Shown here in pieces: positions 1-42,292 of a DNA stretch of 42,292 nt (within the stretch, counting starts at the first letter, position 1; every line of letters starts with the position of its first letter). The position numbers and the translations under genes were made by a program. The notes beneath the pieces are model-generated. The model had not been told where the DNA came from. It worked only from the letters and a program-made list of their open reading frames with translations, and searched no databases. Source of the DNA: a virus. The stretch covers positions 1 through 42,292 of IMG/VR virus record IMGVR_UViG_3300010399_000018; one strand, 5' to 3'.

Positions 1-123
1 CGAACCGAATGGACGCGATCGCGCCGTTGCCTATCGCGACGCGCTCGATATGGGAAGCGACGAGGACCTGATCGAAGACGTGCTCGACTCCGACGTTCTA
101 GTTCTAATGAAACCGCGGCCGGA
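1..123. repeat. direct terminal repeat, left copy
   Basis: Bases 1-123 are identical to the last 123 bases of the window (42170-42292). The gene at the end continues in frame into the gene at the start, so the sequence closes into a circle of 42169 bp. This is either the assembly overlap of a circular or concatemeric molecule or a real terminal redundancy. The lambda-type large terminase argues for cos packaging, so an assembly overlap is more likely. Confidence 0.95.
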
Positions 124-367
124 AGATCCGCTCGACGCGGAACTACACGTCGAACAATGCGAATTCTGTGCTCGACTAAACAATCTAATCAAACTCTGCG
201 AACACTGCCTCGAGGAAAGAGTGTGCTTGCGTGTACCAGTTCACGAACCGATCAATGTTCCACTCTCAGAGTTAAGCGCGGCCTTGATGCCACGCTATAA
301 ATATCTCGAGGTGTGTAGACCGTGCAGAAACAGCGCAAACAAAGGCGCGCTCACGTTGACAGAGTGA
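1..367 (+). CDS. zinc-finger-like hypothetical protein, 3' part (5' part at 42036-42292)
   Basis: This is the C-terminal portion of a protein whose GTG start is at 42036. Codons are read from base 2 here. Across the circle the complete product is about 166 residues. The N-terminal half is acidic. The C-terminal half carries three CxxC pairs (QCEFCA, LCEHCL, VCRPC), a typical metal-binding layout in which two to three knuckles could bind one or two zinc ions. It is the last gene of the rightward early operon and overlaps the upstream gene by 8 bp, implying translational coupling. A noncoding stretch with a hairpin follows. I do not recognise the family. A regulatory or DNA-binding role is only suggested by the cysteines. 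Confidence 0.8.
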   Translation, partial: EPNGRDRAVAYRDALDMGSDEDLIEDVLDSDVLVLMKPRPEDPLDAELHVEQCEFCARLNNLIKLCEHCLEERVCLRVPVHEPINVPLSELSAALMPRYKYLEVCRPCRNSANKGALTLTE

Positions 368-412
368 CCACGCGACAAAAAACGACGCGGGTCCTTCCCA
401 CGTTTACCCCGT

Positions 413-434
413 GCGGGTGCTTCGCGCCACCCGC
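413..434 (+). terminator. candidate hairpin/terminator after the early operon
   Basis: A perfect 7-bp GC-rich stem (GCGGGTG / CACCCGC) with an 8-base loop lies 46 bp after the stop at 367. It is followed about 10 bases later by an AT-rich tract (about 445-468). The T-tract does not directly abut the stem, so intrinsic termination is plausible but not textbook. The AT-rich tract contains a TAATAT hexamer that could be a -10 element for the gene at 509. No convincing -35 is visible. Confidence 0.4.
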
Positions 435-508
435 GACGGTTCGTTAGTTAATATTTTATTTTCAATTTCAGCAGCACCACCGCCACCCAGGAAAAGAAAG
501 GAAAGCAA

Positions 509-1141
509 ATGCACCTGATCAATCTCATCGAAACCGGCGACGAAAAGAATTGTCCTAAGCCCGGATGCGGAAAGCCGGAATACGTAACGCGCCGGAGTGC
601 CGGCCGCACCTTATCGATCTGCCCGAACGGCCATTCATGGGATCCGATCGAAGTGGTAGCGCAACGGCAGAAACACGAACGCGCCACAAAGGAAGAATCG
701 ATCTTTTCCAGTAACTACGATTTTTTGCGACAACAAACGATCATCAAGGAACCAGCTCGCCCGCGTAATGATGGCGTTTTCCGGTCGCCCTATCCGACGT
801 TTGTCGATCCGTTGAAGGAAGACGAAAGCCTCAAAAGCCAGTACCGGCGCCACCAGCGCGAGCTGCGCGAACTGGAGGGACTACCACCAGCAACGCCCAC
901 GATCAAGATGAGTCGCGAAACGCTCCGAGGAATGGAAGCCACCGGTTATTTTGGCCCGCGCCAAAGCCCATCCGAAAGACTCTTAGGAGTGCCGATCGTT
1001 TTAGACGAGACTATACCGCCAGGCCTTTTCGTTTGGAGTGTCGGAGTCGAATTCGAAAACCCCTTTGAACGATTTCTAAAGGCCATGACCAACGAAGTCG
1101 CCAAAGGTTTCGGCCTGAGTCCGCTTGCATTCAAAGAATGA
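509..1141 (+). CDS. hypothetical protein with N-terminal zinc-ribbon-like motif
   Basis: 210-residue protein with a strong ribosome-binding site (GAAAGGAAA just upstream of the ATG). Residues 15-42 hold C15, C20, C38 and H42, a zinc-ribbon-like arrangement. The remainder is charged, with a run rich in Arg, Glu and Leu around residues 110-130, and has no signal peptide or membrane segment. It is the first gene of the rightward block that leads into lysis. No family was recognised. It could be a late regulator or a small nucleic-acid-binding protein, which is inference from position and the cysteine/histidine pattern only. Confidence 0.8.
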   Translation: MHLINLIETGDEKNCPKPGCGKPEYVTRRSAGRTLSICPNGHSWDPIEVVAQRQKHERATKEESIFSSNYDFLRQQTIIKEPARPRNDGVFRSPYPTFVDPLKEDESLKSQYRRHQRELRELEGLPPATPTIKMSRETLRGMEATGYFGPRQSPSERLLGVPIVLDETIPPGLFVWSVGVEFENPFERFLKAMTNEVAKGFGLSPLAFKE

Positions 1142-1231
1142 AAAGCCGGAAAAGAACCGCAATTCGAAGTTTCCCACAGTCAAAGTAGACCCGCCGCCAG
1201 AGTAACAGCCCGCGCGCGTTTACCGGTTCGC

Positions 1232-1266
1232 TTTAGATCCAGGGGCGGCCCCGCCCCTGGTCTAAA
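1232..1266. promoter_or_regulatory. long GC-rich inverted repeat followed by an A-run
   Basis: Arms 1232-1248 and 1251-1266 pair over 16 bp with one bulged T and a 2-base centre. A run of eight A follows on the plus strand. A canonical intrinsic terminator would need T's downstream, so this is not one in either direction. The 1142-1419 interval otherwise shows no convincing gene. The element may be an RNA hairpin controlling the lysis/late block or a protein-binding site. Confidence 0.6.
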
Positions 1267-1419
1267 AAAAACCCCTACAGCTTTGCTAATCTGCATGAGC
1301 CTCGAGATTCCGTGCGGCTTGGCATAGGCAATTTGTACCCGCTTCCCTCTTCTTCCCAGGTCGCGGAACAAAAAAACTTTTTCAACTGCTCAAACGGACA
1401 GAACAATCGACTTCCCCCA

Positions 1420-1812
1420 ATGTTGATCGAGAGCGAGATCCTTTGCCGGCCTGGTCGTAGTAGAAAGGAAATCTATTACAACCGACGACAACGCCGCGCC
1501 GGCGACGTGATCAAAAACGTTACGCGCCTCGCCGCCGAGTATCCGGAGTTTCGGCGCATCCTGGACGCCGCCGTCGAACACCTAACCGAACAAACGGAGC
1601 GAACCCCGGAGTCGGACCGCGCGCTCGTCATGGCCGCGATCGATCTAGGCGCCTGGACGTTCGAAGAGATCATCGACGAAGTTCACTTCGCACGATCCGA
1701 AGTGCAAAGCATTCTCGACGACTTGCTCGAGCGGAACTTAATCACGGCCACGCAACAAAGAGAGAGCGACATACTCGGCGGCCGGCCTAAGATTCTCTAC
1801 CAGCCAAAATAA
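1420..1812 (+). CDS. winged-helix-like DNA-binding protein
   Basis: 130-residue product from the ATG at 1420. An in-frame ATG at 1312 exists, but it would translate the poorly conserved-looking leader. The C-terminal half (roughly residues 60-128) predicts a helix-turn-helix followed by a wing: two helices with FEEIIDEVHFARSEVQSIL and LLERNLITATQQ, then a basic GGRPKILYQ end, which looks like a wHTH recognition unit. The N-terminus is Arg/Tyr-rich. It lies alone between two noncoding stretches upstream of the holin candidate, so a role in controlling lysis or late genes is plausible. The family is not identified. Confidence 0.65.
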   Translation: MLIESEILCRPGRSRKEIYYNRRQRRAGDVIKNVTRLAAEYPEFRRILDAAVEHLTEQTERTPESDRALVMAAIDLGAWTFEEIIDEVHFARSEVQSILDDLLERNLITATQQRESDILGGRPKILYQPK

Positions 1813-1933
1813 ACCCCACCGTTCCCGCCTATTGTTTTATTCAGGCCGCGCGCCGTCGAAAACTCTTTCCGGTCAAATCCCCCTTACGACCACGCGAAAG
1901 AAGTAACGACGGCCGCGGCGAACACTCACGAAA

Positions 1934-2122
1934 ATGTTTCGACGCATCTTGCAAATCTGCGCGGCAACCTCAGCAGGCGCGATCGCTGCGCTTGGATTAC
2001 TTCGCAGTTTGACACTCGGCGGAGCCGTACCAATGGCGCGCCCGACTGCCCTCGCTCTACTTCTCTTGTCAATGGCAACGATGCTCGGGGCATTTAACGG
2101 AATCAGGAGACGACTTCTGTGA
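1934..2122 (+). CDS. small membrane protein, holin candidate
   Basis: 62-residue hydrophobic protein with two predicted membrane segments (about residues 7-26 and 37-56), a short polar turn containing Pro-Met-Ala-Arg, and a basic C-terminus (RRRLL). Size and topology fit class II holins. Its stop codon overlaps the GTG start of the next gene (GTGA). That gene encodes an XhlA-like protein, and the endolysin follows directly, so the context is a classic lysis cassette. Holin function is inferred from topology and position. No family motif is decisive. Confidence 0.7.
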   Translation: MFRRILQICAATSAGAIAALGLLRSLTLGGAVPMARPTALALLLLSMATMLGAFNGIRRRLL

Positions 2123-2313
2123 GCCCCATCCTCGCAACCGATCTAACGGTCCAACTTCAAGTAGTCATAACGATCTTTGGCGCCGGCATCGCGGCCTATG
2201 TTGGCGTGAAAGTGGCAATCGCTCAGATCCAAACCAGGCAAGACAACATGACCGAGGACATAAAGGACGTCTGCCGGCGACTAGACCGACTTGAGGAAAA
2301 ACACTTTCGGTAA
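2119..2313 (+). CDS. XhlA/hemolysin-like lysis-accessory membrane protein
   Basis: 64 residues from a GTG start that overlaps the preceding stop. There is one membrane segment (about residues 12-32), then an amphipathic coiled-coil tail with a KDVCRRLDRLEEK heptad-like pattern. This architecture (TM then short coiled coil, sitting beside a holin) resembles XhlA-type phage lysis proteins, although XhlA normally has the helix first and the TM last. It could equally be an antiholin or a second holin. The call rests on context and topology. Confidence 0.6.
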   Translation: MSPILATDLTVQLQVVITIFGAGIAAYVGVKVAIAQIQTRQDNMTEDIKDVCRRLDRLEEKHFR

Positions 2314-2330
2314 TCGGAGAACCCCTTTCG

Positions 2331-3398
2331 ATGTTTACAAAACGAGCCCTACGAACTGCGCGGTTGATCGTTCACATCTTCGAGACAAGCAAGCCCGAAG
2401 GATCCCCGAGCACGATCGCGATCCTCGACGACGGCGCCGGCATAAGCTACGGCATAAACCAGGCCACGCACCGGAGCGGATCTCTCTTTCAAGTAGTCGA
2501 CGCCTATGTGACAGACCATCCGGACGCGCTCAACGCTGAAACACTCCGGTCCTACTTGCCACAGCTCGAGGATAAGTCACCAGGTAGCGTCGCTCGATTG
2601 AGCAAAGACGAGAAATTGAAGAACGCGCTCAAACAAGCCGGAGCCACGCCAGAAATGCGGAGCGTGCAGGAAGATGTTTTTAACCGGCTTTACATGCAGC
2701 CCGCGATCAAAGCCGCGACCGGATCAAATTTCACGCTGCCGCTATCTCTCGCCGTCATTTACGACAGCATGAATCACGGAAGTTTTGCCAAGATCCGCGA
2801 CCGCGTAAAAGTAGGCCGCGCCGCTTCCGATACCGACGTCGACTTCGAGAAAAAGTGGATTCTCTCTTACGTGACCGAGCGCGATCGTTGGCTCAACTCT
2901 GTTTCGCGCTTGAAAAAGACCGCCTACCGAACCGAATTCTTTCTCGCACAAATCCGCCGCGGTAACTGGCAACTCGATCCACCGATGAACGTTCACGGAT
3001 TCAACCTTACCGCGAATTCCATCGACGTCGACGAGCCCGAATCCGCGCCGACGCCCGTAGTGCAGACGTCCGCACCAGCTCCGCCGCCGGTCGAAACGGT
3101 CAACCCGACGCCGGCACCGGTTGAACTGAAACCCCAGGGCGCGTCGCTTACCACCAAGATCGCCGCCGCGGCCGCGCCGGCCATGACCGCCGCAACTGCG
3201 CTCGGAATCAAGGTCGGCAACGTCGAACTAACGCAAGCAACCGTGATCGGCATTTGCGCCGTGGTCCTGATTTCGATCGTTGTCGGCGCCTACCTCTACA
3301 ACGAGGGCCAGAAGCGCGCACAGGAGCGCCTCAAACTCTCGATGGAAAACCTAGCCAACAAGGACCGCCATAACGTGGTCGCGGGAGGCCTATCGTGA
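2331..3398 (+). CDS. endolysin: GH46/chitosanase-like muramidase with C-terminal membrane anchor
   Basis: 355 residues. The catalytic domain is at residues 1-230. E18 (HIFETS) and D33/D34 in the DDGAGISYG box are placed like the Glu/Asp pair of GH46 enzymes. Downstream are a PLSLAVIYDSMNHGS helix and a RTEFFLAQIRRGNW block typical of the fold. A Pro/Ala/Thr-rich linker (about 236-275) follows, then one membrane segment near residues 303-325 and a charged cytoplasmic-like tail. It likely cleaves peptidoglycan during lysis. The C-terminal anchor is unusual for an endolysin and suggests membrane tethering. The linker contains a copy of the dispersed 18-bp palindrome. The GTG of the next gene overlaps the stop. 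Confidence 0.75.
   Translation: MFTKRALRTARLIVHIFETSKPEGSPSTIAILDDGAGISYGINQATHRSGSLFQVVDAYVTDHPDALNAETLRSYLPQLEDKSPGSVARLSKDEKLKNALKQAGATPEMRSVQEDVFNRLYMQPAIKAATGSNFTLPLSLAVIYDSMNHGSFAKIRDRVKVGRAASDTDVDFEKKWILSYVTERDRWLNSVSRLKKTAYRTEFFLAQIRRGNWQLDPPMNVHGFNLTANSIDVDEPESAPTPVVQTSAPAPPPVETVNPTPAPVELKPQGASLTTKIAAAAAPAMTAATALGIKVGNVELTQATVIGICAVVLISIVVGAYLYNEGQKRAQERLKLSMENLANKDRHNVVAGGLS
3059..3076. repeat. dispersed palindrome copy 1 (RGTGCRRACGTYYGCACY)
   Basis: AGTGCAGACGTCCGCACC, inside the linker of the endolysin gene, read there as Val-Gln-Thr-Ser-Ala-Pro. It matches the purine/pyrimidine-symmetric 18-bp consensus shared by five sites in this genome. Confidence 0.9.
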
Positions 3399-3886
3399 TC
3401 TCGACACTCTTAAAACTACTCAACAGGATTCCGCAGCCGTACCGGCTGATCGTGTTCTTTGCCGTCGTTGTGACTTTCGGAGGGCTGATCTTTTTGGGAT
3501 TCGATCAAGTCTCATCGTGTCGTTACAACAACGGGCGAGCACAGTACGAAAAGGAAAAACAGGAATGGACCAAGCAGCGCGAGGCATGGGCCACGGAGCG
3601 AGCCGGTCTAATCGCAACCGCCGAGGGTAAGGAAAAGCGCATCGCCGAACTGGAACCCAAAGCAATCGCCTTCGATACGTTGGCCGAACAAAACAAACGC
3701 ATCGACGCAGGCCTAGCGAAACAGGTCGAGGAGGTTTCGAAGAATGCTGCAATTCAAGAAGCTAACGCAGAGCTGCCTACTGAGTGTCGCGTTCGTGTTG
3801 AGCGCGTGTGTGCTTTGCTCCGCGCAAACCACTACAACGCCGACTGCGCCCGCATCACAGCAGAATCATGCGGCGCCGCAAGATAG
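3395..3886 (+). CDS. inner-membrane spanin (Rz-like)
   Basis: 163 residues from a GTG overlapping the endolysin stop. One N-terminal membrane anchor (about residues 17-37) is followed by a long Glu/Lys/Gln-rich coiled coil (about 45-125). The C-terminal periplasmic tail has four cysteines (ECRVRVERVC, NADCARI, ESCG). This is the Rz/i-spanin layout: anchored in the inner membrane, spanning the periplasm, and fusing with an outer-membrane lipoprotein at the last step of lysis. The o-spanin gene begins inside it in another frame (3744), the hallmark nested Rz/Rz1 arrangement. Confidence 0.82.
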   Translation: MISTLLKLLNRIPQPYRLIVFFAVVVTFGGLIFLGFDQVSSCRYNNGRAQYEKEKQEWTKQREAWATERAGLIATAEGKEKRIAELEPKAIAFDTLAEQNKRIDAGLAKQVEEVSKNAAIQEANAELPTECRVRVERVCALLRANHYNADCARITAESCGAAR

Positions 3887-4259
3887 CGACACACTCAAAG
3901 CCCTGGAAATAACAAACATCCGCCTCGCGGCCGCGAATGAAACCATCCGCCTGTTAAATGATCGTCTCTCAGCGAAAGACGAAATCATTAAGGCAAAGGA
4001 AGGAACGATCGCGGTCAGAGACGAACAACTCGCGCTCGCGAAATCCGCCAACCAGGATCGATCTACCGTCAACGCCGGCGACGCCCGAATGATGGAAGCC
4101 GATCGGAAAATCCTCGCGGCCTGTGAGGCGCAACTGTCAAAAGCAGACGCGCGCATCTGGTCGCTCGAGCATCCCGGCTTGCTTCGCCAGATTTTCAACA
4201 CCGACACCCTCGCGAAAGTCGGCGCCGGCTTCTTACTCAACAGCGTAATCAATAAGTAA
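3744..4259 (+). CDS. outer-membrane spanin lipoprotein (Rz1-like)
   Basis: 171 residues. The start is fixed by the strong GAGGAGG site at 3728-3734. The signal peptide is basic then hydrophobic and ends in the lipobox LSAC with C22 as the lipidated cysteine, so the mature protein should sit in the outer membrane. A Thr/Pro/Gln-rich stretch follows, then a long coiled coil (about 50-130) and a short hydrophobic C-terminus. The first 143 bp overlap the i-spanin gene out of frame. The product is much longer than typical Rz1 proteins (about 60 residues) and has its own coiled coil, so the spanin complex may be built differently. Confidence 0.8.
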   Translation: MLQFKKLTQSCLLSVAFVLSACVLCSAQTTTTPTAPASQQNHAAPQDSDTLKALEITNIRLAAANETIRLLNDRLSAKDEIIKAKEGTIAVRDEQLALAKSANQDRSTVNAGDARMMEADRKILAACEAQLSKADARIWSLEHPGLLRQIFNTDTLAKVGAGFLLNSVINK

Positions 4260-4279
4260 CCCCGCCAAAGGATCCCGCC

Positions 4280-4783
4280 TTGAAAGACCAACCCGCGCCG
4301 GACACGGCCGCACTCACCGAAAAACTAAAGACGTGGCAAAGCCTCGCGCTACGGCAACAGAAGATCGAAGCCGAGCGAGCGGTCCAACTGGAAACGCTGC
4401 TCGACACTTATGAACGGAAAGCCCAACCGATCAACGAGGACGCGGACCGGAAACTCGATCCAATACTCGAGCAAATGCAAACGCTCGAAAAGGAGATCGA
4501 GACGGCCATGCTCGCCGGCATTAAAGCCGATGGTTCAGTGCCGATCGCGCAGCTCGAGACGCCGAAAGCGATCGCCCAGGTTCACACGTCCGGAAAACGC
4601 GAAATTGACGCGGCAGCATTTTTCCGCGCGACGTCGCCGCGCCTCCGGATCACGGCCGGCTTTTACGAATGCCTCACTGTGCAGATCGGCAAAGCCGAGA
4701 AGTTTCTCGAAGCGCGAACTATGGCCCGCCTCGCGATTAAGAAACTCACGCACACCGTAGGGATCAAGTTAAAGGAAACGTGA
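4280..4783 (+). CDS. Gam-like host-nuclease-inhibitor candidate
   Basis: 167 residues from a TTG start with a good AAAGGAT site upstream. The N-terminal two thirds is a long helical coiled coil with a KAQPINEDADRKLDPI segment that recalls the mid-helix of Mu Gam family proteins. A shorter beta-containing part with a TSGKREIDAAAFF motif follows, where Gam proteins have their beta sheet. Gam binds DNA ends and blocks host exonucleases. The family assignment is by overall architecture and is uncertain. A coiled-coil structural or lysis accessory protein is an alternative. The stop overlaps the next GTG start. Confidence 0.45.
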   Translation: MKDQPAPDTAALTEKLKTWQSLALRQQKIEAERAVQLETLLDTYERKAQPINEDADRKLDPILEQMQTLEKEIETAMLAGIKADGSVPIAQLETPKAIAQVHTSGKREIDAAAFFRATSPRLRITAGFYECLTVQIGKAEKFLEARTMARLAIKKLTHTVGIKLKET

Positions 4784-5355
4784 TCAATACCAAGAGCGAA
4801 GGGCCATTCGCCGCGCTACTCGCGCTCGAAAAACAGATTCGCTTTGCCGCCGTTGCCGCCGCGACCGCCGTCGTCAAAGAAGCGCAGAAAGTAGTAATCG
4901 GCAGAATCCAGGAAACGTTTGTAACGCGAAATGAATGGTTCGCGCCGACGAACTACTACGGGATCCACTTCAAAGCCGCCACGCCAGAAGATCCGACCGC
5001 ACATTTAGAGACCCATGCCTATTGGCTTGTGCCACACGAACTCGGCGAGACGAAAGAACCACACGGCCAGTTCTTAGCGATCCCGACGAAAGAAGTTCAG
5101 CCGAACATTCAAAACATGATTCCGCCGCACCTACGGCCGCGGAATCTCGAAAACGCTTTCATCCTAAACACGAAACGCGGCCCGAAAATCTTTCAAAGGA
5201 TCAACGGTCAACTCCGCCTCGTTTACAACCTCGCTCGCCAGGTAAAGATCCGCAAACAGTCGACCGTGATCGAACCAACGATCGAAGTCGCACAAACCCG
5301 CTTCGCTTCACACTTCGCAAAAACACTCAAGGAGGCATTCAAGAGCGCCAAATGA
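4780..5355 (+). CDS. HK97-gp10/tail-completion-like neck protein candidate
   Basis: 191 residues from a GTG overlapping the previous stop. An N-terminal helix with alternating Ala/Val/Lys is followed by a central beta-rich part with an ETHAYWLVPHELGETK motif and later a QFLAIPTKEV strand. This pattern (helix, then 'hE.Gg.K.p' and 'lAiP') recalls HK97 gp10-like and gpZ-like neck or tail-completion proteins, which link the head connector to the tail. Its location between lysis and terminase genes, rather than after the capsid gene, is unusual. Confidence in the family is moderate. Its status as a real gene is high because of the overlapping junctions on both sides. Confidence 0.6.
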   Translation: MINTKSEGPFAALLALEKQIRFAAVAAATAVVKEAQKVVIGRIQETFVTRNEWFAPTNYYGIHFKAATPEDPTAHLETHAYWLVPHELGETKEPHGQFLAIPTKEVQPNIQNMIPPHLRPRNLENAFILNTKRGPKIFQRINGQLRLVYNLARQVKIRKQSTVIEPTIEVAQTRFASHFAKTLKEAFKSAK

Positions 5356-5651
5356 TTAACCCATTCAAATTAGCCGACCGCGCGATCAAAAACGCCGTGA
5401 CCACCATCCGCCGCGAAAAGATGCGAAGGAATCTTTTCGCCTTCCAGGGAGACGAAGAACCGAACCGCCGCGGCCGACGTCACTACGCCGCCGAACAGCG
5501 CCGCGCCGATCGCCGCTCCATGCGGTCGCTCAGGCGCCAGGAAGCCGAGGAACTGTTCAAACGAACGTGTACTCGACCTCGCCATCGAAACGGCCCCTGC
5601 AACGGTCTGCCGCGCGAAGACTGCCCACAGTTAAGCCATGCCGGACTTTGA
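5352..5651 (+). CDS. arginine-rich hypothetical protein
   Basis: 99 residues. The ATG overlaps the upstream stop as ATGA, which decides the start. A much longer upstream extension of this frame would read antisense-like Arg/Pro-rich sequence through the neighbouring gene and is rejected. The product is extremely basic (RR and RRR runs in the middle) with three cysteines near the C-terminus. It overlaps the next gene by 14 bp. No family was recognised. A nucleic-acid-binding role would fit the charge but is conjecture. Confidence 0.65.
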   Translation: MINPFKLADRAIKNAVTTIRREKMRRNLFAFQGDEEPNRRGRRHYAAEQRRADRRSMRSLRRQEAEELFKRTCTRPRHRNGPCNGLPREDCPQLSHAGL

Positions 5652-6312
5652 TTATCTCGAGGTAACAGTCGAACCCGAACAAACCGGATCGCTCGCCTGG
5701 TTAAACGAAACCATCACGCTCGAAACTCCGGAGACTCTAGATCACCCACGCCAACATCGACGCCGCGGCCGGCGCCGGAGTCTGCGCGCGATCCGACAGG
5801 AGGCACTAGAGGAATTCTTTACCGAACTCCCGGAGCCAGGCGAATCGATCCATTTCATCAGTAACGGACGTTTCGACTATTGGAATTTTGTACCGGCGAC
5901 GCTGCGTCTAATGAACGAGAAACACGGAAATATTCCGGCCGTGTTCTACGGTTCGACGTGGACCATGAACCGGTCGAACGTGCTTCAGCTCCTAAACCTC
6001 TACGACCAAAAGAAACTAGCGGCCGTGACGATGTTCTCCGGGCTTTACTTCAAACGACGCGAGCCGGCCGTCTACACAGCCCTCGCCGAGGGATTCATTG
6101 ATCGCGGTCAAAGGTTTCTATGTTTTGAGAACCACACGAAAATAATGCTGATCGCCGCCGGCGACTACTACATCACGATCGAAGGATCCGCAAACTTCAC
6201 CTATAACCCGCGCCTCGAACAAAACTGTGTAACGAACGACGCTGGTCTATTCGAATTCCATCGCGGTTGGATGGAAGAGTTACTCGCCAAATGCAAAACG
6301 ACTCCGAACTGA
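5638..6312 (+). CDS. phospholipase-D-like (HKD-type) domain protein
   Basis: 224 residues. After a variable, Arg-rich N-terminus, residues about 75-224 resemble half of a PLD/nuclease fold. The key segment near residue 170 is HTKIMLI followed 15 residues later by IEGSANFTYNPR, i.e. the HxK and GSxN elements of the HKD motif. The usual Asp eight residues after the His is not in the expected place. One HKD half per chain implies dimerisation, as in bacterial Nuc-type nucleases. Similar proteins are found beside terminase genes in other phages. It may process DNA or act as a phage-borne nuclease. Confidence 0.7.
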   Translation: MPDFDYLEVTVEPEQTGSLAWLNETITLETPETLDHPRQHRRRGRRRSLRAIRQEALEEFFTELPEPGESIHFISNGRFDYWNFVPATLRLMNEKHGNIPAVFYGSTWTMNRSNVLQLLNLYDQKKLAAVTMFSGLYFKRREPAVYTALAEGFIDRGQRFLCFENHTKIMLIAAGDYYITIEGSANFTYNPRLEQNCVTNDAGLFEFHRGWMEELLAKCKTTPN

Positions 6313-6701
6313 TCCCCTCACTCGACGATCGCGTCGCCCACGTTTACCGGTTTCTCATTCGTGGATTGAATCGCGAGACGATCGCGGCCTATGCGAAAGA
6401 GTTTACGTGGAACGCCTCACTAGCCGAGATCGACAGTTACATCGAAACGGCCACCGGTTTACTCGCAGCGCGCGCGGCCGATCTCGACATTGAAGCCGAA
6501 CTCGGAAAAGCAATCGAACGCTATAACGATCTTTACATGCGATGCGACAAAGTACAGGACTACAAAACCGCTGTGAGCATTCAGAAGGAGATCGGAAAGT
6601 TACTTAAACTCCAAGTCGAAGCCGAAGCCATCCGCCGCGGCCGTGCAGCGCCCCAAACGAAGACCGAAGAAAAACCCCGCCTAAAGATCGTAAAACAATA
6701 A
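6291..6701 (+). CDS. small terminase-like / terminase-adjacent helical protein
   Basis: 136 residues from the ATG at 6291, which overlaps the previous stop. An in-frame ATG at 6267 would give eight further residues. An N-terminal HTH-like helix pair (FLIRGLNRETIAAYAKEFTW) is followed by a long helix and a C-terminal segment (KTAVSIQKEIGKLLKLQ) typical of small terminase subunits and related proteins encoded next to TerL, with a basic tail. These proteins recognise viral DNA and assemble in rings. The next gene is also a small-terminase candidate (Nu1-like), so only one of the two may be the true TerS. Confidence 0.55.
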   Translation: MQNDSELIPSLDDRVAHVYRFLIRGLNRETIAAYAKEFTWNASLAEIDSYIETATGLLAARAADLDIEAELGKAIERYNDLYMRCDKVQDYKTAVSIQKEIGKLLKLQVEAEAIRRGRAAPQTKTEEKPRLKIVKQ

Positions 6702-6728
6702 CGAGCGCCCTCCGCCCCCGCTCATGTT

Positions 6729-7322
6729 ATGCAAACCTCATTTAGCATTCGCGAACTCTCACGCTTAACTGGCATCGATCGAAAGAAAATTTCGGAGCTG
6801 CTCGCCGGCATAGGTGAAGAACCAACGCTCGAGGAAATTGTCGCGGCCTTTGTTGGAGTGAAAGCGCCCGAGCGCGATCCCGGTCTCTACTCAATCTCCG
6901 CACTCGCAAAACTCACCACACTAGATCGCTCGACTGTTACCGCGCGCCTGGACGGGATCGCGTCGCATCCTGGACCAAAGGGAGCGAAGCGTTACGCGCT
7001 CGCCGATGCTCTGCCGGCATTGATCGCCGGCCGTGACCTATCACTCGACGAGGCGAAACTCAAACGCGAGCGAATCCGAGCCTCACGCGAAGAGTTTAAC
7101 TTCAATCGCGAGCTAAAGACGTTTGTTCCGGTCGCCGACGTCAGAAACGAACTTCACGAAATTTTCAAAGCCCTACACAACCGCCTGATCGTGCAATTCT
7201 GGAGAGACTTCGCCGATCGACTTCACAACGCCAAGACGCCCGGCGAGCTCGCCGAACTAGGCCAAACCACACAGGCCAAAAACTTCGATGTCCTCCGAAC
7301 AAATTACAAATCTCTTCTCTGA
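6729..7322 (+). CDS. small terminase subunit, Nu1-like
   Basis: 197 residues with two MerR/excisionase-like winged HTH units in tandem: FSIRELSRLTGIDRKKISELL at the N-terminus and YSISALAKLTTLDRSTVTARL near residue 60. The helical segment from LSLDEAKLKRERIRASREEFNF matches the linker helix region of Nu1/DUF1441-type DNA-packaging proteins. It should bind the packaging site (cos) and present DNA to TerL. It overlaps the TerL start by 35 bp in another frame, a normal small/large terminase arrangement. The duplicated wHTH is noteworthy because Nu1 has one per subunit. Confidence 0.7.
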   Translation: MQTSFSIRELSRLTGIDRKKISELLAGIGEEPTLEEIVAAFVGVKAPERDPGLYSISALAKLTTLDRSTVTARLDGIASHPGPKGAKRYALADALPALIAGRDLSLDEAKLKRERIRASREEFNFNRELKTFVPVADVRNELHEIFKALHNRLIVQFWRDFADRLHNAKTPGELAELGQTTQAKNFDVLRTNYKSLL

Positions 7323-9348
7323 TTCGATCCGCGCCGCCATCCCGGACGGAAGCCTAAAGGTTTCCGAATGGGCCGAGCGTTACCGCATCTTGCCGCCACA
7401 GCGCGCGGACCGCTCCGGCCCCTGGTCGAACGCCGTCACCCCTCACCTACGCGAACCGATGGACACGGTTACTAATCCGGACGTCGAAGAGATCGACTTC
7501 ATGGCCTCGGCGCAAATTGCAAAGACTGAATTCCTGGTAAACGTCGCCGGTTACAAAATCCACATTGACCCAGGCCCGATCCTCTACGTCGCAGAAACCG
7601 AAGACAAAGCACAAGCCTGGTCGAAAGAATGTTTCACGCCGACGGTCCGCGTTACTCCGGAACTCCGCGCGCTCGTGAGCGAAGGCCGGTCGCGCGATAG
7701 CGAGAACACGATTTTCTATAAGACATTCCCCGGCGGCCACATCGCGATCGTCGCGGCCACGTCGCCGGCGAGTTTGTCATCGCGTCCCGTTCGCGATCTT
7801 CTGCTCGACGAATGCGACGCCTACAAGCCCACCGCCGAAGGCGATCCCGTCGAGCTCGCCGAAAAACGAACGACCACATTTTTCGCAAACAGAAAAATTA
7901 TCAAAGTCACGTCGCCGCGCGATCGCGAAACGTCCACGATCGAACCCGCCTATCTATCATCGGATCGAAGAAAGTATTTTGTTCCCTGCCCTCATTGTCT
8001 CGAGCCCCAGGTCCTCGCCTGGACAGAAGGCCGCTGCTGCTGCCCGAAACAGGACCCGGCCGAACGCTGCCACCTAAAACACGGTTTCGTTAAGTGGGAC
8101 CACGGCGATCCGCGGACCGCTTACTACATTTGCAAAAACGGTTGCGAAATTCTCCCGCACCTAAAGCCGCGAATGCTCGCCGCCGGAGAGTGGCGCGCGG
8201 AACGCGAGCTCCGCCGGCGCGCCGGCTTTTGGATTAACGAACTCTATTCGCCGTTTGTGACGTGGCCGGAAATGGCGGAGAAGTTTCTCGAAAAGAAAGA
8301 CGATCCGGAAAGCCTGAAAGTCTTCACGAATACATCGCTCGCCGAAACATGGGATCCGGTAACAGGACAAATCAACATTAAGGACCTCACGGACCGACAG
8401 GAGAGTTACCAGGAAGAAACGATCCCCGACGAAATTCTAATCCTGGTTGTCGGGATCGATATTCAGCGCGATCGAATCGAACTCGAAATAAAAGGTTACG
8501 GCGCCGGCTTTGAGAGCTGGGGAATAAAGTACCTGGTTCTATGGGGAAGCCCGGCGATGCCGGAGGTTTGGGACGAACTCTCGAAAGTTTTAACGACGCA
8601 CTTCAAGACCACCGCCGGCCGCGAGCTCCGGATCGCCGGCGCCGCGATCGACTCCGGAGACGGAGTACACACGAAAGACGTTTACAAGTTCTGCCGCGCG
8701 CATGGCCTCGGCATCTACAAAATCGGCGAGAAGAAATTCCGCGGCGCACTCACGTTTGCGATCAAGGGAGCAAACACACCAGGTAAACCGCTAGTCTCGA
8801 AACCAACCAAACAAGGCCGGCCGCCGATCTGGCTTTACACGATCGGAACCGGCGCCGCGAAGGACTCAATAGCCGGTCGCCTCGAGATTAAATTCAAGGA
8901 AGGAATACCGAAGCCCGGCGCCTGTCACTTCTCGAAAACTTATCCGGAAGCCTATTTCCAACACCTTCGATCGGAAAAACCGGTAACGCGGATCTGGCAT
9001 GGAAAAGCCGTTCGCTTTTGGGAGCCATTGAAGGAAGGAATCAGAAACGAGGGACTCGACTGTTTTGTTTACGCCGAGGCCGCCCTGCAAATCTATCTAC
9101 AAAAATTCCGCGTCAATCTGCGCCAGCTCCAGGAGAAAGCCGAGGCCGAACGAAAACGAATCGATGAGGAAAGGCAAAAAGCAAACGAGCCGCCCGCGGA
9201 ACCAGCGCCGCCGGCGATGGTTTTCGATCCGACGCTCGAGCCGGACGATGAAGACGAATTTATGATCAAGGTTCGACAGAAGCGCGGAGGCCGCCGCTTT
9301 ATCCCACGAACGAGCGGAAACTTTGTCACCGGCCGCGACGACGATTAA
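7288..9348 (+). CDS. large terminase subunit, lambda gpA family
   Basis: 686 residues, usual length for the family. An N-terminal EWAERYRILPP motif precedes the ATPase. The Walker-A-like segment is ASAQIAKTE (about 73-81) and Walker B is LLLDECDAY (171-179). A cysteine cluster (CPHC...CCCP...C) follows at about residues 230-280. The RNase-H-like nuclease begins with VVGIDIQRDRIELE and contains AAIDSGDGVHT, supplying acidic metal ligands. The C-terminus is highly charged, as expected for procapsid docking. It packages DNA into the head and cuts at cos. The P-loop glycine before Lys is Ala here (AKTE rather than GKTE), a deviation also seen, to my recollection, in other gpA homologues. Confidence 0.95.
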   Translation: MSSEQITNLFSDSIRAAIPDGSLKVSEWAERYRILPPQRADRSGPWSNAVTPHLREPMDTVTNPDVEEIDFMASAQIAKTEFLVNVAGYKIHIDPGPILYVAETEDKAQAWSKECFTPTVRVTPELRALVSEGRSRDSENTIFYKTFPGGHIAIVAATSPASLSSRPVRDLLLDECDAYKPTAEGDPVELAEKRTTTFFANRKIIKVTSPRDRETSTIEPAYLSSDRRKYFVPCPHCLEPQVLAWTEGRCCCPKQDPAERCHLKHGFVKWDHGDPRTAYYICKNGCEILPHLKPRMLAAGEWRAERELRRRAGFWINELYSPFVTWPEMAEKFLEKKDDPESLKVFTNTSLAETWDPVTGQINIKDLTDRQESYQEETIPDEILILVVGIDIQRDRIELEIKGYGAGFESWGIKYLVLWGSPAMPEVWDELSKVLTTHFKTTAGRELRIAGAAIDSGDGVHTKDVYKFCRAHGLGIYKIGEKKFRGALTFAIKGANTPGKPLVSKPTKQGRPPIWLYTIGTGAAKDSIAGRLEIKFKEGIPKPGACHFSKTYPEAYFQHLRSEKPVTRIWHGKAVRFWEPLKEGIRNEGLDCFVYAEAALQIYLQKFRVNLRQLQEKAEAERKRIDEERQKANEPPAEPAPPAMVFDPTLEPDDEDEFMIKVRQKRGGRRFIPRTSGNFVTGRDDD

Positions 9349-9516
9349 CGGGAGCCTATTAGATCTTTATGAAATAAAAGAACGAAAACATTTCAGCCTT
9401 TTTCAGTGCGAACGCTCGCAGCCCAAATTAACCGCGCGCCAACGTGCGATAGTTTGAAACGGGCCAGCCCGTCCCACCGGCGCGCCGAAACTTCACCGGC
9501 CGCCCAAAACCTCCAA
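9349..9516. other. gap between terminase and gpW-like gene
   Basis: About 168 bp without a convincing gene. The first half is AT-rich. Near 9459-9472 there is a 6-bp inverted repeat (ACGGGC-CA-GCCCGT). An in-frame upstream ATG at 9406 would extend the next protein, but the added residues look non-conserved. Nothing else is recognisable. Confidence 0.5.
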
Positions 9517-10089
9517 ATGTCCATCGACCGCCTCACTTACGAACCTAGTGAATTCACGATCGGCGAAACTCTCGCCTGGTCCAAATCCTTCGCTAACTAC
9601 TCCGCGGCCGATGGATGGCTGCTTACCTATTATTTTCGCGGCCCCTCAACGTTCGACGTTGTCGCCACAGCCAACGGAACAGAATTCGACGTCGACGTGG
9701 CCGCCACCGTCACGGCCGCTAAACAAGCCGGACTCTACTTCTGGCAAGCGTGGTTATCCAAAGGAACCGACAAAGTTCGCGTCGCCACCGGTAGAACCAA
9801 CGCCGTCGCCGGTTTACCCACTGCCACGGCCGGTTTTGACGGAAGAAGCGACGCCGAAAAATTACTCGCTGCGATCGACGCCCTGCTCGAAGGAAAAGCA
9901 ACGGTCGACCAGCAGGAATACACGATCGGCGCCGGCGGATCACAACAGCAACTCCGGAAGATTCCCATTCCCGATTTACTCGAGCTGCGAAAACACTACG
10001 CCGCAATCGTTGCCGGTGAACGACGAAAACGAAACCGCCGCGGCCTCGGCCGAACAATCCGCATTCAATTCGACCCATCGAGAAGTTAA
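9517..10089 (+). CDS. gpW-like head-tail joining protein with N-terminal beta domain
   Basis: 190 residues from the ATG at 9517 (MSIDRLTYEP). An alternative start at 9406 adds 37 residues. The first 110 residues look like a beta-sandwich. The last 75 residues (AEKLLAAIDALLEG ... EYTIGAGGSQQQLRKI ... LLELRKHYAAIVAGER) have the helix-hairpin-helix pattern of gpW-type connector proteins that sit between terminase and portal genes in lambda-like phages. It probably contributes to the head-completion ring. No Shine-Dalgarno is evident at 9517, so the start is less certain than the gene. Confidence 0.7.
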   Translation: MSIDRLTYEPSEFTIGETLAWSKSFANYSAADGWLLTYYFRGPSTFDVVATANGTEFDVDVAATVTAAKQAGLYFWQAWLSKGTDKVRVATGRTNAVAGLPTATAGFDGRSDAEKLLAAIDALLEGKATVDQQEYTIGAGGSQQQLRKIPIPDLLELRKHYAAIVAGERRKRNRRGLGRTIRIQFDPSRS

Positions 10090-11619
10090 ATGCAAGCCCT
10101 CAATTTAGACCTCGAGCCAATGTCGCAGATCGTTAAGGAGCGCAAACAGCGCGAAGAGAAACAACGTCTGCGCGCCATCAAACGAGCCTCGCGAACTTAT
10201 AACGTCGGCCGCGTCGATCGACTGAATCACAGTTTCGGAAGTCTGCGAATTAGCCAACGATACGAGACACAACGAAAGCTAAGAGATATTCGGTTTCGAA
10301 TGCGCGAGCTCGCGCGGAACTCCGATCACTTCAAAAAGTTTTTGTCTCTGGTCCGAAATAACGTCGCCGGTCCTTACGGAATGAAGTTACAGGTTCAGGG
10401 ACCGGACGAAGCAAAAAACAAAGAGATCGAAAAGGCCTGGTCGGTTTGGTCGCATCCGGAACACGCGAGTGCCTCCGGCCGGCTTTCACTGACCGCGATC
10501 CTCCGCCGGCTTGTCACCGGTTGCGCGCGCGACGGCGAGAGCATGGTCCGCGAGATCTACACCGGCCGCTTTGGTTACTCGCTTCGCTTTGTTGACGTCG
10601 CCTGGTTAGATGAAACGTTCAACGAAACACGCGGCGCGCGGCGCGTGATTATGTCAGTCGAGATCGATGACAACGAGCGCCCGACTAATTACTACTTCAC
10701 ACCACCGCCCGAGCAAGCTCGCCCACCCGCCTCCGAACAAATCAGACAACGAACGCCGATTCCAGCAAACGAGATCCATCACGTCTATTTGCCGGACGAT
10801 GAGAACTCGATCGACGACACGCTCACGCGCGGAATTCCGTGGGGCCACACTGCCGCACTCTCGCTTTTCAATCTCGATCAGAGTGACGAAGCCGCGCTCT
10901 ATGCACTGCGCGCCGGCGCGTCGAAGATGGGATTTTTTGTTCAAGAAAAAGGCGACGGCACGATCGGCACCGACGACGATCCGGAAGATGCACCACACCC
11001 CGCGCTAATTAACCACTTCGAACCGGGAACGTTCGAAGAGCTGCCGCCTGGTTATAGGTTCGAGGCCTTTAATCCGGACACACCGACAGAAGGACACACG
11101 CCGTTCGCAAAATACCTCGTTCGCCGCGTCGCCTCCGGCCTCGACGTTTCTTACACGTCACTCGCAAGCGACCTCGAGGGAGTGAATCTGTCTTCAATTC
11201 GCGCCGGACTATTGGAAGAGCGCGAAGCCTGGAAGGCAATACAGGAATTCATAATCGACAGTTTCTTACGGCCGGTTTATCGAAACTGGCTACGCGCGGC
11301 CGTGCTGAATAAACAGATCAGACTCTCGGCCCAGGAGCTGCTCGAATACTTAGAACCAAAATTCCAGCCCAAACGCTGGCAACTCACCGAACCGCTAAAA
11401 GAAATTCAGGCCAAGAAGATCGCGATCGATATCGGCCTGGACACGATCACCGACGGCCTCGCAGAAATGGGAGAGGACCTCGACGAGACGTTCGAGAAGC
11501 GCGCGCGCGAATTGAAACTCGCCGAGAAACTCGGAATCCCGCTTTCACTCGATCCGAACGCCCAAATCATCGACGATGGAGAAGAAGACCCGCCACCGGC
11601 CAAAAAGAAGCCAACCTAA
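10090..11619 (+). CDS. portal protein, lambda gpB family
   Basis: 509 residues. The N-terminal R-rich helix and the segment with FRMRELARNSDHFKKF and VRNNVAG are characteristic of lambda-type portals. The wing/stem region has a CARDGESMVREIY strand, VDVAWLDE and the conserved LASDLEGVNLSSIRAGLLEERE stretch near residue 370. The C-terminal FLRPVYRNWL helix follows. It forms the dodecameric DNA channel at one capsid vertex, docks TerL during packaging and connects to the gpW/FII-like proteins. It follows the gpW-like gene directly and precedes the protease-capsid fusion, a canonical order. Confidence 0.93.
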   Translation: MQALNLDLEPMSQIVKERKQREEKQRLRAIKRASRTYNVGRVDRLNHSFGSLRISQRYETQRKLRDIRFRMRELARNSDHFKKFLSLVRNNVAGPYGMKLQVQGPDEAKNKEIEKAWSVWSHPEHASASGRLSLTAILRRLVTGCARDGESMVREIYTGRFGYSLRFVDVAWLDETFNETRGARRVIMSVEIDDNERPTNYYFTPPPEQARPPASEQIRQRTPIPANEIHHVYLPDDENSIDDTLTRGIPWGHTAALSLFNLDQSDEAALYALRAGASKMGFFVQEKGDGTIGTDDDPEDAPHPALINHFEPGTFEELPPGYRFEAFNPDTPTEGHTPFAKYLVRRVASGLDVSYTSLASDLEGVNLSSIRAGLLEEREAWKAIQEFIIDSFLRPVYRNWLRAAVLNKQIRLSAQELLEYLEPKFQPKRWQLTEPLKEIQAKKIAIDIGLDTITDGLAEMGEDLDETFEKRARELKLAEKLGIPLSLDPNAQIIDDGEEDPPPAKKKPT

Positions 11620-11691
11620 AAATAACCTCCGGAGTCTCCCCTAACATTCTCTTCGGACCCAGGACGGCCACCCGCGGCGCCTGTCAAAGCC

Positions 11692-11709
11692 GAGCGGCTC
11701 TCACCGCTC
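11692..11709 (+). promoter_or_regulatory. small hairpin before the capsid gene
   Basis: A 6-bp GC-rich stem (GAGCGG / CCGCTC) with a 6-base loop ends 12 bp upstream of the protease-capsid start. There is no U-tract, so it is more likely an mRNA stability or translation element than a terminator. No clear ribosome-binding site precedes 11722. Confidence 0.35.
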
Positions 11710-11721
11710 CCCTCAGTTTCA

Positions 11722-13761
11722 ATGCCACTCACCACCGCACAAACCGCCGATATCCGCCAACTCGTGGGCCAAACGGTTGAACGCGCTTTCTCTGTAGAGC
11801 GCGCCAAAGTCGATCTCGATAATCGCACCGTCGAAGTCGCCTTTTCGTCCGAAACCCCGGTCGAAAACTGGTTTGGTTACGAAATCCTCGATCACGGGCC
11901 CGATGCTTGTGATCTCTCCCGCCTCAACGGACGCGGCGCCGTCCTGGTCTGTCACGATCGTTACGATCAAGTCGGAGTAACCGACACCGCCCGCGTCGAT
12001 AAAGATCGCATGGGCCGCGCAATGGTTCGCTTCTCTCGCAGCGACCGCGGCGCCGAGATCATGAATGACGTTAACGACGGCATTCGCACCACGATCAGCG
12101 TTCGCTATATCCGCAACGCAATGATTCTCGAAAAGGACGGTACCGACGAAACGATGCCGACCTATCGCACAACCAAGTGGACGCCCCTGGAGATCTCGTT
12201 CGAACCGATCCCGGCAGATGAAGCCGCCGGCGTCGGCCGCACCCGCACCGACCGAACTTTTAATCACGGCGCCTTCACGCCGGAAGAACTCGACGCCCTG
12301 CGCGAGTTACTCACACCCAAAACCCCGCCGGCGCCGGATAGTGCAGACGTCCGCACCGCTCCCGATCCCGCCTCAACTACTGAAAGGAACCTCGATCCCA
12401 TCATGGCTACAGAAGCCCCCACCCCCACCCCGAGCGGCAATACCGTTGCCCGCGAGATCATCGAATTAGGCGACCTGGTAGGACTGCGCGACTTCGCCGT
12501 CGACCTCAGTCTCGAGAAAGACATCACGCTCGAGTCAGCGCGCGAAAAGATCGCCGCGAAGAGAAAAGACGGACAGAAGCCCACTCCACAAAAGACCGCC
12601 GAGGAAATCTCCCGCGAACGTAGTCCGGAAGATACCGGCGTTCAGTTTCCCTATGCGTCGAAGCCGCGCTTTTTCAAAGGCGCGACCACCGCAGAGGCAG
12701 CGCGAAAAGCCTATCGCTTCGGCAAATGGCTTTTGGCTGGTCCACTCGGAAACGCAGAGGCGCGCAAATACTGCCAGGAGAACGGCATCCCCGTCGTTAT
12801 CGAACGCACACAGCAGGAAGGAAACAACGTTACCGGCGGTTTCCTGGTCCCGCATGAATTCGGCAACGACATGATCGACCTCAAAGAAGAGTACGGCGAT
12901 TTTCGAAAGTTCACGAACGTCGTACCAATGGCCGGCGACACCAAGAGCGAGCCGCGCCGTCAGGGAGGTTTGGTCTTCCGCTTTGTCGGTGAATCAGAAG
13001 CCGGCACCGTCGACGATCTGGCATGGGGCAATGTGTTGTTAAGCGCGAAGAAAGGAATGTGTCTCGCGCGCATCAGCTCCGAACTCAACGAAGATTCGCT
13101 CATCAATACCGCCGATCGAAACTTCTATGAAATGTCCTACGCGCAAGCAGTCAAAGAGGACGAATGCGGTTTCAACGGCGATGGCAGCGCCACACACGGC
13201 GGCATGGTCGGCGTTCGCCAGGCCTTAAAAGGTTTGAGCGGAACGATCGCCAACATTGCCGGCCTGGTCGTCGCGAGCGGCACCGGTTACGCGACCAGCT
13301 ATAACTCGATCGTGCTAGGCGATCTCAGCAAAGTAAAAGGCCGACTGCCGAAGTACGCGATCAAACGTGGACCTCGCTGGTTTATGAGCCAAACACTTTG
13401 GGCCGAGAAGATCGAAGCGATTGCACTTGCCGGCGGAGGCGTGACCTCTACCGAAATCGCGAACGGAGCGCCGCCGCGACTGCTCGGTTATCCGGTCGAA
13501 ATCTGTCAGGCGATGCCGAGCGTTTCGGACGTGAGCCAAGTCGCTATTCTGTTCGGCGCCCTCGATCTTGGATCGATGCTTGGCGATCGTCGTCAAATGG
13601 CCTTCGCACTCTCAGAACATTCCCGATTCGCGAACGACGAGATCGAACTCCGCGGAACCGCGCGCTTCGACGTTGTCGTTCACGACGTAGGCAATGCTTC
13701 CGCGACCGCTTCGCTACGTGTACCAGGTCCGATCGTCGGATTGATTACCGCTGCGTCGTAA
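11722..13761 (+). CDS. prohead protease-major capsid protein fusion (HK97 fold)
   Basis: 679 residues. Residues 1-180 are an S78/U35-type prohead protease: H78 in LVCHDRYDQVG, S126 in TTISVRYI, and the PLEISFEPIPAD motif supplying the third position. A Pro/Thr-rich linker (about 200-230) contains a dispersed palindrome. Residues about 235-300 resemble a helical delta/scaffold domain. From about residue 365 (GGFLVPHEFGNDMIDL, the N-arm) to the end is an HK97-fold capsid protein with E-loop, P-domain and A-domain segments such as VKGRLPKYAIKRGPRWFMS. The protease should cut itself and the scaffold away during maturation. A ribosome-binding site and ATG lie inside the linker (see 12381). Confidence 0.93.
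   Translation: MPLTTAQTADIRQLVGQTVERAFSVERAKVDLDNRTVEVAFSSETPVENWFGYEILDHGPDACDLSRLNGRGAVLVCHDRYDQVGVTDTARVDKDRMGRAMVRFSRSDRGAEIMNDVNDGIRTTISVRYIRNAMILEKDGTDETMPTYRTTKWTPLEISFEPIPADEAAGVGRTRTDRTFNHGAFTPEELDALRELLTPKTPPAPDSADVRTAPDPASTTERNLDPIMATEAPTPTPSGNTVAREIIELGDLVGLRDFAVDLSLEKDITLESAREKIAAKRKDGQKPTPQKTAEEISRERSPEDTGVQFPYASKPRFFKGATTAEAARKAYRFGKWLLAGPLGNAEARKYCQENGIPVVIERTQQEGNNVTGGFLVPHEFGNDMIDLKEEYGDFRKFTNVVPMAGDTKSEPRRQGGLVFRFVGESEAGTVDDLAWGNVLLSAKKGMCLARISSELNEDSLINTADRNFYEMSYAQAVKEDECGFNGDGSATHGGMVGVRQALKGLSGTIANIAGLVVASGTGYATSYNSIVLGDLSKVKGRLPKYAIKRGPRWFMSQTLWAEKIEAIALAGGGVTSTEIANGAPPRLLGYPVEICQAMPSVSDVSQVAILFGALDLGSMLGDRRQMAFALSEHSRFANDEIELRGTARFDVVVHDVGNASATASLRVPGPIVGLITAAS
12340..12357. 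repeat. dispersed palindrome copy 2
   Basis: AGTGCAGACGTCCGCACC, identical over 18 bp to the copy at 3059. It lies in the linker between the protease and scaffold/capsid parts of the fusion gene, read as Ser-Ala-Asp-Val-Arg-Thr. Confidence 0.9.
12381..12405 (+). promoter_or_regulatory. internal ribosome-binding site and in-frame ATG in the capsid fusion
   Basis: GAAAGGA at 12382-12388 lies 14 bases before an in-frame ATG at 12403 (codon 228 of the fusion). Translation from here would give a 452-residue scaffold-capsid product without the protease, allowing excess capsid protein relative to protease. The principle resembles the nested starts in lambda C/Nu3. The spacing is longer than ideal, so efficiency is uncertain. 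Confidence 0.5.
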
Positions 13762-13775
13762 GCCTCCGGAGAAAC

Positions 13776-13799
13776 GGGAGCGGAACTTCACGCGCTCCC
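13776..13799 (+). terminator. hairpin after the capsid gene, candidate attenuator
   Basis: A 7-bp stem GGGAGCG / CGCTCCC with a 10-base loop begins 15 bp after the capsid stop. Only a weak U-rich stretch (ATTCTCT) follows, so at most partial termination or 3'-end protection of the capsid mRNA is likely. Confidence 0.45.
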
Positions 13800-13842
13800 A
13801 TTCTCTGCCCCGCTCAACTTCAAACGAAGGAACCTCAGAACA

Positions 13843-14265
13843 ATGATTCACGCACAAGACGCAAAATATTTCGCGGTCTTACCTCCAATCTCCGTCGCCG
13901 GCGGCGCCACCGCAACCACTATCGAACTCGACACCCTCGGCTATGACTACGTCGAGCTCCTGGTGCAATCCGGTCTAGTCGGCGCGAACGGCGTCGCCAC
14001 GATCAAGGTACAGGAGAGCGATGTTTCCGGATCCGGACAAGTGGACGTAACCGGCCTCAGTTTCACCGCCCTGGTCGACGCGGACGACGGCAAAATCCTC
14101 GGCGCGTTTATTGATGTGAAAAAGCGAAAGCGTTACCTCACGCTCGTTATAACCAACGGCGCGACCAATGCTTCCGTAATGTCTGCGATCGCGCGCCTCA
14201 GTCGAGCCGCACAGTCACCGACCACAGCAACCGAGCGCGGCCTCCAGGAACAGAAGATCGTCTAA
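13843..14265 (+). CDS. capsid decoration/head accessory protein candidate
   Basis: 140 residues with a GAAGGA ribosome site upstream. It is predicted all-beta with repeated short strands (IELDTLGYDYVELLVQSG, TIKVQESDVSGSG, KRYLTLVITNG) and a helical C-terminus. Small beta proteins with a 'DTLGYDYVE' type strand and 'IKVQESD' motif immediately after the major capsid gene are common in siphoviruses and are usually annotated as head decoration or minor capsid proteins. Function is inferred from position and fold. A three-way-junction RNA candidate follows immediately downstream. Confidence 0.6.
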   Translation: MIHAQDAKYFAVLPPISVAGGATATTIELDTLGYDYVELLVQSGLVGANGVATIKVQESDVSGSGQVDVTGLSFTALVDADDGKILGAFIDVKKRKRYLTLVITNGATNASVMSAIARLSRAAQSPTTATERGLQEQKIV

Positions 14266-14272
14266 ACCAACC

Positions 14273-14349
14273 TTGTCCCGTCGCTGCCTATAGCGCGGCG
14301 TAACCCGCCGCCGCCGTTTCGCTCCTTAACGGCTGCATCGACGGGACAA
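14273..14349 (+). ncRNA. candidate structured RNA: three-way junction between head genes
   Basis: A perfect 11-bp closing stem pairs 14273-14283 with 14339-14349. Enclosed are hairpin A (14295-14300 with 14306-14311, six G-C-rich pairs, loop TAACC) and hairpin B (14313-14318 with 14328-14333, six pairs, 9-base loop). The whole is 77 nt and fills most of the 103-bp gap between the decoration gene and the next gene. It lacks tRNA landmarks (no T-loop, wrong acceptor length). It could be an mRNA processing or attenuation element or a genuine small RNA. Confidence 0.5.
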
Positions 14350-14368
14350 ACCCCAAAGATCGAACACC

Positions 14369-14587
14369 ATGCCACACGACAAAAACGGCCAACAAATCAG
14401 CGTCGGCGACGACGTCTTAATCCGCGCCACAGTTACCAGCGTTTCACCCGGCGAAGAGTATTGCAACGTCAACCTCGAGACGGTCGAACCGATGTTCCCC
14501 GGCGAACACAAAACGCCGATCGTGCTCAACGCTCGCCAGGTCGAGAAGTATTTCGCGCAGGAAGTAACGCTCGAACTGAAACGGTAA
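14369..14587 (+). CDS. small KOW/SH3-like head-tail region protein
   Basis: 72 residues. The sequence begins MPHDKNGQQISVGDDVLI and continues with VTSVSPGEEYCNVNLETVE, an SH3/KOW-like small barrel pattern frequently met in siphovirus head-tail regions. It has no ribosome-binding site of note but sits 3 bp upstream of the next gene. The precise role is unknown. A small structural or assembly factor is likely from context. Confidence 0.65.
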   Translation: MPHDKNGQQISVGDDVLIRATVTSVSPGEEYCNVNLETVEPMFPGEHKTPIVLNARQVEKYFAQEVTLELKR

Positions 14588-14590
14588 CGA

Positions 14591-14899
14591 ATGGCCTTCG
14601 ACAACAACCCCGCGCAGTTCTTTGACACTAAAAACGGCTTCGCCAAAGAGGCAACATTCAAGAATGCCGCCGGCGATGTAATCCGCGTCGCTAATGTGAT
14701 CTTCAACGACGCGATCAACTTTGTGCCGGTCTTCGACCAATCGATCCAGAAACCGCTTCCCTTTATTCACTGTGTAAGCGCCGACCTTGAAGACGTCGAC
14801 AGCACCTGCACGGTAGAGATCGCCGGCGTCAGTTATCGAATGCAGCCCGCCGAACACTTCGGCGCCACCGGGACCGCCCTGGTTCAACTAAACAAATGA
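14591..14899 (+). CDS. head-tail joining protein candidate (FII-like)
   Basis: 102 residues with a beta-rich C-terminal half (IHCVSADLEDVDSTCTVEIAGVSYRM) and a closing EHFGATGTALVQL strand. Small proteins with an 'i.v..adv......t..i.G..y.v....dg.G....l' pattern between capsid and tail-terminator genes correspond to lambda FII/HK97 gp9-type connector proteins, which form the interface where the tail docks. Assignment is by position, size and pattern. The stop overlaps the next ATG (ATGA), indicating coupling. Confidence 0.6.
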   Translation: MAFDNNPAQFFDTKNGFAKEATFKNAAGDVIRVANVIFNDAINFVPVFDQSIQKPLPFIHCVSADLEDVDSTCTVEIAGVSYRMQPAEHFGATGTALVQLNK

Positions 14900-15336
14900 T
14901 TCTCCGCCGCGAACTAGTCGACGAACAAAAAACCCGCTTCGCTACCATCACCACAGCGAACGGCTACAACTTCACCGTAAAGACCGTCGCGGAGTTTCAG
15001 ACCACGCCAGTCGAAGACGCCCAACTGCCGGCGATCTTCATTTTCGATTACGACGACACAAAGCGACCCGACGATCCGAACTCCGGAACGAACACATGGG
15101 ACCTCAACATGACGGTCGACTTTTTGCTCAACGAAGCCGCGCAGACTTCCGAGAATGCCGATAAGGCAATCGAGGATTTTATTAGAGCCGTTCGCGTGGA
15201 TCCCCGATGGGGCCAACGCGCGCGGCGAACTGAAGAAGTGAGCTATTCGAAAAGACTCGATCCCTCCGGCGCCCGCGTCGCAGGAGTGCAAATTAAATAC
15301 AAGATCGTGACTAGCCGAAGGCCCTTCACAAACTAA
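14896..15336 (+). CDS. tail terminator protein candidate (gpU-like)
   Basis: 146 residues. The pattern is an N-terminal helix, LPAIFIFDYDD strand, WDLNMTVDFLLNE strand, a helix with NADKAIEDFIRAV, and a C-terminal strand with RVAGVQIKYKIVT. It is the alpha/beta fold expected of lambda gpU-like tail terminators that cap the tail tube before head joining. Its place directly upstream of the major tail protein supports this. It is coupled by ATGA overlap to the preceding gene. Confidence 0.7.
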   Translation: MILRRELVDEQKTRFATITTANGYNFTVKTVAEFQTTPVEDAQLPAIFIFDYDDTKRPDDPNSGTNTWDLNMTVDFLLNEAAQTSENADKAIEDFIRAVRVDPRWGQRARRTEEVSYSKRLDPSGARVAGVQIKYKIVTSRRPFTN

Positions 15337-15369
15337 CTCACACCCACCAAAAGCAAAGGAACCCCGCTC

Positions 15370-16179
15370 ATGGGCCTGATCATCACCAATCAAACCGACA
15401 ACTGGTACTCCGGCGCCGGCAACGTATTGCTCGCAGAGAAAAACACGACGAACAGCTTGCCGAAATCGTTCTTTGACCTCGGGAACCTCCCGAAAGTGGA
15501 AGTCGCGCTCAACATCGAACGACGGAAACACAAGGACTCCCGCGGAGCGAACCGCCTGATCGACAAGGTTCAGTCGGTTACGAAGGGCGGAGAATTCCGC
15601 GCGACGCTCGAGGACATAGGGATTAAAAACTTCGGCCTCTATCTTTCCGCCACACAGCAAACGATCGCGGCCGGTTCCTTCACGAGCGGCGCGCCCGATA
15701 TCTGTCCCGACTCCGCGATGACCATAAACGGGATCTGGAAACTCCGAAAGCCGAATGTTAGCTCGCTAGTGATCAAGGATTCCGCCGGATCGCCGGCGAC
15801 ACTCACGCCCGGAACGCACTACCGAATCGTCGACGCCGATCACGGCCTAGTCCAAATTCTCAGCTTAGGAAGTTTCACGCAGCCCTTTAAGGCCGAGTAT
15901 TCCTACGCGCAGACGATCGTCGTTCCCGCATTCAGCGCGGACGATAACAAAGAGTGGTATGTGTACTGTGCGATCGAAAACACGGAGCCGACCACAGATC
16001 AGAAGATCGGTTTTCACGTCTACCGCGTCGTCTTCGATCCGGCACAACTGCTCAGCCTCATAAACGCCGATCAGGGATCGTTTGACCTCCGCGGCGAAAT
16101 TCTCCGCGATCCGATCCTCTTCGCCGATGCCGAATACGGCGAATTCTGCCGCTGGGATTACATCGACGCTAACGTCTAA
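15370..16179 (+). CDS. major tail (tube) protein
   Basis: 269 residues with an AAAGGA ribosome site. The N-terminal half has the tube-protein pattern (FFDLGNLPKVEVALNIERRKH, then EFRATLEDIGIKNFGLYL). The C-terminal half has additional strands with GTHYRIVDADHGLVQI and a final QGSFDLRGEILRDPIL / EYGEFCRWDYI block typical of siphovirus tube proteins. It polymerises as hexameric rings around the tape measure protein. Location between tail terminator and chaperone genes is canonical. Confidence 0.85.
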   Translation: MGLIITNQTDNWYSGAGNVLLAEKNTTNSLPKSFFDLGNLPKVEVALNIERRKHKDSRGANRLIDKVQSVTKGGEFRATLEDIGIKNFGLYLSATQQTIAAGSFTSGAPDICPDSAMTINGIWKLRKPNVSSLVIKDSAGSPATLTPGTHYRIVDADHGLVQILSLGSFTQPFKAEYSYAQTIVVPAFSADDNKEWYVYCAIENTEPTTDQKIGFHVYRVVFDPAQLLSLINADQGSFDLRGEILRDPILFADAEYGEFCRWDYIDANV

Positions 16180-16221
16180 TCCCCTTCACCCCACAAACCA
16201 ACAAGGAGCTAGAACTTAACC

Positions 16222-16785
16222 ATGCCAGCCACAGAAGCCGCGAAACTCGCGAGCTCGCTCGGACACTCCGACGATCCTTACTCGCTCACAGTTACGCCAA
16301 AGAACGGCGAAGCCACGAAGATAAAGATCGAACCGCTCACGCTCGATCAAATCTCAAACATAATGCTTCTGCTCGATAAACTCGCCGACAAAGGAATCGA
16401 AGTCGACGCCCTCGATCAGAAAACATTTAGCAACGTGAAAATGATTACTCGCGGAGGCGAAGACTTCCGCCAGGTCCTCGCGACGGCCGCGGACCAGGAG
16501 CCCGAATTTGTCGGACGCCTCAACTTTGTCGACGTGGCGAAGGTCGCCGGAAAAGTCTGGAAAGTGAATAAGGATTTTTTCGACGAGAACCAGATCGAAA
16601 TACTCGCCGCGTTCGGTCTGGAGGAAAAGGATCTCGAAACAATCAAAAATCTATTACGCTCGATCAAGTCGTTATTGAACTCTACGCCGCCGGCATCCCC
16701 AACGTCGGCGGACTCACCCTCGGACAAGCCGAGCGAATCTACGATCGACTCCAACGAAACAAGCGAGACGAAATTAAACGAATAA
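16222..16785 (+). CDS. tail assembly chaperone, short (G-like) product
   Basis: 187 residues in the zero frame, AAGGAG ribosome site. The N-terminal 140 residues are an alpha/beta domain (KIKIEPLTLDQISNIMLLLDKL ... FVDVAKVAGKVWKVNKDFF) like lambda gpG-type chaperones that bind the tape measure protein. The zero-frame C-terminus after about residue 155 becomes a Ser/Pro/Thr-rich stretch, because the functional coding there moves to the -1 frame. Both products are expected in long-tailed phages. Confidence 0.8.
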   Translation: MPATEAAKLASSLGHSDDPYSLTVTPKNGEATKIKIEPLTLDQISNIMLLLDKLADKGIEVDALDQKTFSNVKMITRGGEDFRQVLATAADQEPEFVGRLNFVDVAKVAGKVWKVNKDFFDENQIEILAAFGLEEKDLETIKNLLRSIKSLLNSTPPASPTSADSPSDKPSESTIDSNETSETKLNE

Positions 16786-16865
16786 ACCTCGCGATTTCCC
16801 TCGCCCTACCGAGCGACGTCGAACAAGCAAACAAGATCCGGCGCGAGCTGGACCAGGACGATTAA
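16222..16865 (+). CDS. tail assembly chaperone, -1 frameshift (G-T-like) product
   Basis: An open -1 frame ends at 16865 and encodes a compact helical domain (VVIELYAAGIP, LTLGQAERIYDRLQRN, INLAISLAL), the T part of lambda G/T proteins. It has no good start of its own. A canonical slippery heptamer T TTT TTC lies at 16575-16581 in the correct phase. A second A-rich site, CAAAAAT at 16644-16650, lies closer to where -1 coding quality improves. Shifting at either gives an uninterrupted G-T fusion. Which site is used cannot be settled by eye. Confidence 0.75.
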
Positions 16866-16873
16866 CGAAACGG

Positions 16874-16893
16874 AGCCGCGCTTCTGCGCGGCT
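16874..16893 (+). promoter_or_regulatory. GC-rich hairpin before the tape measure gene
   Basis: An 8-bp perfect stem AGCCGCGC / GCGCGGCT with a TTCT tetraloop lies between the chaperone frame end and the tape measure start. With no U-tract it is more likely an mRNA stabiliser or a downstream stimulator of the chaperone frameshift region than a terminator. Confidence 0.4.
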
Positions 16894-16911
16894 TCGCCAT
16901 AAAGAGCCAAA

Positions 16912-19900
16912 ATGCCGCCAGCCCTCCAGCAAGACATCCGCGTGGTGATCGAGACGGTCCTAAAGGGAAACCCGCAGTTTGCCGTCTTCACGCAGAACGT
17001 CGAAAAAGTTAAACAACTCGACGGGAAAAAGGTCGAACTCGGGAACGCGACCAACGCGCAGCAATTAGCGGCGTCGATCGATAAGCTAGCGACCGCCGTC
17101 GACAAACTCGACGACGCAAAAGTGGGCCGCCTCGGGAAGGCATTTCAATTCCTCGGAACAGCCTCAACAATTTTGGGCCATCTGAAAGGAGCCCAGGAAG
17201 GGATCGGCGTAATAAAAGACGTCGTAAACAGTTCGCCCAACCTTGCCAATTTCACCAACAAGATAAACGGCGCCGCAACCTCAGTCGGTTCTTTCTTCTC
17301 TGCCCTCAAAGACAAAGCCGCGACTGGAATCGCCGCGGCCAAAACCAAAGTAACCGAACTCGCCGGATCGATCCCGAAACTCACTAGCGGACTTGGATCC
17401 GCTGCAAGCGCCGCTCTCGGAGTCGGAGCCGCCGGAGCCGCTGCAGCTGCAGGCCTGCTTTTAGTCATCGGCGCCGTCGCCGCCGTGGTTGCCGTCCTGG
17501 TCGCCATCCCGATCGTCGCGGTCAAACTATTCGAACTCGCCGCGGCTGCCGCTGAAACCGGATCCAAATTCCATGACCTCGCACAAGAAACGGGAGCCTC
17601 CGTCGAATTCATATCCGGGCTCGCACCGGCCGCGGAAGATTCGAGCTCGTCGGTCGAGGAACTCGCAAAGAGTCTCGGAAAATTTAACAAGCTGGTCGGA
17701 GACGCGAATCGCGGAGGAAAAGAAGCCACTGAAACTTTACTTCAGTTTGGAATCAAACCTCGCGAAGCCATCAAAGACCAGGAGGCCGCACTCGAAAAGG
17801 TTTTCAAACGGATCCTCGAGCTGCCGCCTGGAATTCAGCGTGTGATAGCCGCTCAAGAAGTATTCGGCGCAAAGACCGGCGCAAAGATGGTCCCGATCAT
17901 TGAAACCGTAAATGGAAAAGTTAAAGAGACGATCCAAAGAACGCGCGAACTCGGCCTCTTATGGACCACCGAATCAGCCAACGCCGCTGATGAGTTTGGA
18001 GATAAACTCGCCGAAATAAATCGCATCGTCGAAGGTTTCAAGCAATCGATCGCTGTACAACTGATACCGGCAATCCTTGCCCTGCTCCGGATCTTCACCA
18101 GCGAAGCCCCGATCGCTGGCGGAATCTTTCAAAACGTACTGAAGGCAATTGCGCTCGCTGCGCAGAGTGCCACGATTCAACTCGTTCTACTGATCGCGGC
18201 GGCAAAAACCCTGAAAGATCTACCGGCCATCATCGGCGCGACCGCCGGAGGAGGAATCGCCGCCGGCGCCGGCGTCGCCGCCGAATCATTCAAGAAAAAC
18301 GCGGCCGAACTCTTCGCGATTGCCTTCGCGCCGGCGCCAGCTGCACCGCCAAGCACAAGAGACTTACCCGAAGGTGGAGGCGGAGGTAGCCGAAAGAAAT
18401 CGAATCCTGCCGACACGTTCGATTCTACTTTCAGTTTCAACCAGCGCGCCGCCGACTCTGCGCTCACACTGCTAAAGGACACCCTCGAGCGGCAACGGAA
18501 AGCCGTCAAAGAGAGTTTCGATAAGCGGAAGATCTCAATCAGTGATTACTACGACGAGGAATACCGTCTACAAAAACGAAGCCTCGACTTTGAAATCGAA
18601 AGTACGAAGCGGCAGATCGCCGCCCAAAAGGAACGACTCGCGCATAAGGTCGAGCGCATAAACAAAGATGAGAGTTTAGACCAGGCCGAGAAGAACGCAC
18701 AGATCGAGATCGCGACCAAAGACACGGAAGCGGAGATCGTCGGTCTGAATGAAAAACTGATCCTGCTACTCCGCGATCGCCAGGAACTCGGCGAGAAGAT
18801 TTCCAAGGCCGAAACCGAAGCTCAGCGCGCGCTACAAGACAGCCTCCAGCCGATTATCGATCAAATAGACCGCGCCAACGGAAAAGGCGCTCTCGTCGAA
18901 TCGCGTGAACAAATCGCGAAGCTCAACGAAAAGATCGAAGAGCTGCGAAACAACGGTCAGACCGCGGCCGCCGACCTGGTCGAAGAGTTTACCGAGTTTC
19001 TCAACGTGTTGGCCCAGGTGAACGCGCGAGTCGAACTGTTTGAGCGTAGTCAAGCTGAGAACGAGGCCCGGCTCCAAACCCTACGCGAACAGGGTCAGAG
19101 AAATGTTATCGAGAAGTTTCTTGCGGAGCGTGAGATTAACGAAATCCTGCGAAGACAAATCGAAGCGCGGGAAAAGCTAATTCTGGAACTCGAGCGCACC
19201 GCGGCTAAACAGACCGATCCCGCCATCCTGGTCGAAATTGAAAAACAGCGCGAAGCCGTCGCCCGCCTTAAAAACGAGTACAAGACCCTCGGCGGAGAAA
19301 TTAAAGACACGTTCTTTAATTCCGTGACGGCGGCATTCGAGGACTTCATTCTCTCGATCAATGATGTAATCGCCGGCACGAAGAGCCTCGGCGACGCATT
19401 CCGGAGTTTCGCGCTATCTGTTATCCAGGAACTCGAGCGCCTGATCGCGAAAATGATCGCCGTTAAAATTCTCGCCGCGATAATCGGATTGATCGGAGGA
19501 GGAAGCGAAAGCGAGGGCGGAATCGGAGGCGCGATCGGCGACGTGCTCGGAGGCGGAGCTGCTCTCGGCGGAGAATTCGCAGCCCAACCCGGCGGCCGGA
19601 TTATCCAGGTCGCGGAGGGCGGACACGACGAGCTCGTCGTAACTACGGATCCACGCCACGCAAAACGGACCGCATCACTACTCGGTCGCTTCATTCGCCG
19701 AACTGGAATCCTGCCCGACTTCGCCGGCGGAAATCCGTCGCGCGGACTTCTCTCGAACGTTGCCAACAGAATTTCCAGTTTCGCCGCCGGAGATTTTGTC
19801 AGCGCCGCCCCGTCACTCGCCGGCGCCGGCGCCGGAGGTTTCGGACCTATCAGCCTCACCGTTCAAAACGTGTTTCCAAACGTGAGCGATTCGCGCGGAT

Positions 19901-19983
19901 TCAATCTCAACCAACAGGCGATCGTCCGCGAAGCCGGCCGCGCGATCGAGAAGGGACTCCGGAGAGCCGGCCGGACTGACTAA
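16912..19983 (+). CDS. tape measure protein
   Basis: 1023 residues. N-terminal coiled coil and Ala/Val-rich region. There is a strongly hydrophobic, probably membrane-inserting segment near residues 175-205. The central FHDLAQETGASVEFISGLAPAAED motif is typical of phage tape measure proteins. Long Glu/Lys/Arg coiled coils cover about 500-800. A second hydrophobic region (LIAKMIAVKILAAIIGLIGGG) and a Gly-rich part with the IIQVAEGGHDELVV motif are common near tape-measure C-termini. It sets tail length (roughly 0.15 nm per residue, hence on the order of 150 nm) and is ejected into the host. Chaperone genes directly upstream support the call. Confidence 0.92.
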   Translation: MPPALQQDIRVVIETVLKGNPQFAVFTQNVEKVKQLDGKKVELGNATNAQQLAASIDKLATAVDKLDDAKVGRLGKAFQFLGTASTILGHLKGAQEGIGVIKDVVNSSPNLANFTNKINGAATSVGSFFSALKDKAATGIAAAKTKVTELAGSIPKLTSGLGSAASAALGVGAAGAAAAAGLLLVIGAVAAVVAVLVAIPIVAVKLFELAAAAAETGSKFHDLAQETGASVEFISGLAPAAEDSSSSVEELAKSLGKFNKLVGDANRGGKEATETLLQFGIKPREAIKDQEAALEKVFKRILELPPGIQRVIAAQEVFGAKTGAKMVPIIETVNGKVKETIQRTRELGLLWTTESANAADEFGDKLAEINRIVEGFKQSIAVQLIPAILALLRIFTSEAPIAGGIFQNVLKAIALAAQSATIQLVLLIAAAKTLKDLPAIIGATAGGGIAAGAGVAAESFKKNAAELFAIAFAPAPAAPPSTRDLPEGGGGGSRKKSNPADTFDSTFSFNQRAADSALTLLKDTLERQRKAVKESFDKRKISISDYYDEEYRLQKRSLDFEIESTKRQIAAQKERLAHKVERINKDESLDQAEKNAQIEIATKDTEAEIVGLNEKLILLLRDRQELGEKISKAETEAQRALQDSLQPIIDQIDRANGKGALVESREQIAKLNEKIEELRNNGQTAAADLVEEFTEFLNVLAQVNARVELFERSQAENEARLQTLREQGQRNVIEKFLAEREINEILRRQIEAREKLILELERTAAKQTDPAILVEIEKQREAVARLKNEYKTLGGEIKDTFFNSVTAAFEDFILSINDVIAGTKSLGDAFRSFALSVIQELERLIAKMIAVKILAAIIGLIGGGSESEGGIGGAIGDVLGGGAALGGEFAAQPGGRIIQVAEGGHDELVVTTDPRHAKRTASLLGRFIRRTGILPDFAGGNPSRGLLSNVANRISSFAAGDFVSAAPSLAGAGAGGFGPISLTVQNVFPNVSDSRGFNLNQQAIVREAGRAIEKGLRRAGRTD

Positions 19984-20016
19984 AAACCCATCCGCCAGCC
20001 CCTAAACTGGCTAACA

Positions 20017-20036
20017 GGTGCGAGAACGTCTGCACC
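20017..20036. repeat. dispersed palindrome copy 3 (with 2-bp central insertion)
   Basis: GGTGCGAGAACGTCTGCACC, 20 bp, between the tape measure and DUF2460 genes. It keeps the GGTGC/GCACC ends and the ACGT core of the 18-bp consensus but carries two extra bases in the left half. A small GCCAG/CTGGC hairpin lies just upstream. Confidence 0.8.
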
Positions 20037-20095
20037 GCCCGCCAAAACCGCAGGAAACAGCCACGTCGCGCGAATCCTGCCTATTAAAACCCCTC

Positions 20096-20764
20096 ATGGC
20101 CTACGACAACGTACCCTATCCCCTCTCGATCGACCGCTGCATAAGTCAAACAGCCTTCGACACCACCTTAATCGAACTCGGCAACGGCCAGGAACGCCGG
20201 ATCGCAAATTGGGACGACGGACTCCTGTTCTTCAACGCCATGCACGGAATTCGAAGCCTGGAGGACCTACGCGAACTCGACGTCTTTCACAAACTCCGCC
20301 GCGGCAAAGCCCGAAGCTTTCCAGTGCGCGACGTGCTCGATCATCTTGCGACCTATGACGGTTCGCTAATGGCGTTCGCCATCGGCACCGGAACGGCCGG
20401 GCCTTTTCAACTTACAAAGACCTACTCCGACGCCGCGAACTCATGGATCCGTGAAATAACCAAACCGGAACAAGGAACGATCAAGATTTTCGTCGGCGTG
20501 ACTGAGAAAACCGAGGGAACGCATTACACGATCAACTATCTAACCGGGAAAGTAACTTTCACGTCCGGGAACTTCCCTTCGATCGGCGCCGTGATTTCCT
20601 GGACCGGTCGCTTTTTTGTGCCGGTTCGATTCGACAGCGATCGTCTGCCGATCCAGGACATTTTTCTCACGATGAAAGCCGACGTCGACGGTCAATATGT
20701 GATTCCCGAAACAGCGACCGCGAGTCTTCCGGAGATCGTCATGGTTGAGGACCGCGGCGCATGA
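20096..20764 (+). CDS. DUF2460-type distal tail protein (GTA orfg12-like)
   Basis: 222 residues from the ATG at 20096. An upstream in-frame codon at 20018 would read through the palindrome and is unlikely. The YPLSIDRCISQTAFDTTLIELGNGQERRIANWDD opening, the K.RRGKARSFPVRD region and the C-terminal FFVPVRFDSDRLPIQDIFL block are characteristic of DUF2460 proteins of the Rhodobacter gene-transfer-agent-like tail tip, which form the distal tail ring. It is the first of four consecutive tip genes in the conserved order 2460-2163-NlpC-hub. Confidence 0.88.
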   Translation: MAYDNVPYPLSIDRCISQTAFDTTLIELGNGQERRIANWDDGLLFFNAMHGIRSLEDLRELDVFHKLRRGKARSFPVRDVLDHLATYDGSLMAFAIGTGTAGPFQLTKTYSDAANSWIREITKPEQGTIKIFVGVTEKTEGTHYTINYLTGKVTFTSGNFPSIGAVISWTGRFFVPVRFDSDRLPIQDIFLTMKADVDGQYVIPETATASLPEIVMVEDRGA

Positions 20765-21660
20765 AGACCGTTATAAACTTTGAAAGTCCTTACACCGAAC
20801 AGAGCCTCCACGATTTTCTCGCGGATCCGGTCACGCTTGCCTATTGTTGGAAACTCACGCCGCGCGCCGGTTCGATCATAACCACCGCGATCGGCGCGAC
20901 GTCGCACACGCGCGACCTCACTCTGCCAGGTCACGGATCGTTAGTCTTTCGACGCGCCGGCGGAATTAAACCGACTGCCGTCGATACTGAGGCCGGCCAG
21001 GAATCCGCCGGATTAAATTTTCTCGCTGTGTTCGACGACGACGCTATCACGCCCATACAACTCGACGAGGGAGATTGGGACGGCGCACTCCTGGAGATCT
21101 TCAAGATCAATTATGCCGCTCTAAAAATGGGCCAGATGATCGAGTTTAGCGGTCACATCGGCGGATTCACCGAGGAAGGAATAGTTTTCACTGCCGACGC
21201 CCGACCACTGACTGCCCTCGCGCGAATAAAAGTCGGCCGGCGCGCCTCCGCTAATTGCGACGTCCGCGAGTTTGGAGATCCCGTTCGCTGTCAACGATCG
21301 TTAGTGGACCTCACGCACTCCGGAACAGTTACCACCGGAGACACGACCGGCGCCTCGCTGCGCGCTTCAGCTCTACCGGCCGCCGTGCTCTTCACGATGC
21401 TGGATGGAAAAGTAACCTTCACGTCTGGACAAAACGCCGGCCGAACGCGCGTCGTGCGCGACTGGAATAATTCAAACGGCGAGATCATCTTTCAGAAAGC
21501 ATTTCCATTCCCGATCGCTATCTCCGACAACTTCACCGCCGTCGAAGGATGCAACCGCACAGAGGCCGCCTGTCTCGAGCGCGACAACATCATCAATTAT
21601 CAAGGCCTTAACTTTATGACCAATATCGAAAAGTTTAATCGGATCCGCCGCGCACAATGA
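20761..21660 (+). CDS. DUF2163-type tail tip protein (GTA orfg13-like)
   Basis: 299 residues, ATGA overlap with the previous gene. An N-terminal CWKLTPRAGSIIT strand pair is followed by SAGLNFLAVFDDDAITPIQLDEGDWDGALLEIF, and the C-terminal cysteine-containing FTAVEGCNRTEAACLERDNI / INYQGLNFMTNIEKF block marks the DUF2163/phage BR0599 family (hub-forming tail tip protein). The cysteines at the C-terminus probably bind a metal or Fe-S cluster in the family. It is followed with overlap by the NlpC/P60 gene. Confidence 0.88.
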   Translation: MKTVINFESPYTEQSLHDFLADPVTLAYCWKLTPRAGSIITTAIGATSHTRDLTLPGHGSLVFRRAGGIKPTAVDTEAGQESAGLNFLAVFDDDAITPIQLDEGDWDGALLEIFKINYAALKMGQMIEFSGHIGGFTEEGIVFTADARPLTALARIKVGRRASANCDVREFGDPVRCQRSLVDLTHSGTVTTGDTTGASLRASALPAAVLFTMLDGKVTFTSGQNAGRTRVVRDWNNSNGEIIFQKAFPFPIAISDNFTAVEGCNRTEAACLERDNIINYQGLNFMTNIEKFNRIRRAQ

Positions 21661-22133
21661 CCGACGACACGAAACAACTAACACGCGAACAAATCGCCGC
21701 GGCCGCGCTCCAACTCGTCGACGTACCGTACCAACATCACGGACGCGATGAAGTACTCGGCCTCGATTGTGCCGGCGTCCTGGTCGCGGCGTTTCGTCGA
21801 TGCGGGATAGAGCTGCGCGAGAAGTTACCGATCAACTACCGCCGCTTGCCTCCGGAGAGCCACATTCGCGAATGCCTCACCATGAACTTTGAGGAAAGAA
21901 AAACCACGTCGGCCGAGATTACACTCGAGCCAGGCGCGATCGTTCACTTTCGTTTCAACCGCGACAGCGAAGCCCGCCATTTAGGAATAGCAATTCTCAA
22001 CCGCGACGGAGAAAACTTCGACGTCGTTCACGCCCTCCGCGCCAATGCGCGCGTAATCCTGGAACCTCTCGCCGGCGTTCTCGCTCACGCCACTATCGCC
22101 GGCATACACGTATGGCCCAACTTGCGATCTTAG
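21657..22133 (+). CDS. NlpC/P60-type tail peptidase (GTA orfg14-like)
   Basis: 158 residues. The catalytic Cys is in GLDCAGVLV near residue 39. The His is in EARHLGIAI near residue 102. A further polar residue is probably in FDVVHAL. The order Cys-His fits NlpC/P60 peptidases that cleave peptidoglycan cross-links to let the tail through the cell wall. Overlaps: 4 bp with DUF2163 and 22 bp with the hub gene. The normal length for phage members is about 140-160. Confidence 0.88.
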   Translation: MTDDTKQLTREQIAAAALQLVDVPYQHHGRDEVLGLDCAGVLVAAFRRCGIELREKLPINYRRLPPESHIRECLTMNFEERKTTSAEITLEPGAIVHFRFNRDSEARHLGIAILNRDGENFDVVHALRANARVILEPLAGVLAHATIAGIHVWPNLRS

Positions 22134-25100
22134 CTGCCATTCAAATCGGACTCGCCGTCGCCGGATCGTTTCTCACTCCCAAACCAAAACAGGAGAAGAT
22201 CGATCGCGGGAAACAAGACGATCTCCGTTTCACCATCGTCGAAGAGGGAGCGTTCATTCCGCGCGTCTACGGTCGCGGACCGGTACGCCTCGCCGGCAAT
22301 CTGTTTTGGGGAACCGAAACAAGAGAACGAGTAAACCACACGAACGGATCATCCGGAGGGAAGAAAGGCCGCGGCGCCACACCGCCGACAGATACCTTTT
22401 CATACGACAAAAGTTTTGCCGCCCTGATTTGCGAAGGACCGGTCCGCGCCTTTGTAAAAATCAAAGAAGGCGAACAGGATATCTTCAATCAGATCACGAC
22501 CGGCGGCAGCGCATACTACGAAGCCGAATCCGCGTCGAACACCCGCGCCGGCGGCGCGACGATCGTCACCGACGCGACGCTACTCTCAGGAAGAAAAGTA
22601 ACTCTGCCGCCCGGCGGAAGTGTTCAGTTCAACGGCGTGCGTTCAAACGTCGCGAGCGTGAACGAATGCGGAATCTACTACCAGGCCAACGCCGCGATCC
22701 CCGTCACCGTCCGAATAAACGGAACCACCGATCACACTCCCACACTTCCGGACACAGACAACGACCTCGATTCCGTCGACGTTGCAATAACTCTCAACGT
22801 AAGCGGTTCGAACACGATCAAGATCACGAACAACCACGCAACCGAATCAATCCACATCGATCGAATCTTTGTCTTTCCGTTTTTCAGTGAGCCGCCCGAT
22901 CCATTTGACCCGCGGCCCATCACCGGCGTCGTCGACGAGTTCAACCCGTACCCGAGCGACCCTAACGACCCCTCGAGCTTCTACAACCGGCCGCTACGAA
23001 TGGCCGCCAACAACCAGGCAACGGGAACCGTCGCGGCCGGCGGCCAAGCCGGGCTCGAGCTCTATCTCGGAACTTCGGATCAACCGGTTTCGCCGACGAT
23101 CGTCGCGGAAGAGGGCGCCGATCGCACACCCGCACACCGCGGCCTCGCCAACGTTGTCTTTAACACCTACCTACTAAAGACCGGCCAACTCGAAAACCTA
23201 ACTTTTTACGTTGAACCTCTGCTCGAAGATCTCGCCGATATTCTCGCCGCTGAATTCAAACTCCGCGGCGCGACTGATTCGATGCTCGACTTTGAATACG
23301 TGCGCGGAACGATCGTCGAAGGGCTTTATATCGATCGACTCGCGTCGCTAACCGAAACATTAAAGGCAATGGAGTTTTTCTATGGCTTCGACGTTGTTCC
23401 GGAGGACGGAAAGATCAAAGCCGTACCTCGAGGCGGAGCGTCGAAGCGAACGATTCCATTTAACGAGCTGCTCGCGCATGAGGGAGGATCCCAACGTCCC
23501 GCCGGCGTGAGAATCGAACACGTCGAGGCCGGCGATCTGCCGAACGGAATTTATATTGCTTTTGTAGATCCGAACTCCGAACAAAAAGACTTTCACACCG
23601 GATCACAATTTATTCCGCTCGGCTTTGGACCAGCGATCGAAACCGAAAGCATTAACTTGCCGATCGTGGTTTCGAATCCCGACGAAGTTATCGCCGCCGG
23701 TAAACGTTACCTCTTCGGCCGGCAGCTCGAGAAAGACGGACTCGAATTCGCACTCGATCCAAAACACAGCGACCTAAGCCCGACCGACGTCGTCACGCTC
23801 GAGCTCGAGCAAAAAACGATCGACGCGCGAATCATCAGTATGCAAACCGCTTTGCCGGGAGTTTCCCGCTGCAAGGCACTTCCGGAGAAAGCCGGCCATT
23901 ACAACCAAATCGGAATCGGACAACTCGGCACCGGTAGCGAGACGGGAACAGTCGCGCATCCTGCGAACAGTTTTCTTTACATTGCGGATCTGCCAACCCT
24001 AACCGACGCCGATCGCGGCCGCCTGGTCTACTACGCCGCCATCTGCCCGCGCGGAATTGGAGATTTTCAAGGAGGGTTTCTTTACGAAGAAACCGTCGAA
24101 GATTCCGGACAGTTTGATCGGCGCCTGATATTCCCACACGCCGCCACGATCGGCGAGCTAGTTTCTTCCCTGCCGGCCGTCACAGATCCAAGCGTCGTCG
24201 ATGCCACAAACAGCCTAGTCCTGGATCTCTACTTCGACGAGGACCTTTTCGAATCGCGGCCGCTCGCCGACGTGCAAGCGAACGACGTGAACATGGTCGC
24301 GATCGGATCCGGAGACACGGCCGAGGTTATCAAGTTTGCAGACGCAAGCTATTCGGCCGGGACGTTCCCTTTTGTTCGACGAGTCACACTTACGAATTTG
24401 ATTCGCGGCCATCGCGGAACACAACGCGGCGCCACGATCGGCGTGCACGCCGCCGGGACCGCGGCCGTTTTATACAGCGACGCCGTTCAATCACACGACG
24501 ATAAATTCGATCGCCTCGGACTCTCGCGAAAATTCAAAGCCGTCACCGTCGCCCAGGCCCTGATAGATGCACCGGTTACCAACTTTACAAATCACGGTCT
24601 TTCACTCGCGCCGGCACAAGTAACCGACGTGCTAATAACGAAAGATGCCCTGAGCGACTGGCGAATCGCGTTTTCAATGGAAGATGCGCCACCGAATACA
24701 GCCTCCGTCGAGATATGGACCAGCACCGATCGGACAAACCCCGCCAACAAAAAGCGCACCTTGATCGCTACACCAGGAACGACACAAGCCGCCCTGCTCG
24801 CGGGAACTACCGGAGACTACGACCCGATCGAGGCCACCGTAACGAGCACGAATCACGCATTCAAAAACAACTTTGCGAATCTCGGGGACCTAACGGGATT
24901 TGCCGGGACCTCGATCACCGCCATCACCGAACCGTGGCAACGCTTCGATTTCGAAATGGCCTTCGACAATATCCTCGACCCTAGTTTTATTAGCGATCTA
25001 AACGCCGGAGGATTTTTCGTCGCACTACACGAACGACCAACAGCCGAAGGGCCATACTCTTCGATTCCCTTTTCAGAATGCCCGCTATCCGTCGAATGGA

Positions 25101-25603
25101 CACTCCCGACGGATTATTGGGACACCTATCCGGAGGGAACGATTCGCGAAACTTTCCGAAGTTACGAAACCGTTCTTTTGACTCGCGACGGAGTCGACGC
25201 CGGCGGCCATCCCTTTTCGATCGTTAGTGGCGAAGTAACCGATTCGACAACCCACAGACGACCAGGACCGCGTTACACCTTTTCACTCAACGGCGGAGAA
25301 CTCGCCATCTATAAAAACTTTGTTCCTGCAGGAGGAAACAAGCACCTGGTAAAAATCACGCCGGCCTCGCTCAACTTTCCGCTACGCCTTAGCGCGATGC
25401 TCTTCGGAACCAGCCACTTTTTTGTTCGAAATGTAATGTTCGGCGGAGCCCTCGAAACGTCGACGATTTACTCAGCGCGAGAACAGCGCGCCGACTTTGC
25501 CAACACGCTACAAACAAAACTCTTTCTCCGGATCTACAAAGACGGCCCATTCCCAGGAATTCCCGGCGTCCCGCTAGATATTGAAACGCCGACCATCCCC
25601 TAA
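22112..25603 (+). CDS. tail tip hub / host-specificity protein J-like with inserted carbohydrate-binding module
   Basis: 1163 residues. The N-terminus has a hydrophobic helix and the hub opening (RFTIVEEGAFIPRVYGRGPVRLAG, SFAALICEGPVR). Residues about 133-256 look like an inserted CBM6/CBM35-like beta-sandwich (YYEAES, LLSGRKVTLPPGGSVQFNGV, VTVRING, SGSNTIKITN, ESIHIDRIFVF). From about 320 the typical J/GTA hub resumes (TFYVEPLLEDLADILAAEF, DFEYVRGTIVEGLYIDRLASLTETLK, PRGG). The C-terminal 400 residues are beta-rich (EIWTSTDRTNPAN, IRGHRGTQRGA) for receptor contact. It overlaps the peptidase gene. It should complete the tail tip and help bind the host. Confidence 0.88.
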   Translation: MAQLAILAAIQIGLAVAGSFLTPKPKQEKIDRGKQDDLRFTIVEEGAFIPRVYGRGPVRLAGNLFWGTETRERVNHTNGSSGGKKGRGATPPTDTFSYDKSFAALICEGPVRAFVKIKEGEQDIFNQITTGGSAYYEAESASNTRAGGATIVTDATLLSGRKVTLPPGGSVQFNGVRSNVASVNECGIYYQANAAIPVTVRINGTTDHTPTLPDTDNDLDSVDVAITLNVSGSNTIKITNNHATESIHIDRIFVFPFFSEPPDPFDPRPITGVVDEFNPYPSDPNDPSSFYNRPLRMAANNQATGTVAAGGQAGLELYLGTSDQPVSPTIVAEEGADRTPAHRGLANVVFNTYLLKTGQLENLTFYVEPLLEDLADILAAEFKLRGATDSMLDFEYVRGTIVEGLYIDRLASLTETLKAMEFFYGFDVVPEDGKIKAVPRGGASKRTIPFNELLAHEGGSQRPAGVRIEHVEAGDLPNGIYIAFVDPNSEQKDFHTGSQFIPLGFGPAIETESINLPIVVSNPDEVIAAGKRYLFGRQLEKDGLEFALDPKHSDLSPTDVVTLELEQKTIDARIISMQTALPGVSRCKALPEKAGHYNQIGIGQLGTGSETGTVAHPANSFLYIADLPTLTDADRGRLVYYAAICPRGIGDFQGGFLYEETVEDSGQFDRRLIFPHAATIGELVSSLPAVTDPSVVDATNSLVLDLYFDEDLFESRPLADVQANDVNMVAIGSGDTAEVIKFADASYSAGTFPFVRRVTLTNLIRGHRGTQRGATIGVHAAGTAAVLYSDAVQSHDDKFDRLGLSRKFKAVTVAQALIDAPVTNFTNHGLSLAPAQVTDVLITKDALSDWRIAFSMEDAPPNTASVEIWTSTDRTNPANKKRTLIATPGTTQAALLAGTTGDYDPIEATVTSTNHAFKNNFANLGDLTGFAGTSITAITEPWQRFDFEMAFDNILDPSFISDLNAGGFFVALHERPTAEGPYSSIPFSECPLSVEWTLPTDYWDTYPEGTIRETFRSYETVLLTRDGVDAGGHPFSIVSGEVTDSTTHRRPGPRYTFSLNGGELAIYKNFVPAGGNKHLVKITPASLNFPLRLSAMLFGTSHFFVRNVMFGGALETSTIYSAREQRADFANTLQTKLFLRIYKDGPFPGIPGVPLDIETPTIP

Positions 25604-25623
25604 CCAAAGGACACGCCTCTACC

Positions 25624-25824
25624 ATGTCGCATAACTGGCCGGAACTCATCCCCGGCGACTACACCCAGATCGTTCCCCAGGTACAAAGGGCACTCGCCCT
25701 GGTCGAATCGGAAATCGAGGACGTCGCCGCGGCCGGAAGTTTTGAACGCATTGCCATCGATCCCGTTTCCATGCTGGTCGCGATCGATCCGGTTTCTATG
25801 TGCGTGGTGGTCAATGAAAGCTAA
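25624..25824 (+). CDS. small hypothetical tail-associated protein with internal duplication
   Basis: 66 residues, AAAGGA site upstream. The second half carries an exact AIDPVSM heptapeptide twice, nine residues apart (IAIDPVSMLV-AIDPVSMCV), with the DNA also similar, so it arose by a short tandem duplication. It lies between hub and fibre genes. A linker or fibre-assembly role is possible. No family was recognised. Confidence 0.6.
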   Translation: MSHNWPELIPGDYTQIVPQVQRALALVESEIEDVAAAGSFERIAIDPVSMLVAIDPVSMCVVVNES

Positions 25825-25830
25825 AAAACC

Positions 25831-26727
25831 ATGAGCCTCAGTAATCACGCCACCTTTACCGCTGCACACCGTCCCTTTGCTGCCGTCTATGCTGATTCCG
25901 CGGCCCGACTCGCTGCTACCGGATTCCCTCGAGGTGAAGGGGGAACCATAATCGCCTTTGCAGCCGACGACCTCTACAAAGAAGCCCTCCAACTAACCGA
26001 CGCGAGCCGCTGGATCCTAACGAACCACAGCCCGATCACCTGGACACAAACAAGCGGAACGGGAAGCGTCGGCGTTGACAACTCGACGATCGAGATCTCC
26101 GGTGGAAATCTGCGCGTGAAAGACGCCGGGATTAGTAACGCGAAGCTCGCCAACATGGCGGCGCACACTTTCAAAGGAAACAACACCGGAAGTTCTGCGA
26201 CGCCAATTGATCTAACCGCCACACAACTCACAGCAGAACTAAATGCAATGGTGGGTGATTCAGGTGCTGGAGGTACAAAAGGGTTAGTACCAGCCCCAGG
26301 AGTAGGAGATGCGGCCGCAGGAAAGTTTCTAAAGGCAAGTGGCAGTTTTGAGTTTCCCACGCAAGCGATAGACATACCTTTTCTCATAGATGGCGGCGGA
26401 TCAGTCATTTCAACGGGCATCCGTGGAGACATTGGACCATTCGATTACGCGGCGACCATTCAAAAGGTTACGTTGCTGGCCGATCAAAGTGGTTCCATTG
26501 TGATCGATATTTGGAAAGATACTTATGCCAACTTTCCGCCCACGGGAGCCGATTCAATCACAGCCTCGGCTAAGCCCACGATTTCGAGTGCCACGAAGTC
26601 GCAGGACGGAACTCTAACGGGATGGACCACGAGCATTGCTGCGGGAGACATCCTCCGAATAAACGTTGATTCCGTCTCAACAATTCAACGTGTCACCATG
26701 ATGCTGAAAGTGCTGCGTACTTCATAA
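25831..26727 (+). CDS. tail fibre protein
   Basis: 298 residues. The N-terminal 120 residues resemble fibre attachment segments (AAVYADSAARLAATGF, EGGTIIAFAADDLYKE, SRWILTN). Near residue 140 is the widely shared fibre motif VGDSGAGGTKGLVPAPGVGDAAAGKFLKASG, here split in description to stay short: ELNAMVGDSGAGG then GLVPAPGVGDAA then FLKASG. After it the C-terminal part is a beta-rich module (PFLIDGGGSVISTG ... DIWKDTYANFPPTGADSI) like receptor-binding domains. Base usage changes inside the gene at about 26225, consistent with recombination at the motif. Confidence 0.8.
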   Translation: MSLSNHATFTAAHRPFAAVYADSAARLAATGFPRGEGGTIIAFAADDLYKEALQLTDASRWILTNHSPITWTQTSGTGSVGVDNSTIEISGGNLRVKDAGISNAKLANMAAHTFKGNNTGSSATPIDLTATQLTAELNAMVGDSGAGGTKGLVPAPGVGDAAAGKFLKASGSFEFPTQAIDIPFLIDGGGSVISTGIRGDIGPFDYAATIQKVTLLADQSGSIVIDIWKDTYANFPPTGADSITASAKPTISSATKSQDGTLTGWTTSIAAGDILRINVDSVSTIQRVTMMLKVLRTS

Positions 26728-26740
26728 AAGGAAAAAATCA

Positions 26741-27790
26741 ATGTCGTTTATAGGCCATGAAAACTTTAAGGTCTCCGTCAACACGACGGACGCTACCACC
26801 TTTGACAATTCCACTAATCCCGTGTTCACAGTGTCAAACCAGCCACAGCCGTACACGGGCGCCACGTGGCTGGCCGACATTAACGACGCTAACGAGGGCT
26901 GCTATTGGAGTCTAGCCAACAAGCAAACGGTCATCCAGGGGGCGCGCATTGCTCACGACACGAACACTACTTCTCTCCTATTCTCACTGAGGGACGGAAC
27001 CACGCACCAGGTAACGCTTTACTGCGACTTCACCAACAAGGTTGTTAAGGTTTACAGGGGTAACAGCAGCGGTACGCTACTCGGAACCAGCAGCGTGATT
27101 CCCAGCCTCAACGCGCTCACTGGGGTCATGTCTACAACCAGCTCGACATACATCGAATGGAAAGTGGTGATCGACAACTCCGTCGGCTCAATTGAAGTGC
27201 GCGCAAACGGATCTTCGACTCCTGTGTTGTCATTGACGGGGATTGATACTCAGAACACTGGCAATGCTTTCGCCACTAAGGGAAACTTCTACGCTGCAGG
27301 AAATCGGGTAACTGATATCTATCTGCTCGACGGCGACGGTGCTTCACCCTGGAATAGTTTCTTAGGTGAGTATCGAGTTATTACGCTGTTTCCGTCCGGC
27401 GACAACAGCGTCCAATTCACGCGCAACACCGGAGCCACGAACGCGGCGGCAGTCGACGACCAATACTCGACCGGTCAGGATGACGACACCACATACGTTG
27501 AAGACAACACAGCGGGCCACATCGACTGGTACGACCTCGACAACCTGCCCGCGGGCCTTACTCCTTCGGTCGTGCAGATCCGCGGCATCGCAAGGAAGAC
27601 CGATGCAGGCGTGCGCGAGTGGCGCATGAAGATCGATTCTGGAGGTTCTATACAGAATGGGACCACGCAAGCATTAGGAAGCAGTTACACGCTGTACAAA
27701 GAAACGTACCTCACTGATCCGACTGACTCGAACGCGTGGACTGAGACAAAGGTAAACGCGCTCAAGTTGGGCCATGAAGTTGTGACTTAA
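26741..27790 (+). CDS. tail fibre/receptor-binding protein with ConA-like N-terminus
   Basis: 349 residues with a strong AAAAGGAAAA site. The N-terminal 200 residues have a LamG/concanavalin-like strand pattern (GARIAHDTNTTSLLFSLRDG, YIEWKVVIDNSVGSIEVRANG). The C-terminal 130 residues carry a module common in phage tip proteins: SFLGEYRVITLFPSGDNS, DDTTYVEDNTAGHIDWYDL, VQIRGIARKTDAG, and the end DPTDSNAWTETKVNALKLG. It probably binds a surface carbohydrate. Codon use is less GATC/GCC-rich than neighbours, pointing to transfer. Confidence 0.75.
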   Translation: MSFIGHENFKVSVNTTDATTFDNSTNPVFTVSNQPQPYTGATWLADINDANEGCYWSLANKQTVIQGARIAHDTNTTSLLFSLRDGTTHQVTLYCDFTNKVVKVYRGNSSGTLLGTSSVIPSLNALTGVMSTTSSTYIEWKVVIDNSVGSIEVRANGSSTPVLSLTGIDTQNTGNAFATKGNFYAAGNRVTDIYLLDGDGASPWNSFLGEYRVITLFPSGDNSVQFTRNTGATNAAAVDDQYSTGQDDDTTYVEDNTAGHIDWYDLDNLPAGLTPSVVQIRGIARKTDAGVREWRMKIDSGGSIQNGTTQALGSSYTLYKETYLTDPTDSNAWTETKVNALKLGHEVVT

Positions 27791-27808
27791 CCGAAGGAAA
27801 GAAACCGT

Positions 27809-28018
27809 ATGGCCGAAAGAGTAACCACCGAATACGCCACGGTCGGTATTAAAGGATCCGACAGCGTTAGGAAAGCCCGCGTCACCACCGAGTACGCGAC
27901 CGTGGGGATTAAAGGATCCGACAGTGTTAGGAAAGGTCGCGTCACCACTGCTTACATTACCGTCGGAGTCCGAACTTCTACTGGACCGGGTACAAAGTCT
28001 CAGATTCTTATGATGTAG
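27809..28018 (+). CDS. small fibre-linked repeat protein
   Basis: 69 residues built from two nearly identical 20-residue units (RVTTEYATVGIKGSDSVRK) and a third partial unit (RVTTAYITVGV), ending in a short tail. Similar 'RVTxEYxVVGV' repeats occur in small proteins at the end of phage fibre operons. It probably forms a beta-repeat attached to the fibre. It closes the structural operon. Confidence 0.7.
   Translation: MAERVTTEYATVGIKGSDSVRKARVTTEYATVGIKGSDSVRKGRVTTAYITVGVRTSTGPGTKSQILMM
27818..27967 (+). repeat. 60-bp tandem repeat inside the small fibre-linked gene
   Basis: Unit 1 is 27818-27877 and unit 2 is 27878-27937, differing at a handful of bases, mostly synonymous. Half a diverged third unit (27938-27967) follows. 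Such in-frame repeats can vary by slippage. Confidence 0.85.
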
Positions 28019-28058
28019 ATTTAATAGACCTCTGCGGGGGCGTTCTTTCTCCTGTGAA

Positions 28059-28076
28059 GGTGCGAACGTCCGCACT
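28059..28076. repeat. dispersed palindrome copy 4
   Basis: GGTGCGAACGTCCGCACT, in the 97-bp gap between the last fibre gene and the accessory operon. It matches the 18-bp consensus fully in purine/pyrimidine symmetry. The gap is otherwise unremarkable. Confidence 0.9.
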
Positions 28077-28115
28077 CTCGAAAAAATCCGCCCCAATCCA
28101 GTTTATGATCCGGGA

Positions 28116-28520
28116 ATGAACCAAGATCAGCGAACAATAACGCTCGAAAAGCTAAGACTAACAGTGCTGCATCGTGTCGAAGAGACGCTCGTCGACGCTT
28201 GCGTCGAATGCAGCGATTACGAAGGATTCATTTACGACGCGATCGAATTCAAAGTAACCGGAGCGATCTACAGCGAACGAGGCGAACCGTTGATCATCGA
28301 ATATCCGGAGAACTGGATCCAGGCATTCAAAGCCCGATGGTTTCCGGCCTGGTTAAAACGATTCTTTCCGGTCCGCCTGGTTAGCCACTGCATTACAACC
28401 AAAACCCTCTACCCAAATTTCCGCGTTAGTATGCCGTCGATACATAGCCATCTTTTGAAATGGAACCATAGAAAAACGCTCTTGACTGATCCGCTCGACG
28501 AGGACACTTTGTTCCAATGA
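28116..28520 (+). CDS. hypothetical protein of the post-fibre accessory operon
   Basis: 134 residues, no signal peptide. Charged N-terminal helix, a mid-part with LIIEYPENWIQAFKARWFPAWLKRFFPV (Trp/Arg-rich, possibly membrane-interfacial; shown in pieces as EYPENWIQAFKARWF and PAWLKRFFP) and a basic C-terminus. It is first in a tight operon with the Tat-signal proteins: its stop overlaps the next ATG. No family was recognised. Many siphoviruses carry a small Trp-rich protein of this size after tail genes. Confidence 0.65.
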   Translation: MNQDQRTITLEKLRLTVLHRVEETLVDACVECSDYEGFIYDAIEFKVTGAIYSERGEPLIIEYPENWIQAFKARWFPAWLKRFFPVRLVSHCITTKTLYPNFRVSMPSIHSHLLKWNHRKTLLTDPLDEDTLFQ

Positions 28521-28804
28521 ACCGCCGATCATTTATCACCACCGCACTCGCCGGCCTCGGCGCCGTCGCATTACTGCCACAGGTAGCGACTGCGTCCGAG
28601 CCGGAAACCTTAACCGTAAAAGAGTGGGCCGAAAAACACCGGATCGAAAAGTGGGATCCGCTCGAACTCTCCTATCTGCCGATTGTGCCGACGATGCCCG
28701 CCGGTTGGGTTTACCTTCGATTCCACGATTCCAAGCCGCCGCGGATCGCGGACCGTCCCGCCCGATTTCTTGTTCTGTCCGACGAGCCCGATCCATTCAC
28801 ATGA
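28517..28804 (+). CDS. Tat-signal small exported protein, paralogue 1
   Basis: 95 residues. The first 27 residues are a twin-arginine signal (MNRRSFITTALAGLGAVAL, with cleavage probably after ATA). The mature part has LTVKEWAEKHRIEKWD, then RPARFLVLSDEPDPF at the end. It is paralogous to the protein at 29089: the signal, the LTVKEWAEK motif and the SD-rich C-terminus are shared, while the middle differs. The RR motif implies export of a folded protein to the periplasm. Function is unknown. A lysogenic-conversion or exclusion role is possible. Confidence 0.7.
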   Translation: MNRRSFITTALAGLGAVALLPQVATASEPETLTVKEWAEKHRIEKWDPLELSYLPIVPTMPAGWVYLRFHDSKPPRIADRPARFLVLSDEPDPFT

Positions 28805-28822
28805 AAAAAGGAGCCGCCCGAT

Positions 28823-29092
28823 ATGCGCGTCGCAGTTCTGAGAATCACGCCCGAACTGTTCGTCGAATTCTGCAAAGCCTGTCAGGATGGACCTCTGCGG
28901 TCTTTTGTCGTGACCGCTAATGCCCTGCCGGCCGACGCCACCGTCATAAACCTTCGAGGGGATCCAAACCTTGAACTTATTGAGTTGCTAATCCAGTCGG
29001 AAACCTTCGACGAGTTACCGGAAGGCCAAGCGCCGCCGACGCTGGATCCTGTAGTCTTTCGGACAGACTTTCGAAACCCGGTCATACAATGA
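28823..29092 (+). CDS. hypothetical protein between the Tat-signal paralogues
   Basis: 89 residues, strong AAAGGAG site. Alternating hydrophobic strands (MRVAVLRITPELFVEF, FVVTANALPADATVINL) and an acidic helix (LELIELLIQSETFDEL) suggest a small alpha/beta cytoplasmic protein. The stop overlaps the ATG of the second Tat-signal gene, so it is co-translated with it. It could be an immunity partner or chaperone, but this rests only on position. Confidence 0.65.
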   Translation: MRVAVLRITPELFVEFCKACQDGPLRSFVVTANALPADATVINLRGDPNLELIELLIQSETFDELPEGQAPPTLDPVVFRTDFRNPVIQ

Positions 29093-29457
29093 ATCGCCGA
29101 TCATTTATCGCCAGCGCGGTCGCGGGCGCCCTCGGCGCTTCCGGACTACTCAGAACCGCGCGCGGTAGCGCCGGATCGCAACCGCGAGCCTTGACCGTCA
29201 AAGAGTGGGCCGAAAAATACCGCGAGCCCGGCGGTTTCCTGGTCCCGCAAGAATTCGCCGACGATATGATCGAGCTCCGAAAGATTTACGCGAGCTTCGA
29301 CGGAGGACCATTCCAGTTTCTAGGACTCGCGCCGGCGCCTCCGCCATTATCGGCGAGGCCGTTTCGACGATTTTTCGTAAGCGACGACAATGCTGAACCA
29401 CTGCCTATCCTTGCTCGCCGGCGCCGCGATCGTTTGGGCCGGAATCTTGATCGCTGA
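29089..29457 (+). CDS. Tat-signal small exported protein, paralogue 2, with capsid-derived segment
   Basis: 122 residues. The Tat signal is MNRRSFIASAVAGALGAS. The mature protein has ALTVKEWAEKYR, then GGFLVPQEFADDMIELRKIY, which matches the N-arm of this phage's own capsid protein (GGFLVPHEFGNDMIDL) at protein and DNA level: 29230-29277 against 12835-12882, 43 of 48 bases, with the first 20 identical. A C-terminal SARPFRRFFVSDD segment matches paralogue 1. The last 15 residues are Arg-rich. It looks like a Tat-signal gene that acquired a capsid fragment. Whether the fragment is exported or functional is unknown. Confidence 0.7.
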   Translation: MNRRSFIASAVAGALGASGLLRTARGSAGSQPRALTVKEWAEKYREPGGFLVPQEFADDMIELRKIYASFDGGPFQFLGLAPAPPPLSARPFRRFFVSDDNAEPLPILARRRRDRLGRNLDR

Positions 29458-29491
29458 TTTTCGCGAAGCCAAGAGGTATCGGTCAAAATGA
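29390..29491 (+). CDS. very small single-pass membrane protein
   Basis: 33 residues starting inside the end of the previous gene in another frame. One hydrophobic segment of about 18 residues (LSLLAGAAIVWAGILIA) is followed by a basic tail (REAKRYRSK). The topology is that of a small phage membrane toxin, antiholin or exclusion peptide. No strong ribosome site precedes it. Overlap with the preceding gene suggests reinitiation. Existence is plausible, not certain. Confidence 0.4.
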   Translation: MLNHCLSLLAGAAIVWAGILIADFREAKRYRSK

Positions 29492-29498
29492 ATAAGTT

Positions 29499-29990
29499 AT
29501 GAGAATGCGTATTCTAGTGACATTGAAACGCTTGCTCGAGCGAGCGTTAAAACCATTGCGCCGGCGCCGTGGTGTTCCCTGGACGCATCCGGCCTTGCTC
29601 GAGCTGCACGAACTCGCCGAGCGAGCGCGCTTGCTCTTCAATAATCCGGACGCCTACAGCCCCGGCCAGCTCGCGCAATTTGTAGCCTGGTCCCACGTTA
29701 TGAGCGAAACAAATCCTCCCGGAATGACGGACGAACAAAAACGCGCGTTCGCGCGCCTGGTGCAAGCGCACTCCGGAACGCCCATGCAGGAACAATGCTT
29801 CAGGCACACCGATCGACAGCCGACGTTTGTCCTAAATGAAACAACCCTCTACCTCTGCGATGATTGCGCGGAAGAACAACGCGAACTCGGAAACACAGTT
29901 CGACCTCTGCTCGGAACGTTGTGGGGATTCCCGGTCTTGAATGCCGACGACGACGGCATTCTCGATGCTCGCATCATCAGCGACGAGTAA
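29499..29990 (+). CDS. hypothetical protein with basic N-terminus and CxxC
   Basis: 163 residues. The first 25 residues are highly basic (RLLERALKPLRRRRG). The middle is helical (PALLELHELAERARLLF). The last third holds a possible zinc site: CFRH near 100 and LCDDCAEEQ near 124 (two cysteines, plus Cys/His upstream). No family was recognised. It belongs to the accessory operon 28116-30355, transcribed rightward. Confidence 0.6.
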   Translation: MRMRILVTLKRLLERALKPLRRRRGVPWTHPALLELHELAERARLLFNNPDAYSPGQLAQFVAWSHVMSETNPPGMTDEQKRAFARLVQAHSGTPMQEQCFRHTDRQPTFVLNETTLYLCDDCAEEQRELGNTVRPLLGTLWGFPVLNADDDGILDARIISDE

Positions 29991-30118
29991 CGGATCGTCA
30001 TTCGAACCATTACCTACAAGCCGCCCCGGAACCGACGCTCAATAGTAAGGTGGAACCGGATAGCGCCGGGATAACAACCCAAGAGCGCCGAGAGAATCCG
30101 CGCGGCTATAATCCGCAC

Positions 30119-30355
30119 ATGAGTAACCAACTCGAGGTTTTAGAAATCGCGCTTGAGGAATCAGTAAAACTCCAGAGCCACTACGCCGCTCTGCTAAACA
30201 TGCACGACGGCGGAAAGCGCCTCCAGTTCACAACCTCCGAAGAATGGATCGATCGCTTGGTCGAAATCGGCCAAATGAAAAGAAACGAAAACACGAACGT
30301 TCAGATCCATATCACCGGCCGCCCTCGCTGCCCACATTGCGGAGAATCGATCTAA
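30119..30355 (+). CDS. small CxxC-tailed hypothetical protein
   Basis: 78 residues from the ATG at 30119. A longer upstream frame is an unrelated reading of the neighbour and is rejected. Helical N-terminus (EVLEIALEESVKLQSHYAALL) and a C-terminal rubredoxin-like knuckle (RPRCPHCGESI). It is the last rightward gene before the convergent integrase gene. Function is unknown. Confidence 0.6.
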   Translation: MSNQLEVLEIALEESVKLQSHYAALLNMHDGGKRLQFTTSEEWIDRLVEIGQMKRNENTNVQIHITGRPRCPHCGESI

Positions 30356-30394
30356 CGAAATCGGCCAAAATTGGTGACGAGTTTTTGACGGGAT

Positions 30395-30529
30395 GATTGA
30401 GATCTCAAGCGTGTTCGCGCGTGTTCTAGGGGAATGGAAAGCTCGCAAAAACGTCCTTTGCGCCCATTTGTACGGTCAAATCAATCCAGCATCATCACTA
30501 CCATGACCACGCCACGAAGCCAATCAATC
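30395..30529. other. candidate attP region downstream of the integrase gene
   Basis: The 211-bp gap between the convergent genes contains CGCAAA-AACGTCC-TTTGCG at 30444-30462, a 6-bp inverted repeat around a 7-bp centre, the geometry of a tyrosine-recombinase core. It is flanked by TCAATC-type hexamers at 30395-30400 (minus), 30479-30486 and 30522-30529, which could be arm sites. A 12-bp palindrome TTGAGATCTCAA lies at 30397-30408. No chromosomal partner is available, so this is inference from geometry and position. Confidence 0.4.
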
Positions 30530-30566
30530 GCCTCTATTCGCAAAGATTTATGAGAAGCGCCAGAAC

Positions 30567-31742
30567 TCACGCGCGCTTGCCCTTGTCGACTTTTTGACGA
30601 GGTAGGACTAAATCTGCCACCGCTGCACGACGACTTTCCCTCGTCGAGTGGGCATAGCGGAGGCTCATAACTTTGTCCGAATGTCCCACTACATCCTGCA
30701 CCGTTTTCAGGTCGTGTCCGCGCCGCAACATCTCTGTGGTCGCCGTGTGCCTGGTCGAGTGCGGCGTGAAACCATCAGGAAGATTCGTCCCGTAGCGTAG
30801 CCCGAGCTGAAGTGCGACCGGCCGGATCACGCGCGAGATTTCTTTGCGCGGACCATCACCTCGCTCGTTTGGAAAAACATAGCGACTGTTGAAGTGTTTC
30901 GGCGCGCCGCTGAGACTGCCCTTCTGGCCTCGCAGTTTCTGCCGCCGGCCAAAGATCTTGACCGCGCGATCGTTGAGCAGAACCACCCGCGGTTCGCGCG
31001 TCTTCGTTTTGTGAGCCGGTAAATGAATCTCTGCCTGGTCCAACTCTATTTCGCTCCATTCAAGAGAGCGCACCTCGCCACCACGCATACCGGTTAACAA
31101 CGCGATCTCAAAACAGTCCGCGACATCGCGACGTGACACAACATCCTTCGCCGCCAGCTTGCCCCCGTCGGCACGACCGCTCGAGAACCTCAGTTCTTGC
31201 AGGAGCGCGCGGGTCTCCTCGGCCGAGATCACGCGCTCGCGGCCGCGCCGACTTTCCTTTTGCCACGGGATTCGCGGCGGCCGCCAGTCCTCGTCCAATT
31301 CCGAGAACATCGAGGGCGCCGCCCGCAGCATCACAGACACTTCCGCTAGATAACGATTGCAGCCCGGCGGCCCGCATGAGCGTCGCCCCAATCCTTTAAC
31401 CTTTAATCTCTTCACCCATTCTCGAAGATGTGCCGATCGAAGTTCATCGAGATACAGGCCGGGAGGTAACGAAGCGAGAAACGATTCCACGATCTTTTTC
31501 AACTGCCGCCCTCGCGGTCGTGACTGATCGATCTCGCTACCGTGCTGCCGAACGAGTTCCCCGACCGTGACACGCGGACGCTCCAGCTCGAGCCCAAATT
31601 TGCCGCGCTTCGCTTGGACCTTCAATTCGGCGACAAACTCGTCAGCGCGCTTTTTCGAAGTGAAGCCATGTTCCCGTATCCGACGACCCTTTATCGTTAC
31701 GTCGACATTCCAGTTACCCTTTGAGATTTCCCTAATCTTCAA
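30567..31742 (-). CDS. int: phage integrase, tyrosine recombinase
   Basis: 391 residues. N-terminal arm-binding domain (about 1-60), core-binding SAM-like domain (60-160), catalytic domain (170-391) with R220 in TGMRGGEVRSL, a Lys near 245, H328 and R331 in PHSTRHT, H354 in VVGHSD and Y363 in SLRYAHST. This is the full R-K-H-R-H-Y set. It should integrate and excise the genome. It is the 3' end of the only leftward operon, 14 bp after the secreted-protein gene, so it is probably transcribed with it. Base use resembles a host-like rather than a late-gene pattern. Confidence 0.92.
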   Translation of the reverse strand: MKIREISKGNWNVDVTIKGRRIREHGFTSKKRADEFVAELKVQAKRGKFGLELERPRVTVGELVRQHGSEIDQSRPRGRQLKKIVESFLASLPPGLYLDELRSAHLREWVKRLKVKGLGRRSCGPPGCNRYLAEVSVMLRAAPSMFSELDEDWRPPRIPWQKESRRGRERVISAEETRALLQELRFSSGRADGGKLAAKDVVSRRDVADCFEIALLTGMRGGEVRSLEWSEIELDQAEIHLPAHKTKTREPRVVLLNDRAVKIFGRRQKLRGQKGSLSGAPKHFNSRYVFPNERGDGPRKEISRVIRPVALQLGLRYGTNLPDGFTPHSTRHTATTEMLRRGHDLKTVQDVVGHSDKVMSLRYAHSTRESRRAAVADLVLPRQKVDKGKRA

Positions 31743-31755
31743 AACGTACCTGTGC

Positions 31756-32283
31756 TCATTGTTCAGCCGCCGCCTTCACCTGGACCAATAAATCGTCGAG
31801 CCAACTGCGCCAGTTTTTGTCCTTGTTCAAATCAACGCGATTCACATTACCCAAAGCCATCCGCACCTGTAGCGACAGATCCACCTGTATTCGCGTTTTC
31901 TTTTCAAACTCTGAAACTGTGAAAGCGACCGTATGCATTGGCGAACTGCTGGAAGAGTTCCCCATCACCGCCTGCGTAAGAGTTCCTCGAACGCCTTTCA
32001 TCTCTCTTTGGAATAGGAGGAGGTGATTGGATTCCTGAACTAAAGTGAAGTTCCAATTTGACGTGAGAGTTTGAATTACAAGACTACGAACACGATCCGA
32101 CGAAGAGCCGATCTCGATTTCCGCGCGTCTTTTCCATCGTTCCTTTTGTTCCTTTTCTCGCTGTTTGCGGGCTTCCCTCTCAATACGGTCCGCCGTCTTT
32201 TGATCCTGCGTCGAAGTTGTCTGACCAACGATTGTCGGAACGAATAATGCTAGGAAGATGAGAACTAAAGTTCGAATGTACAC
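31756..32283 (-). CDS. secreted cargo protein (moron candidate)
   Basis: 175 residues from a GTG at 32283 that is preceded by AAAGGTGA. A longer upstream frame lacks support. The first 22 residues are a signal peptide (MYIRTLVLIFLALFVPTIVG), followed by a Gln/Lys/Glu-rich helix and an alpha/beta domain (VRSLVIQTLTSNWNFTLVQES, MHTVAFTVSEFEKKTRIQVDLSLQV). This looks like a bacterial periplasmic protein rather than a virion protein. It sits between integrase and repressor in the leftward operon, so it is probably expressed in lysogens. Function is unknown. Host fitness or superinfection exclusion are possible. Confidence 0.7.
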   Translation of the reverse strand: MYIRTLVLIFLALFVPTIVGQTTSTQDQKTADRIEREARKQREKEQKERWKRRAEIEIGSSSDRVRSLVIQTLTSNWNFTLVQESNHLLLFQREMKGVRGTLTQAVMGNSSSSSPMHTVAFTVSEFEKKTRIQVDLSLQVRMALGNVNRVDLNKDKNWRSWLDDLLVQVKAAAEQ

Positions 32284-32405
32284 GAGTTCACCTTTGTTAA
32301 CGGGATTACCCGAGAAGCGTGAGGACCTGATCGAAGTGTTGAAGAAGCCCGGAACCCAGGACAAACAACATCACCAACCTCGATTTATTTCTGTAAACAA
32401 CTAAG

Positions 32406-32732
32406 TCAAGCCAACGCGCGCCGGCCGCTTTTTTTCCGCGGCCGGCTGCCGCTGTGCTCCCTTTTCTCCAAGGAAGCCACCACTAGCGCAGCGATTTCCT
32501 CGGCGAGACTCTCACGGTCCGTTAAGACCTTACCGTGAGAAGGTGAGCCCTGTACTTGAGTTCGTCTCGGGAGCTCAACCAAAAGCCCATCCTGCCGAAA
32601 GCCCTCGATCCCACGCCTAATCAAGAGCTCGATTGTGTTGCTAAGCGACCGGTGCTGCGAGTCAGCTATGTCCTTGACCTGATCTTTCAGGTCTGGAGGA
32701 AGCCGAAGACTCGCATAAGAATCCCGCGCCAT
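32406..32732 (-). CDS. Arc/CopG-like ribbon-helix-helix repressor candidate
   Basis: 108 residues. Residues 4-45 are a ribbon-helix-helix unit (DSYASLRLPPDLKDQVKDIADSQ / SLSNTIELLIRRGIEGF). The C-terminal half has a helical, basic tail. It is the first gene of the leftward lysogeny operon and faces another RHH gene across a 92-bp divergent control region. The genome has no CI-like repressor, so this is the best candidate for the lysogeny repressor. A plasmid-type copy regulator or antitoxin is an alternative. Confidence 0.75.
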   Translation of the reverse strand: MARDSYASLRLPPDLKDQVKDIADSQHRSLSNTIELLIRRGIEGFRQDGLLVELPRRTQVQGSPSHGKVLTDRESLAEEIAALVVASLEKREHSGSRPRKKSGRRALA

Positions 32733-32774
32733 AATATCGGGGTAAGAATCGACCTAATTCATTTGTGCGTCAAT

Positions 32775-32814
32775 GTATATCTTTGCTTGACAAGGTATAT
32801 TTTTGAGGTACACT
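32775..32814 (+). promoter_or_regulatory. rightward promoter with 20-bp-spaced direct repeats
   Basis: TTGACA at 32787-32792 and TACACT at 32809-32814 with a 16-bp spacer form a strong sigma-70-like promoter for the RHH gene at 32825. Transcription would begin only a few bases before its ATG, giving a nearly leaderless mRNA. GTATATCTTTG (32775-32785) and GTATATTTTTG (32795-32805) are direct repeats 20 bp apart that overlap the -35 and spacer, a layout expected for an RHH repressor operator. Confidence 0.65.
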
Positions 32815-32824
32815 TCAGCCCATT

Positions 32825-33013
32825 ATGGAAGAAGAAAATTTCACTGCCTCGATCAGTACTCGATGCACTGTAGGGCTGCGCCAATCGCTCGAACGCCTTG
32901 CGGCCAGGGAGAAACGCCCGCTAGCGAATTACATTCGGATCGTGCTTGAGAAGCACGTCGAGGGCGAGGAAAGCAACCTGCACGAGTTAGAAGCCGAACC
33001 TACCGCCGCATAG
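32825..33013 (+). CDS. small ribbon-helix-helix regulator
   Basis: 62 residues. FTASISTRCTVGLRQSLERLAAREKRPLANYIRIVLEKHV is an RHH pattern: a beta strand, helix A, the loop RPLANY, and helix B (given in pieces: ASISTRCTVGLRQSLER and LANYIRIVLEKHV). The start codon lies about 10 bp from the -10 element, so the mRNA may be leaderless. It is divergent from the leftward RHH gene, like the two-repressor switch of many temperate phages. It probably acts as a Cro-like early regulator. Confidence 0.75.
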   Translation: MEEENFTASISTRCTVGLRQSLERLAAREKRPLANYIRIVLEKHVEGEESNLHELEAEPTAA

Positions 33014-33047
33014 TTGCCGACGTTTGCCGGAGGGGATTCTAGCCGAA

Positions 33048-33509
33048 TTGATCGGAGTCCCCTCAAAGTCTTTTTCAACGAAACGCGGCCGACCCAGAGC
33101 CGCGCGGCCGCCGAGTCGATCGGTTAGGTGGGTAACTGATCGACTCGGTGAGGGAAAAAGCGACGAAGTGGGGGAATCCTTATTCAACGAGATTCGCGAC
33201 GAACTGCGTGAGATCCGCGCACTACTCGCCGACCATGTAGTCATCGGACCCGACGACTTGGTTGATGCCAAATACATCTCGCGCCGAACCGGTCTCGCTG
33301 AAAGGACAATCCTCGAGGGGAAAGCCGGCACACGAACTTTACAGCCGCGAGTCGAGTTACGTGATCACCCAAGCGCCAGGCCGCTGATCCGGTGGAAACG
33401 ATCCACGGTCGATCGTTGGATCGCCGAGCGCGTCGACGAAGCCACAAAAAAAGACCCACAACGGCGCGCGCTGAAACTGTTACAGCCGAAGAAACGGACA
33501 CGAGCATGA
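33048..33509 (+). CDS. excisionase/AlpA-like HTH protein
   Basis: 153 residues if started at the TTG at 33048, which has GGAGGGG 12 bp upstream. Another TTG at 33024 and an in-frame GTG at 33168 are alternatives. A coiled stretch (EIRDELREIRALLADH) precedes a winged-helix DNA-binding domain typical of excisionases (LVDAKYISRRTGLAERTIL, then LIRWKRSTVDRWIAERVDE) and a basic tail. The RWxxSxVDxWI element is typical of Xis/AlpA. It may control excision with the integrase. The 5' part of this frame spans a 38-bp inverted repeat, so the true start may be at 33168. Confidence 0.65.
   Translation: MIGVPSKSFSTKRGRPRAARPPSRSVRWVTDRLGEGKSDEVGESLFNEIRDELREIRALLADHVVIGPDDLVDAKYISRRTGLAERTILEGKAGTRTLQPRVELRDHPSARPLIRWKRSTVDRWIAERVDEATKKDPQRRALKLLQPKKRTRA
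33111..33148. promoter_or_regulatory. inverted repeat IR1, 16-bp arms
   Basis: Arms 33111-33126 and 33133-33148 pair across a 6-base loop (GGTGGG) with one G-U-compatible mismatch. It lies in the 5' part of the excisionase-like frame. It could be a protein-binding site or an RNA hairpin controlling translation. Confidence 0.7.
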
Positions 33510-33655
33510 AAACAAGATCGCGGAAGTCCGATGCGTTCCCTCGCCCAACGGGAAGCGCGTCGGTCGGCGAAGAGAGTCGGCCGGAAATAATGCGCTTTGG
33601 CGCGTGGGGGGCCGGCCGACTCTCTGAGGGGAAAATCAAAGGGACGGAATCATGA
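33506..33655 (+). CDS. small basic hypothetical protein
   Basis: 49 residues, joined to both neighbours by ATGA overlaps, which is the main support. Arg/Lys/Ser/Gly-rich with no recognisable domain. Its central part encodes a 14-bp perfect inverted repeat (IR2), so it may exist mainly as a coupling leader for the next gene. Confidence 0.4.
   Translation: MKTRSRKSDAFPRPTGSASVGEESRPEIMRFGAWGAGRLSEGKIKGTES
33571..33625. promoter_or_regulatory. inverted repeat IR2, 14-bp perfect arms
   Basis: AGAGAGTCGGCCGG at 33571-33584 is the exact complement of 33612-33625, with a 27-base loop. It ends 27 bp before the ATG of the next gene. No U-tract follows. Confidence 0.75.
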
Positions 33656-34011
33656 GCGCGCCAACCAGGAGCAAAAAGCGCCGCTCCCTCCGCCGAAAAA
33701 TTTCGGAGTCGATCGAGCGCACAAAAACTGCCTTAGCAAGAAAACGCGAGGCCAGTACAAAAGCCGAAGAAAAAGACGCCGCCGCAAAAAAATCTAAGCC
33801 GAAATCCGGCGAACAAAGTTTCGAAAAAGTAAAGAGCCGCAAGGAACTCAAATATCAGCCCCACCGGTCGAAGGGGACAAAGTTTCTCGATCCAAAACGT
33901 CGCGCCTATGAGGTAAGCGAAGCCGGCGAACTGCGAGCGTTAGACAAACCACGCTCGCGAGAAAAACGACGCAGAGAAGAAAGGAACCAGGAAAAAACGA
34001 AGTCGGATTGA
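33652..34011 (+). CDS. highly basic hypothetical protein
   Basis: 119 residues, Lys/Arg rich throughout (KKRRSLRRKISES, ERTKTALARKREAS, REKRRREERNQEKTK) with a hydrophilic, probably disordered structure. Charge and composition recall histone-like or RNA-binding proteins. Coupled upstream by ATGA. Its stop lies inside IR3. Function is unknown. DNA compaction or antitermination are guesses. Confidence 0.6.
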   Translation: MSAPTRSKKRRSLRRKISESIERTKTALARKREASTKAEEKDAAAKKSKPKSGEQSFEKVKSRKELKYQPHRSKGTKFLDPKRRAYEVSEAGELRALDKPRSREKRRREERNQEKTKSD

Positions 34012-34055
34012 GTGAGCGCCCCGATCAGCTAAAACGTGGACTCACTCAATCCGAC
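34002..34055. promoter_or_regulatory. inverted repeat IR3, 15-bp perfect arms, spanning a stop/start junction
   Basis: GTCGGATTGAGTGAG at 34002-34016 is exactly complementary to 34041-34055. The left arm contains the stop of the preceding gene, the loop contains the GTG start at 34036, and the right arm covers codons 2-7 of the next gene. In mRNA it would mask that initiation region. Confidence 0.75.
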
Positions 34056-34431
34056 CAATTCCCTACCCGAAAGGCAGATCGAAACAATGCTCGCAGAAAT
34101 CCTTTTCACTAGCAACCACCTTTTAGACCAAAGACTAAACACCGATCCGCTCACTATCGAAAACGACATCGAAATGGCCGACGTCCACGAATGGATCGTC
34201 AGAAACAAACAAGACGATCTATTCGCGGTTTACGTCGACGCCGACCCAAAGGACACGGAAAGTTTGATGCTCGCTTGCTCGTGTACTGAGGGAACCAGGG
34301 ACGTCGCGTGTAGTCACGGCCTCCGGGTGATTCGACGAATACGCGCCGACGCGGAAATTCTCGCGCGAGTGCTCCGAAAGTCCGTCGCGACTCCGGACAC
34401 TGCCGAATCGGAAACCGAACTCGTTAGCTAA
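34036..34431 (+). CDS. SWIM zinc-finger protein
   Basis: 131 residues. C81-S-C83 and C92-S-H94 form a CxC-x8-CxH motif (LACSCTEG...VACSH), the SWIM zinc finger signature found in SWI2/SNF2 and Mutator-transposase partners and in bacterial DNA-binding proteins. The N-terminal 60 residues are helical and acidic. The GTG start lies in the loop of IR3. It probably binds DNA or protein in the early programme. The partner is unknown. Confidence 0.7.
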   Translation: MDSLNPTNSLPERQIETMLAEILFTSNHLLDQRLNTDPLTIENDIEMADVHEWIVRNKQDDLFAVYVDADPKDTESLMLACSCTEGTRDVACSHGLRVIRRIRADAEILARVLRKSVATPDTAESETELVS

Positions 34432-34650
34432 CGCAAATGGTCCAACGCCGAAAGCAAACGACTTCGCGCCGCCTGATTCGTGCGCGTCGCTGATTGCTCC
34501 CGCGCTCGGTAGCCCCGACGCGGCTGATGATTGGCAAGCTCGACCACCAAACACAGCTCCACGAAAGGAATGCCTCCAATAAAGAGAACTCTTCGCCGGT
34601 AACGCCGAGACCGCAATACCCTTTCTCTTCTTTGGAGCCTTAAACCAAAT
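34432..34650. other. noncoding stretch before the parB-like gene
   Basis: About 219 bp without a supported gene. It contains IR4 (34576-34635). The mid part is GC-rich. No clear promoter is visible. Confidence 0.5.
34576..34635. promoter_or_regulatory. inverted repeat IR4 covering the parB-like ribosome-binding site
   Basis: CCAATAAAGAGAA (34576-34588) pairs with TTCTCTTCTTTGG (34623-34635) at 11 of 13 positions. The right arm includes the start of the GGAG ribosome site for the TTG at 34651, so folding would repress translation. A ParB-binding (parS-like) role is an alternative. Confidence 0.5.
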
Positions 34651-36564
34651 TTGAACGCTTCCGCCCCGGTTGTAGAAACCGAACCACAAACCGATCCACA
34701 AACCGAACCTAAACTCTCAGAACTGCTCCGAATGCCCGACGATCTCCGGACCGCCGGCTGGAGAATGTACACCGCCGGAGGACTCGAAGGATCGCCGCGG
34801 ACATTCAGAGCGAAAAACAAACTCATACAACTTTCGTCGCCGCTCACGGATTCGCCGGAGCTCGCGATCGACGCAGCTCGCCGACTGCTCGCCGGTGAGA
34901 CGCCGATCGTCAGTGCGGAGGGAGTTGTAACCTGGAAACCGACAAGCCGAGCCGATGAAACCGCGCGCCTGATAGCGCGGAAACAAATAGACGGACCAGC
35001 GCGAAACTCGCGAACTGTTTTTGACCAGGTAAAACTACAAGAACTCGCCGACTCAATCAGAGAACACGGAATCCTCGAGCCGCTTTTAGTGCGGCCGAAG
35101 GGAGATCGATTCGAAGTAGTTTTCGGCGAGCGCCGACTCCGCGCCGGCGATATGGCAGGCCTCGAAGAGTTACCTTGCCGCGTTCGCGAACTCACTGACC
35201 AAAAAGTCGACGAGTTGCAAACGATTGAGAACGACCAACGCGAGGACCTAAACCCGATCGAGCGCGGGAACGGATACATTCATTTACAAGAGGCGCACGG
35301 CCACACAACCGAATCGCTCGCAAAAGTGGTCGGAAAATCTCAAACGTATGTATGTGACCAAATCAAACTCGCGAAGCTGCCGCCGATTGCGCGCGAGGCC
35401 TTACTCGCTGGAAGTCTGCCGATCTCAACTGCGATCTTGATCGCGCGCGTACCGAACGACAAGAAACGCCAGCGCGCCGCGGAGCGAATCATCAATCCAG
35501 GATACGGATCCACACTGCTAAGTTTTCGCGACGCAAAATATGTAATCGAACGCGAATTCTCGACGCAGTTAAAGGGCGCTCCGTTCGATCGCGATGATGC
35601 AACTCTATTGCCGGCTGCCGGACCGTGTACCACTTGCCCCAAACTAACTGGAAACAATCGCGTCGAATTTCCAGACGGCCGCGCCGATATCTGTACGGAT
35701 CCGCCGTGCTTTAACGCGAAGATCGCGGCGCACAATGCACGAACGCGAAATAAGGCAAAGGAAAACGGGCTCAAGGTCCTGCCGACGTCGCAATGCAAGA
35801 GACTCTTTTCGCGCTTCTCCGGAGACAACGACGAACTCACGCGCGACGCGCCATACATCGACCTCTCCGAACAATGCCAGCTCGACACGAAGAAAAACAA
35901 ACGGAGTTACAAACAACTACTCGAGGGAGAGATCGAACCGGTCCTCGCGATCAATCCACGAACACACCGCGGCCGACTCCTGGTAGAGAAAACCGTCGCG
36001 GCTAAGGTCCTGAAAGAAAAACACAAAATAATCATTCAGGCCGAGAAACCCCGAACACCGACTAAACCGAACGCCGCGGCCGCTGCGAAACAAGAACTCG
36101 AGCGCGCCGTATTCGAACGCGCAACACAACTCGCCGCCGCGGAGATCGCGCGCCAGGCCGAGATCGAAACTGGACCACCAACGCGAAAGCGCGCTCTAAA
36201 CCAATTCGCGCGCTTAATGTTCCGAACCTCGCTTGAATTCTCCGGAGGCGAACCGGCCGAGGTAATCGCAACACAACTAAACTTAGTTCCCCGCTCCGAC
36301 AAAGAGCCGTCATTCCAATTCGCGTTAAAGGCCACGGAGAAATTCGCAGAACGCGCAACGGCGCCGCAGCTCTTCGGCTTGATTCTCGAAATGCAGTTTC
36401 TTGAGGGGAACTACCGCGCGACCAAACTCAGCGAACAACAAACCGAAATCCTGCAACTCTTCCCGCGTGTTGGCCCATTCAAAAAGTATTTAGACCTAGC
36501 GCGGGAAGAGTTAAGCCCAAATCCATCAACAACAACGAGAGGGAAAACTAAGGAAAAACGATAA
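34651..36564 (+). CDS. ParB-like CTP-binding partition protein with zinc knuckle
   Basis: 637 residues, longer than chromosomal ParB (about 300). The ParB/Srx-like domain spans about 125-215 with canonical CTP boxes GERRLRAG (159-166) and ENDQREDLNPIERG (193-206). An HTH follows (SLAKVVGKSQTYVCDQIKL, 222-240). C326, C329, C348 and C353 form a zinc knuckle (CTTCP ... CTDPPCF). The C-terminal 250 residues are helical and basic. It may load on a parS-like site and act in partition or replication control. No ParA is evident. It starts at TTG with GGAG upstream. It is followed by the replication gene. Confidence 0.8.
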   Translation: MNASAPVVETEPQTDPQTEPKLSELLRMPDDLRTAGWRMYTAGGLEGSPRTFRAKNKLIQLSSPLTDSPELAIDAARRLLAGETPIVSAEGVVTWKPTSRADETARLIARKQIDGPARNSRTVFDQVKLQELADSIREHGILEPLLVRPKGDRFEVVFGERRLRAGDMAGLEELPCRVRELTDQKVDELQTIENDQREDLNPIERGNGYIHLQEAHGHTTESLAKVVGKSQTYVCDQIKLAKLPPIAREALLAGSLPISTAILIARVPNDKKRQRAAERIINPGYGSTLLSFRDAKYVIEREFSTQLKGAPFDRDDATLLPAAGPCTTCPKLTGNNRVEFPDGRADICTDPPCFNAKIAAHNARTRNKAKENGLKVLPTSQCKRLFSRFSGDNDELTRDAPYIDLSEQCQLDTKKNKRSYKQLLEGEIEPVLAINPRTHRGRLLVEKTVAAKVLKEKHKIIIQAEKPRTPTKPNAAAAAKQELERAVFERATQLAAAEIARQAEIETGPPTRKRALNQFARLMFRTSLEFSGGEPAEVIATQLNLVPRSDKEPSFQFALKATEKFAERATAPQLFGLILEMQFLEGNYRATKLSEQQTEILQLFPRVGPFKKYLDLAREELSPNPSTTTRGKTKEKR

Positions 36565-36636
36565 CTCAACGCCAGCCGATTAGAGCGACAAGGAAACCAT
36601 GCCCCCTTTTCACTCCAAACGACGGGAGCCGAAACG

Positions 36637-37482
36637 TTGACCAAACCGAAACGAGCGAGACACCTTGCGGAAGTACAGCCAAATCAAGCGCATAACTTAG
36701 GAGCCCAGGCGCCCATAATTGGGACCCCAGGTGCCCAAACTCCAGCGATGGACGAATCGCGATTCCGATCGCGAATCGAGCGTCGGCCGAAAAAAGTCAG
36801 ACTGCCAGAGCAAAAGCTAACCCTTTGGGAAAACTGGTGTTTGGTTTACAAAATGGACTTTCAAGACCTAGTCGAAACATCGATCGATTTCTTCATGGCG
36901 CAGTTTGAAGCGAGCGCCTCGTCGGGTGCCCAGGTGCCCACATTTAATATTAATGATCGATCAAATGATGACGAGGTTTTAAATCTAGATCTCCCGTTAT
37001 TGGATCAGAATAGTGGGAGCCCAGGTGCCCAAAACATTCCCATTGAAGAATTAAAGGCGCGCCGCGCGCTTGAGTTTTACTCAGCCAAAACTGGAAACCC
37101 GATTCGCCCTCGCGACCGACAGGCCTTCGAAACCGGACACGACGAATTCCCCGGAGTGATGAACATGCCGCCGCATGTAATTCGCTACGGGATCATGGCC
37201 TCGATCCTGATCTGCAAATCAAAGGTGAACTCGTTTTCGTATTGCCTCGGACAAATTCACGCCGCCGCTGAAGCCGGAATCTCCCCGCAGATCTGCGCGT
37301 TCTTCGAACAGACGTTCGACGTTCGCCTAGCCGGAAAGAAAATTCAATTTGTCGATCCGGATACAAAAGCCTTGACGCCCGAAGGCGCCGAATACCTCGC
37401 ACGAATGAGAGCCGCCGGAAGCAAACAACCAACACTCCCAGGAACCGGAGCCGATCTTGTGGAAGGAGAATTCAAGAAGTGA
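36637..37482 (+). CDS. replication initiator candidate (DnaD-like C-terminus) with intragenic iterons
   Basis: 281 residues from a TTG with GGGAG upstream. A basic N-terminus is followed by a low-complexity part with four GAQ-containing peptides (LGAQAP, PGAQTP, SGAQVP, PGAQNI) that translate iteron DNA. LTLWENWCLVYKMDFQDLVE is a helical segment. The C-terminal domain (FYSAKTGNPIRPRDR ... VIRYGIMASILICKSKVNSFSYCLGQI) resembles DnaD/replisome-organiser helices (FYxxxTGN, IxxGIxxS, SFxYCLxxI). It likely opens the origin and recruits host helicase. Like lambda O, the origin would lie inside the gene. Confidence 0.6.
   Translation: MTKPKRARHLAEVQPNQAHNLGAQAPIIGTPGAQTPAMDESRFRSRIERRPKKVRLPEQKLTLWENWCLVYKMDFQDLVETSIDFFMAQFEASASSGAQVPTFNINDRSNDDEVLNLDLPLLDQNSGSPGAQNIPIEELKARRALEFYSAKTGNPIRPRDRQAFETGHDEFPGVMNMPPHVIRYGIMASILICKSKVNSFSYCLGQIHAAAEAGISPQICAFFEQTFDVRLAGKKIQFVDPDTKALTPEGAEYLARMRAAGSKQPTLPGTGADLVEGEFKK
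36700..37031. other. candidate replication origin: four iterons and AT-rich segment
   Basis: Direct repeats with consensus GGNSCCCAGGYGCCCA lie at 36700-36715, 36722-36737 (22-bp phase), 36925-36940 and 37016-37031. The interval 36941-37010 is conspicuously AT-rich (TTTAATATTAAT) in a GC-rich genome. The layout (iterons plus AT-rich unwinding element inside the initiator gene) parallels lambda ori in gene O. Two iterons flank the AT-rich part and two lie upstream. Confidence 0.65.
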
Positions 37483-37688
37483 GCCAACCGAGTGAATTTA
37501 ACAAGGGAGTGCTTTGGTCCGCCGCACGGATCGTTGAGATGTTCGATGAACCGACGATCGCCGCCACTGTGCTACGCGAGAGCCAGATCCCGCTCGATCT
37601 GAACCTCGTCGACGAAGCCGATCGGCCGTATTTGAAAGAAATCTTTGATCGCCCTTACTTCTACAACCACAAAAGGATCACGAAATGA
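37479..37688 (+). CDS. small early protein of unknown function
   Basis: 69 residues, GTG start overlapping the previous stop. It is a helical and acidic protein (AARIVEMFDEPTIAATVLRES, LNLVDEADRPYLKEI). Proteins of this size with similar 'D...l..i' ends are common in early operons. It also overlaps the start of the next gene. No function assigned. Confidence 0.65.
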   Translation: MSQPSEFNKGVLWSAARIVEMFDEPTIAATVLRESQIPLDLNLVDEADRPYLKEIFDRPYFYNHKRITK

Positions 37689-37945
37689 GAAAAAAAATAT
37701 TTCCGGTCGCGCTAATTCTCACGGCCGCCCTTGCTACCGGCACCGCAGTCGCGTCCGCCCTCGAGCTGAGAGAAGTAAACCGGCGCCTCGCTGTAAGCGA
37801 AGCAATAAACGAGAAACAAACTCGCGCTCTGTTTGTGATAGCCGGCGGCCTCGACGATCTAAATCAACAAGAACAGCGCGAACAACGGCGTCGCGAACTC
37901 GACGAAAAAATGAAAGAACTTTTCCAAAAAGGACCAGCTCTCTAA
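37685..37945 (+). CDS. small exported or membrane-anchored coiled-coil protein
   Basis: 86 residues. An N-terminal hydrophobic segment after MRKKIFPV (LILTAALATGTAVASAL) reads as a signal anchor or cleavable signal. The rest is a Gln/Glu/Arg coiled coil. ATGA overlap upstream. It may form a membrane-associated oligomer. No family was recognised. Confidence 0.65.
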   Translation: MRKKIFPVALILTAALATGTAVASALELREVNRRLAVSEAINEKQTRALFVIAGGLDDLNQQEQREQRRRELDEKMKELFQKGPAL

Positions 37946-37966
37946 TTTGAAATTCCATCCGGAACA

Positions 37967-39013
37967 ATGCCCGCCGCCGCTGTCCTCAAACTTGAAACGC
38001 CCACGACGCCGCTCGCAGTCCGTGATCCGGTCGAAATGTATCTAGCCAGCCTGCCGAGTAGATCGAGTCGGCGCACGATGCGATCAAAACTCGGAACGGT
38101 CCAACGACTTCTCGAGAAAAAGATCGAAGCGAACGACCTAATTTTCTTTGCCCTTGCCGCGCGCGCTTCACTGCAGGACGCCGGCGCCGCACCTAAGACG
38201 ATCAACGTCACACTCTCGGCTTTGAAGGGAGTCGCGCGTGCGGCCTGGTTGCTAGAACAAATAAGCGCCGAACAGTTCGAACGAGTTAAAGATATTCGCT
38301 CAGTGCGTGGGTCACGATTGCCCGCCGGCCGCGCCCATTATCCGCACGAGCTCGCGGCCATCCTGGAGGGCTGCGCTAAAGATCGTTCACCCGGCGGCGC
38401 GCGTGATGCCGCGATGTTCGCACTTGCCTACAACCTCGGACTACGTCGAGCGGAATGCGCTGGTCTGGACCTCAGTGATTACTCGCCAGCGACCGGAACG
38501 ATGCGAGTGCGCGGAAAAGGAAACAAAGAACGCCGCGCCTACCTTGTCGATGAGGGCGCCATAGAAGCCCTCAACGCCTGGTTACGAGTGCGGACGTTCG
38601 CACCTGGTCCGCTACTCTGCCCTGTAACACGTCACGGCCGAATAATCATCCGGAGACTCAGTGATAATTCAGTCTATCTAGCCTTGAGGAAGCGCGCGCG
38701 TGCCGTGGGAATAACCGATCTGACGCCCCACAATTTGCGCCGCACCTTTGGAACTGTGTTGTTAGACAGCGACGTCGATATAAAGATCGTGCGCGATTTA
38801 CTCGGACATTCGAGCCTAAATACGACTACACTCTATGATCGGCGTACTGAGGCCGCCCACCGCGAGGCCGCCAGTCTGCTCCGTTTGCCGTACCACGATC
38901 AACGACAACCGGAACTCCCGTTCGACAAAGAGTTAGAAAGAAAAGGCCCGCGTGAAATCTCCGGAGCCCGGAAACGAATTTCACGCGAGCCAGCCACCCG
39001 TATGCTCGCATAA
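37967..39013 (+). CDS. second tyrosine recombinase, XerC/D-like
   Basis: 348 residues. An N-terminal SAM-like core-binding domain (about 18-115) is followed by the catalytic domain: R160 in LGLRRAEC, K184 in RGKGNKER, H255 and R258 in PHNLRRTF, H281 in LLGHSS, Y290 in TTLYDRR. It lacks an arm-binding domain and so resembles XerC/D or plasmid resolvases rather than the phage integrase at 30567. It lies next to replication genes, so multimer resolution is likely. Alternatively it is a second integrase. Palindrome copy 5 lies within it, encoding Arg-Val-Arg-Thr. Confidence 0.88.
   Translation: MPAAAVLKLETPTTPLAVRDPVEMYLASLPSRSSRRTMRSKLGTVQRLLEKKIEANDLIFFALAARASLQDAGAAPKTINVTLSALKGVARAAWLLEQISAEQFERVKDIRSVRGSRLPAGRAHYPHELAAILEGCAKDRSPGGARDAAMFALAYNLGLRRAECAGLDLSDYSPATGTMRVRGKGNKERRAYLVDEGAIEALNAWLRVRTFAPGPLLCPVTRHGRIIIRRLSDNSVYLALRKRARAVGITDLTPHNLRRTFGTVLLDSDVDIKIVRDLLGHSSLNTTTLYDRRTEAAHREAASLLRLPYHDQRQPELPFDKELERKGPREISGARKRISREPATRMLA
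38587..38604. repeat. dispersed palindrome copy 5
   Basis: AGTGCGGACGTTCGCACC inside the second recombinase gene. It follows the 18-bp consensus exactly. In the protein it falls in a surface-like LRVRTFAPGP segment. Confidence 0.9.
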
Positions 39014-39075
39014 CGCGCGTCGAAGTCTACGGCCCGAGATAGAAAAAAGTCAAAAAGGAGAAACGACACTAATCC

Positions 39076-39372
39076 ATGAGCACAACCAAAGACGAAACAC
39101 TCAATCTCAATCTCGCGAATCGTGGCGAAGAACCACCAACCAAAGGGACAAGCACAACGAACGCACAGAGCGACGGAGTAAAGAACTTTCGCGCGTGGCT
39201 AAATAAAAAAATCGAACAGCGTGGCGCCACGGTCACGATTAAAGACGATCATTGTCTCGTAACTGAATTGACGCCGGACTATCAGCTCCGCGTGAAGTTC
39301 GGAGACGGTTTCAGCCTTATTCCGTTCGATAGCGAAACGATCTCCACAGTGATCGACCAGGTACAACGCTAA
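39076..39372 (+). CDS. hypothetical early protein
   Basis: 98 residues, AAGGAG site upstream. Polar, Thr/Asn-rich N-terminal third (probably disordered), then a helix (NFRAWLNKKIEQRGATV) and a beta-rich end (TIKDDHCLVTEL, YQLRVKFGDGFSLIPF). No family was recognised. It lies directly before the zinc-ribbon gene. Confidence 0.6.
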   Translation: MSTTKDETLNLNLANRGEEPPTKGTSTTNAQSDGVKNFRAWLNKKIEQRGATVTIKDDHCLVTELTPDYQLRVKFGDGFSLIPFDSETISTVIDQVQR

Positions 39373-39561
39373 ATGCGTCAAACGATCCTCCGCTGTCATT
39401 TTTGCGGCCACGCGCTCGAATGGAAACGTCGTTATTCGACTCTGCGCGAACCGACAGAAATCTGCTTTTGTCTGCCGCTACGAGGACAGCCCGAATTCCA
39501 AGAAGTTACACAACCGCGGACGTTGACAGCGCCCGCTTTCAACATCGTGCAAAGAGAGTAA
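39373..39561 (+). CDS. small zinc-ribbon-like protein
   Basis: 62 residues starting immediately after the previous stop. CHFCGH near residue 8 and FCLPL near residue 33 could form a half zinc ribbon (CxxC plus a further Cys/His). Function is unknown. An accessory to the ATPase operon is possible. Confidence 0.55.
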   Translation: MRQTILRCHFCGHALEWKRRYSTLREPTEICFCLPLRGQPEFQEVTQPRTLTAPAFNIVQRE

Positions 39562-39590
39562 AGCCAAAAGGCGCGAACGTATTAACCGAG

Positions 39591-39624
39591 CCGGAGGCCT
39601 CGACTCTGCGGCCGAGGCCTCCGG
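39591..39624. promoter_or_regulatory. 12-bp perfect inverted repeat followed by an A-run before the ATPase gene
   Basis: CCGGAGGCCTCG (39591-39602) pairs exactly with 39613-39624 across a 10-base loop and is followed by seven A and then CC, similar to the element at 1232. A second weak pairing (CCTTTT with AAAAGG) covers the AAGGAG site of the ATPase start, so the leader may control its translation. Confidence 0.65.
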
Positions 39625-39657
39625 AAAAAAACCTTTTCCAAATCAAAAAGGAGAGAC

Positions 39658-41232
39658 GTGGAACAAACCACGGTCCATTTAGGATTCGAAGTCGGAACGG
39701 GAAACCCCGTTATTGTGCCTTTGGCCCATACCTTTGTGACCGGTCAAACACAGCTTAGCGGAAAGACAACCACACTCCGCGCGATCGTTGAGCGCGCCGG
39801 GAAACGAGCGATCGCCTTTGTTACAAAACGAGGCGAACACTTCGAAGGCCAACGGATTCCGCCTTACCTACCGCGCGAAGGAAAAGAACAAATTCCGTGG
39901 CGCCTGGTCGAGACGATCATGGCCGCCGCTTTAGGACAGCGAAACATGAAATGGGAGCGAGGCGCGATCGTCACGGCCGCCAAAGGCGCAACCACGCTCG
40001 AAGAGGTACGCCGGAATGTTCAGAAACTCCACGACAAAACCAAGAACGTGAAAACGATCGAGCTCTACATGCTACTCGGCGAATACCTCGATCTAGTTTT
40101 GCCGGAAATGCGAGGCCTCAACGCATCACACGACCTAACACTGAGGCCCGGCCTTAACGTGATGGATCTTTCCGAGACTGGACCACAAACGCAAGCGATG
40201 GTTATTCGCGCCGTGCTCGAGCAAATCAATCGCCATGAATCCGAAGTGCTAACCGTGTTTCCGGAAGCGTGGGAGTTTGCGCCTCGATCGCGCGGCGCGC
40301 CGGCGAAAGATGAAGCGATCGCAATGGCGCGCAAAGGAGCCGGGATCGGAAACTTCCTTTTGTGCGACAGCCAGGACATAGCCGGCGTCGACACCGTAGT
40401 ACGCCAGGCCGCGAGTGTTTGGATCCTCGGAGTGCAGCGCGAACTAAACGAACTCAAACGAACGATCCAAATGATTCCGGCAGGGATTAAGCGACCGAAG
40501 CCCGAAGAGGTTTCAACGCTCGAGCTAGGTCAGTTTATTGCGTGTTGGGGAAAGCACACAGTTAAAACCTATGTGCAACCAATATGGTTAAGTGACGACG
40601 AAGCGCGCGCCGTCGCGCTTGGCGGTCCCGTACCGAAACCGCCGCCGGCGCCACAAAAAGCCGACGCCGAAATCTCAAATGAAAAACTTGATCTGATTCT
40701 CGACACGATACGCTCGCAAGGAAAACGAATTAGTGACCTGGAAAACCGTTTCGACGAAATGCGCGGCGACGTCTATGTGAGACTGTCCACGATCGAGAAA
40801 CGCCCATCGTTAGACCACACAACTCTAAACCCTACTTCCCCGCGAACCACTAACAACGATCAGGAGTACGACATGGCTGACTTTGAAGAGTTTTACCGGC
40901 TAACACTTGAGAGACTACGGAAAGAAGCGCCGGCCCTCGTCGCGACGCTCGCCGTTGAGCCCGAGCTAATTGTGACCGTCGAAAAGAAACGCTATGAGTA
41001 CGACGCTAAAACTCCGATCGGAGGATTCGCGAAATTGATCGCGGAAGGATTCTTTGACAACACGCGATCGCCCAATTCTGCGTTTGAGGAACTGAAACGA
41101 CGTGGCTACAGCCTTGCGAAGCCGAGCGCCTACGGCTTCGCCAAGCAATTCGCGACGCTCGGATTCCTTACAATCGAAAAGGACGGATACAAAGCCGTCG
41201 ACAATTTGAAACGGAGCATTGTTGAGAAATGA
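39658..41232 (+). CDS. HerA/FtsK-type ATPase with winged-helix tail
   Basis: 524 residues from a GTG. A P-loop at 29-38 (GQTQLSGKTT) has one residue more than canonical Walker A. TKRGEHF follows near 57. VMDLSETGPQTQ is near 168. Walker B is replaced by TVFPEAWEFAP (199-209), keeping Glu but lacking the usual Asp. CDSQDIAGV and an Arg-finger-like GVQREL lie near 236-262. A Pro-rich and coiled linker precedes a winged-helix domain (GFAKLIAEGFFDN, FEELKRRGY, FAKQFATLGFLTIEKDGY). It may pump or remodel DNA. TerL is separate, so it is not the packaging motor. An internal start at 40873 could yield the tail alone. Confidence 0.78.
   Translation: MEQTTVHLGFEVGTGNPVIVPLAHTFVTGQTQLSGKTTTLRAIVERAGKRAIAFVTKRGEHFEGQRIPPYLPREGKEQIPWRLVETIMAAALGQRNMKWERGAIVTAAKGATTLEEVRRNVQKLHDKTKNVKTIELYMLLGEYLDLVLPEMRGLNASHDLTLRPGLNVMDLSETGPQTQAMVIRAVLEQINRHESEVLTVFPEAWEFAPRSRGAPAKDEAIAMARKGAGIGNFLLCDSQDIAGVDTVVRQAASVWILGVQRELNELKRTIQMIPAGIKRPKPEEVSTLELGQFIACWGKHTVKTYVQPIWLSDDEARAVALGGPVPKPPPAPQKADAEISNEKLDLILDTIRSQGKRISDLENRFDEMRGDVYVRLSTIEKRPSLDHTTLNPTSPRTTNNDQEYDMADFEEFYRLTLERLRKEAPALVATLAVEPELIVTVEKKRYEYDAKTPIGGFAKLIAEGFFDNTRSPNSAFEELKRRGYSLAKPSAYGFAKQFATLGFLTIEKDGYKAVDNLKRSIVEK
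40861..40875 (+). promoter_or_regulatory. internal ribosome-binding site and in-frame ATG in the ATPase gene
   Basis: CAGGAG at 40861-40866, 6-base spacer, ATG at 40873 (codon 406), placed just after a disordered linker and before the winged-helix tail. It would give a 119-residue DNA-binding product alone. Confidence 0.5.
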
Positions 41233-41417
41233 AAGACAAGGACGAAACGAACAACGACCACCAATCGCGAGTCGGACGTGAAAGGTTAATGGTTCGAATA
41301 GACGCGGAGATATTGAAAAGAGTTAGAGCGAAGTGCGTTAGCCAGTCTCCGCCGCTATCTATGGCCGCCGCCGTCGAGGATGCTTTGGGCCAATGGGTGA
41401 AAGGCGAACGCAAATGA
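41229..41417 (+). CDS. small RHH/antitoxin-like DNA-binding protein
   Basis: 62 residues. LMVRIDAEILKRVRAKCVSQ followed by SMAAAVEDALGQWV has the strand-helix-turn-helix layout of CopG/RHH proteins. ATGA overlap with the ATPase stop. It probably regulates the early operon or acts as an orphan antitoxin. Confidence 0.6.
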   Translation: MKDKDETNNDHQSRVGRERLMVRIDAEILKRVRAKCVSQSPPLSMAAAVEDALGQWVKGERK

Positions 41418-41626
41418 AGGATCCGCAGAGCGATGAGGAATGGAAAGAGGCCGCAAACGCGGCGCAGTTTCTTTTGCTGCTCGACTCCGCGCGAATGTAC
41501 GGATTAGTCAAAACCGATATCCAAGTGGACAGCGATCGCTGTGCATTGATCCTAGAGGAAGCCAAACGTAAAGGAATCATGCCCGATTCCGACGAAGCCC
41601 TCTGCCAACAATTCATAAAAAGCTAG
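41414..41626 (+). CDS. hypothetical helical early protein
   Basis: 70 residues from the ATG at 41414 (ATGA overlap). The longer frame from 41393 is less likely. Helical and acidic with a DQVDSDRCALILEEAKRKG-like segment (QVDSDRCALILEEAKRKG). No family was recognised. It could be a helper of the RHH protein. Confidence 0.6.
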   Translation: MKDPQSDEEWKEAANAAQFLLLLDSARMYGLVKTDIQVDSDRCALILEEAKRKGIMPDSDEALCQQFIKS

Positions 41627-41642
41627 AAACGGAGTCTTGATC

Positions 41643-41798
41643 GTGAGTAAAGTATCTAACGCCCCGCTGTGCGAGTGCGGTTGCCCTAAAGACCGCCACG
41701 TAAGACGGCGCCTCAACTGTTTGCAGTGTCGTTTGTGTAGACGTTACGTCGCTTCGAAGCGAAACAGCCAACTGCGCCTCCGGATACAAAAGCCATGA
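41643..41798 (+). CDS. small cysteine-rich zinc-finger protein
   Basis: 51 residues from a GTG. Six or more cysteines (CECGC ... NCLQCRLCRRY) suggest a compact zinc knuckle with a very basic C-terminal half (Arg/Lys rich). Overlaps the next gene by 4 bp (ATGA). Likely a nucleic-acid-binding protein. Confidence 0.6.
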   Translation: MSKVSNAPLCECGCPKDRHVRRRLNCLQCRLCRRYVASKRNSQLRLRIQKP

Positions 41799-42043
41799 AA
41801 CAATCAGATCCGCTTGTAGTCTTTTTCTATATCTTGCTTCGCGACCATCTGCCGGCCGGAACGGTCGAGCTGATAATGCGCGACCACGTCGAGCTTCCAC
41901 TCCCGCGAGCGCCGAGCATTGCAGAGAAACCCACACAACCAGCCTTTTCAAATCGCCACGTGGAGGCCTACGCCAAAGAGATAGCGAAGCGATTATCAAA
42001 ACGCCGCAAACTTATAGAAAGGGAGTACGGTCTAAGTGAGTGA
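41795..42043 (+). CDS. hypothetical early protein
   Basis: 82 residues. A hydrophobic N-terminal part (VVFFYILLRDHLPAGTVELIM) is followed by a helical basic end (KEIAKRLSKRRKLIEREYG). Coupled by ATGA upstream and by an 8-bp overlap downstream. No family was recognised. Confidence 0.6.
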   Translation: MKQSDPLVVFFYILLRDHLPAGTVELIMRDHVELPLPRAPSIAEKPTQPAFSNRHVEAYAKEIAKRLSKRRKLIEREYGLSE

Positions 42044-42292
42044 CGATCTAATCGACGAAATAGTAAGACGCGAAATCGAGCGCATCAACGTGATCATTAA
42101 CCAACAGCTCCTACACGCCACGTTCGACGGCCTTGTGTTGATGCCGCTTACGTTTGGCCCACCTGATAACGAACCGAATGGACGCGATCGCGCCGTTGCC
42201 TATCGCGACGCGCTCGATATGGGAAGCGACGAGGACCTGATCGAAGACGTGCTCGACTCCGACGTTCTAGTTCTAATGAAACCGCGGCCGGA
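42036..42292 (+). CDS. zinc-finger-like hypothetical protein, 5' part
   Basis: The GTG start at 42036 overlaps the preceding stop. The reading frame is open to the end of the window and continues at base 2 of the window through 367, giving about 166 residues in the circular molecule. The N-terminal half encoded here is helical and acidic with a VIINQQLLHATFDGLVLMPL core. The cysteine pairs lie in the other part. Confidence 0.8.
   Translation, partial: MSDDLIDEIVRREIERINVIINQQLLHATFDGLVLMPLTFGPPDNEPNGRDRAVAYRDALDMGSDEDLIEDVLDSDVLVLMKPRP
42170..42292. repeat. direct terminal repeat, right copy
   Basis: Identical to bases 1-123. See the left copy. Confidence 0.95.

Follow-up and report, generated by a model that had tools for sequence, protein, structure and literature searches.

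The window, by which we mean the whole 42,292-nt stretch of viral DNA analysed here (IMG/VR record IMGVR_UViG_3300010399_000018), is a closed circle with an exact 123-bp overlap between its ends (positions 1–123 and 42170–42292) and one ORF crossing the junction, and it is probably a complete genome. The gene under study, from a soil phage, is an ORF at 39658–41232 (+) that encodes a 524-aa ATPase. The ORF starts with GTG, which is closely preceded by a Shine-Dalgarno-like AAGGAG (39648–39653, +), and codon usage gives it clear support; these features and the homologues described below led us to reject a chance or mistranslated ORF. An ORF for a 62-aa small protein (41229–41417, +), weakly matched by a phage transcriptional repressor family (E 0.01), overlaps the stop of the ATPase gene by 4 bp. 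Upstream on the same strand lie genes for a ParB-like protein (34651–36564; PF02195, 1.5e-20), a possible replication initiator (36637–37482) and a Xer-like tyrosine recombinase (37967–39013; PF00589, 9.9e-30; XerC-like, 1.3e-37, below cut-off). A sequence-only reading of this DNA had named all three as neighbours of the ATPase; the ParB-like protein and the recombinase are borne out by their domains, whereas the putative initiator has no match in the families searched (Pfam, PHROG, NCBIfam). The unmatched ORF contains, at 36698–37033, an iteron-like repeat of about 20 nt in four copies (TGGGAGCCCAGGTGCCCAAA), and phage initiator genes can carry their own origin, with iteron-like repeats inside.

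The ATPase is composed of a motor core (residues 1–325; 39658–40632, +), a variable linker with a predicted coiled coil (40633–40983, +) and a C-terminal winged-helix domain (40984–41229, +). The core was modelled with AF2 from 36 sequences at a pLDDT of 93.1 and a pTM of 0.89, and the full-length protein, with eight sequences in the alignment, at a pLDDT of 71. In the full-length model, residues 332–442 are of low confidence, with pLDDT below 50 over 332–341, 353–407 and 426–442, and the linker is also variable in the family alignment. The winged helix is formed by three helices (residues 453–462, 472–481 and 488–500) and a beta hairpin (504–507 and 510–513), is modelled at a pLDDT of about 85–91, and carries the pattern ELxRRG...GFLT...GY, which is conserved in the family. 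The disordered linker and the winged-helix tail that had been read from the letters were both visible in the first full-length model.

The P-loop of the core starts at residue 29. In its Walker A motif, G29-QTQLS-GKTT38 (39742–39771, +), the second Gly stands six positions after the first, not five, which makes the motif one residue longer than the GXXXXGK(T/S) of the FtsK-HerA superfamily, as noticed at the outset. The extra residue is present family-wide, the Lys and Thr are retained, and a HMMER alignment to the Walker A motif of Pif1 opens a one-residue gap at this loop. The Walker B strand, located by alignments to Deinococcus radiodurans HerA (drHerA) and to the family, reads VLTVF-P202-E203-AWEFAPR210 (40246–40287, +); it lacks the usual Asp, again as first described, and has the Glu that follows. 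In place of the hhhhDE of the superfamily, hhhhPE is found in all members seen except one divergent relative (L063), which has DE. Strand 2 ends with V55-TKRGE60 (39820–39837, +) and strand 4 carries D237-S-Q239-D240, with Gln at the sensor position (40366–40377, +), both defined by the family alignment and comparison with L063. A four-helix insert occupies residues 81–153 of the core model (39898–40116, +), and R268 lies at 40459–40461 (+).

In a Foldseek comparison of the core model with the PDB, the best solved matches are all HerA proteins, with VirB4 next. The top match is Thermococcus kodakarensis HerA-NurA (E 5.5e-16, TMq 0.69), and Sulfolobus solfataricus and D. radiodurans HerA are also among the best; the TM values of 0.6–0.7 bear on the fold, not on the oligomer. 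In addition, the family profile matches the drHerA sequence with an E of 2e-4, and the four-helix insert is positioned as the HerA helix-bundle domain, which lies between strand 2 and helix 3 (PMC9960219). Judged by the model, it is near certain that the ATPase has a HerA-type fold, and the model, the Foldseek matches and the profile match all give it the core fold of the FtsK-HerA superfamily. The HAS barrel, through which NurA docks on HerA (PMC9960219, PMC12977600), is absent, with just 28 residues preceding the P-loop, and a NurA partner was not seen among the neighbours scanned. By the HAS barrel and nurA, the protein is a HerA-like motor outside the HerA family proper. The initial designation as a HerA/FtsK-like ATPase thus holds for the type of motor, but the fold and the insert are HerA's rather than FtsK's, and the HAS barrel is missing.

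Compared with HerA of Deinococcus, Thermococcus and Sulfolobus (HerA-NurA), the window ATPase shares the RecA-like fold, the four-helix bundle in the same place, the Walker B Glu, the sensor Gln and equivalents of the pore residues R495 and R552, and differs in the missing HAS barrel, the longer P-loop, the Walker B Pro in place of Asp, the extra Asp237 and Asp240, and the C-terminal winged helix. The order of motor and then winged helix is that of FtsK, where the winged helix is the gamma domain, and of TraB. Pfam FtsK_SpoIIIE matches the protein weakly (E 0.06; 13.2 bits, below the cut-off of 24), but, unlike FtsK, SpoIIIE and TraB, the window ATPase lacks a membrane domain, contains a HerA-type helix bundle and has other Walker A and B motifs, and the best Foldseek matches of the core do not include FtsK. 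The VirB4 conjugation ATPases resemble it in fold (Foldseek E 9.7e-10, TMq 0.67) and in the 'EAW' after the Walker B position, but it has neither the VirB4 N-terminal domain nor the Walker B Asp; no VirB4 or conjugation family profile matches it, and transfer families were not found among the scanned neighbours. The packaging ATPases of B204 (STIV)/A32 type belong to the same superfamily and give a weak profile match (E 0.055), but are much shorter and lack the winged helix. The terminase large subunit (TerL) of tailed phages is likewise a phage-encoded P-loop ATPase, but is of another fold group and has a nuclease domain, which the window ATPase lacks. For the window protein, none of the Pfam and NCBIfam models scored above its cut-off and PHROG gave no hit; a clear match to a known packaging or conjugation family, which would have told against the sequence-only reading, did not appear.

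A first scan of IMG/VR gave nine homologous loci at 50–75% identity. Searching with a DNA pattern that encodes GQTQxSGKTT brought up 54 loci, among which two (L065 and L094) are unrelated P-loops and one is the divergent relative L063. Across the 44 aligned members, Q32, K36, T37, E60, P202, E203 and D237 are fixed, Q239 is present in 43 of 44 and D240 in 43 of 43. Because these 44 members, all with the long Walker A motif, had been picked by that motif, its fixity needed a second, independent set. The pattern W.DSQD..GVD alone gave 20 further loci; G.[ST]Q.[SA]GKTT is present in all 15 of those with the P-loop covered, and PEAW in all of those with the Walker B region covered, which counters an ascertainment effect as the source of Walker A fixity. 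Since both deviations recur in an independently picked set, they go far beyond what chance would give and are characters of a large family, not errors. Together, the independent DNA patterns place the family on more than 60 uncultured viral contigs, dozens of them from viruses with no other relationship, among which the branch of the window has 100/100 support.

Searches of isolate records with tblastn, using several queries against INPHARED phages and/or PLSDB plasmids, gave no convincing match, and two scans of GTDB genomes, made with window-branch motifs only, found no relatives. The Pfam tally across 36 members consists of weak matches only, including AAA_10 in four of the 36 relatives (best E 5.5e-4). 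On these sequence comparisons, we describe a previously unnamed family of HerA-type motors whose variant active site is family-wide. Because Pfam and NCBIfam have no model for the family, and isolate phage and plasmid records yielded no member, annotation pipelines overlook it.

The window phage has its own TerL at 7288–9348 (+), as originally read, which matches PHROG 15 (E 4.4e-213) and is 39% identical to annotated TerLs; with this separate gene, and with no PHROG match to the ATPase, we reject the identification of the ATPase as a TerL. A TerL could be assigned in 22 or more of the 40 carrier genomes, with several unrelated types beside orthologous ATPases, and, judged by its P-loop, one further protein each of G015 and G021 resembles a divergent TerL. 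Within the 100/100 branch of the window, the window TerL is matched in only one of nine relatives. A packaging motor is expected to track the portal and the terminase, and the ATPase does not, which makes packaging unlikely in the window phage. Nor is the ATPase the only packaging ATPase of its virus, as those of A32/B204 type are. The presence of TerL and the lack of a packaging-family match agree with the earlier proposal that the motor acts on DNA in a non-packaging role, which we consider likely for the window phage.

A role as the main or an auxiliary genome-packaging motor, as played by HerA/A32-type ATPases in membrane-containing tailless viruses, draws on six carriers of the ATPase in which neither TerL nor portal is recognisable, on the precedent of the FtsK/HerA ATPases that package tecti/cortico-like viruses (PMC7824862), and on a weak match of 20 of 36 members to PHROG 2666, which is labelled terminase large subunit. 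Against it, besides the TerLs in the window phage and other carriers, the ATPase gene sits with early DNA genes. Moreover, the PHROG 2666 match spans only positions ~409–506 of 555, which is more in line with a HerA-like ATPase than with a TerL and its C-terminal nuclease, the same model also gives hits in 14 of 14 control genomes, archaea included, and the window protein itself has no match to it. Taken together, we judge a packaging role unlikely. As for PHROG 2666 itself, the region matched in the members runs from Walker B to the sensor, the terminase label of this model looks doubtful, and a HerA/VirB4-like profile is its more probable identity.

The six TerL-less genomes, G016, G018 (L146/L147), G024, G025 (L194/L195), G028 (L201/L202) and G032 (L185/L186), are those of uncultured viruses of ~33–37 kb that have some ten or more gene families in common, and several of them have exact terminal overlaps that point to closed circles. 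TerL and portal were not recognised in this group with PHROG 2, Pfam, PHROGs tallies and home-made profiles, a recognisable capsid was not found, and the candidate virion proteins gave no PDB or phage match. As the PHROGs tally covers the 25 commonest families in four of the six genomes, a very divergent TerL may have escaped it. These viruses may constitute an undescribed tailless group, and if they are tailless, the HerA-like protein would be their best candidate packaging motor. In G018, the ATPase is found among the early genes, on the strand opposite to most virion-like genes.

The Walker B Asp is regarded as a hallmark of P-loop motors. In the HMMER alignment to drHerA, P202 corresponds to D487, E203 to E488, R210 to R495 and R268 to R552 of the TR motif. 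D487 and E488 bind Mg, and their mutation impairs the drHerA ATPase, while R495 and R552 are pore residues required for translocation (PMC9960219). The window protein has thus lost a metal ligand and kept the DNA-gripping residues; outside the branch of the window, R210 is replaced by Gln, Glu or Lys. In strand 2, Glu60 is invariant, and residue 55 is non-acidic in the family (V/I) and Asp in L063; a search with an N-terminal family profile, made for the alignment of this strand to drHerA D220, did not retrieve HerA. R225 was considered as the arginine finger because of its invariance across the family, but was not assigned, as L063 has Thr there and the alignments to drHerA and B204 are shifted by one position. 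In STIV2 B204, a member of the same superfamily, the metal is bound by a Ser of Walker A, and ATP hydrolysis persists in the K17A or E104A protein (PMC4124505), a precedent by which an altered Walker B need not abolish activity.

The divergent relative L063 (10680–12401, −) combines a long P-loop, GQTQFSGKTT, with a canonical Walker B, VIDEA. Specifically, residues 55, 202, 237 and 240, which are V/I, P, D and D across the family, are D, D, S and F in L063. L063 and L212, which has the remodelled core, are 46% identical over the tail and 27% over the core, as if two versions of the core sat on the same chassis. This pattern is suggestive of acids that moved from strands 2 and 3 to strand 4, rather than being lost, an argument made from one outlier sequence and the strand order. 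L063 has no R225 and carries His at the position of R268, and is thus not a clean control; it is possibly the pre-switch form.

The loss of acidic residues at position 55 of strand 2 and position 202 of Walker B relative to L063, and the impaired ATPase of the D487/E488 mutants of drHerA, would both suit a nucleotide-binding but hydrolysis-dead ATPase that serves as a DNA clamp or scaffold. Dead sites, however, seldom evolve to keep K36, T37, E60, E203, D237, Q239 and D240 at the conservation given above, the window protein keeps the pore Arg positions, and L063 carries a canonical core on the same chassis, so we consider a dead enzyme quite improbable. Which acids a translocase needs could be tested directly on a large natural family such as this one, in which the Walker B Asp is gone while every other sign of selection is kept.

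The ATPase is the sole gene common to all 40 carrier genomes, which were chosen for it, and the next most shared families, DUF5131 and an ASCH-type protein, each occur in nine of the 40. Being far better conserved than the other genes of its carriers, the ATPase suggests a general, unstudied step in phage DNA handling. DUF5131 (phage Gp37/68-like) lies beside or near the ATPase in its nine carriers, for example at L085 9297–10172 (−). The other neighbours include DnaB, SSB, ERF, YqaJ, DUF1376, helicases and methylases, and such DNA-module neighbours are typical of any early phage gene.

ParB_N is above its cut-off in seven of 50 ATPase-bearing records (ten at E ≤ 1e-3), ParA occurs in two of 50, and in only two of 40 genomes is the recombinase family found six genes or fewer from the ATPase. 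The link that the sequence-only reading drew between the ATPase and its ParB, initiator and Xer-like neighbours is therefore not supported: ParB is not a constant partner, tight ParB/ParA linkage is rejected as general, and a partition role is not general. A motor that works with ParB or ParA to partition a prophage kept outside the chromosome, perhaps as a substitute for ParA, would suit the window, where the genome is circular, ParB is present and ParA was not recognised, as well as G008, with ParA directly downstream of the ATPase (4-bp overlap), G003, with one small gene between them, and G002 and G005, with ParB nearby. Most carriers, however, have neither ParB nor ParA, though some records are fragments, and we hold partition to be a poor prospect as the main role. 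Least probable is an end-processing, defence or counter-defence motor of HerA-NurA kind that needs a nuclease or effector partner: HerA-NurA and the HerA-Sir2/DUF4297 defence complexes are the closest folds, but NurA, Sir2 and DUF4297 were not found among the neighbours scanned, the HAS barrel on which NurA docks is absent, and no single partner gene recurs in the 40 genomes.

The reading that we prefer, and to which we give about an even chance, is that the ATPase is a phage-encoded, soluble HerA-type dsDNA translocase of an unnamed family, with a non-packaging role in TerL-bearing phages. The predicted motor is probably active as a dsDNA translocase. By analogy with HerA, the subunits would form a ring, with R210 and R268 as the pore arginines past which double-stranded phage DNA is threaded; the flexibly tethered winged helix at the C-terminus would recruit this ring to DNA or orient it there. 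K36 and T37 of the lengthened P-loop would hold ATP. Pro202 would occupy the place of the metal-binding Walker B carboxylate (D487 in drHerA), for which Asp237 and Asp240 on the adjacent sensor strand most likely stand in, with Glu60 and Glu203 retained. Encoded in an early DNA-metabolism module, the motor may act on replicating or circular phage genomes by moving, separating or processing them. In this explanation, it is the hexamer, the activity, the relocation of the acids and the task that we infer. A broader scenario is tentative: in a widespread viral family with a longer P-loop, the metal-binding Asp would have moved from Walker B to the sensor strand, L063 would be a pre-switch relative, and the gene would have been exchanged between tailed phages and the terminase- and portal-less group, perhaps serving as the packaging motor there.

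Several other features of the window were observed. At 33111–33148, two 16-nt arms (CCGAGTCGATCGGTTA / TAACTGATCGACTCGG) with 94% complementarity and a 6-nt spacer form an inverted repeat, possibly an operator or a parS-like site. A second tyrosine recombinase (30567–31742, −; PF00589, 6.1e-25) is encoded on the strand opposite to almost all other genes. Short ORFs at 28517–28804 and 29089–29457 start with a Tat-signal-like MNRRSFI...A..G.LGA followed by LTVKEWAEK, and the latter contains GGFLVPQEFADDMIEL, similar to GGFLVPHEFGNDMIDL in the ORF at 11722–13761, which looks like the major capsid protein. Upstream of the terminase, the ORF at 5638–6312 contains a phospholipase-D-like HTKIML...GSANFT stretch.
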